A stretch of DNA of 31,264 nt from an uncultured Faecalibacterium sp. (GTDB lineage Bacteria; Bacillota; Clostridia; Oscillospirales; Ruminococcaceae), in assembly GCA_934518555.1 (NCBI GenBank), contig CAKSXW010000020.1, positions 1-31,264 on the forward strand, read 5' to 3'. Positions within the stretch are counted from its first letter, which is position 1; each line of letters opens with the position of its first letter. Below are positions 1-31,264 of the stretch, piece by piece. Made by a program: the position numbers and the translations under genes. Below the pieces are notes generated by a model that saw only the letters and a program-made list of their open reading frames with translations, was not told the origin of the DNA and searched no databases.

Positions 1-2001
1 TACTCCATCCTGTACGAGTACGGCATCTTCAAGCAGAAGATCGTGGACGGCTGGCAGCAGGAGCGTGCCGACAACTGGCTGCCCGGCGGTCAGGTGTGGC
101 TGAAGAGCCACCCGGATCAGGCTGTGGAGATCCGCTTTGACGGCGAGATCCACGAGAACTGGGACAACGGCTTCCACTACATCCAGCACACCAACTACAA
201 CAGCGTCATGGCTGTGCCCTCTGATATGTACGTTCAGGGCTACGACGGCAAGGGCGTTGCCAAGCTGCGCCTGTGGCAGGCCAAGGCACCGGACTTTGAT
301 ATGTCCAGCTTCTCTCTGGGCAACTACAACACGGCTATGAGCAAGAACGCCAACGCCGAGCTGATCTCCAAGGTGCTGTACCCCAACGACAACCACGTGG
401 AGGGCAAGATCCTGCGCCTGCGCCAGCAGTATTTCCTGTCTGCTGCCTCCATCGGTGATATCGTCCAGAACCACCTGTCCAGCTACGCCACCCTGGAGAA
501 CCTGCCGGATAAGGTGGCCATCCAGTTGAACGACACCCACCCCACCCTGGCCATCCCCGAGATGATGCGGATCCTGCTGGACGAGTGCGGCTTTGGCTGG
601 GATAAGGCCTTCGGCATCTGCCAGAAGGTGTTCTCCTACACCAACCACACCGTTATGGCCGAGGCTCTGGAAAAGTGGAATGTGGACATCTTCAAGATGA
701 CCCTGCCCCGTATCTACCAGATCGTGGTGGAAATGGACCGCCGTGCCCGTGCTGACCTGGAGAAGGCCTTCCCCGGCGACCAGGGCAAGATCAACTACAT
801 GGCCCTCATCGGTGACAACCAGGTGCGTATGGCCAACATCTGCGCCTACACCGCCAACAGCATCAACGGCGTGTCCAAGCTCCACAGCGAGATCATCAAG
901 GAAAGCGTGTTCCACGACTACTACCTGTACAAGCCCCAGGCCTTCAAGAATGTTACCAACGGCATTGCTTACCGCCGCTGGCTGCTGGCCTCCAACCCCG
1001 GCCTGTGCAAGCTGCTGGACGAGACCATCGGTGACGGCTACAAGCACGACGCCGCCGATCTGGCTAAGCTGAACAAGTACGCCGACGACAAGACCGTGCT
1101 GAAGAAGCTGAACGAGATCAAGCTGGCCAACAAGAAGGACTTTGCAAACTATCTGGCAAAGAGCACCGGTCAGGTCATCGACCCCAATTCCATCTTTGAC
1201 TGCCAGGTCAAGCGTATGCACGAGTACAAGCGTCAGCACCTGAACGCTCTGAACATCGCTGCCCAGTACCTGTACCTGAAGGAGAACCCCAACGCCGACT
1301 TTATCCCCAAGACCTACATCTTCGGTGCCAAGGCTGCCCCCGGCTACTACATGGCCAAGCAGATGATCCGCATGATCTGCAAGCTGGGCGACCTGATCAA
1401 CAACGACCCTGCCGTGCGTGAAAAGCTGCGTGTGGTGTACCTGGAGGAGTACTGTGTCTCCCTCAGCGAGCACCTGATGCCTGCTGCCGAAGTTTCTGAG
1501 CAGATTTCTCTGGCAGGCACCGAGGCTTCCGGTACCGGCAACATGAAGTTCATGCTGAACGGTGCCATCACCCTGGGCACCCTGGACGGCGCCAACGTGG
1601 AGATCGCCGATGCTGCCGGCAAGGAGAACGAGCTGATCTTCGGTATGCTGACCCCCGAGGTGAACAACTTGAAGCAGGTGGGCTACCACCCCAACGCCTT
1701 TATCATGGGCGACGACGTGGCCAACTCCACCCTGAACTTCCTGGAGCGTGGCTGGAACGGCGAGAACTTCCACGAGGTCACCGAGAACCTGCGTAGCAGC
1801 GACCCGTACATGGTCATGGCAGACTTCAAGGATTACCGCCGTGCACAGGCCGACCTGCAGAAGCTGTATGGCGACCGTGAGAAGTGGGCACAGATGAGCC
1901 TGAAGAACACCGCCAACAGCGGCATCTTCAGTGCCGACCGCTCTGTGCTGGATTACGCCCGTGACATCTGGTACGCTTCCCCCGTGCCCATGGGCAAGTA
2001 A
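1..2001 (+). CDS. glgP: Glycogen/starch (maltodextrin) phosphorylase, 5'-truncated by window edge
   Basis: This GT35 phosphorylase releases glucose-1-phosphate from the non-reducing ends of glycogen, starch or maltodextrin using phosphate, with pyridoxal phosphate as cofactor; it is cytoplasmic. The frame is open from base 1 (it begins YSILYEYGIFKQKIVDGWQQ), so the gene starts upstream of the window. The GTG at 43 is internal, not a start. The visible 666 residues are the C-terminal part of a family that usually runs to about 800-830 residues. Seen: the NDTHPTLAIPE segment, the KRMHEYKRQ segment and the PLP-lysine motif EASGTGNMKFMLNGA (Lys at visible residue 516). No frameshift is visible. 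A GH13 enzyme gene follows on the same strand after a repeat and a terminator, consistent with shared alpha-glucan breakdown. Substrate preference (glycogen or maltodextrin) cannot be read from sequence. Confidence 0.95.
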   Translation, partial: YSILYEYGIFKQKIVDGWQQERADNWLPGGQVWLKSHPDQAVEIRFDGEIHENWDNGFHYIQHTNYNSVMAVPSDMYVQGYDGKGVAKLRLWQAKAPDFDMSSFSLGNYNTAMSKNANAELISKVLYPNDNHVEGKILRLRQQYFLSAASIGDIVQNHLSSYATLENLPDKVAIQLNDTHPTLAIPEMMRILLDECGFGWDKAFGICQKVFSYTNHTVMAEALEKWNVDIFKMTLPRIYQIVVEMDRRARADLEKAFPGDQGKINYMALIGDNQVRMANICAYTANSINGVSKLHSEIIKESVFHDYYLYKPQAFKNVTNGIAYRRWLLASNPGLCKLLDETIGDGYKHDAADLAKLNKYADDKTVLKKLNEIKLANKKDFANYLAKSTGQVIDPNSIFDCQVKRMHEYKRQHLNALNIAAQYLYLKENPNADFIPKTYIFGAKAAPGYYMAKQMIRMICKLGDLINNDPAVREKLRVVYLEEYCVSLSEHLMPAAEVSEQISLAGTEASGTGNMKFMLNGAITLGTLDGANVEIADAAGKENELIFGMLTPEVNNLKQVGYHPNAFIMGDDVANSTLNFLERGWNGENFHEVTENLRSSDPYMVMADFKDYRRAQADLQKLYGDREKWAQMSLKNTANSGIFSADRSVLDYARDIWYASPVPMGK

Positions 2002-2004
2002 GAG

Positions 2005-2252
2005 AACCCTCTCCGTCATTGCTCCGCAATGCCACTCGCCGGGTTGCGGCTCCCAGCAATCACTTCGTGTAAAAACACTCGTGCTTTGCTGGCCGCTGCC
2101 CCAACAGCAACTCCCTGTATCCGCCACTGGCGGCGGTCGTTGTTGTTGCTCCCGAAGGGCGAGGTTTAAGAGTTCTTCCCTGAATGTTTCCCTCTCTTGC
2201 AAAAAGCTCCCCCCTCGGGGGAGCTGGATGCCGAAGGCAGCCTGAGAGGGTT
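2005..2252. repeat. Dispersed palindromic element, copy A (long variant with CCCTCTC ends)
   Basis: This stretch fills most of the 320-base gap between the phosphorylase and the GH13 gene and has no gene. It begins with AACCCTCTC and ends with GAGAGGGTT, the same termini as the element at 13638-13779. Its right half carries a strong hairpin (AGCTCCCCCCTCGGGGGAGCT, one base shorter in each arm when drawn as a stem). About 27 bases there (around 2205-2231), read on the minus strand, match the left half of the 13638 copy exactly. The left half is less well conserved, and the interior (about 2045-2190) has its own sequence, so this is a long or composite copy. No coding capacity for a transposase is seen. 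Confidence 0.7.
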
Positions 2253-2268
2253 TGCTAAAAATCCAAAG

Positions 2269-2302
2269 CCCCGGCGGCGTTCTGGCCCGCCGGGGTTTTT
2301 TT
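2269..2302 (+). terminator. Rho-independent terminator after the phosphorylase gene
   Basis: A GC stem (CCCCGGCGG paired with CCGCCGGGG) is followed by seven T residues. It ends 20 bases before the chosen start of the GH13 gene, so the T-tract overlaps the TTG at 2301 that an automatic caller could take as a start. Confidence 0.85.
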
Positions 2303-2321
2303 GAGAAAGGACGACCCTGTT

Positions 2322-4178
2322 TTGCCTTGTCTGTTCAACAGTTATGACCCCTACTTCAAGCAGCCCTTTGGGGCCGTACAAGCCGGGCAGACCGTGCGCC
2401 TGACCCTGTGCATCCCCGAGGAGCTGGGCTATGTAGACCCTCATCTGGTCCTGCAGAAAGAGGGCAAAAACGACGTGCCTGTGCACTACCGCATGAAATT
2501 TGACGGCCAGACCCCCCACCAGAACCATTTCTCGGTGGAAGTGGCTCTGGGGGATGTGGGCCTGTATTTTTACTACTTTGACCTGTACACCGACTTCCGC
2601 CGGGTGGTACGGGGCCCCGACAACTGCGGCGTGGTAAGCTGGCAGGAGGGCGATAAGTGGCAGATCACGGTGTACGAGCCCACCTTCCAGTCCCCTGCCT
2701 GCATCAAAGGCAAGGTGTTTTACCAGATCTTCCCGGACCGCTTCTGCGAGGGCATCGAGAACAAGCCCATGCCCTTCCCGGACCGGCTGTACCAGGCCGA
2801 CAAGCACGCCGAGCCCTTCTGGCAGCCCAATGAGACCGGCGGCCACCTGAACGAGGACTACTTTGGCGGCGACCTGGAGGGCATCCGCATCAAGCTGCCC
2901 TATCTCCGTGAGATGGGGGTGGACTACCTGTACCTGAACCCCATTTTTGAGGCCCACTCCAACCACCGCTACAACACCGCCGACTACCTGAACGTGGACC
3001 CCCTGCTGGGCACCAACGAGGAGTTTGAGGTGCTGTGCCGGGAGGCCGCCAAGTACGGCATCGGCATCGTGCTGGACGGCGTGTTCAGCCACACCGGCTC
3101 CGACAGCCGGTACTTCAACCGGGAGGGCCGCTACGGCCAGGGGGGCGCATACCGGGACTACAACTCCCCCTACCGCAGCTGGTACGACTTTGACCCCAAG
3201 TACAAGGGGGGCTACCGCAGCTGGTGGGGCTTTGAGACCCTGCCGGAGGTCAATGAGGAGACCCCCTCCTTTGTGGAGTTCATCACTGGTGAGGGGGGCG
3301 TCATCGACACCTGGCTGCGCCGGGGTGCTGCCGGGTTCCGGCTGGACGTGGCCGACGAGCTGCCGGACGCCTTTATTGAAAAGATCCGTGCTGCCGTCAA
3401 GCGTGTGAGCCCGGAAAAGTTCCTGCTGGGCGAGGTGTGGGAGGACGCCACCACCAAGTTTGGCTTTGGCCACCGCCGCAGCTACCTGCTGGGCAAGGGC
3501 CTGGACAGCGTCATGAACTATCCCTTTAAAAATGCTGTGCTGGATTTTGTGAAGGGCAAGCCTGCCCAGCAGGCCATGAACGAGATCCTGTCCATCTGCG
3601 AGCACTACCCTGCCCCGGCCCTGAACACGGCCCTGAACTTTTTGTCCACCCATGATACGGAGCGTGCCCTTACGGTCATTGCCGACGAGCCTGCCAACGG
3701 CCGGGGCCGGGAGTGGCAGAGCGGCCGCAGTGTGACCGGGGAGGCCTACGAGGAAGGGATGCTGCGGCTGCGGATGGCCTATGCCATCATCTACACCCTG
3801 CCCGGCGTGCCCTGCCTGTACTACGGCGACGAGATCGGGATGCAGGGCTACCGAGACCCCTTTAACCGGGCCTTCTTCTGCTGGGACAGCCACGAGGAGC
3901 GGCTGCGGCCGGTGCTGGCCCAGCTGGCCCAGCTGCGCCACAGCTGCGAGGCCTTCCGCACCGGGGCACTGCGGGTGCTGCGGGCCGAGGACGGGGTGCT
4001 GCACTACCAGCGTGTGGGAGCTGCCGAGACCGCCGAGATCATCGTGAACCGCTCGGAGCACATCATCGTGGAGCCTTTGGCCTCCGGCAAGCACACGGAG
4101 GTGAACCCCATGGGCTTTACCATCGTGGTGGAGGAAAACGGCCACAACCCCAATCACAGCTACTACGACATCCAGTGA
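2322..4178 (+). CDS. GH13 alpha-glycosidase (neopullulanase / alpha-amylase type)
   Basis: A cytoplasmic-looking 618-residue enzyme of the alpha-amylase family, expected to hydrolyse alpha-1,4 (possibly alpha-1,6) links in maltodextrins. No signal peptide is seen. The N-terminal ~120 residues look like a beta-sandwich domain, and the barrel begins near VFYQIFPDRF. All four GH13 motifs are visible: DGVFSHTG (region I), GFRLDVADE (nucleophile Asp342), LLGEVWED (acid/base Glu371) and FLSTHDTE (Asp445). I chose TTG at 2322 because AAAGGA lies 10 bases upstream; the earlier TTG at 2301 sits in the T-tract of the preceding terminator. The upstream phosphorylase suggests joint maltodextrin use. Neopullulanase, maltogenic amylase and cyclomaltodextrinase cannot be told apart here. 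Confidence 0.9.
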   Translation: MPCLFNSYDPYFKQPFGAVQAGQTVRLTLCIPEELGYVDPHLVLQKEGKNDVPVHYRMKFDGQTPHQNHFSVEVALGDVGLYFYYFDLYTDFRRVVRGPDNCGVVSWQEGDKWQITVYEPTFQSPACIKGKVFYQIFPDRFCEGIENKPMPFPDRLYQADKHAEPFWQPNETGGHLNEDYFGGDLEGIRIKLPYLREMGVDYLYLNPIFEAHSNHRYNTADYLNVDPLLGTNEEFEVLCREAAKYGIGIVLDGVFSHTGSDSRYFNREGRYGQGGAYRDYNSPYRSWYDFDPKYKGGYRSWWGFETLPEVNEETPSFVEFITGEGGVIDTWLRRGAAGFRLDVADELPDAFIEKIRAAVKRVSPEKFLLGEVWEDATTKFGFGHRRSYLLGKGLDSVMNYPFKNAVLDFVKGKPAQQAMNEILSICEHYPAPALNTALNFLSTHDTERALTVIADEPANGRGREWQSGRSVTGEAYEEGMLRLRMAYAIIYTLPGVPCLYYGDEIGMQGYRDPFNRAFFCWDSHEERLRPVLAQLAQLRHSCEAFRTGALRVLRAEDGVLHYQRVGAAETAEIIVNRSEHIIVEPLASGKHTEVNPMGFTIVVEENGHNPNHSYYDIQ

Positions 4179-4208
4179 TGCCTATGGGGCTGTAACGTTC
4201 TGATCTGT

Positions 4209-4249
4209 AAGCCGGGAAGCTCTGCGGTCCTTCCCGGCTTTCTTTTTTT
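4209..4249 (+). terminator. Rho-independent terminator after the GH13 gene
   Basis: A perfect 11-bp stem, AAGCCGGGAAG / CTTCCCGGCTT, is followed by TCTTTTTTT. Confidence 0.9.
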
Positions 4250-4369
4250 CAGAGAGGGATGCAGCGGCAGCAGGGCAGCTTCTCGTGCCCCCTGCCGTGG
4301 GATTTCTCAACTTTCTCTGGCATTTTTGTCCAAACTTTGTTTTCTGTGCAACGTTCCAGCAAAAAGCCC

Positions 4370-4400
4370 TTGACCTTCCCCCAAGGGGATGCCCTATAAT
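4370..4400 (+). promoter_or_regulatory. Sigma-A-type promoter for the nfeD-SPFH pair
   Basis: TTGACC (4370-4375) and a perfect TATAAT (4395-4400) are separated by 19 bases, slightly long. The TATAAT lies 23 bases before the NfeD start codon, giving a short leader that contains the GGAGGG ribosome binding site at 4411-4416. The bases between the previous terminator and this promoter (4250-4369) hold nothing recognisable. Confidence 0.7.
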
Positions 4401-4423
4401 AGGGCCATAAGGAGGGAAATGCA

Positions 4424-4885
4424 ATGCATATCGACCCATTTATCTGGCTCTTTGCCGTGGTAGGCTTTTTGCTGCTGGAGGGGGCCACCTTCAACATGAC
4501 CTCCATCTGGTTTGCCATCGGAGCCGCCGCAGCCCTTATCAGCTGCCTGGTGGTGGAGTCCTTCCGGGTGCAGGCTGCGGTGTTCGTGGTGGTCAGTGTG
4601 GTGTGCCTGCTGGCCTTTCGCCCCTTGGCGGCAAAGCTCCGCAAGGCCCCCACTGCCACCAACGGCGACCGCAACCTGGGCCGGGATGCCACAGTGCTGA
4701 CCCCAGTTACCGCCGAGACCTCCGGCCGGGTACGGCTGGACGGGGTGGACTGGAGTGCCCGGTGCATCACCCCCGGGGACCAGCTGGCCCCCGGCGACCG
4801 CTGCCGTGTGGCAGAGATCCACAGTACCCTGCTCCTGGTGGAGCCCATCCTCACCGAGAGCCGCAAGGCTCCCCACGCCCTTTGA
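4424..4885 (+). CDS. NfeD-like membrane protein
   Basis: A short NfeD-family protein of 153 residues. The N-terminal ~75 residues are hydrophobic with two to three membrane segments (including LFAVVGFLLLEG and the stretch from AAVFVVVSVVCLL), followed by a soluble ~75-residue domain with the glycine-spaced beta pattern of the NfeD OB-fold (GRDATVLTP...GRVRLDGVDWSAR). NfeD proteins are known to be encoded beside SPFH/band-7 proteins and to work with them in membrane organisation. Here the SPFH gene begins 13 bases after this stop codon, so they form one operon. GGAGGG sits 7 bases before the ATG. The family's long form carries a ClpP-like protease domain; that domain is absent here. Exact role unknown. 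Confidence 0.88.
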   Translation: MHIDPFIWLFAVVGFLLLEGATFNMTSIWFAIGAAAALISCLVVESFRVQAAVFVVVSVVCLLAFRPLAAKLRKAPTATNGDRNLGRDATVLTPVTAETSGRVRLDGVDWSARCITPGDQLAPGDRCRVAEIHSTLLLVEPILTESRKAPHAL

Positions 4886-4898
4886 AAGGAGAACTGCT

Positions 4899-5804
4899 AT
4901 GGTCATGTTTTTTGTGATCCTCGCCCTGGTTTTCGTTGTGCTGCTGGTGGTCATCACCAACATCGTCATCGTGCCCCAGTCTAAGGTGTATGTCATCGAG
5001 CGGCTGGGCAGCTACTCCGACACCTGGTCTGCCGGCCTCCATGTGAAGCTGCCCTTTATTGAGCGCATTGCCAAAAAGGTGAGCCTGAAGGAGCAGGTGG
5101 CAGACTTTCCCCCTCAGCCTGTGATCACCCGGGATAACGTTACCATGCAGATCGACACCGTGGTGTTCTTCCAGGTCATGGACGCCAAGCTCTACACCTA
5201 CGGCGTCAACCAGCCCATTGCCGCCATCGAGAGCCTTTCTGCCACCACCCTGCGAAACATCATTGGTGAGATGGAGCTGGACCACACCCTGACCAGCCGG
5301 GACGTGATCAACGGCAAGATCACCGCCATCCTGGACGAGGCCACCGACAAATGGGGCATCAAGGTGAACCGGGTGGAAGTGAAGAACATCATCCCTCCCC
5401 GGGAGATCCAGGAGGCCATGGAAAAGCAGATGAAGGCCGAACGTGAAAAGCGTGCGGTGATCCTGAAGGCCGACGGCGAAAAGCAGGCTGCCATTACCGC
5501 CGCCGAGGGCGAAAAGGAAGCTGCCATTCTCCGGGCCGACGCTGTGAAGCAGCAGCGCATCCTGGAGGCTGAGGGCGAGGCTCAGGCCATTCTGGCCGTG
5601 CAGCAGGCCAACGCCGACGCCATCCGGCTGCTGAACGAGGCCATGCCCAGCGATAAGGTGCTGGCTCTCCGGAGCCTGGAGGCCCTGGCCAAGGTGGCCA
5701 ACGGCAAGGCTACCAAGATCATCATCCCCTCGGAGCTGCAGAACCTGGGCGGTGTGGTGCCCAGCATCAAAGAGCTGATGACCGATCCCAAGGACGCCGA
5801 GTAA
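4899..5804 (+). CDS. SPFH/band-7 (stomatin/QmcA-like) membrane protein
   Basis: A 301-residue stomatin-like protein. It has one N-terminal membrane anchor (residues ~3-26, MFFVILALVFVVLLVVITNI), the SPFH domain (~27-190, with VYVIERLGSYSDTW and VEVKNIIPPREIQ) and an alanine/glutamate-rich coiled coil (~185-260, repeated AEGEKEAA / ADGEKQAA units). It ends in a short tail with IIIPSELQNLGG. Such proteins oligomerise into membrane assemblies and are thought to organise membrane proteins or proteases. I chose ATG 4899, with AAAGGAG 8 bases upstream; the open frame runs back to 4755 inside nfeD but has no ribosome binding site. It is cotranscribed with nfeD. Confidence 0.92.
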   Translation: MVMFFVILALVFVVLLVVITNIVIVPQSKVYVIERLGSYSDTWSAGLHVKLPFIERIAKKVSLKEQVADFPPQPVITRDNVTMQIDTVVFFQVMDAKLYTYGVNQPIAAIESLSATTLRNIIGEMELDHTLTSRDVINGKITAILDEATDKWGIKVNRVEVKNIIPPREIQEAMEKQMKAEREKRAVILKADGEKQAAITAAEGEKEAAILRADAVKQQRILEAEGEAQAILAVQQANADAIRLLNEAMPSDKVLALRSLEALAKVANGKATKIIIPSELQNLGGVVPSIKELMTDPKDAE

Positions 5805-5813
5805 GCTGACCCC

Positions 5814-5849
5814 AGAGCCGGGTGGACCGCCGTGTCTGCCCGGCTCTTT
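5814..5849 (+). terminator. Terminator after the SPFH gene
   Basis: The 9-bp stem AGAGCCGGG / CCCGGCTCT is followed by TTGCTTTG, a fairly weak T-tract. Confidence 0.6.
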
Positions 5850-5861
5850 GCTTTGTGCATC

Positions 5862-5890
5862 TTGCATCTGCCCCTGACCTGTGATACCAT
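5862..5890 (+). promoter_or_regulatory. Probable promoter of the YhcH-family gene
   Basis: TTGCAT (5862-5867) and TACCAT (5885-5890) are 17 bases apart, placed between the SPFH terminator and the YhcH-type gene. Each hexamer departs from consensus, so confidence is moderate. Confidence 0.45.
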
Positions 5891-5927
5891 ACAGGTAACC
5901 GAAACTTACCGATGGAGGAGCTTTTCC

Positions 5928-6404
5928 ATGATCTACGATACCCTCAACAACCTGCCCAACTACCTGGGCGTCAGCGACAACCTGGACACTGTCATCGAGT
6001 ACATCATGGCCCGGGATATCAACACCCTGCCTGCCGGGCGTACCCGCATCGACGGCGAAAAGGCTGTGGTCACCGTCAGCACCGTTACCCCCCAGACCTC
6101 TGATAAGGTGCTGTTCCAGCGTCACGACAGCCACATCACCCTGGAGACCGACCTGGAGGGCAGTGAGCTGTTTGAGGTGAGCCTGGCAGAGCTGACCCCC
6201 ACCAAGCCCACCGACGAAGCCGCCGACACCACCTGGGGCACCGCCGGCACCAGCATTGCCGGGATGCTGTGCGAGGGCCGGTTTGCCCTGTACCTGGCCG
6301 GGGAGCCCTACAAATCCGGCCTGAAGGCCCAGGGCTGCGGCAAGCTGAAAAAGGCCGTGTTCAGCATTGAGCTGGACCCGGACGAAGAAGAAACCGAAGA
6401 ATAA
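5928..6404 (+). CDS. YhcH/YjgK/YiaL (EbgC-like) family protein
   Basis: A 158-residue protein that starts with the family hallmark MIYDTLNNLPNYLG and keeps the layout of the YhcH/YjgK/YiaL cupin-like family (ALPAGRTRIDGEKAVVTV). Members are linked to handling of unusual or anomeric sugars such as sialic acid and to the beta subunit of evolved beta-galactosidase, but the biochemical role is mostly unknown. The middle differs from the usual family segment rich in His/Glu metal ligands: a single RHDSHITLETDLEGSE run is present where E-x-H-R-x-Y-I-D-I-Q is typical. The metal site may therefore be altered. I chose ATG 5928 (GGAGGAG 7 bases upstream) rather than the earlier in-frame start at 5832, which lies in the preceding terminator. 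Confidence 0.75.
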   Translation: MIYDTLNNLPNYLGVSDNLDTVIEYIMARDINTLPAGRTRIDGEKAVVTVSTVTPQTSDKVLFQRHDSHITLETDLEGSELFEVSLAELTPTKPTDEAADTTWGTAGTSIAGMLCEGRFALYLAGEPYKSGLKAQGCGKLKKAVFSIELDPDEEETEE

Positions 6405-6422
6405 ACACACCCTATAAAGTTC

Positions 6423-6460
6423 AAACGCCCACGCAGCGCAGGCTGCGTGGGCGTTTTGCT
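6423..6460. terminator. Hairpin terminator between two converging genes
   Basis: The 14-bp stem AAACGCCCACGCAG / CTGCGTGGGCGTTT lies between the stop of the YhcH gene (+) and that of the EAL gene (-). The T-run (GCGTTTTGCTTT) favours termination on the plus strand, with weaker action on the minus strand. Confidence 0.8.
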
Positions 6461-6464
6461 TTGG

Positions 6465-8369
6465 TCAGGTCAGCAGGTCTGTCAGCTCCCGGGGCGGCAG
6501 GGGCTTTGCAAAATAATAGCCTTGGATCATATCCACGCCCCACTGCCGCAGCAGGCTCACCTCCGCCTCTGTCTCCACTCCCTCTGCCACCACATAGTAG
6601 CCCATGGATTGGAAGGTGGACACGATGCTGTGGTAGAAGGAGGCGGACCGGCCGTCGGAGCAGATGCCAAACAGCAGGGACCGGTCCAGCTTGATCACCG
6701 AGAAGGGCAGCTGGGTCACGGTGTTCAGGTTTGCGTAGCCGGAGCCGAAATCATCCAGGCAAAGGCCGATGCCTGCACTGCGGAACTGCTCTGCAATCAG
6801 GCTCAGCCGCTTGCTGTACTCGGTGGCCACTGTCTCCGTGACCTCGAACTGGAACAGGCTGTGGGGCAAAGCGTAGGAATCAATGATCCGGATAAAGTGG
6901 CTGCTGCAATTGGGCCGCAGCAGGTCCAGGGGGGAAAGGTTCATCTTTACGTTGCAGATGCGGCTGGCCACCTGCTGGTTTTCCTGCATAAAGCGGCAGA
7001 CCCGGTGGAGCTGCAGGTCGGTGATCTGCTCGATGAGGCGGTTCTTTTCTGCCAGCTGGATGAACACATCCGGTGCGATCCACCCCAGCTTGGGGTGATG
7101 CAGGCGGCTCAGGGCCTCCAGGGTGATGAACCGCTGCTCCTGCACCGAGTACACCGGCTGGTAGTATACCTCAAACAGATCCTTTTCCACTGCGCTGTGG
7201 AGGTAATTTTCCACTTCCTTGCTGTACAAAAAGCTATCCAGGGTCTTGATATCGTCCTGGATGACCTCTGTGGCACCGGTGCGCTGAGAAAGGGATTCCA
7301 GGTACTCGGTGTAGTCGATGACGGCTCCGCCGCTGCCCATCTTTCCGGCGTTCAAGATGCCGGTAAGCACCGCCGGGGTAGGCAGCAATGCCAGCTCTGT
7401 CCCCTGCCTGGGCTCCTGCCCAAAGAACTGCCGCAGCACCAGCAGATCATCCTCGTACTCCTGCAGGGACTGGGACAGCATCAGGAACCGCTTGCCGGAC
7501 ACCCGGAAGATCTCGGTGCCGCAGTGGTCCTGCAGCAGCCCGGCAAGGCCCTGCAGCAGCTGGTTGCCCCCCTCCATGCCGAACAGCTTGTTTACATGGT
7601 TCAGCTGGTACAGGGACACGGTGATGATGTGGAACTCCTTTTTTTCAGCGATGAGCTCATCCAGCTTCCGCACCAGATATTGCTTGTCGTAGAGGCCCGT
7701 CAGGCTGTCGGTGTTGGTGTTGGGGTTGTTGATGGTCAAAAACAGGGAAAGGATGCTGAGGCTTATGCCAAAGCCTGTCATCAGCACCGAGTTGTCCACG
7801 GCCTGCAGCACCACGCCGCCGGAGCACAGCAGCAGCACCTCCACCAGGACGCCTACCTGCCGCTTGCCCAGGTCCTTGCGCCAGACCAGGATCATCCCCA
7901 ACGCCACCAGAATGTGGCACAGGGCACTGCAGTACATCAGCATATACCAGGGGCCGCCCTGGTAGCCCTCCTGGTCCACATAGAACAGCAGCCTCGTAAA
8001 GGGGTTCAGTAATATAATGCAAAACAGCACCAGGGTGGGCAGACCCCCCAGGGCCAGCTGCCGCACCGACACCACCTTGTTGTTCCGCAGGGTCCACACA
8101 TAGCACACCAGCACATAGGGCAGCAGGGCCTGGAACAGGTAGAACACGGTGGTGGTGAGCACTGTGGCGGTGCCGGACCGATCAAAGCCGGACATGATGC
8201 AGAACACGCTGCTGAGCTCTGCCAGCACATCCAGCCCACCCAGCAGCAGCATCACGCAAAAGATCCGGTTGTTCCGGTCATCCAGCCGTTTTTGGGTAAA
8301 AAAGTGGTACAGCACCATCAGCAGGATCACCTGCCCGGTCAGGAGGAAGTCGAAGTTGTAGCTTGTCAT
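6465..8369 (-). CDS. Membrane protein with degenerate GGDEF and intact EAL domain (c-di-GMP phosphodiesterase)
   Basis: A 634-residue protein predicted to degrade cyclic di-GMP to pGpG. The N-terminal ~210 residues form about six membrane helices. A GGDEF domain (~220-350) begins with DSLTGLYDKQYL, but the signature is SGKRF (291-295), so cyclase activity is not expected. The EAL domain (~385-634) keeps the catalytic set: EAL at 418-420, Asn477 (MNLSP), Glu512 (EVTET), Asp539-Asp540 (DDFGSG), Lys560, Glu596/Glu599 (EGVETE) and Gln616. I chose ATG 8369, whose ATGA overlaps the TGA of the upstream gene by four bases, implying translational coupling; the longer frame to 8468 lies inside that gene. 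The membrane part may sense a ligand or act as a signal input with the upstream protein. Confidence 0.88.
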   Translation of the reverse strand: MTSYNFDFLLTGQVILLMVLYHFFTQKRLDDRNNRIFCVMLLLGGLDVLAELSSVFCIMSGFDRSGTATVLTTTVFYLFQALLPYVLVCYVWTLRNNKVVSVRQLALGGLPTLVLFCIILLNPFTRLLFYVDQEGYQGGPWYMLMYCSALCHILVALGMILVWRKDLGKRQVGVLVEVLLLCSGGVVLQAVDNSVLMTGFGISLSILSLFLTINNPNTNTDSLTGLYDKQYLVRKLDELIAEKKEFHIITVSLYQLNHVNKLFGMEGGNQLLQGLAGLLQDHCGTEIFRVSGKRFLMLSQSLQEYEDDLLVLRQFFGQEPRQGTELALLPTPAVLTGILNAGKMGSGGAVIDYTEYLESLSQRTGATEVIQDDIKTLDSFLYSKEVENYLHSAVEKDLFEVYYQPVYSVQEQRFITLEALSRLHHPKLGWIAPDVFIQLAEKNRLIEQITDLQLHRVCRFMQENQQVASRICNVKMNLSPLDLLRPNCSSHFIRIIDSYALPHSLFQFEVTETVATEYSKRLSLIAEQFRSAGIGLCLDDFGSGYANLNTVTQLPFSVIKLDRSLLFGICSDGRSASFYHSIVSTFQSMGYYVVAEGVETEAEVSLLRQWGVDMIQGYYFAKPLPPRELTDLLT

Positions 8370-10060
8370 TGCCAGCCTCCCCCTGCTGCGGCACGGCTTT
8401 TCTGCAGGGCCTGGTCTGCCGCATTCTGCCAATCGCTGAGGGTCATGAGGGTGCCGTCGGCCCGGCACAGGCTGCTGAAGCCCTGGACCAGCCAGGTCTG
8501 ATGCTTGCGGAAGCTGGGCCCGGCGGCCTGTTGCAGAGCCTTCTCCAGCAGAGCTTCCCGTTCCTGGGGGGGTAGCTTAGCCTCCGGCACCACCACGGCA
8601 AACTCGTTGCCTCGGATGCGGAAGCACAGGGTCTGTTCCGCCCCGTCTGCCTCACAGGCCGCCTCCACGCAGCGAGCGGCACTGATCACTGCCTCGTCCC
8701 CTGCCCCGGTGCCGCAAAGGCTGTTCAGCTTTTGCAGCCCCTCCAGCAGGATATACACCAGCACCGCATTGCTGTAGTCCGTGCGCTGCACTGCAAGGGT
8801 CTCCAGATATTCCTGGTAGGCCTTGCGGTTCTGCATCCCGGTAAGACGGTCCTCCCGGGAAAGCCGCTCCCACACCGCCTGTTCGGTGCGGAACTTGGCG
8901 TCCTGGGCCACCTTTGCCAGCAGCCCCCAGAACAGCAGGGCGATGTACAGCAGGATGCCCAGCTGGAAAATGGCACTGTACCAGGAGATCTCCAGGGCCC
9001 AGTACAGCACCAGGGCCGTTACCCCTCCCAGGCCCAGCAGACCAAAGGCCACCAGACAGAGCCGGCTTTCGTCGGTGTGGTTCCGGCGGTAGTCCAGCAG
9101 CAGGATCCCCACCAGCATCAGAACGCCGAGGGTCAGCAGGATGTGGGTGCCAAACAGCATTTGGATAAAGGGCACCCCCCACACCAGGTTCACTCCCCCC
9201 TGCACCAGGGCGTTGAGGTAGAACAGCCCTGCCAGCACCCGGGTGGCCCACCCCAGCGAGGGGGACACGGTGTTCTGGACAAAGTGGATCATGGGCACCG
9301 ACATGAGCATAAAGGCGTAAAAGGATACGATGCTCCAGGCCGCCGTTGCCCGGCTGTAGCACTGGACCATGCCGGAGTCGGTGATGCACCACAGGCTGCA
9401 AAGGAGCAAAAACAGGGAGACATCCAAAAACCGGGCTTCCCGGATCTGGTGCCTGCCGATATACAGGTAGCTGGCCAATGCCAGCAGACCAATGGCCGCC
9501 ATGCCCACCACCACCAGAATGAACACCAGGGAGTTTTTCAGGTGGTAGCCTGCAATGGCGTAAAAAGCCCCCACCGCCGGGGCCGAAAAGCGATGGGTCC
9601 CCTCCCGGGGGGCCGAATAGACGATGCAGAGGGGGGCGGTGCCCGTCTGCTCCGGCAGCAGTACATCTGCCCACATCTTGGCCTTCATCTGGTCATTTTT
9701 GGGGAAGGCATTGTCGGTGTACCGGTACAGCAGGGTCTTGCCCAGCCAGACCTCCAGGTCGTCCTGGACACCGCTTACGGAAAGCAGCTTTCCGGCATCC
9801 TCTGCCGTCAGGGTGTCGTTGACCAGCACCACCTTGCCGCCGTCCCCGGTCTTTTCCAGCTGGGTCGGCAGGGTCAGGGCTATGGCATCCTGCCCCTGCA
9901 GCTGATACCAGCCCTGGCTCAGGATCCGCAGGTCCGCCCTGTAGTCCTGCTCCGGCTCTGCCCCCCGGACCCGGGCCAGCAGCACCCACAGCAACAGCAG
10001 CAGCACCGCCATCCAGACCTTTTCCAGCCGGCAAACCATCCGCTTGCAATTGATTTTCAT
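8366..10060 (-). CDS. 7TM-DISM-type membrane sensor with degenerate GGDEF domain
   Basis: A 564-residue sensor. Residues ~16-33 form a membrane/signal segment; ~34-175 look like an extracytoplasmic beta-sandwich (WYQLQGQDAIALTLP); ~176-385 hold about seven membrane helices, the 7TMR-DISM layout; and ~395-564 are a GGDEF domain starting REDRLTGMQNRKAY. The signature reads RGNEF (483-487). Asn replaces the acidic metal ligand, and the usual D-x-D-x-FK-x-IN-D segment is also degraded (LLEGLQKLNSL), so cyclase activity is doubtful; GTP or c-di-GMP binding remains possible. It is the first gene of a two-gene operon, overlapping the EAL gene by 4 bases, behind a near-consensus promoter. GGGGAGG lies just upstream of the ATG. 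The ligand is unknown. Confidence 0.85.
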   Translation of the reverse strand: MKINCKRMVCRLEKVWMAVLLLLLWVLLARVRGAEPEQDYRADLRILSQGWYQLQGQDAIALTLPTQLEKTGDGGKVVLVNDTLTAEDAGKLLSVSGVQDDLEVWLGKTLLYRYTDNAFPKNDQMKAKMWADVLLPEQTGTAPLCIVYSAPREGTHRFSAPAVGAFYAIAGYHLKNSLVFILVVVGMAAIGLLALASYLYIGRHQIREARFLDVSLFLLLCSLWCITDSGMVQCYSRATAAWSIVSFYAFMLMSVPMIHFVQNTVSPSLGWATRVLAGLFYLNALVQGGVNLVWGVPFIQMLFGTHILLTLGVLMLVGILLLDYRRNHTDESRLCLVAFGLLGLGGVTALVLYWALEISWYSAIFQLGILLYIALLFWGLLAKVAQDAKFRTEQAVWERLSREDRLTGMQNRKAYQEYLETLAVQRTDYSNAVLVYILLEGLQKLNSLCGTGAGDEAVISAARCVEAACEADGAEQTLCFRIRGNEFAVVVPEAKLPPQEREALLEKALQQAAGPSFRKHQTWLVQGFSSLCRADGTLMTLSDWQNAADQALQKSRAAAGGGWQ

Positions 10061-10126
10061 TCCGTCCTCCCCTTGGTGCCCCTTGCAAGGGGCATCCAGG
10101 TTATTTGTTAAAAACCGTTCAAAATA

Positions 10127-10155
10127 ATACTAACATTTGCCCGACGTCTTGTCAA
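10127..10155 (-). promoter_or_regulatory. Promoter of the 7TM-GGDEF / EAL operon
   Basis: On the minus strand TTGACA (10155-10150), 17 bases and TAGTAT (10132-10127), a near-consensus sigma-A promoter. The leader to the ATG at 10060 is about 60 bases. Confidence 0.8.
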
Positions 10156-10195
10156 CGCAAGGGTCCCGGCAGATGCGAAAATCAATGTTCTAAAA

Positions 10196-10325
10196 AAGGC
10201 TTCCCCCGGTCGGGGGAAGCTGTCACCGCAGGTGACTGATGAGGGCGCAGGATAGCAGCGTGTTACCCTAAATACCCCTCATCCGGCGCTTTGCGCCACC
10301 TTCCCCCCAAGGGGTGAAGGCTTTC
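10196..10325. repeat. Dispersed palindromic element, copy B (CCCTCATC variant)
   Basis: About 130 bases with imperfect inverted ends: the left arm reads GGCTTCCCCCGGTCGGGGGA and on to GGTGACTGATGAGGG; the right arm reads CCCCTCATCCGGCG and on to TTCCCCCCAAGGGGTGAAGG. The layout (a GC hairpin near the tip, a second small hairpin, then a CCCTC(A)TC/GAGGG motif) matches the elements at 2005-2252 and 13638-13779, so I read it as a diverged family member. It fills the otherwise gene-free gap between the permease gene and the sensor operon promoter. Confidence 0.65.
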
Positions 10326-10370
10326 GCTCTGGGTCAAGCTGCAAAAATTGACTTTCTTGCCCGGCAGGGC

Positions 10371-10412
10371 AAAAAAACGCCCCGGCCGGGGTGGTTTCCC
10401 GGCAGGGGCGTC
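10371..10412 (-). terminator. Terminator of the GntR-ABC operon
   Basis: On the minus strand an imperfect 13-bp GC stem (CGCCCCTGCCGGG / CCCGGCCGGGGCG) is followed by seven T residues, 16 bases after the permease stop codon. Confidence 0.85.
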
Positions 10413-10427
10413 AGGGTCTATCAAGTT

Positions 10428-11069
10428 TTACTGCTCTACCTTTCCGTACCAGGCAACGGACAGCCGCCAGGAGGCAGCGTACAGCACCAGCACCGCTGCC
10501 AGCACTGCCACCAGCACCAGCCCGGAGCCCTGGGCAGGCAGGATGCTGTCCAGCAGAGTTCCATCGGAGGACACCGCAATGCCCATCAAGCTTCCCAGCA
10601 TGCCAATGCTCAGGTAGTACACATACTTTGCCTTCTCGTAGCCAAAGCGGTAGGTCAGGGGCAGCAGGATCATGTTGCCCAGCAGGGTCAGCATGGCCAC
10701 CTGCAGCAGGGTCGCCACGGTGATCTGCACCGTTACCGTGCCCCAGAGCAACTGTGCTGCTGCCAGTGCTGCCATACTCAGCAGCTCCGCCAGCGCCATA
10801 CCACACAAGCCGATGAGGTATTTGCCGCCCACCAGCTGCTCTTTTGTCACCGGCAGAGCAGTGCAGTAAGCGCTGAACCGGCTATTCTGGTCGTAGGCCA
10901 GCAATGTCATGGGCAGCATCCCCAGCATAAGCCCGCTGTACAGCATAAAGAAATTAGAGCCATCCTTCATGGAGAACACTCCCACCAGCATCATAGCAAT
11001 CGACGCCAGAATGATCCATCTGGTATAGCACCACATCTGATAGGCATCCTTTAACAGCAGACCCTTCAT
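10428..11069 (-). CDS. ABC-2 type transporter permease
   Basis: A 213-residue integral membrane protein with about six hydrophobic helices, starting MKGLLLKDAYQMW, a beginning typical of ABC-2 permeases paired with YtrA-type regulators. Segment CTALPVTKEQLVGGKYL resembles the conserved 'LP-x(n)-V-x-K' cytoplasmic loop of this group. It should form the membrane channel of an exporter with the ATPase encoded immediately upstream; the two genes overlap by four bases (ATGA). The substrate is unknown; related systems act on drugs, bacteriocins or cell-envelope stress. Length is normal for the short form of the family. Confidence 0.88.
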   Translation of the reverse strand: MKGLLLKDAYQMWCYTRWIILASIAMMLVGVFSMKDGSNFFMLYSGLMLGMLPMTLLAYDQNSRFSAYCTALPVTKEQLVGGKYLIGLCGMALAELLSMAALAAAQLLWGTVTVQITVATLLQVAMLTLLGNMILLPLTYRFGYEKAKYVYYLSIGMLGSLMGIAVSSDGTLLDSILPAQGSGLVLVAVLAAVLVLYAASWRLSVAWYGKVEQ

Positions 11070-11911
11070 TGCACATCCTCCCCTTTCACCATCAACACAA
11101 ACAGCTCCTCAATGCTCACCGGGGCCAGCTCTGCCCCGGCAGGCAGGGCATCCCGGCGCACCAGGGCCTCTGCCCCGTAGGGGGTCACTCGTTTGCCGTA
11201 CACTTTCACGTCCAACGCCGCCAGCTGCGCCGCCGTGCCGTGCCACAGGGCATATTCCTCTCGCAGGGCGTCCTTTTCCTCACAGAGCAGCAGCCTGCCC
11301 TTGTGGAGGAAGGCAATGGTATCGCAGAGCTTTTCCAAGTCGCTGACGATGTGGGAGGAGATAAGGATGGAGTGGTCCTCGTCCCGGGCAAAATCCAACA
11401 GCAGGTCGGTGATCTCGTCCCGGATCACCGGGTCCAGGCCGTTGGTGGCCTCGTCCAACAGCAGCAGCTTGGGGTGGTGGGACAATGCCACTGCCATGCA
11501 CAGCTTCATCTTCATGCCGGTGGAGTAGTCCTTATACTGCTTTTTGTCCGGCAGGTCAAACTTCCGGCACAGCTCCCCATAGGCGGCAGCGTCCCAGCTG
11601 CGGTAAATGCCTGCCATCACCTTGCCCACCTGCACCGCATTCAGGCACAGGGGGATGCCCTCACTGCCCAGCACCACGCCGATCTCCTCCTTGGTGCGGA
11701 CGGAAACCGTGGGGCTTTCCCTGCCCAGGAGGGTCACGCTGCCGCCGTCTCGCTGCACCATGTCCAGGATCAGCTTGAGGGTGGTGCTTTTGCCTGCCCC
11801 GTTCTCCCCAATGAGGCCGCAGATGGTGCCCCCGGGCAGGGTCAGGTCCAGAGGCCCCAGGGTAAAGTCCTTATAGTACTTTGTAAGTCCCCGTAGTTCC
11901 AGTGCATTCAT
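11066..11911 (-). CDS. ABC transporter ATP-binding protein
   Basis: A 281-residue ATPase subunit that powers the adjacent ABC-2 permease. Walker A is GENGAGKST (35-43), the signature is a variant YSTGMKMK (129-136) in place of LSGGQ, Walker B is LLLLDEA (149-155) and the switch His follows in ISSHIVSD. The variant signature is common among YtrB/BcrA-like exporter ATPases. I chose ATG 11911: GGGAGGA lies 6 bases before it, whereas the in-frame ATGs at 11926 and 11917 overlap that site. The start follows the stop of the regulator gene by two bases, so all three genes are translated from one mRNA. Confidence 0.93.
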   Translation of the reverse strand: MNALELRGLTKYYKDFTLGPLDLTLPGGTICGLIGENGAGKSTTLKLILDMVQRDGGSVTLLGRESPTVSVRTKEEIGVVLGSEGIPLCLNAVQVGKVMAGIYRSWDAAAYGELCRKFDLPDKKQYKDYSTGMKMKLCMAVALSHHPKLLLLDEATNGLDPVIRDEITDLLLDFARDEDHSILISSHIVSDLEKLCDTIAFLHKGRLLLCEEKDALREEYALWHGTAAQLAALDVKVYGKRVTPYGAEALVRRDALPAGAELAPVSIEELFVLMVKGEDVQ

Positions 11912-11913
11912 AG

Positions 11914-12285
11914 TCATTCCTCCCATAACAGGTCCAGCATTTCCTGCAATTCCTTTTTGCCCAGGCCGCAGGATGCGGACAGGCGGATAGCCTGGGTCAG
12001 GTGCTCCTCGATCTTTTTCAGGGTCTCCTCCTGCAGCAGCTGGGTGTTTTTGGGGGCCACATAAAAGCCCTTGCCCGGCACTGCATACAAAAACCCTTCT
12101 TTTTCCAGCTCATCATAGGCACGCTTGGTGGTAATGACGCTGATCCGCAGATCCCGGGCCAGCCCCCGGATGGAGGGCAGGGCCTCGTCTGATCGCAGCG
12201 CTCCGCTGATGATCTGCTGCTTGATCTGGCTGTAGATCTGGTCATAGATGGGCGCACCGCTTTTGTTGTCGATATATAGTTCCAT
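11914..12285 (-). CDS. GntR-family (YtrA subfamily) transcriptional regulator
   Basis: A 123-residue repressor with an N-terminal winged helix-turn-helix (~10-75, with GAPIYDQIYSQIKQQIISG, LPSIRGLARDL and VITTKRAYDELEKEGF) and only a short helical tail (~80-123). That is the size and form of the YtrA group, which control ABC exporter operons. I chose ATG 12285 (AAAGGAG 6-7 bases upstream); the longer frame to 12366 would run through the promoter. It is the first gene of the operon. A 21-base palindrome over the -10 region (12314-12334) suggests autorepression, relieved by an unknown signal. Confidence 0.92.
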   Translation of the reverse strand: MELYIDNKSGAPIYDQIYSQIKQQIISGALRSDEALPSIRGLARDLRISVITTKRAYDELEKEGFLYAVPGKGFYVAPKNTQLLQEETLKKIEEHLTQAIRLSASCGLGKKELQEMLDLLWEE

Positions 12286-12313
12286 GGGATGCTCCTTTGG
12301 GTTTGCGTTCATC

Positions 12314-12334
12314 TGTATATGCACAGTATATACA
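12314..12334. promoter_or_regulatory. Probable GntR/YtrA operator
   Basis: A perfect inverted repeat TGTATAT-N7-ATATACA overlaps the -10 box of the regulator's own promoter. A further TGTATC half-site on the minus strand lies just beyond it (12338-12343). YtrA-type regulators are known to bind such AT-rich palindromes. Confidence 0.7.
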
Positions 12335-12353
12335 GTAGATACAGCTTTGTCAA
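12325..12353 (-). promoter_or_regulatory. Promoter of the GntR-ABC operon
   Basis: On the minus strand TTGACA (12353-12348), 17 bases and TATACT (12330-12325): a near-perfect sigma-A promoter. The operator palindrome covers the -10 box. Confidence 0.85.
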
Positions 12354-12364
12354 GGGGGAAGGGC

Positions 12365-12403
12365 AAAAAAATGCACCCACCATCCCGAAGGGACAGTGGG
12401 TGC
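12365..12403 (-). terminator. Terminator after dapL
   Basis: On the minus strand the stem GCACCCAC / GTGGGTGC, with an inner TCCC/GGGA pairing, is followed by seven T residues. It lies between the dapL stop and the GntR promoter. Confidence 0.85.
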
Positions 12404-12417
12404 TGTTTTGGTGCTTG

Positions 12418-13605
12418 TTACAGAGCCTTAATGGCGTCCTTGATGCGCTGGGCAGCCAGCTTGGTCTTTTCGGCATCGCCAAAGGCAGTCAGGCGGAAGT
12501 AGCCCTCGCCGCATGCGCCAAAGCCTACGCCGGGGGTGCCCACCACGCCGCAGTTCTCCAGCAGCCAGTCAAAGAACTCCCAGCTCTTCATGTTGCCGGG
12601 GCACCGCAGCCAGATATAGGGGCTGTTCTTGCCGCCGCAGTACCACACACCGCACTCGTCCAGAGCATCGGCGATCACCTTGGCGTTGCGGCGGTAGTAG
12701 TCCAGGTTTGCCTGGATCTCCGCCATGCCGCTCTCCGTAAACACCGCAGCAGCAGCACGCTGCACCACATAGGGCACCCCGTTGAACTTGGTGGTCTGGC
12801 GGCGGAGCCACAGCTTGTTGAGGTTCATACCCTCACGCTCCAGCTCCCGGGGCACCACGGTATAGCCGCAGCGAGTGCCGGTAAAGCCTGCGATCTTGGA
12901 GAAGGAGCAGATCTCGATGGCGCACTGACGGGCCCCCTCGATCTCAAAGATGCTGCGGGCCAGGCCCTCCTCCGAGACAAAGCACTCGTAGGCAGCATCG
13001 TACAGGATAATGGCATCGTTCTTGCGAGCGTAGTCCACCCAGGTCTTCAGCTGCTCCCGGGTATAGGCGGCACCGGTGGGGTTGTTGGGGCTGCAGATGT
13101 AGATGATGTCAGCCTTTACGCTGTCATCGGGCATCCCCAGGAAGCCGTTTTCCTGGCTGGTGCGGCCCAGGATGATCTTGCGGCCGTCGGTGACGTTGTC
13201 ATCCACATAGGTGGGGTACACCGGGTCCGGCACCAGCACCGTGTTGTCCACGTCAAACAGGCCCAGCACATTGGCCAGGTCGCTCTTGGCACCATCGGAG
13301 ATAAAGATCTCGTCCTCCTCGATGCGGGTGCCCCGGCTGCCATAGTAGCCCTGGATGGCCTGCTTCAGGAAGGGGTAGCCCTGCTCCGGGCCGTAGCCGT
13401 GGAAGCCTGCCTTGGTGCCCATCTCGTCGGCAGCCTCGTGCATGGCCTTTACCACGCACTGGGCCAGGGGCTGGGTCACGTCACCGATGCCCAGACGGAT
13501 GATCTCCTTTTCCGGGTGGGCCTGCTGGTAGGCAGCCACCTTGTGGGCAATGTCCACAAACAGGTAGCTGGCCTTCAGCTCGTTGTAGTGCTTGTTCATT
13601 TTCAT
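12418..13605 (-). CDS. dapL: LL-diaminopimelate aminotransferase
   Basis: A PLP enzyme (395 residues) that converts L-tetrahydrodipicolinate directly to LL-2,6-diaminopimelate using glutamate as amino donor, skipping the succinylase/acetylase branches of lysine and peptidoglycan precursor synthesis. Family marks seen: an N-terminal YLFVDIAHKV segment, GIGDVTQPL, SPNNPTG (172-178), DAAYE and the PLP-lysine motif SFSKIAGFTGTRCG (Lys237). Full length. GAGAGGG precedes the first ATG at 13605 at good spacing; a second ATG two codons later is also possible. dapF lies just upstream on the same strand with a repeat element in the 179-base gap, so the two genes give consecutive pathway steps. It may be cotranscribed with dapF, as no clear separate promoter is seen. 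Confidence 0.95.
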   Translation of the reverse strand: MKMNKHYNELKASYLFVDIAHKVAAYQQAHPEKEIIRLGIGDVTQPLAQCVVKAMHEAADEMGTKAGFHGYGPEQGYPFLKQAIQGYYGSRGTRIEEDEIFISDGAKSDLANVLGLFDVDNTVLVPDPVYPTYVDDNVTDGRKIILGRTSQENGFLGMPDDSVKADIIYICSPNNPTGAAYTREQLKTWVDYARKNDAIILYDAAYECFVSEEGLARSIFEIEGARQCAIEICSFSKIAGFTGTRCGYTVVPRELEREGMNLNKLWLRRQTTKFNGVPYVVQRAAAAVFTESGMAEIQANLDYYRRNAKVIADALDECGVWYCGGKNSPYIWLRCPGNMKSWEFFDWLLENCGVVGTPGVGFGACGEGYFRLTAFGDAEKTKLAAQRIKDAIKAL

Positions 13606-13637
13606 AGTACTTTCCCTCTCTTTGCTTTATAGGTTGC

Positions 13638-13779
13638 AACCCTCTCAGTCATTTCGCATTCGCTCAATGCCAGCTCCCCCGAGGGGGGAGCTTTTTCGCT
13701 TTGAAGGGAAACTTTTCCTCTTGATGCAGAAAAGCTCGCCCTTCGGGAGAGCTGTCGCCGTCAGGCGACTGAGAGGGTT
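13638..13779. repeat. Dispersed palindromic element, copy C (142 bp, perfect 13-bp terminal inverted repeats)
   Basis: The element starts AACCCTCTCAGTC and ends GACTGAGAGGGTT, a perfect 13-bp inverted terminal pair. Each half carries its own GC hairpin (AGCTCCCCCGAGGGGGGAGCT on the left, AGCTCGCCCTTCGGGAGAGCT on the right). The right half also has GTCGCC/GGCGAC. It occupies almost the whole dapF-dapL gap. It is non-coding and MITE- or REP-like, and may also act as a processing or termination signal. Confidence 0.8.
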
Positions 13780-13784
13780 CTTAT

Positions 13785-14624
13785 TTACACTTCCGTGGTG
13801 CCTTCGCACACGGCCTCGGCGGCGCCGGTCATCAGCAGCTGCTTACCGGGCAGCACCCGGATGGTCAGCACACCGCCCCGCAGCTCCACATGGACATCCT
13901 CCCCGGCAGGGCAGATGCCCAGCTCCGTCAGGGCCGCCACGGTGGCACAGGTGCCGGTGCCGCAGGCCCAGGTCTCGCCGCTGCCCCGTTCCCACACACG
14001 CATCTTCAGGTGGGTGGGGTCCACCACCTGCACAAACTCGGTGTTGATGCGCTCCGGGAAGTTTTGGTGGTGCTCAAAGGCCGGGCCCATCTGGTCCAGA
14101 GCCAGGCTGTCCACCTCCGGCACCACCGTCACGCAGTGGGGGTTGCCCACGTTGATGCAGGTGACCTGCCAGGTCTTGCCCTCCACCGTCAGGGGCACAT
14201 CCACCAGGGGGCCCTCCCCCATGTTCACCGCAGGCAGGGCGGCAGCCAGGGTGCTGTAGGCCCCCATTTCCACCTGCCACAGCCCCGGGCCCTTGTGGGT
14301 AATGCGCTTGCAGCCGCTGAGGGTGTCAATGAAAAGGATCTCCTTTTCCACCCCATGGGTGTACAGCCACTGGGCCACGCACCGGATGCCGTTGCCGCAC
14401 ATCCTGCCCTCGCTGCCGTCGGCGTTGAAGATCCGCATCATGGCGTCTGCCCCGGCACTGACCGGTGCACAGATGCAGATGATGCCGTCGGCCCCGATGG
14501 AAAAATGCCGCCGGGACAGCTTTTCTGCCAGGGCAGCGATATCCTGGGGCACGCCCTTGGCACGACAATCCAGATAGATATAGTCGTTGGCGCAGCCCTG
14601 CATTTTTGTAAACGAAAGTTCCAT
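13785..14624 (-). CDS. dapF: Diaminopimelate epimerase
   Basis: A cofactor-independent racemase-type enzyme (279 residues) that turns LL- into meso-diaminopimelate for lysine and peptidoglycan. The two catalytic cysteines are visible: Cys76 in MCGNGIRC and Cys221 in ETWACGTGTCA. The N-terminal KMQGCANDYIYLD segment matches the substrate-binding start of the family. I chose ATG 14624, which has AAGGAG 8 bases upstream, over the TTG two codons earlier. It is the first gene ahead of dapL and directly supplies the next pathway step. A near-consensus promoter lies about 60 bases upstream. Confidence 0.95.
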   Translation of the reverse strand: MELSFTKMQGCANDYIYLDCRAKGVPQDIAALAEKLSRRHFSIGADGIICICAPVSAGADAMMRIFNADGSEGRMCGNGIRCVAQWLYTHGVEKEILFIDTLSGCKRITHKGPGLWQVEMGAYSTLAAALPAVNMGEGPLVDVPLTVEGKTWQVTCINVGNPHCVTVVPEVDSLALDQMGPAFEHHQNFPERINTEFVQVVDPTHLKMRVWERGSGETWACGTGTCATVAALTELGICPAGEDVHVELRGGVLTIRVLPGKQLLMTGAAEAVCEGTTEV

Positions 14625-14681
14625 GGTCAAAACTCCTTTTCAGGGGGCTGGCAGTCCGTCCCCAAAGCTGTTCTGCTTATA

Positions 14682-14710
14682 ATGATAAGAACCCGGGGCC
14701 TGTCTGTCAA
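14682..14710 (-). promoter_or_regulatory. Promoter of dapF (and probably dapL)
   Basis: On the minus strand TTGACA (14710-14705), 17 bases and TATCAT (14687-14682). It is back to back with the acyl carrier protein promoter, separated by about 60 bases. Confidence 0.8.
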
Positions 14711-14771
14711 GCAAAAAAGTGGGTTTTGGGCCTAATTTTCCCCCAGAGCAGGGCGGAATGCAATTCAGGGC

Positions 14772-14800
14772 TTGACATTACTCTGCCCATGGGATATAAA
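14772..14800 (+). promoter_or_regulatory. Promoter of the acyl carrier protein gene
   Basis: TTGACA (14772-14777), 17 bases and TATAAA (14795-14800). Transcription would start near 14807, giving a leader of about 115 bases. Confidence 0.85.
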
Positions 14801-14808
14801 AAAAGAGA

Positions 14809-14890
14809 GCGCTTTTGTACAGCGGAGGATGCCGCCGGCACTGCAGGGGTGCCCGGGCTGTGGCCCCCGGGGCGGCACAGCGGAAAGCGC
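14809..14890 (+). promoter_or_regulatory. Multi-branched structured leader upstream of acyl carrier protein
   Basis: The 5' leader contains nested pairing: P1 GCGCTTT (14809-14815) with AAAGCGC (14884-14890); P2 GCCGCC (14831-14836) with GGCGGC (14871-14876); and inside P2 two further hairpins, GGCAC/GTGCC (14837-14841 with 14849-14853) and CCGGG/CCCGG (about 14853-14857 with 14866-14870). The layout is a closing stem plus a three-way-junction-like core right after the start of transcription, followed by an unstructured A-rich stretch with the ribosome binding site. I do not recognise a known riboswitch class. It could be a regulatory RNA, an mRNA stabiliser or chance GC pairing. Confidence 0.45.
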
Positions 14891-14923
14891 AAGCAAAACA
14901 ACTGCAAAAAGGAGACCGCAGAA

Positions 14924-15163
14924 ATGGATACTTTTGAAAAAATCCGCGCCTTGCTGGCAGAGCAGCTGGACATCGACCCCCAGAAGATCACCCTGGAGAG
15001 CGATATCATGAGTGATTTTGAGGCCGACAGCCTGGACATCGTGGATATGGTGATGACGCTGGAGGACGAGTTTGGCATTGAGGTGCCCGATGATTCCATT
15101 GAATCCCTGCGTACTGTGGGTGACGTCGTCAACTTTGTGGACAGCCACACCCAGAACAACTGA
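14924..15163 (+). CDS. acpP: Acyl carrier protein
   Basis: A 79-residue acidic carrier that holds growing acyl chains on a 4'-phosphopantetheine arm in fatty acid synthesis. The attachment serine is Ser36 in the motif EADSLDIVDMV. The four-helix sequence pattern and size are typical (ends DVVNFVDSHTQNN). AAAGGAG lies 8 bases before the ATG. No fatty-acid biosynthetic genes adjoin, so it stands alone behind its own promoter and terminator. Symbol acpP is by family; a second acyl carrier protein for another pathway cannot be excluded. Confidence 0.93.
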   Translation: MDTFEKIRALLAEQLDIDPQKITLESDIMSDFEADSLDIVDMVMTLEDEFGIEVPDDSIESLRTVGDVVNFVDSHTQNN

Positions 15164-15173
15164 TTTAGGCAAA

Positions 15174-15225
15174 GGCCCCGCCATGGCAGTGCGGCACAGG
15201 GCTGCACAGGCTGGCGGGGCTTTTT
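15174..15225 (+). terminator. Terminator after the acyl carrier protein gene
   Basis: The outer stem GCCCCGCCA / TGGCGGGGC with a long internal loop is followed by TTTTT. The 59 bases from here to proS hold a small hairpin GTGCG-GAA-CGCAC (15236-15248) but no clear promoter, so proS may depend on read-through. Confidence 0.75.
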
Positions 15226-15284
15226 AATATGGTTCGTGCGGAACGCACAGCGTTTGGCGCACGGCCTTGGGAGGAAAAAACAAA

Positions 15285-16724
15285 ATGGCAAAAGACAACA
15301 AGAAGCTCGTGCAGGCGATCACCAGCCAGGAAGAGAACTTTGCACAGTGGTACACCGACATCTGCGTGAAGGCAGAGCTGGTGGAGTACTCCAGTGTGAA
15401 GGGCTTTATCATCCTGCGCCCCTACGGCCAGGCCATCTGGGAGCTGATCCAGAAGGACCTGGACACCCGGTTCAAGGCCACCGGCCACGAAAACGTGGCC
15501 ATGCCGGTGCTGATCCCGGAAAGCCTGCTGCAGAAGGAAGGCGAACTGGTCAATGGCTTCGCACCGGAGGTGGCGTGGGTCACCATGGGCGGCTCTGACA
15601 AGCTGGAAGAGCGCCTGGCCGTCCGCCCCACCAGTGAGACCATGTTCTGCGATCACTGGTCCCGTGTGCTGCACAGCTACCGCGAGCTTCCCATGAAGTA
15701 CAACCAGTGGTGCAGCGTGGTCCGGTGGGAAAAGACCACCCGGCCCTTCCTGCGGAGCCGTGAGTTCTGGTGGCAGGAAGGCCACACCATCCACGAGACC
15801 GCTGCCGAGGCCGAGGCTGAGACCCAGCAGCAGCTGAACTGCTACGCTGACACCTGCGAGCAGGACCTGGCTATCCCCGTGGTAAAGGGCCGCAAGACCG
15901 ACAAGGAAAAGTTTGCCGGTGCCGAGGCCACCTACACCATCGAGGCCATGATGAAGGACGGCAAGGCCCTGCAGAGCGGCACCAGCCACTACTTTGGCGA
16001 CAAGTTCAGCAAGGCTTACGACGTCACCTTTACCGGCCGCGACAACCAGCTGCATCATCCGTTCCAGACCAGCTGGGGCGTTTCCACCCGTCTGGTGGGT
16101 GCCATCATCATGACCCACGGCGACGACGACGGCCTGATCCTGCCCCCGGCCATTGCCCCCATCCAGGTGGTGGTGGTGCCCATCGCTGCCCACAAACCCG
16201 GCGTCAGCGAAAAGGCTGCGGAGCTGGCCGAAAAGATCAGCAAGTACGCCCGTGTGAAGCTGGACGACAGCGACAACGCCCCCGGCTGGAAGTTTGCCCA
16301 GTGGGAGATGAAGGGTGTGCCCCTGCGCCTGGAGATCGGCCCCAAGGACCTGGAAAAGAACCAGTGCGTGCTGGTGCGCCGTGACACCCGTGAAAAGGTC
16401 TTTGTGAGCCTGGACGAGCTGGAGACCGCCATCCCGGCCCAGCTGGAGGCCCTGCGGAAGGACCTGTACCAGCGTGCCCTGGAAAACCGGGAAAAGCGCA
16501 CCTGGTCTGCCACCACCATGGACCAGGTCAAGGAGCTGGCAAAGGCTAACACCGGTTATATCAAGACCATGTGGTGCGGCGACCTGGCCTGCGAGATGAA
16601 GATGAAGGAAGAAGCTGGCCTGTCCAGCCGCTGTATGCCCTTTGAGCAGGAGCATCTCAGCGATGTGTGCCCCTGCTGCGGCAAGCCTGCCAAGGCCATG
16701 GTCTACTGGGGCGTTGCCTACTAA
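15285..16724 (+). CDS. proS: Prolyl-tRNA synthetase, archaeal/eukaryotic-type (ProS type 3)
   Basis: A class II aminoacyl-tRNA synthetase (479 residues) charging tRNA-Pro. It is the short form without the inserted editing domain of typical bacterial ProRS and has the C-terminal zinc-binding extension of the archaeal/eukaryotic type. Seen: [30 protein letters not shown] (motif 2), the [12 protein letters not shown] segment (motif 3) and C-terminal cysteines 431, 436, 450, 462, 464 and 465 (CGDLACE ... CPCCGK), ending in the usual aromatic-Tyr tail. I chose ATG 15285, with GGGAGG 10 bases upstream, not the TTG at 15267 that lies before the ribosome binding site. No T-box leader is present; the upstream gap is only 59 bases after a terminator. 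Confidence 0.95.
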
Positions 16725-16753
16725 GCTTCTGCATTTTTGACCCTATGATAAGA

Positions 16754-16792
16754 TAAGACCCCCGGAGTGCGAAAACGCTCTGGGGGTCTTAC
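16754..16792 (+). terminator. Terminator after proS
   Basis: A long stem AAGACCCCC / GGGGGTCTT with an inner GAG-x-GCG / CGC-x-CTC extension, followed by only a loose T-run (ACTTGTTATTT). The same T-run supplies the -35 region of the next promoter. Confidence 0.7.
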
Positions 16793-16821
16793 TTGTTATT
16801 TGTCGAATTATATGCTATTAT
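16793..16821 (+). promoter_or_regulatory. Promoter of the small-protein (toxin-like) transcript
   Basis: TTGTTA (16793-16798), 17 bases and TATTAT (16816-16821) place the start near 16828, about 72 bases before the small ORF. Confidence 0.6.
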
Positions 16822-16875
16822 AAGATTGCTGCTTCGGCAGCAAGGCACTGCACATAACGGCAGGCGGTTCGGCCC

Positions 16876-16893
16876 CACTTCCGAAAGGAGGTG
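16876..16893 (+). promoter_or_regulatory. Hairpin that hides the Shine-Dalgarno of the small ORF
   Basis: CACTTCC pairs with GGAGGTG through a GAAA tetraloop (a 7-bp stem with one T-G wobble). The 3' arm is the ribosome binding site itself (GGAGG, 8 bases before the ATG), so translation should be blocked unless the stem opens. Confidence 0.65.
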
Positions 16894-16899
16894 AAGCTC

Positions 16900-16983
16900 A
16901 TGCCTATTACTTTGACGTTCCATATCTTCGGATTGGTATTTACCATCAAGGTAAAAAGCGAGAACCGCCACCCTGGCCGGTGA
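16900..16983 (+). CDS. 27-residue hydrophobic small protein, candidate type I toxin
   Basis: The peptide starts MPITLTFHIFGLVFTIKV and ends KSENRHPGR. A hydrophobic/beta-branched segment (residues ~2-18) is followed by a basic polar tail, the usual form of small membrane-active toxins of type I toxin-antitoxin systems. The Shine-Dalgarno (AAAGGAGGTG, nearly perfect) is locked in a hairpin. The 3' end lies inside another hairpin (16961-16990) and is overlapped by a convergent transcript from a strong promoter at 17080-17052. It is too short for normal gene callers. I do not recognise a named family. Coding status rests on the ribosome binding site and the locus layout; homologues with synonymous changes would settle it. 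Confidence 0.6.
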   Translation: MPITLTFHIFGLVFTIKVKSENRHPGR

Positions 16984-17045
16984 CGGTTCTTAGTTTCTAA
17001 GACGGTTCATCAAAAGGGCTGACCGCTTGTCGCAGTGCCTTTTCT
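16953..17045 (-). ncRNA. Candidate antisense RNA (antitoxin) overlapping the small ORF 3' end
   Basis: A transcript starting near 17045 from the promoter at 17080-17052 would run leftwards about 93 bases. A 5' hairpin forms first (AAAAGGCACTG / CAGCCCTTTT on the minus strand). It ends at a terminator-like stem AGAACCG-CACC / GGTG-CGGTTCT (16961-16990) followed by GCTTTTT on the minus strand. It is complementary to the last ~30 bases of the ORF and to the 3' part of its mRNA, as in TxpA/RatA-type pairs. Ends are inferred. Confidence 0.5.
16961..16990. terminator. Hairpin shared by small ORF 3' end and antisense RNA terminator
   Basis: AGAACCG and CGGTTCT pair, with CACC/GGTG continuing the stem after one mismatch. 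On the minus strand it is followed by CGCTTTTT, so it should terminate the antisense RNA; on the plus strand the following bases (TAGTTTCT) are weak. A second copy of GACGGTTC at 17001-17008 could compete for pairing. Confidence 0.6.
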
Positions 17046-17051
17046 ATTCAC

Positions 17052-17080
17052 AGTATACCCACTTTTAAGGTTTCTGTCAA
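17052..17080 (-). promoter_or_regulatory. Strong promoter for the antisense RNA
   Basis: On the minus strand TTGACA (17080-17075), 17 bases and TATACT (17057-17052), close to ideal. There is no ORF downstream of it on the minus strand before the terminator, so it most likely drives a non-coding RNA. Confidence 0.8.
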
Positions 17081-17081
17081 G

Positions 17082-17112
17082 AGCACGCAGCTTCGTTTCT
17101 GCGTGCTTTTTT
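17082..17112 (+). terminator. Terminator of the small-protein transcript
   Basis: A perfect 9-bp stem AGCACGCAG / CTGCGTGCT is followed by TTTTTCTT on the plus strand. It would end the toxin-like mRNA (about 285 bases in all) just before the convergent epimerase gene, whose own transcript may use the same hairpin less efficiently. Confidence 0.75.
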
Positions 17113-17113
17113 C

Positions 17114-17995
17114 TTACCGCTCAAAGGTGGTGCTGAGGGTGGTCTGCCAGCTCTGGCCGGGGGCCAGGGTGGCGGCGGCGGCACGCTGGTCCCAACCCTG
17201 GGGGTCGGTGGCGGCTGCAGGCAGGCTCTGCCAGGGCTCGATGCACACGAACCGCACCGGCTTTACGCTGGCGGACCAGATCAGGGTGTAGGGGAAGTCC
17301 TGGATGTTGCAGCGGATGGCACGGCCGGTGTCTTTTTCGCAGATGCTGAGGGTCTTGGAATGCAGCCCCGTCATGCAGATGCTGTCCACTGCAAACAGCT
17401 CATCCGTCAGCTGGATGGCAGACTGGTTCTTGCACTGGTAGAAGCACTTGCCGCTCAGCAGGCCCCCTGCACTGGCGTCCATGACCATGGGGCTTTCCGG
17501 CTGGTCAAAGCGGAACTCGTAATCGGTGGTGGTATGGTGGGAGTCAAAAGGGATGTTGAAGGCCGGGTGGTAGCCGATGCCAAACCGCAGCTCCTCTGCG
17601 CCTGGGTTTGTCACCTGCAGGGTGTGGTGCACCGTCTTGCCCTCCAGCCGGAAGGTGCTGGTAAGCACAAAATCATAGGGGAACCGCTGGGCCTTGATGG
17701 CCTCGTCGGACCGCAGCTCCAGCTGGATGGTGTCCCCTTCCGCCCGGAGCAGGGTGTGCTCCAGGTCCCGGGCAAAGCCGTGCTGGCCCCCCTGCCAGGT
17801 CTTGCCCTTGGCCTCAAAGGTGCCGCCCACCAGCTTGCCGGTCCAGGGGAACAGGATGGGGGCGTGACGCTTCCAGACCGCCGGGTCTGCCTGCCAGAGC
17901 ATCTCCTCCCCTGCTGCGTTTTTCAGGCTGACGGCCTCGGCGCCGTAGGTGTCCACCGTCAGGGTCAAAAATTCGTTGTGAATGGTTGCCTGCAT
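17114..17995 (-). CDS. Aldose 1-epimerase family protein (LacX-like)
   Basis: A 293-residue galactose-mutarotase-like protein expected to interconvert alpha and beta anomers of a hexose or to act on a related sugar. It has the LacX/YihR type layout: LFPWTGKL, QHGFARD (His72), GYHPAFNIP (His143) and a C-terminal CIEPWQSLP (Glu253), which correspond to the two histidines and the glutamate used by mutarotases. I chose ATG 17995 with AAAGGAG 8 bases upstream; the frame extends to 18079 without a better start. It is transcribed alone, divergently from the SleC-like gene. A TATACT lies on the minus strand at 18048-18043, but the matching -35 is poor. Substrate unknown. Confidence 0.88.
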   Translation of the reverse strand: MQATIHNEFLTLTVDTYGAEAVSLKNAAGEEMLWQADPAVWKRHAPILFPWTGKLVGGTFEAKGKTWQGGQHGFARDLEHTLLRAEGDTIQLELRSDEAIKAQRFPYDFVLTSTFRLEGKTVHHTLQVTNPGAEELRFGIGYHPAFNIPFDSHHTTTDYEFRFDQPESPMVMDASAGGLLSGKCFYQCKNQSAIQLTDELFAVDSICMTGLHSKTLSICEKDTGRAIRCNIQDFPYTLIWSASVKPVRFVCIEPWQSLPAAATDPQGWDQRAAAATLAPGQSWQTTLSTTFER

Positions 17996-18151
17996 GATCG
18001 TTTCTCCTTTGTCCTTCTGATTTTCTGGGTCCTTCTGCCTCCAGTATACTCCCCCGGCCTGCAAAAAGAAAGCCCCCATTCACACCCAGGCCGCCGCCGG
18101 AATAGGCTGTGGGAGAACCGTGATTTCTTACAGCAAAGGAGCGATCTGCTT

Positions 18152-20743
18152 ATGACCGGAATCTTACGCCTGCAGGCCTTTGCCCCCCGGCAGTCCAGCC
18201 CCGTGGAAGGGGTGGTGTTTACTGTCAGCGGTGACGGCTTCCAGGTCCAGCGCATCACCGACGCCGCCGGAAACGCCGGGGATCTGCGCCTGGAGACCCC
18301 TGCCTGTGCCCTCTCCCTGGAGCCCGGCAGCACCACCCGGCCCTACGCCCTGTGCAGCCTTACGGCTGCCAAGCCCGGGTACCGCACCGTACGCATCCAA
18401 GGGATCCAGGTGTTCCCCGGCCAGGTGACCCTGGCCCAGCCGGAAATGCTGCCGGACACCCAGGCGGGCCGGGACATCCCGGAGCAGCCGGTGGTCATCC
18501 CACCTCACCCCCTCTACGCCGGGGCCAGCGGCAGCGGCCCGGAGCCAAGGGTCCACTGCCCGGCCCGGGTGCTGAGCCAGGTCATCATCCCCAAGACCAT
18601 CACCGTGCACCTGGGCAAGCCTGCTGCCGCCGCCCGGAACGTCACCGTGTCCTTCCGGGATTATATCGCCAACGTGGCCTCCAGTGAGGTGTACCCTACC
18701 TGGCCGGAGCAGGCTTTACGGGCCAACATCCACTGCCAGATCTCCCTGGCCCTGAACCGCATCTACACCGAGTGGTACCCCAGCAAGGGCTACAGTTTCA
18801 ACATCACCAACTCCACCAGCTACGACCAATACTACGTCCACGGCCGGACGGTGTTTGACGTGATGGTGCGGATCACCGACGATATCTTCAACACCTACCT
18901 GCGGAAGGCCGGTACCGTGAACCCCTACTACGCCGAGTACTGCGACGGCAAGTCGGTGACCTGCCCGGGGCTCAAACAGTGGGGCACCGTGACCCTGGCC
19001 AACCAGGGCCGCAACGCCCTGCAGATCCTGCAATACTACTACGGCAAGGACATCCAGATCCTCCGGTGCCAAAACCTCCAGGCCATCCCCCAGAGCTACC
19101 CCGGCACGGCTCTGCGGCAGGGGGCCCGGGGCACGGCGGTGTTCACCCTTCAGCGGCAGCTGAACCGCATTACCAAGGACTACCCCTTTCTGGGCAAACT
19201 GACGGTGGACGGGGTTTTTGGCCCCCAGATGACCGCCACGGTCCAGCGGTTCCAGCGGCAGTTCAACCTGACCCCCGACGGGGTGGTGGGGCGGCAGACC
19301 TGGTACAAGATCAGCTATATCTATGTGTCGGTCAAGGACCTGGCAGAGCTGACCAGCGAGGGGGAAGTGGCCAGCGGCACCCTTTCTGACGGCACCTGGG
19401 GCGGCACCGTTTTAAGGTCCGGCTCCACCGGCCGTGCCGTGGAGCAGCTGCAATTCTGGCTGAACACCCTGGCACAGTACGACGCCGCCATTCCATCGGT
19501 GCAGGTGGACGGGGTCTACGGCTCCGGCACCACCGCCGCCGTCAAGGCTTTTCAGCGCAAATACGGCCTGACGGTGGACGGCATCACAGGCCGGGACACC
19601 TGGACCCGGCTCTACGACCAGTTCCGCAGCATCCAGACCGACAACGGCACCCCCAACGCCTACCCCGGCACCGCCCTGCGGCAGGGCAGCCGGGGCCAGA
19701 ACGTGCGGCTGGTGCAGTTCTGGCTGAAGATCGCCCGGAGCCTCTACCCAAGCCTTGCCTCCATCACGGTGGACGGCAGCTTTGGCCCAGCCACCACGGC
19801 GGCGGTCCGGCGGTTCCAGGCCTATTTTGGTCTTGCCAGCGACGGCGTAGTGGGGCGGCGCACCTGGAACAAGCTGTACGAGGTGTACAACGACATTGCC
19901 AACCAGCTGCTGTCCCCCTCCCTGCGGCCGGGGGAATACCCTGGGCGGCTGCAGCTGGGCAGCACCGGCACGGCGGTACGGGAGCTGCAATTCTACCTGT
20001 ACCTGCTGAGTGCCTATGAGAGCAGCATCCCGGCCCCGGCCCTGGACGGGCGGTTCGGCCCCGGCACACAGGCGGCGGTAAAGGCCTACCAGCGGTTTGC
20101 CGGGCTCCCGGTGGACGGGGTGGTGGGCCGGGAGACCTGGGCCTCCCTGTACGGCAAGGCCTCGGCCCTCCGATCCTCCGGTCCGGTGGTGGTCCTGAAG
20201 CGGCTGCCCTACCCCGGCACCGCCCTGGCCCCCGGCAGCAGCGGCGAAGCGGTGCTGTACTACAGCCTGCTGCTGCAGCGGATCGCCTACTACTTTGACA
20301 GTGTGGAGCCTGCCCCTTTGGCCCCGGACTACACCGACGCCACCGCTGCCGCCACCCGGAGTGCCCAGGCTTTGCTGGGTCTGCCGGAGACCGGCGTGGC
20401 CGACGCCGACACCTGGGCCGCTGTAGAGGCCCTGAGCCTGGAATTGGCAGCCCTGGGCCCCGGCAGCCCCCGGCAGGACCCGGCTTACCCGGGGCGAGGG
20501 TTCCGGCAGGGCAGTGCCGGGCCTGCGGTGGGCCAGATCCAAGGCTGGCTGAACCACCGGGCCAAGGGCCAGTGCGGAGAGGACTATCTGCCGGAGACCT
20601 GCTGTTTTGGCCCGGCAGACACCGATGCTGTCCGGCAGACCCAGCAGCAAGCAGGGCTGGAGCCCACCGGCACCGTAGACCGCCGGACCTGGGCTGCCCT
20701 GCGGCCCCAGAGCTGCGGCTGCCCGGAGAAAAAGGAGGAGTGA
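18152..20743 (+). CDS. SleC-like cell-wall lytic protein with SpoIID-type domain and six peptidoglycan-binding repeats
   Basis: An 863-residue protein. Residues ~1-105 match the N-terminal domain of clostridial spore cortex-lytic enzyme SleC (a beta domain ending in GYRTVRIQGIQVFPGQ), followed by a Pro-rich linker. Residues ~150-312 form a SpoIID/SleC-type lytic domain (FRDYIANVASSEVYPTWPE, with Glu179 as the likely catalytic acid; also YCDGKSV and GLKQWGTVTLANQG). Residues ~316-863 hold six peptidoglycan-binding_1 repeats, starting near 316, 418, 504, 596, 687 and 779, most beginning YPG and containing D-G-x-x-G-x-x-T. The last two are degenerate. No signal peptide is seen, as in SleC. I chose ATG 18152 with AAAGGAG upstream; the frame opens 264 codons earlier but only antisense to the epimerase gene. 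It sits in an operon with the M15 peptidase gene. Confidence 0.85.
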   Translation: MTGILRLQAFAPRQSSPVEGVVFTVSGDGFQVQRITDAAGNAGDLRLETPACALSLEPGSTTRPYALCSLTAAKPGYRTVRIQGIQVFPGQVTLAQPEMLPDTQAGRDIPEQPVVIPPHPLYAGASGSGPEPRVHCPARVLSQVIIPKTITVHLGKPAAAARNVTVSFRDYIANVASSEVYPTWPEQALRANIHCQISLALNRIYTEWYPSKGYSFNITNSTSYDQYYVHGRTVFDVMVRITDDIFNTYLRKAGTVNPYYAEYCDGKSVTCPGLKQWGTVTLANQGRNALQILQYYYGKDIQILRCQNLQAIPQSYPGTALRQGARGTAVFTLQRQLNRITKDYPFLGKLTVDGVFGPQMTATVQRFQRQFNLTPDGVVGRQTWYKISYIYVSVKDLAELTSEGEVASGTLSDGTWGGTVLRSGSTGRAVEQLQFWLNTLAQYDAAIPSVQVDGVYGSGTTAAVKAFQRKYGLTVDGITGRDTWTRLYDQFRSIQTDNGTPNAYPGTALRQGSRGQNVRLVQFWLKIARSLYPSLASITVDGSFGPATTAAVRRFQAYFGLASDGVVGRRTWNKLYEVYNDIANQLLSPSLRPGEYPGRLQLGSTGTAVRELQFYLYLLSAYESSIPAPALDGRFGPGTQAAVKAYQRFAGLPVDGVVGRETWASLYGKASALRSSGPVVVLKRLPYPGTALAPGSSGEAVLYYSLLLQRIAYYFDSVEPAPLAPDYTDATAAATRSAQALLGLPETGVADADTWAAVEALSLELAALGPGSPRQDPAYPGRGFRQGSAGPAVGQIQGWLNHRAKGQCGEDYLPETCCFGPADTDAVRQTQQQAGLEPTGTVDRRTWAALRPQSCGCPEKKEE

Positions 20744-20746
20744 GCC

Positions 20747-21439
20747 ATGGCCCGGATCCTAATCTACGACGCCTACGAGAACAAGGTGTACACCTACGCC
20801 GACCTGAACGAGAACGACCCCATGCCCTACAGCACCGGCACCACCCTGCGGGTCCGGGAGTTCCGGGGCAAGTCCGCCAGCCCCACCCTGTGGACCACCA
20901 TTGCGGCCATGGAGGCCTGGAACCTGACCCGGCGCAAATACGGCCGGGGCATCCCGGTGGGGTACGCCTTCCGCCGCATCTGGGAAGGGGGCCACGGCAC
21001 CCGGAGCCAGCACTACGTTGGGGTATCCTTTGATGCAGGGCAGACCTTTTCCCAGCAGCAGCGCAATGCCCTGTACCAGGCCGCCCGGGGCACCGGGGCC
21101 TGGGGCTATGTGGAGCCCCTCAGCCAGACCCCCACCTGGGTGCACTTTGACCGCCGCTACGGCACCCCTGCCTGCAAGGGCACCACCGCCGGGTACCCCA
21201 CCCTCCGGCGTGGCAGCCGGGGCTGCTATGTGATGGTGCTGCAAGACGCCCTTTCGGCCCTGGGCTACCAGACCGGCAGCCGCATCGATGGGGTGTTCGG
21301 GGCCCGCACCGAGGAGGCCCTCCGAGGCTACCAGCGGCGCACCAGCCTCCGTGTGGACGGGGTCTGCGGCTGTGACAGCTGGAAAAAGATCTCCACCGCC
21401 GTTCTGGGCATCGGCCGCACCAAAACTGCCATCGACTGA
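20747..21439 (+). CDS. M15-type peptidase with C-terminal peptidoglycan-binding domain
   Basis: A 230-residue protein, 3 bases after the SleC-like gene, with GGAGGAG in the end of that gene. Residues ~45-140 resemble a D,D-/L,D-peptidase of family M15: the zinc-ligand pattern S-x-H-x(2)-G-x-S-x-D is seen as SQHYVGVSFD (His89, Asp96) and the third ligand in WVHFD (His133). Residues ~150-217 are a peptidoglycan-binding_1 repeat (YPTLRRGSRG ... DGVFGARTEEALRGYQ) of the same kind as in the neighbour. It probably trims peptide stems of the wall. No signal peptide is visible. Substrate and timing unknown. Confidence 0.75.
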   Translation: MARILIYDAYENKVYTYADLNENDPMPYSTGTTLRVREFRGKSASPTLWTTIAAMEAWNLTRRKYGRGIPVGYAFRRIWEGGHGTRSQHYVGVSFDAGQTFSQQQRNALYQAARGTGAWGYVEPLSQTPTWVHFDRRYGTPACKGTTAGYPTLRRGSRGCYVMVLQDALSALGYQTGSRIDGVFGARTEEALRGYQRRTSLRVDGVCGCDSWKKISTAVLGIGRTKTAID

Positions 21440-21451
21440 CCCAGGCAAAGC

Positions 21452-21492
21452 AAAACGCATCTGCAGCCGCCCAGGCCGCAGATGCGTTTTTT
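21452..21492. terminator. Bidirectional terminator
   Basis: The 13-bp stem AAAACGCATCTGC / GCAGATGCGTTTT is flanked by A-rich and T-rich ends. It serves both the wall-lysin operon (+) and the hydroxyacid dehydrogenase gene (-). Confidence 0.9.
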
Positions 21493-21511
21493 GTGATAGG
21501 ATAGGCTTCCC

Positions 21512-22474
21512 TCAGCCGTTCACGATGTGGTCCCCCTGGCCCTCCAGCCAGGTCCGCAGGTTGTTGGTGGTGATCTCCATCAGCCGCTGCAAGGCCTCCC
21601 GGGTGGTCCAGGCCACATGAGGGGTCAGGATGGCGTTGGGCAGCTGCCGCAGGGGGCTGTCCAGGGGCAGGGGCTCGGTGGCAAAGGCGTCGGCCCCATA
21701 AAAGGCCAGCTGACCGTTCTGCAAAGCCTGGGCCACTGCCGCCTCGTCCACCAGGGCTCCCCGGGCGGTGTTCAGCAGGATCATGCCGGGCTTTGCCTTG
21801 GCCAGGGCCTGGCCGTTGATGAGGCCCCGGGTGGCCGGGGTGGCCGGGCAATGGAGGCTCAGCACATCGCTGGAAGCCAGCAGGGTATCCAGGTCCACAA
21901 ACTCCACCCCATGGTCTGCGTACTCCGGCCGGACGGTCCGGGTGCACACCAGCACACGCATCCCAAAGGCCTTGGCAATGCGTGCCGTCTGCTGGCCGAT
22001 GCTGCCGTAGCCGTAGATGCCAAAGGTCTTGCCCAGCAGCTCCACCTGGGGCAGCAGGCCGTATTCCTCCGGCACGTTCAGCTGCCAGTGACCGGCCTTC
22101 ATGGCACGGTCGTACCGCTGGGCGCACTGGCAGATGGCCAGCAGCAGGCTGAAGGTCATCTGGGCCACGCTGTAGGTGGAGTACCCCGGCACGTTGGCCA
22201 CTGCCACCCCATGGCGGCGGCAGGCCTCCAGGTCCAGGTTGTCGGTGCCGGTGGCAATGATGCCCACCCATTTCAGGTTGGGGCACTGCCGCAGCACCGC
22301 CTCGTCGATACGGCACTTGTTCAGCAGCACCATATCGGCGTCCCCAATGCGAGGGGCCACCTCCTCATAGGCAGTTCGCACATAGCTTACGGTGTCCGGC
22401 ACCAGGGCCTTCACACCGGACCAGTCCAGGTCCCCCTCCTGCATCACATAGCTTTCCAGGATCACAGCTTTCAT
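21512..22474 (-). CDS. D-isomer-specific 2-hydroxyacid dehydrogenase
   Basis: A 320-residue NAD(H)-dependent oxidoreductase that reduces a 2-keto acid (hydroxypyruvate, glyoxylate, pyruvate or similar) to the D-hydroxy acid. Seen: the Rossmann motif GYGSIG (155-160) and the catalytic triad Arg238 (NTARGALVDE), Glu267 (ATEP) and His286 (TPHVAW). The overall sequence resembles the glycerate dehydrogenase/hydroxypyruvate reductase (HprA) branch more than D-lactate dehydrogenase, but substrate is not certain. I chose ATG 22474, 9 bases after GAGAGG; the first in-frame ATG at 22483 touches that site. It overlaps the 3' end of the upstream unknown gene by about 110 bases. Confidence 0.9.
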   Translation of the reverse strand: MKAVILESYVMQEGDLDWSGVKALVPDTVSYVRTAYEEVAPRIGDADMVLLNKCRIDEAVLRQCPNLKWVGIIATGTDNLDLEACRRHGVAVANVPGYSTYSVAQMTFSLLLAICQCAQRYDRAMKAGHWQLNVPEEYGLLPQVELLGKTFGIYGYGSIGQQTARIAKAFGMRVLVCTRTVRPEYADHGVEFVDLDTLLASSDVLSLHCPATPATRGLINGQALAKAKPGMILLNTARGALVDEAAVAQALQNGQLAFYGADAFATEPLPLDSPLRQLPNAILTPHVAWTTREALQRLMEITTNNLRTWLEGQGDHIVNG

Positions 22475-23126
22475 GTTCAACATCCTCTCTGTTTTGTTTC
22501 CACGCCGTTACCGGGTACATCCCCAGCACCAGTTCCTGGCCCTTTTGGCAGGGCCGGGCCTCCAGGGCCCCATAGCCCCGGGCCAGCAGCATGGCCAGGT
22601 GCACCCGGTCCTCCAAGGGCACCCACACCGGCTCTGCTGCCTGGGGGCGGCAGCCTGCCTCCAGCACAAAGCAGGGGGCCAGGCTGTCCAGGGGGCGCAG
22701 GGCCCGCAAGGCCAGCCCCTGCCGGATGTACAAGGGCAGCAGTGCCCCGGCCCGGGCCGTGCATTCCAGCACCGCCAGCACCCGGCCGCCCCGGGCCAGG
22801 GTCCGGGCCCGGGGGGCAGCCGCCGCCAGCAAGGGCAGCACCGCCTCCGGGGGCCCCACTGCCGGGGTCAGAAAGCACCCGGCCTCCACCCCACGCCAGC
22901 CCAGGCAGCACCGCAGGGCCTGGGCCAGGGCGGTGTCCCCGTTCAGGGGCTGCAGCAGCAGGGCCGCCCTGCCGCAGCCCCAGGCCTCCCCCACTGCCAG
23001 CATCCGCAGCACCTGGGCCCGGGGCCGGTAGACGCTGCTGGTCTCCCCACCCAGCCGGGTGCAGAATTCCTCGGCGGAAAGCCGCCGGACCTGCCGCTGC
23101 CGCGGCGGTTCACAAACCTGGATCAT
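22365..23126 (-). CDS. Hypothetical protein, weakly GNAT-like, overlapping the next gene
   Basis: A 253-residue protein that I do not recognise. It is rich in Ala, Leu and Arg and has no clear signal or membrane segment. The stretch RAGALLPLYIRQGLALRALRP resembles the end of a GNAT acetyltransferase fold, but the acetyl-CoA loop is not evident, so this is a weak suggestion. The last ~40 residues are encoded within the start of the dehydrogenase gene in another frame and look random (several Cys and Gly). The natural end is probably near residue 210, with the stop lost or displaced by a frameshift. The ribosome binding site (GGGGGA) is weak. It sits between sir2 and the dehydrogenase on the same strand, so it is probably in one transcript with them. 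Confidence 0.55.
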   Translation of the reverse strand: MIQVCEPPRQRQVRRLSAEEFCTRLGGETSSVYRPRAQVLRMLAVGEAWGCGRAALLLQPLNGDTALAQALRCCLGWRGVEAGCFLTPAVGPPEAVLPLLAAAAPRARTLARGGRVLAVLECTARAGALLPLYIRQGLALRALRPLDSLAPCFVLEAGCRPQAAEPVWVPLEDRVHLAMLLARGYGALEARPCQKGQELVLGMYPVTAWKQNREDVEHESCDPGKLCDAGGGPGLVRCEGPGAGHRKLCANCL

Positions 23127-23150
23127 TTGGTAAATCCCCCATTCTGTTCA

Positions 23151-23167
23151 GTATGCTTTCAGCATAC
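23151..23167. promoter_or_regulatory. Perfect palindrome between sir2 and the hypothetical gene
   Basis: GTATGCT-TTC-AGCATAC, a perfect 7-bp inverted repeat with a 3-base loop, 25 bases before the hypothetical gene's start. It has no T-tract, so an operator or a small RNA stem is likelier than a terminator. Confidence 0.4.
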
Positions 23168-23204
23168 GAAAGAGGGGGCGCAAAAGCCCTCGAAGCCTGG
23201 GGCC

Positions 23205-23927
23205 TCAGTCCAGTTTTATCTCCGGGCTCAGCACCTGGCCAATGGGCTTTGCAATGCACAGGTCTGCCTGGGCGTCGGCGGCGGTGGGCTGCATATTGAT
23301 GACCACCAGGTGATCTCCCCGGAAGTACCGGATCAGCCCTGCCGCCGGGTACACCACCAGGCTGGTGCCGCCGATGATGAGAGTGTCGGCCTGCCGGATG
23401 GCACTGATGGAACCGGACAGCACCTGCTCGTCCAAGCCCTCCTCGTAGAGCACCACGTCCGGTTTTACGATGCCGCCGCAGACCGGGCACCGGGGCACCC
23501 CGGTGCTGTTGGCCATAAAGTCCACATCATAAAAGGCTCCGCAGCCGGTGCAGTAGTTCCGCAGGGTGCTGCCGTGGAGCTCATACACCGTCTTGCTGCC
23601 GGCGGCCTGGTGGAGGCCGTCGATGTTCTGGGTGACCACAGCCTTCAGCTTGCCCTGCTGCTCCAGCTGGGCCAGGCGCAGGTGGGCGGCATTGGGCTTG
23701 GCCCCCTTTACCAGGAGCTTGTCCCGGTAAAAGCGGTAGAACTCCTCCGGGTTCTGCTGCCAGAAGCTGTGGCTCAGGATGGTCTCCGGTGGGTAGTCGT
23801 ATTTTTGGTGATAGAGCCCGTCCACACTGCGAAAATCCGGGATGCCGCTTTCTGTGGACACACCGGCTCCCCCAAAAAAGACGATACGGCTGCTTTTTGC
23901 AAGGATCTGCTCCAATGCCTGTACCAT
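23205..23927 (-). CDS. NAD-dependent protein deacylase, sirtuin (Sir2/CobB) family
   Basis: A 240-residue sirtuin that removes acetyl or other acyl groups from lysines, consuming NAD and yielding nicotinamide and O-acyl-ADP-ribose. Seen in order: GAGVSTESGIPDFRS (20-34), QNIDGLH (100-106), catalytic His118 (LHGS), the zinc-binding cysteines Cys126, Cys129, Cys147 and Cys150, and GTSLVVYPAAG. I chose ATG 23927, with AAAGGGG 9 bases upstream, over ATG 23951. It is divergent from the methyltransferase gene with an 88-base shared promoter region. Class (deacetylase or desuccinylase) is not certain: the Tyr/Arg pair of desuccinylases is not seen. Confidence 0.93.
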   Translation of the reverse strand: MVQALEQILAKSSRIVFFGGAGVSTESGIPDFRSVDGLYHQKYDYPPETILSHSFWQQNPEEFYRFYRDKLLVKGAKPNAAHLRLAQLEQQGKLKAVVTQNIDGLHQAAGSKTVYELHGSTLRNYCTGCGAFYDVDFMANSTGVPRCPVCGGIVKPDVVLYEEGLDEQVLSGSISAIRQADTLIIGGTSLVVYPAAGLIRYFRGDHLVVINMQPTAADAQADLCIAKPIGQVLSPEIKLD

Positions 23928-23969
23928 AAAACAAAACGCCCCTTTCCCCATGACAGGTTTTGTGCTAAG

Positions 23970-23985
23970 ATACTACCAGTATAAC
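23970..23985. promoter_or_regulatory. Overlapping divergent -10 boxes with an inverted repeat (sir2 / ogt)
   Basis: TATAAC on the plus strand (23980-23985) and TATACT on the minus strand (23983-23978) overlap, and ATACT-ACC-AGTAT forms an inverted repeat (23970-23982). The -35 regions are poor. It lies between two divergent starts and could allow mutually exclusive or coordinated expression. Confidence 0.4.
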
Positions 23986-24015
23986 ACATTCTGGCCGGAA
24001 AGGAAGCGTCGGTTC

Positions 24016-24486
24016 TTGAACATCTGGTACATCAACAGCATCCTGGGCCCCCTGTGCCTGGAGGAGCAGGACCAGGCCCTCTGGGGCCTGCATTTTTGCC
24101 CCGAGGGGGTGCCGGACCTGGAGCCTCTGCCCCGGAAGGTGGTGGAGACCCCTCTACTGCAAGAGGCAGAGGAGCAGCTGAACGAATACTTTGCCGGGGC
24201 CCGGCGGAGCTTTGACCTGCCCCTGGCCCCCCAGGGCACCCCCTTCCAGCAGGCAGTGTGGGACCAGCTGCAGCAGATCCCCTACGGAGAGGTGCGGACC
24301 TACGGCCAGCTGGCCGCTGCCCTGGGCAAACCCCAGGCCGCCCGGGCGGTGGGCCGGGCCTGCCACTGCAACCCCCTGTGCATCCTGGTGCCCTGCCACC
24401 GGGTCGTGGGGGCCCACGGCAGCCTGACCGGCTACGCCTATGGGCTGGACATCAAGCAGTATCTGCTGGAACTGGAGCAAGGGTAA
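24016..24486 (+). CDS. ogt: Methylated-DNA-protein-cysteine S-methyltransferase
   Basis: A 156-residue suicide DNA-repair protein that moves a methyl group from O6-methylguanine to its own cysteine. The active site is ILVPCHRVVG (Cys127), preceded by the helix-turn-helix part with RTYGQLAAALGKPQAARAVG. The N-terminal half (NIWYINSILGPLCL ... LWGLHF) is the shortened Ogt/MGMT ribonuclease-H-like domain. I chose TTG 24016, with GGAAAGGA upstream, since homologues begin at this point; ATG 23950 would place the promoter inside the gene. No AdaA domain is attached. Symbol ogt is by family. Confidence 0.92.
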   Translation: MNIWYINSILGPLCLEEQDQALWGLHFCPEGVPDLEPLPRKVVETPLLQEAEEQLNEYFAGARRSFDLPLAPQGTPFQQAVWDQLQQIPYGEVRTYGQLAAALGKPQAARAVGRACHCNPLCILVPCHRVVGAHGSLTGYAYGLDIKQYLLELEQG

Positions 24487-24494
24487 GCCCAAGC

Positions 24495-24537
24495 AAAAAG
24501 GACGGCTGCACAGCGTTTTGTGCAGCCGTCCTTTTTT
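24495..24537. terminator. Bidirectional terminator between ogt and nnrD
   Basis: The perfect 15-bp stem AAAGGACGGCTGCAC / GTGCAGCCGTCCTTT is flanked by A-rich and T-rich ends, serving both converging genes. Its right end touches the nnrD stop codon (24536). Confidence 0.9.
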
Positions 24538-25435
24538 ATCTGTGATTTTCTGCAAACAGGGCCCCCAGCTCCGGCAGCAGCTCATGGGGCAGCATCCCAT
24601 ATTCCCCATGCTTTGCGGCAGCCCGGTCGGCGGCGGCACCATGGAGATACACGGCGCAGGCGGCAGCCTGGTAGGCCGGCAGACCGCAGGCCAGCAGGGC
24701 CGCCACCATGCCGGACAGCACATCGCCGCTGCCGCCCCGGGCAAGGCCCGGGTTCCCGGTGGGGTTCACGCCGCAGCGGCCGTCCGGGGCCGCCACCACC
24801 GTGTGGGCCCCCTTCAGCACCACCACGGCGTTCCAGGCCCGGGCATACTCCACCGCCGTGCCTTGCCGGTCAGCGGCGATCTCTGTCGCTGAAAGCCCGG
24901 TGAGCCGGGCCATCTCTCCGGGGTGAGGGGTCACCACCAGTTCCCCTGCTGGGTGGGGGAAGGCCCTGCCCTCCCCCAGCAGCTGGGCAGCGGCGTTGAG
25001 GCCGTCGGCGTCCAGCACTGCCGCCCCGGCAAAGCCCGGCAGCAGCTTTTGCACCAGGGTCCGGGTCTCAGCGGCCCGGGCCGGGCCTTGGGCAGTGCCC
25101 CCCAGCCCGGGGCCCAGCAGCAGCACCGTAGCCTTTTGGCCCTGGAGCAGGGGCACGTTTTCCGGGGCGATGCCCCCTTTGGCCCCCGGGGTACAGGGGC
25201 ACAGGCAGCATTCCGGCAGCCGCACTGCCGCAGCCGCCACCACCGGCTCCACACTGGCCAGGGTCACGATGCCTGCCCCGGTACGCAAGGCACCCTCGGC
25301 AGCCAGCAGGGCGGCCCCCCGGTAAAAGCCACTGCCAGCCACAGCCAGCACACTGCCAAAGGTGCCCTTATGGCTGTCCCGGCTCCGGGGTGGGATGTTC
25401 TGCCAGACAAATTCATTGGTAATTTCCACAGCCAT
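24536..25435 (-). CDS. nnrD: ADP/ATP-dependent (S)-NAD(P)H-hydrate dehydratase
   Basis: A 299-residue repair enzyme that restores NADH/NADPH from the damaged hydrated forms (NADHX/NADPHX). It is a ribokinase-like fold: KGTFGSVLAVAGS (23-35), LLLGPGLGG and the phosphate/catalytic loop NPTGNPGLARGGSGDVLSG (Asp238). In many bacteria this domain is fused to the NnrE epimerase; here it stands alone and no epimerase gene is in the window. GGAGGTG lies 5 bases before the ATG. Only 74 bases separate it from the GTPase-NYN gene upstream, with no terminator seen, so the two may share a transcript. A palindrome GAACGATCGTTC lies in the gap at 25450-25461. Confidence 0.93.
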   Translation of the reverse strand: MAVEITNEFVWQNIPPRSRDSHKGTFGSVLAVAGSGFYRGAALLAAEGALRTGAGIVTLASVEPVVAAAAVRLPECCLCPCTPGAKGGIAPENVPLLQGQKATVLLLGPGLGGTAQGPARAAETRTLVQKLLPGFAGAAVLDADGLNAAAQLLGEGRAFPHPAGELVVTPHPGEMARLTGLSATEIAADRQGTAVEYARAWNAVVVLKGAHTVVAAPDGRCGVNPTGNPGLARGGSGDVLSGMVAALLACGLPAYQAAACAVYLHGAAADRAAAKHGEYGMLPHELLPELGALFAENHR

Positions 25436-25509
25436 GGTGCACCTCCAGAGAACGATCGTTCGTTATTTTATTTGCTGATGCAGCGGCAGGCGTCCACTGT
25501 TTTTGCGGC

Positions 25510-28095
25510 TCACGCCTGGCCCTGCACCAGCTCCCGGATCTGTTTTTCCACGGTCCGGACTTCTTCCTGGAACATCCGGGCCGACACCCGCAGGGCCCCG
25601 TGGCCCAGGATGATGATCTGCTCCATGCCATCGGAGGTGGCCACCCGGACCCGGCGGTTTTTGCCGATCTCGTGGGTCACACGCTCAATGAACATATCCG
25701 CCGTTTCGGCCTCCTTGGTGTACACCACATGGATGTTGTGGTACTGCTGGATGGAGCCGGGGCTGCCGGGCACCCGGTAGGCGTCGAACACCAAAATCAG
25801 CACACACTTCTGGTAGCCCTGGTAGTTGCACAGAATATCCATCAGCTTGTGCCGGGCGGCATCCAGGCTGTCCCGGGCCAGGGCGTTCAGCTCCTCCCAG
25901 GCAAAGATGATGTTGTAGCCGTCCACCAGCAGATACTCCGGGGCGATCTCCCACTGCTCTGCGGCAAAATCCGGGCGGTGAGCCTTTTGTACCGGCTGGA
26001 AGGCGGCCAGGGGGTCCCGTTTGATGGGGCCGTAGGTGCGCTCAAAGATCTTCAACAGCTCGGCATCCTCCTCCAGGGTGGCCCGGTAGGCCATGGCCCG
26101 GCGCCGGGGCCCGGTGTTGTCCGGCTCCGGCCGGGCAGCCTTGGGCCGGCCCCAGCCGCTGTCCACGTGCATATAGCTCCGCACCTGGCTCCAGGGCACC
26201 ACGAACCCGGCCCCGTGGGCGCAGAATACGGAATCCGCCGGGTCCTCCAGGTCGTGCTCCGGCTGGTAGCCCTTTTGTTCTATCACCTGCTGGGCGTTGT
26301 GGCAGGGGCGGTAGCCCTCCAATGTCAGGCTCAGGCGGCCCCGACCCCGGCTGTAGCTTACCACCTCCATGGGGTAGCCCTGCATGGTAGCCACCGGGGC
26401 GGTGCCCGTCAGCACGGCCGTTTCCTCCCCACTGGTGGGTGGGTCAAAGGTGCCCTCCATCCGCTGGATGTCACTGATGGCCCGGCCCAGGTTCTCCAGG
26501 GGCACCTCCAGCCGGAAGGTGTACCAGGGCTCCAGCAGCTGGCTTTTGGCCAGCATCAGCCCCTGCCGCACTGCCCGGTAGGTGGCCTGCCGGAAATCGC
26601 CCCCTTCCGTGTGCTTCAGGTGGGCCTTGCCAGCCAGCAGGGTGATCTTTACATCCGTCAGGGGGGAGCCGGTCAGCACCCCCCGGTGCTGCTTTTCTTC
26701 CAGGTGGGTCAGCACCAGCCGCTGCCAGTTTTTATCCAGCACTTCTTCCCGGCAGTCGGCGGCAAACTGCAGGCCGCTGCCCCGGGGCAAAGGCTCCAGC
26801 AGCAAATGCACCTCGGCGTAGTGGCGCAAAGGCTCGTAGTGGCCCACCCCCTCCATGGGTTCGGTGATGGTCTCCTTGTACAGGATGCCCCCGGGGCCAA
26901 ACTCCACTGTCAGGCCAAACCGCTCTGCCAGCAGGCTCCGCAGCACTTCCAGCTGCACCTCGCCCATCAGCTGCACATGGATCTCCCCTAGGGTCTCGTT
27001 CCACACCACATGGAGCTGGGGTTCTTCCTCCTCCAGGCGGTGGAGCTTGCCCAGGGCCCCATGGACATCGGTGCCCTCCGGCAGCAGCACCTGATAGCTC
27101 AGCACCGGCTCCAGCACCGGCACATCACTGTCCCGTTCTGCCCCCAGCCCGGTGCCGGGCTTCGGGTGGGTCAGGCCTGTAACGGCACACACCTGCCCGG
27201 GGCCCACGGCCTCCGCCAGGGTATACTTTGCTCCGGAATACAGCCGCAGCTGGTTGGCCTTTTCCGCCCAGGGCTCCCCTTCGGCGGTGCCTGTAAGCTG
27301 GGCCTTGACCTTCAGCTGGCCGCCGGTAACGCGCAGCCAGGTGAGGCGGCTGCCTTGGTCGTCCTGGGAGACCTTGAACACCTTGGCTCCAAAGGCCTCC
27401 AGTGCCGGGGCAGGCCGGGTGTACCGGTCCAGCCCCTCCAGCAGCTGATCCACCCCTTCCAGCTTCAGGGCCGAGCCGAACCAGCAGGGGAACAGGTGCC
27501 GCCGGGCAATGGCCGGCACCAGCTGGGCCTCTGTCAGGGTCCCGGCGTCCAGCAGCTGATTCATCAGGTTCTCGTCGCACAGGGCCGCAGCCTCGTCCCG
27601 GGCAGCCTGGGGAGCCCCAAAATCCACAAAGCCCTCCCCCAGACGGCGGTTCAGCTGGTCCAGAAGGGCCTGCCGCTCCATGCCGGGCAGGTCCATCTTG
27701 TTGACGAACACAAAGGTAGGCACACGGTACCGCCGCAGCAGCCGCCAGAGGGTCTCGGTGTGGCTCTGCACCCCGTCGGTGCCGCTGACCACCAGCACGG
27801 CGTAATCCAGCACCTGGAGGGTCCGCTCGGTCTCGGTGGAAAAATCCACGTGGCCCGGGGTGTCCAGCAGGGTAAAGTCTGTATTGCCTGCCGTCAGCAG
27901 GGCCTGCTTGGAAAAAATGGTGATGCCCCGGGCCCGTTCCAGGGTATCGGTGTCCAAAAAGGCGTCCTTGTGGTCCACCCGGCCCAGCTTCCGGATGGCA
28001 CCGGAACGGTACAGCAGAGCCTCCGACAGGGTGGTCTTGCCGGAGTCTACATGGGCCAGAATGCCCAGCACGATCTGTTTGCGTGTTGTTTCCAT
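25510..28095 (-). CDS. TetM/EF-G-like ribosomal GTPase fused to a C-terminal NYN (Rae1/YacP-type) nuclease domain
   Basis: An 861-residue two-part protein. Residues ~1-650 are a translational GTPase of the tetracycline-resistance (TetM/TetO) branch of EF-G: G1 AHVDSGKT (14-21), G2 RARGIT (54-59), G3 DTPGH (78-82), G4 NKMD (132-135), G5 GSA (207-209), then the beta-barrel and C-terminal ribosome-binding domains. After a linker (~650-715), residues ~720-850 form an NYN domain like Bacillus Rae1/YacP (LLVDGYNIIFAW; acidic residues Asp725, Asp771, Asp800 and Asp822 in the usual positions). TetM-type factors bind the ribosomal A site; Rae1 cuts mRNA in the A site on translating ribosomes. The fusion may rescue or survey stalled ribosomes. 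It should not be called a resistance gene from sequence. It has AGGAG and a TACAAT -10 upstream. Confidence 0.9.
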   Translation of the reverse strand: METTRKQIVLGILAHVDSGKTTLSEALLYRSGAIRKLGRVDHKDAFLDTDTLERARGITIFSKQALLTAGNTDFTLLDTPGHVDFSTETERTLQVLDYAVLVVSGTDGVQSHTETLWRLLRRYRVPTFVFVNKMDLPGMERQALLDQLNRRLGEGFVDFGAPQAARDEAAALCDENLMNQLLDAGTLTEAQLVPAIARRHLFPCWFGSALKLEGVDQLLEGLDRYTRPAPALEAFGAKVFKVSQDDQGSRLTWLRVTGGQLKVKAQLTGTAEGEPWAEKANQLRLYSGAKYTLAEAVGPGQVCAVTGLTHPKPGTGLGAERDSDVPVLEPVLSYQVLLPEGTDVHGALGKLHRLEEEEPQLHVVWNETLGEIHVQLMGEVQLEVLRSLLAERFGLTVEFGPGGILYKETITEPMEGVGHYEPLRHYAEVHLLLEPLPRGSGLQFAADCREEVLDKNWQRLVLTHLEEKQHRGVLTGSPLTDVKITLLAGKAHLKHTEGGDFRQATYRAVRQGLMLAKSQLLEPWYTFRLEVPLENLGRAISDIQRMEGTFDPPTSGEETAVLTGTAPVATMQGYPMEVVSYSRGRGRLSLTLEGYRPCHNAQQVIEQKGYQPEHDLEDPADSVFCAHGAGFVVPWSQVRSYMHVDSGWGRPKAARPEPDNTGPRRRAMAYRATLEEDAELLKIFERTYGPIKRDPLAAFQPVQKAHRPDFAAEQWEIAPEYLLVDGYNIIFAWEELNALARDSLDAARHKLMDILCNYQGYQKCVLILVFDAYRVPGSPGSIQQYHNIHVVYTKEAETADMFIERVTHEIGKNRRVRVATSDGMEQIIILGHGALRVSARMFQEEVRTVEKQIRELVQGQA

Positions 28096-28126
28096 CCGCT
28101 TCTCCTACCATCAAAATATCCCTTTT

Positions 28127-28132
28127 ATTGTA
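28127..28132 (-). promoter_or_regulatory. Possible -10 box for the GTPase-NYN gene
   Basis: On the minus strand TACAAT lies 31 bases before the start codon. A matching -35 is poor (T-rich, near the preceding terminator), so the promoter is tentative. Confidence 0.4.
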
Positions 28133-28143
28133 GCACGGAAGTG

Positions 28144-28193
28144 GAAAAAAGAAAAGCGGAGGCACCGCTGTTCGCAGTTCCTCCGCCTTTTTT
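28144..28193. terminator. Terminator after gpmI
   Basis: The stem GCGGAGG / CCTCCGC (28156-28162 with 28180-28186) has T-runs outside it on both strands. On the minus strand it ends the glycolytic transcript. Confidence 0.75.
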
Positions 28194-28206
28194 TCAGCAG
28201 AAAAGG

Positions 28207-29733
28207 TTACTCCAGAATGATGCTCTTGCCGGTCATCTCTGCCGGGACAGGCAGACCGATATAGGGCAGCATGGTGGGAGCGATGTCGGCCAGGCAGCCG
28301 CCCTCCCGGAGCTTCACGTTGCCGCAGCCCACTGCCACAAAGGGCACCACATTGGTGGTGTGGGCAGTAAAGGGGGTGCCGTCCGGGTTCATCATCTTTT
28401 CGGCGTTGCCGTGGTCAGCGGTGATAAAGGCGCAGCCGCCGGCCTTCAGCACAGCAGACACCACCTGATCCACGCAGGTATCCACAGCCTCCACAGCCTT
28501 GACAGCTGCGTCGAACACGCCGGTGTGGCCCACCATATCGCAGTTGGCGAAGTTCAGGATCACCACATCATACTTGCCGCTCTCGATGCGCTTGACGCAC
28601 TCGGCAGCCACGGCAGGTGCGCTCATCTCCGGCTGCAGGTCGTAGGTAGCCACCTTGGGGCTGGGGATCACGCAGCGGTCCTCTCCCTCGTAGGGGGCCT
28701 CCACGCCGCCGTTGAAGAAGAAGGTGACGTGGGCGTACTTCTCGGTCTCGGCGATCCGCAGCTGGGTCTTGCCGTGGGCAGACAGATACTCACCCAGAAC
28801 GTTCTTCAGCTCCACCGGGGGGTAAGCCACTTCGCAGTTGGGCATGGTGGCGTCGTACTCGGCCATGCAGACGTAGTGCACCTGCTTGCGGCCGCCCCGA
28901 CGCTCAAAGCCGGTAAAGGCATCGTCACAGAAGATCCGGGTCATCTGACGGGCACGGTCCGGGCGGAAGTTCATGAAGATAACGGTGTCGCCATCCTCCA
29001 CACGGCCGCCCTCACAGGTGACGCAAGGCAGCACGAACTCGTCGGTGGTGTCGGCTGCGTAAGAAGCCTCCATGGCCTCAGCAGCGTTGGCAGCGTGCTG
29101 GCCCTCGCCGTAAACAAAGGCAGCATAGGCCTTTTCTTCACGGTCCCAGTTGTTGTCACGGTCCATGGCGTAGTAACGGCCGGAAACGCTGGCGATCTTG
29201 CCCACGCCCAGCTCGTCCAGCTTGGCCTGCAGGTCTGCCAGGAAGCCCTTGCCGGAGTGGGGGTCGGTGTCACGGCCGTCGGTGATGCAGTGGAGGAACA
29301 CGTCCTTAGCACCCATGTGCTTGGCCATCTCCAGCACACCGAACCAGTGGTCCGCATGGCTGTGGACGCCGCCGGTGCCCACCAGGCCCATCAGATGGAT
29401 GGCCTTGCCGGCGTCAATGGCAGCCTGCATGTTCTTGACCAGAACAGGGTTCTTGAGCATCTCGCCGTCCTTGATGGACTTGGTGATGAGGGTGAGCTGC
29501 TGGTACACGATGCGGCCTGCACCCATATTGGTGTGGCCCACCTCAGAGTTGCCCATCTGGCCGTCGGGCAGGCCCACAGCCATGCCGGAGGCCTCGATGG
29601 TGGTCATGGGGTACTTTTCCATCAGAGCATCCAGATGGGGGGTCTTGGCGGCCACCACAGCGTTGCCGTAGGTCTCATTGGGCACCCAGCCAAAGCCATC
29701 CATGATGCACAGAAGAACAGGTTTCTTTGCCAT
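28207..29733 (-). CDS. gpmI: 2,3-bisphosphoglycerate-independent phosphoglycerate mutase
   Basis: A metal-dependent glycolytic enzyme (508 residues) interconverting 3- and 2-phosphoglycerate. The alkaline-phosphatase-like fold shows the start MDGFGW (11-16), the phospho-serine motif GNSEVGH (Ser63), HSHADHWFG, ITDGRDTDP, FRPDRARQ and the metal-binding ADHGNAE and DMVGHTG segments. Full length. The usual NSEVGHLNIGAGR appears as NSEVGHTNMGAGR, a small variation. AAAGGAG-type ribosome binding site upstream. It is third in a pgk-tpiA-gpmI cluster on the minus strand, but a hairpin separates it from tpiA. Confidence 0.97.
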   Translation of the reverse strand: MAKKPVLLCIMDGFGWVPNETYGNAVVAAKTPHLDALMEKYPMTTIEASGMAVGLPDGQMGNSEVGHTNMGAGRIVYQQLTLITKSIKDGEMLKNPVLVKNMQAAIDAGKAIHLMGLVGTGGVHSHADHWFGVLEMAKHMGAKDVFLHCITDGRDTDPHSGKGFLADLQAKLDELGVGKIASVSGRYYAMDRDNNWDREEKAYAAFVYGEGQHAANAAEAMEASYAADTTDEFVLPCVTCEGGRVEDGDTVIFMNFRPDRARQMTRIFCDDAFTGFERRGGRKQVHYVCMAEYDATMPNCEVAYPPVELKNVLGEYLSAHGKTQLRIAETEKYAHVTFFFNGGVEAPYEGEDRCVIPSPKVATYDLQPEMSAPAVAAECVKRIESGKYDVVILNFANCDMVGHTGVFDAAVKAVEAVDTCVDQVVSAVLKAGGCAFITADHGNAEKMMNPDGTPFTAHTTNVVPFVAVGCGNVKLREGGCLADIAPTMLPYIGLPVPAEMTGKSIILE

Positions 29734-29764
29734 AAAAGTAGATCTCCTTTTGGTTTGAACAAAT

Positions 29765-29806
29765 AGCGCCCGGCACAGCGCTGGAAATGCGGCGCAGCCG
29801 GGCGCT
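29765..29806 (-). terminator. Intercistronic hairpin between tpiA and gpmI
   Basis: The 9-bp stem AGCGCCCGG / CCGGGCGCT has a large loop with inner pairing. On the minus strand it is followed by ATTTGTTC, not a strong T-tract, so partial termination or an mRNA-processing/stability stem is likely. Confidence 0.55.
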
Positions 29807-29830
29807 GGGAAAACGGTTTTGCGTCAGCGC

Positions 29831-30601
29831 TTAGCCCTTGGTGGCTGCGTTGACGATGACTGCAAAGTCGGGGGCCTTCAGGGAGGCGCCGCCAATGAGG
29901 CCGCCGTCCACGTCCTTCTTGCTCAGCAGCTCTTCGCAGTTCTTGGCGTTCATGCTGCCGCCGTACTGGACGGTGGTAGCCTCAGCCACAGCCTCGCCGT
30001 ACAGCTCGCCCACCACCTTGCGGATCTGAGCGCAGACTTCCTGGGCCTGGTCGGAGGTAGCGGTCTTGCCGGTGCCGATGGCCCACACAGGCTCGTAGGC
30101 GATGACAACGTTGGCCATCTGCTCAGCGGTCACGTCCCGGAGAGCGATCTTGGTCTGCATCCGCACCAGCTCCTCGGTAACGCCCTCCTCACGCTGCTGC
30201 AGGCTCTCGCCCACGCACAGGATCACCTTCAGGCCGGCGTTCAGGGCAGCCAGGGTGCGCTTGTTCACGGTCTGGTCGGTCTCTGCAAAGTACTGACGAC
30301 GCTCGGAGTGGCCCACGATGACGTACTCCACGCCCAGGTCCACCAGCATATCGGCGCTGATCTCGCCGGTGAATGCGCCGGACTTTTCAAAGTGGACGTT
30401 CTCGGCACCTACGTGGATGTTGGTGCCCTTGGTCTTAGCCACAGCGGTGACCAGATCGGTAAACGGAGTGCAGATGACCACCTCACAGGTAGCGTCCTTC
30501 ACGGCAGGGATCAGCTCGTCCACCAGCACTGCTGCCTCAGAGGCGGTCTTGTTCATCTTCCAGTTGCCTGCAATGATTGCCTTACGCTTTGCCTTATCCA
30601 T
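29831..30601 (-). CDS. tpiA: Triosephosphate isomerase
   Basis: A glycolytic enzyme (256 residues) interconverting dihydroxyacetone phosphate and glyceraldehyde 3-phosphate. Catalytic residues seen: Lys15 (NWKMNK), His98 (VGHSERR) and Glu170 ([11 protein letters not shown]); the phosphate loop YGGSMNAKN is near the end. I chose ATG 30601, with AAAGGAG 9 bases upstream; the frame extends to 30667 only through a terminator-like hairpin. Located between pgk and gpmI. Confidence 0.97.
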
Positions 30602-30634
30602 GATGTCTATCTCCTTTACATTTACCTTCTCAAT

Positions 30635-30668
30635 AAAAAAGGTGCGGCGGCGCAAATGCCGCCGCACC
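30635..30668 (-). terminator. Strong hairpin with T-tract between pgk and tpiA
   Basis: A perfect 11-bp stem GGTGCGGCGGC / GCCGCCGCACC is followed on the minus strand by six T residues. It lies just after pgk and only 33 bases before the tpiA start codon, leaving no room for a normal tpiA promoter. Confidence 0.85.
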
Positions 30669-30688
30669 CATTGTGATGCCGGAAAAAA

Positions 30689-31264
30689 TTATGCGTTCTG
30701 GATGACGGCGATGCCGGGCAGCTCCTTGCCCTCCAGGTACTCCAGAGATGCGCCGCCGCCGGTGGAGATGTGGGTCATCTTGTCGCCCAGGCCCATCTGC
30801 TGCACAGCTGCTGCGCTGTCGCCGCCGCCGATGACGGTGGTAGCATCGCTCTCAGCCATAGCCTTAGCCACAGCCAGGGTGCCGGCTGCCAGGGTGGGGT
30901 TCTCGAACACGCCCATGGGTCCGTTCCACACCACGGTCTTGGATGCCTTGACAGCATCCGCAAACAGCTTCATGGTCTCGGGGCCGATGTCGCAGCCCTC
31001 CATGTCAGCAGGGATGGCAGTGACAGGCACCACGGTGACGTCCACAGGAGCGTCGATGGGATCGGGGAAGTCCTTGATGCAGGCAGCGTCCACAGGCAGC
31101 AGCAGCTTCACGCCCTTCTCCTGTGCCTTAGCCATCATTTCCTTGCAGTAGTCCAGCTTGGTGTCGTCGCACAGGCTCTTGCCAACCTCGTAGCCCTGAG
31201 CCTTGACGAAGGTGTAAGCCATGCCGCCGCCGATGATCAGGGTGTCCACCTTCTCCAGCAGGTT
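30689..31264 (-). CDS. pgk: Phosphoglycerate kinase, C-terminal part (5' end outside window)
   Basis: The 191 visible residues are the nucleotide-binding C-terminal half of phosphoglycerate kinase, which makes ATP and 3-phosphoglycerate from 1,3-bisphosphoglycerate. Seen: [37 protein letters not shown] and the ending [20 protein letters not shown]. The frame is open to the last base of the window (first visible residues NLLEKVDTL), so the GTG at 31249 is not a start. It is the first visible gene of the pgk-tpiA-gpmI cluster. Confidence 0.97.

Follow-up and report, generated by a model that had tools for sequence, protein, structure and literature searches.

A translational GTPase fused to a Rae1/YacP-type NYN nuclease domain replaces stand-alone Rae1 in many Clostridia

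The locus and the architecture of the fused protein

The window, i.e., the whole stretch of 31,264 nucleotides that was analysed (contig CAKSXW010000020.1 of an uncultured Faecalibacterium sp.), carries on its minus strand a single unbroken ORF of 861 codons with an ATG start (25510-28095). ORF and Pfam matches agree on its layout, namely a translational GTPase, then a linker, and then an NYN domain of the Rae1/YacP type, which is what a model reading the letters without database searches (the sequence-only reading) had described. The features of the gene and its immediate upstream region are as follows:

25510..28095, minus strand: translational GTPase fused to Rae1/YacP-type NYN nuclease, 861 codons (ORF and Pfam)
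27418..28074, minus strand: G domain, residues 8-226, with AHVDSGKT, RGITI, DTPGH, NKMD and GSALK (Pfam GTP_EFTU, 2.8e-50)
27154..27387, minus strand: domain II, residues 237-314 (weak Pfam EF-G_D2; fold)
26896..27111, minus strand: domain III, residues 329-400 (Pfam EFG_III)
26548..26886, minus strand: domain IV, residues 404-516 (Pfam EFG_IV)
26596..26622, minus strand: domain IV tip loop HLKHTEGGD, residues 492-500, where Tet proteins have the [SG]P[VI]ST loop (alignment)
26290..26541, minus strand: domain V, residues 519-602 (Pfam EFG_C)
26164..26289, minus strand: C-terminal extension, residues 603-644 (alignment; ordered in the model)
25936..26163, minus strand: linker, residues 645-720, 76 residues (predicted structure and alignment)
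25513..25935, minus strand: NYN_YacP (Rae1-type) nuclease domain, residues 721-861 (Pfam and structure match)
25921..25923, minus strand: Asp725 codon (83/83 fused sequences)
25783..25785, minus strand: Asp771 codon (83/83 fused sequences)
25696..25698, minus strand: Asp800 codon (83/83 fused sequences)
25630..25632, minus strand: Asp822 codon (83/83 fused sequences)
28101..28107, minus strand: Shine-Dalgarno-like TAGGAGA, 5 bases ahead of the ATG (read by eye)
28144..28195, minus strand: intrinsic-terminator-like hairpin with U tract between the iPGM and fusion genes (-27.6 kcal/mol, z = -4.30)

The G motifs together with domains G to V make residues 1-602 an EF2-superfamily translational GTPase. 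Domain II is present in the predicted fold even though the EF-G_D2 match at residues 237-314 falls below the family cut-off (23.1 versus 27 bits). The extension that follows domain V has conserved C625, W635 and H643 and is common to the unfused members of the subfamily described below. The linker is mostly disordered in the model save for one predicted helix (residues 665-688), and its sequence is poorly conserved except for a helix motif kept in 70/83 fused sequences. The nuclease domain is recognized at residues 722-858 by Pfam NYN_YacP (1.8e-49; 168.4 bits, over the cut-off of 24.6) and, searched alone, recovers the crystal structures of Bacillus subtilis YacP (5mq9/5mq8) with E = 1.9e-26.

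Conservation was assessed over 83 fused sequences, some of them near-copies, comprising the window, 80 further loci and two more (L102 and L103). D725, N728, D771, Y773, D800 and D822 are invariant across all of these. The four aspartates, which we take to be the catalytic acidic residues of the NYN active site, thus lie at the positions picked out in the sequence-only reading, as do the G motifs, and none of the four is lost in any of these homologues. On the GTPase side NKxD is likewise present in 83/83 sequences, and GKT, GIT and DTPGH in all 82 that reach them, one row being truncated at its start; Arg56, preceding GIT, is Lys in one fused row.

Upstream of the fusion lies a phosphoglycerate mutase (iPGM) gene (28207-29733), with the hairpin in between. 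None of 200 shuffles yielded as good a hairpin, and we infer that the fusion gene forms its own transcription unit; speaking against this, the promoter scan returned no sigma-70 match and the four terminator-like sites in 24400-28400 do not exceed the shuffled mean of 2.8 (sd 1.8). When ORFs neighbouring the gene were clustered over 81 loci with a crude ORF caller, 71 loci yielded the fusion itself and eight yielded a frame antisense to the same gene, and no further cluster exceeded six loci; genomic neighbours were accordingly rejected as a clue to function. A neighbouring NAD(P)H-hydrate dehydratase is seen in the window and also at four loci of Faecalibacterium.

The fusion recurs far more often than chance would allow, at 80 retained loci and in 129 of 391 genomes (see below). 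Its nearest named relatives with available DNA are Faecalibacterium loci (L001, L002, L031 and L003), of which three reach 88% and one reaches 86%. When proteins were searched with the score taken over residues 712-861 and candidate length governed by the full-length protein, at least 7,994 candidates were obtained at E <= 0.001, and among the matches listed 120/120 combine the GTPase and NYN Pfam domains. In genome contigs 422 stretches encode a relative, and each of the 80 loci kept from these matches the query to residue 853 or beyond; the fusion-bearing loci include Oscillospiraceae, Lachnospiraceae and Monoglobaceae, the last through a Monoglobus replicon. A phage or plasmid origin was considered and rejected: of 72,556 plasmid records two cover 80% of the query, one being the 518-kb Monoglobus replicon, and of 113 matching records in a phage collection two do so, both unannotated. 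The two best among the phage-collection matches listed are faecal 'Bacteriophage sp.' contigs, which we take for misfiled bacterial contigs.

The GTPase is a subfamily distinct from Tet and EF-G

Within a 148-genome part of the 391 genomes, 61 match residues 1-695 at E <= 1e-100. Fifty-four of these are of the fused type, including the broken or cut frames of G081, G100, G161 and G169, and an NYN domain is present in 53 of them, the contig of G161 ending before it. The other seven genomes hold eight genes for unfused members, with frames of 655-671 residues that match the query at 44-48% identity up to residue ~644-645, i.e., through the C-terminal extension; a separate stand-alone YacP accompanies them in three genomes (G098, G151, G175) and no NYN_YacP is found in the other four. 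The remaining 87 of the 148 genomes comprise 42 with a stand-alone NYN only and 45 with neither. Further unfused members are encoded by a Paenibacillus replicon and by plasmids of Ligilactobacillus salivarius, and some of the latter carry the NCBI name 'translation factor GTPase family protein'.

A midpoint-rooted tree was built from 48 chosen proteins, with warnings from treekit about long branches and uneven composition. In it the fused members group with the unfused ones in a single clade (100/99), separate from a clade of TetM/O/W with TetB(P)-like and OtrA-like proteins (100/99) and from the EF-G types (100/100). This tree and 200/200 bootstrap trees place the NYN-free copies of L. salivarius within the fused clade, with no starred branch forcing the placement. 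Moreover, 32 alignment columns fixed in at least 97% of 91 fused and unfused sequences are absent from all six reference proteins. The domain IV tip points the same way. HxKHTEGGD occupies it in 83/83 fused sequences, and the [SG]P[VI]ST loop is found in all five Tet-type proteins compared (TetM, TetO, TetW, TetB(P)-like and OtrA-like). Lys494 of the fusion falls in the same alignment column as the proline of each of these five; in TetM that proline, Pro509, meets the drug site. Lys494 is kept in the eight unfused genes, and the Paenibacillus protein has Glu there and the L. salivarius protein Val, both keeping HTxGGD, in an alignment where the L. salivarius row begins at an inner Met and the G059 row, being in the wrong frame, was left out.

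Among curated models the nearest is tet_protect NF012153, yet the fusion scores 394.1 bits against its cut-off of 775 (432 and 414 bits for unfused relatives); the kinship to Tet is hence real, but it does not extend to membership. Together with the tree and the tip loop this led us to reject placement in the TetM family. The EF-G model TIGR00484 gives 272.8 bits against a cut-off of 659.4, and the clade is separate, so that EF-G membership was likewise rejected. The label 'TetM-type' from the sequence-only reading therefore stands for the order of the domains and falls for family membership.

These data bear on the view, put forward by Atkinson 2015, that the protein is a ribosomal protection protein against tetracycline, or another A-site drug, whose added RNase helps resistance. 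This would accord with the TetM domain order, with tet_protect outscoring EF-G as the nearest curated model, with the Tet family annotation of some unfused L. salivarius plasmid relatives, and with the filing of such proteins as Tet in the text of Atkinson 2015 (PMC4342817) that treats them. The score at about half the cut-off, the replaced tip loop with Lys at the Tet proline, the separateness of the clade, the plasmid counts given above, and a distribution typical of a resident gene that has taken the place of Rae1 all weigh against it, and we regard it as highly improbable.

The fusion replaces stand-alone Rae1

For distribution, 391 genomes from the class of a Faecalibacterium genome, taken as Clostridia, were searched for NYN_YacP. 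Matches were obtained in 249, of which 248 were over the cut-off. Classed by open-frame length alone (at least 700 residues as fused, at most 220 as alone, anything between as unclassed), these 248 comprise 129 fused, 108 alone and 12 unclassed, with G360 counted as both fused and alone, giving 236 classed genomes. Within the subset of 148 genomes, a frame longer than 220 residues always comes with a GTPase match in the same genome. G360 is the one genome among the 236 in which both forms coexist, a count to be read with shared descent in mind, as the two states follow lineages rather than recording 236 independent events and genome completeness was not given. Correspondingly, of 30 genomes chosen as fusion carriers, 29 have a single NYN_YacP match, and the other, the metagenome-assembled G019, shows two additional partial matches, both on a single contig. 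G163 carries two fused copies, and G166, G231 and G272 each show a second NYN_YacP match below the cut-off. The fusion thus replaces stand-alone Rae1, and the suggestion of the sequence-only reading to look for a missing Rae1 in fusion genomes proved well founded.

The chromosomal context of the stand-alone gene agrees with this. Thirteen of 16 stand-alone loci tested (a set that leaves aside five others, viz., L092 and L095-L098) show the order rlmB-yacP-sigH; L099 has sigH only, L136, of unclassed frame length, rlmB only, and L127 (G273) neither. In ten fusion genomes no yacP match was found within the ~1.5 kb flank of the best rlmB. Two of the ten, Extibacter muris and Dorea sp. D27, preserve cysS-mrnC-rlmB-sigH with no yacP between rlmB and sigH, and in the other eight sigH was not within that flank. 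G360 retains rlmB-yacP-sigH in addition to a fused gene. The vacated operon of two genomes and the double possession in G360 fit a history in which the nuclease was captured by the GTPase and the operon copy of yacP was later lost.

A tree of the NYN domain (33 fused and 20 stand-alone rows, from 94 and 20), which is short and weakly resolved, contains two changes between the fused and stand-alone states: the fused domain of G056 sits at the edge of the stand-alone group (88/68), and the stand-alone domain of G273 lies inside the fused group (95/89). In G273 the NYN domain is detached from the GTPase, with an unfused GTPase elsewhere in the same genome. That the fusion arose once is plausible, though this tree does not establish it.

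The position of stand-alone yacP next to rlmB, an rRNA methylase gene, recalls the older proposal, cited in the relevant text of Atkinson 2015 (PMC4342817), that the domain serves rRNA/tRNA maturation. On such a reading the GTPase would dock on ribosomes or their precursors in rRNA or pre-tRNA processing or ribosome assembly, and the NYN domain would trim rRNA. We consider this quite improbable, given that no result of the present analysis points to rRNA and that the B. subtilis relative, Rae1, is described in the sections of PMC6613710 and PMC12320835 that deal with it as an A-site endoribonuclease cutting mRNA.

Proposed action on the ribosome and relation to known systems

As the fusion is the only Rae1 left in nearly all the genomes that carry it, it most likely performs the same job, i.e., A-site mRNA cutting. 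We propose that it is the clostridial Rae1, in which a translational GTPase of its own brings along an endonuclease that cuts mRNA in an open A site, a proposal we hold to be about evenly poised between right and wrong. When EF-G or TetM is bound, the decoding A site is occupied by domain IV, so that the nuclease would have to take turns, following domain IV rather than joining it. We infer the following order of steps. The GTPase body would settle in the factor site of a paused, starved or drug-blocked ribosome, the A site of which is open, and domain IV would probe the decoding site. GTP hydrolysis triggered by the ribosome would then move domain IV out, whereupon the NYN domain, on its ~75-residue linker, could enter the vacated A site and cut the mRNA. 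Cleavage would leave a truncated complex for trans-translation and exonucleases. The fold comparison covered mainly residues 1-624, and the model does not fix the position of the NYN domain relative to the ribosome because the linker is mostly of low confidence.

Several observations speak against a GTPase-delivered Rae1: four of the seven unfused-member genomes have no NYN_YacP, NYN-free L. salivarius copies lie inside the fused clade, G273 has a detached NYN, Rae1 would have to vie with domain IV for the A site, the linker is poorly conserved outside its helix motif, and the mutual exclusion of fused and stand-alone forms is confounded by their shared descent. The main rival draws on several of them. 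Here the two halves would simply be co-produced, with the NYN domain doing the ordinary Rae1 job and the GTPase a job of its own subfamily (an elongation or recycling aid comparable to EF-G or LepA), and with no coupling through GTP. The occurrence of unfused GTPases beside a separate Rae1 in three genomes and beside none in four, the genome with the detached NYN, the NYN-free L. salivarius members and the long, predicted mostly disordered linker would all suit such co-production. On the other hand, separate genes would then do equally well, whereas the fused state is found in 129 of the 236 classed genomes across Oscillospiraceae, Lachnospiraceae and Monoglobaceae and the linker helix motif is kept in 70/83 sequences, and we consider co-production rather unlikely.

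Extending the proposal of a GTPase-carried Rae1, we tentatively suggest, with more doubt than confidence, that the whole GTPase subfamily may be a GTP-timed sensor of open A sites, that about half of the Rae1-bearing genomes of the class carry the nuclease as its tail and so possess a one-protein, GTP-clocked no-go decay factor, and that unfused members and free Rae1, in genomes that have both, form a pair on the ribosome. That unfused members may work with free Rae1 is a prediction that follows from the fusion itself; our literature search recognised no functional study of these unfused proteins.

What stands irrespective of mechanism is that in many gut Clostridia Rae1 is the tail of a ribosome-type GTPase and not a small separate protein. 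If the proposed action is right, such common gut bacteria as Faecalibacterium, Ruminococcus, Dorea and their relatives would cut ribosome-bound mRNA with a GTPase-coupled enzyme, Rae1 would gain a mechanism of entry that GTP analogues could help to dissect, and a large protein group, some of it filed as tetracycline resistance, would leave that class, which matters for resistome counts. The available text of one resistome study (PMC7725328) contains no occurrence of 'NYN'.

Compared with B. subtilis Rae1/YacP (5mq8, 5mq9), which aligns to residues 721-857, the fusion has the same acidic residues and, again like it, is as a rule present in one copy per genome. The difference lies in the setting: stand-alone YacP is a small protein of ~170-200 residues usually encoded between rlmB and sigH, whereas the NYN of the fusion forms part of a GTPase encoded elsewhere, the gene in the window having other neighbours. 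With TetM, TetO, TetB(P) and OtrA the fusion shares the order of domains and a shortened G-prime insert, and eight fused rows are 27-30% identical to Tet(M) over residues 6-600; it differs from them in tip loop and clade and scores below their curated cut-off. EF-G and archaeal EF2 are set apart by clade and, for EF-G, by 273 of the 659 bits required by TIGR00484. The unfused subfamily members (eight genes, seven genomes) are closer, at 43-48% identity over the same residues, with like domain IV loops and the C-terminal extension to ~644, and they lack the linker and the NYN domain.

The closest precedent is in print. Atkinson 2015 (PMC4342817), in its text on these proteins, reported that Tet proteins of ten Clostridiales species had acquired a YacP-like NYN RNase domain, and named the RNase ability of the fusions as a matter for experiment; our literature search met with no test of what the fusion does. 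The joining of a Tet-like translational GTPase to a YacP-like NYN was therefore already known as an architecture, and these proteins very probably belong to the same family as the fusion in the window. The sequence-only reading, which knew of no characterised function for such a protein, has to be amended to this extent: the architecture has been in print since 2015, and an RNase activity was there put forward for testing. In our literature search this is the only paper we recognised as naming the fusion, although an earlier remark in the Rae1 papers is possible. As against its filing as Tet in the text of that paper, the GTPase described here groups apart from the Tet clade and has relatives without the nuclease, and the fused protein replaces stand-alone Rae1. 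What is new here is thus the replacement of Rae1 and the recognition of a separate GTPase subfamily.

Possible duplicated and detached forms of the fusion

The fused gene occurs twice in one genome (G163), at loci L115 (contig C48) and L116 (contig C16), and in the trees these copies occupy separate parts of the fused clade; they reflect either a mixed bin or true paralogues. Another genome (G273) codes for a separate NYN protein of 173 residues (L141:6787-7308) that is not within an rlmB-sigH operon. This detached NYN domain groups inside the fused clade in the tree, and the unfused GTPase gene of the same genome is found on a different contig, the pair being a possible secondary split of the fusion.

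Phage-collection matches and other ORFs of the window

A search of phage records matched 99% of the fusion protein in each of two faecal 'Bacteriophage sp.' entries, MT835563.1 (82.8% identity) and MT835514.1 (50.6% identity), which are probably bacterial contigs misfiled as phage. Elsewhere in the window, the region 17360-21439 (+) holds an ORF of 1127 codons that contains six peptidoglycan-binding stretches, and after it an ORF of 230 codons that contains a single further stretch of this kind.

Plasmid-borne GTPase and the C-terminal extension

An unfused GTPase-subfamily gene (L131:2384-4902), carried by an L. salivarius plasmid, adjoins an rpsN (S14) gene and also neighbors, on the opposite strand, a gene for a 'putative metal homeostasis protein'; as a guess, this GTPase may be associated with ribosomes remodelled during metal shortage.

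A stretch that takes in the C-terminal extension of the GTPase holds three conserved residues:

26164-26304 (-): residues 598-644, with C598, C625, and H643

These three residues, which could form a metal site in the extension, are fixed (at least 97%) across fused and unfused members and missing from the six Tet-type and EF-G references in the alignment.
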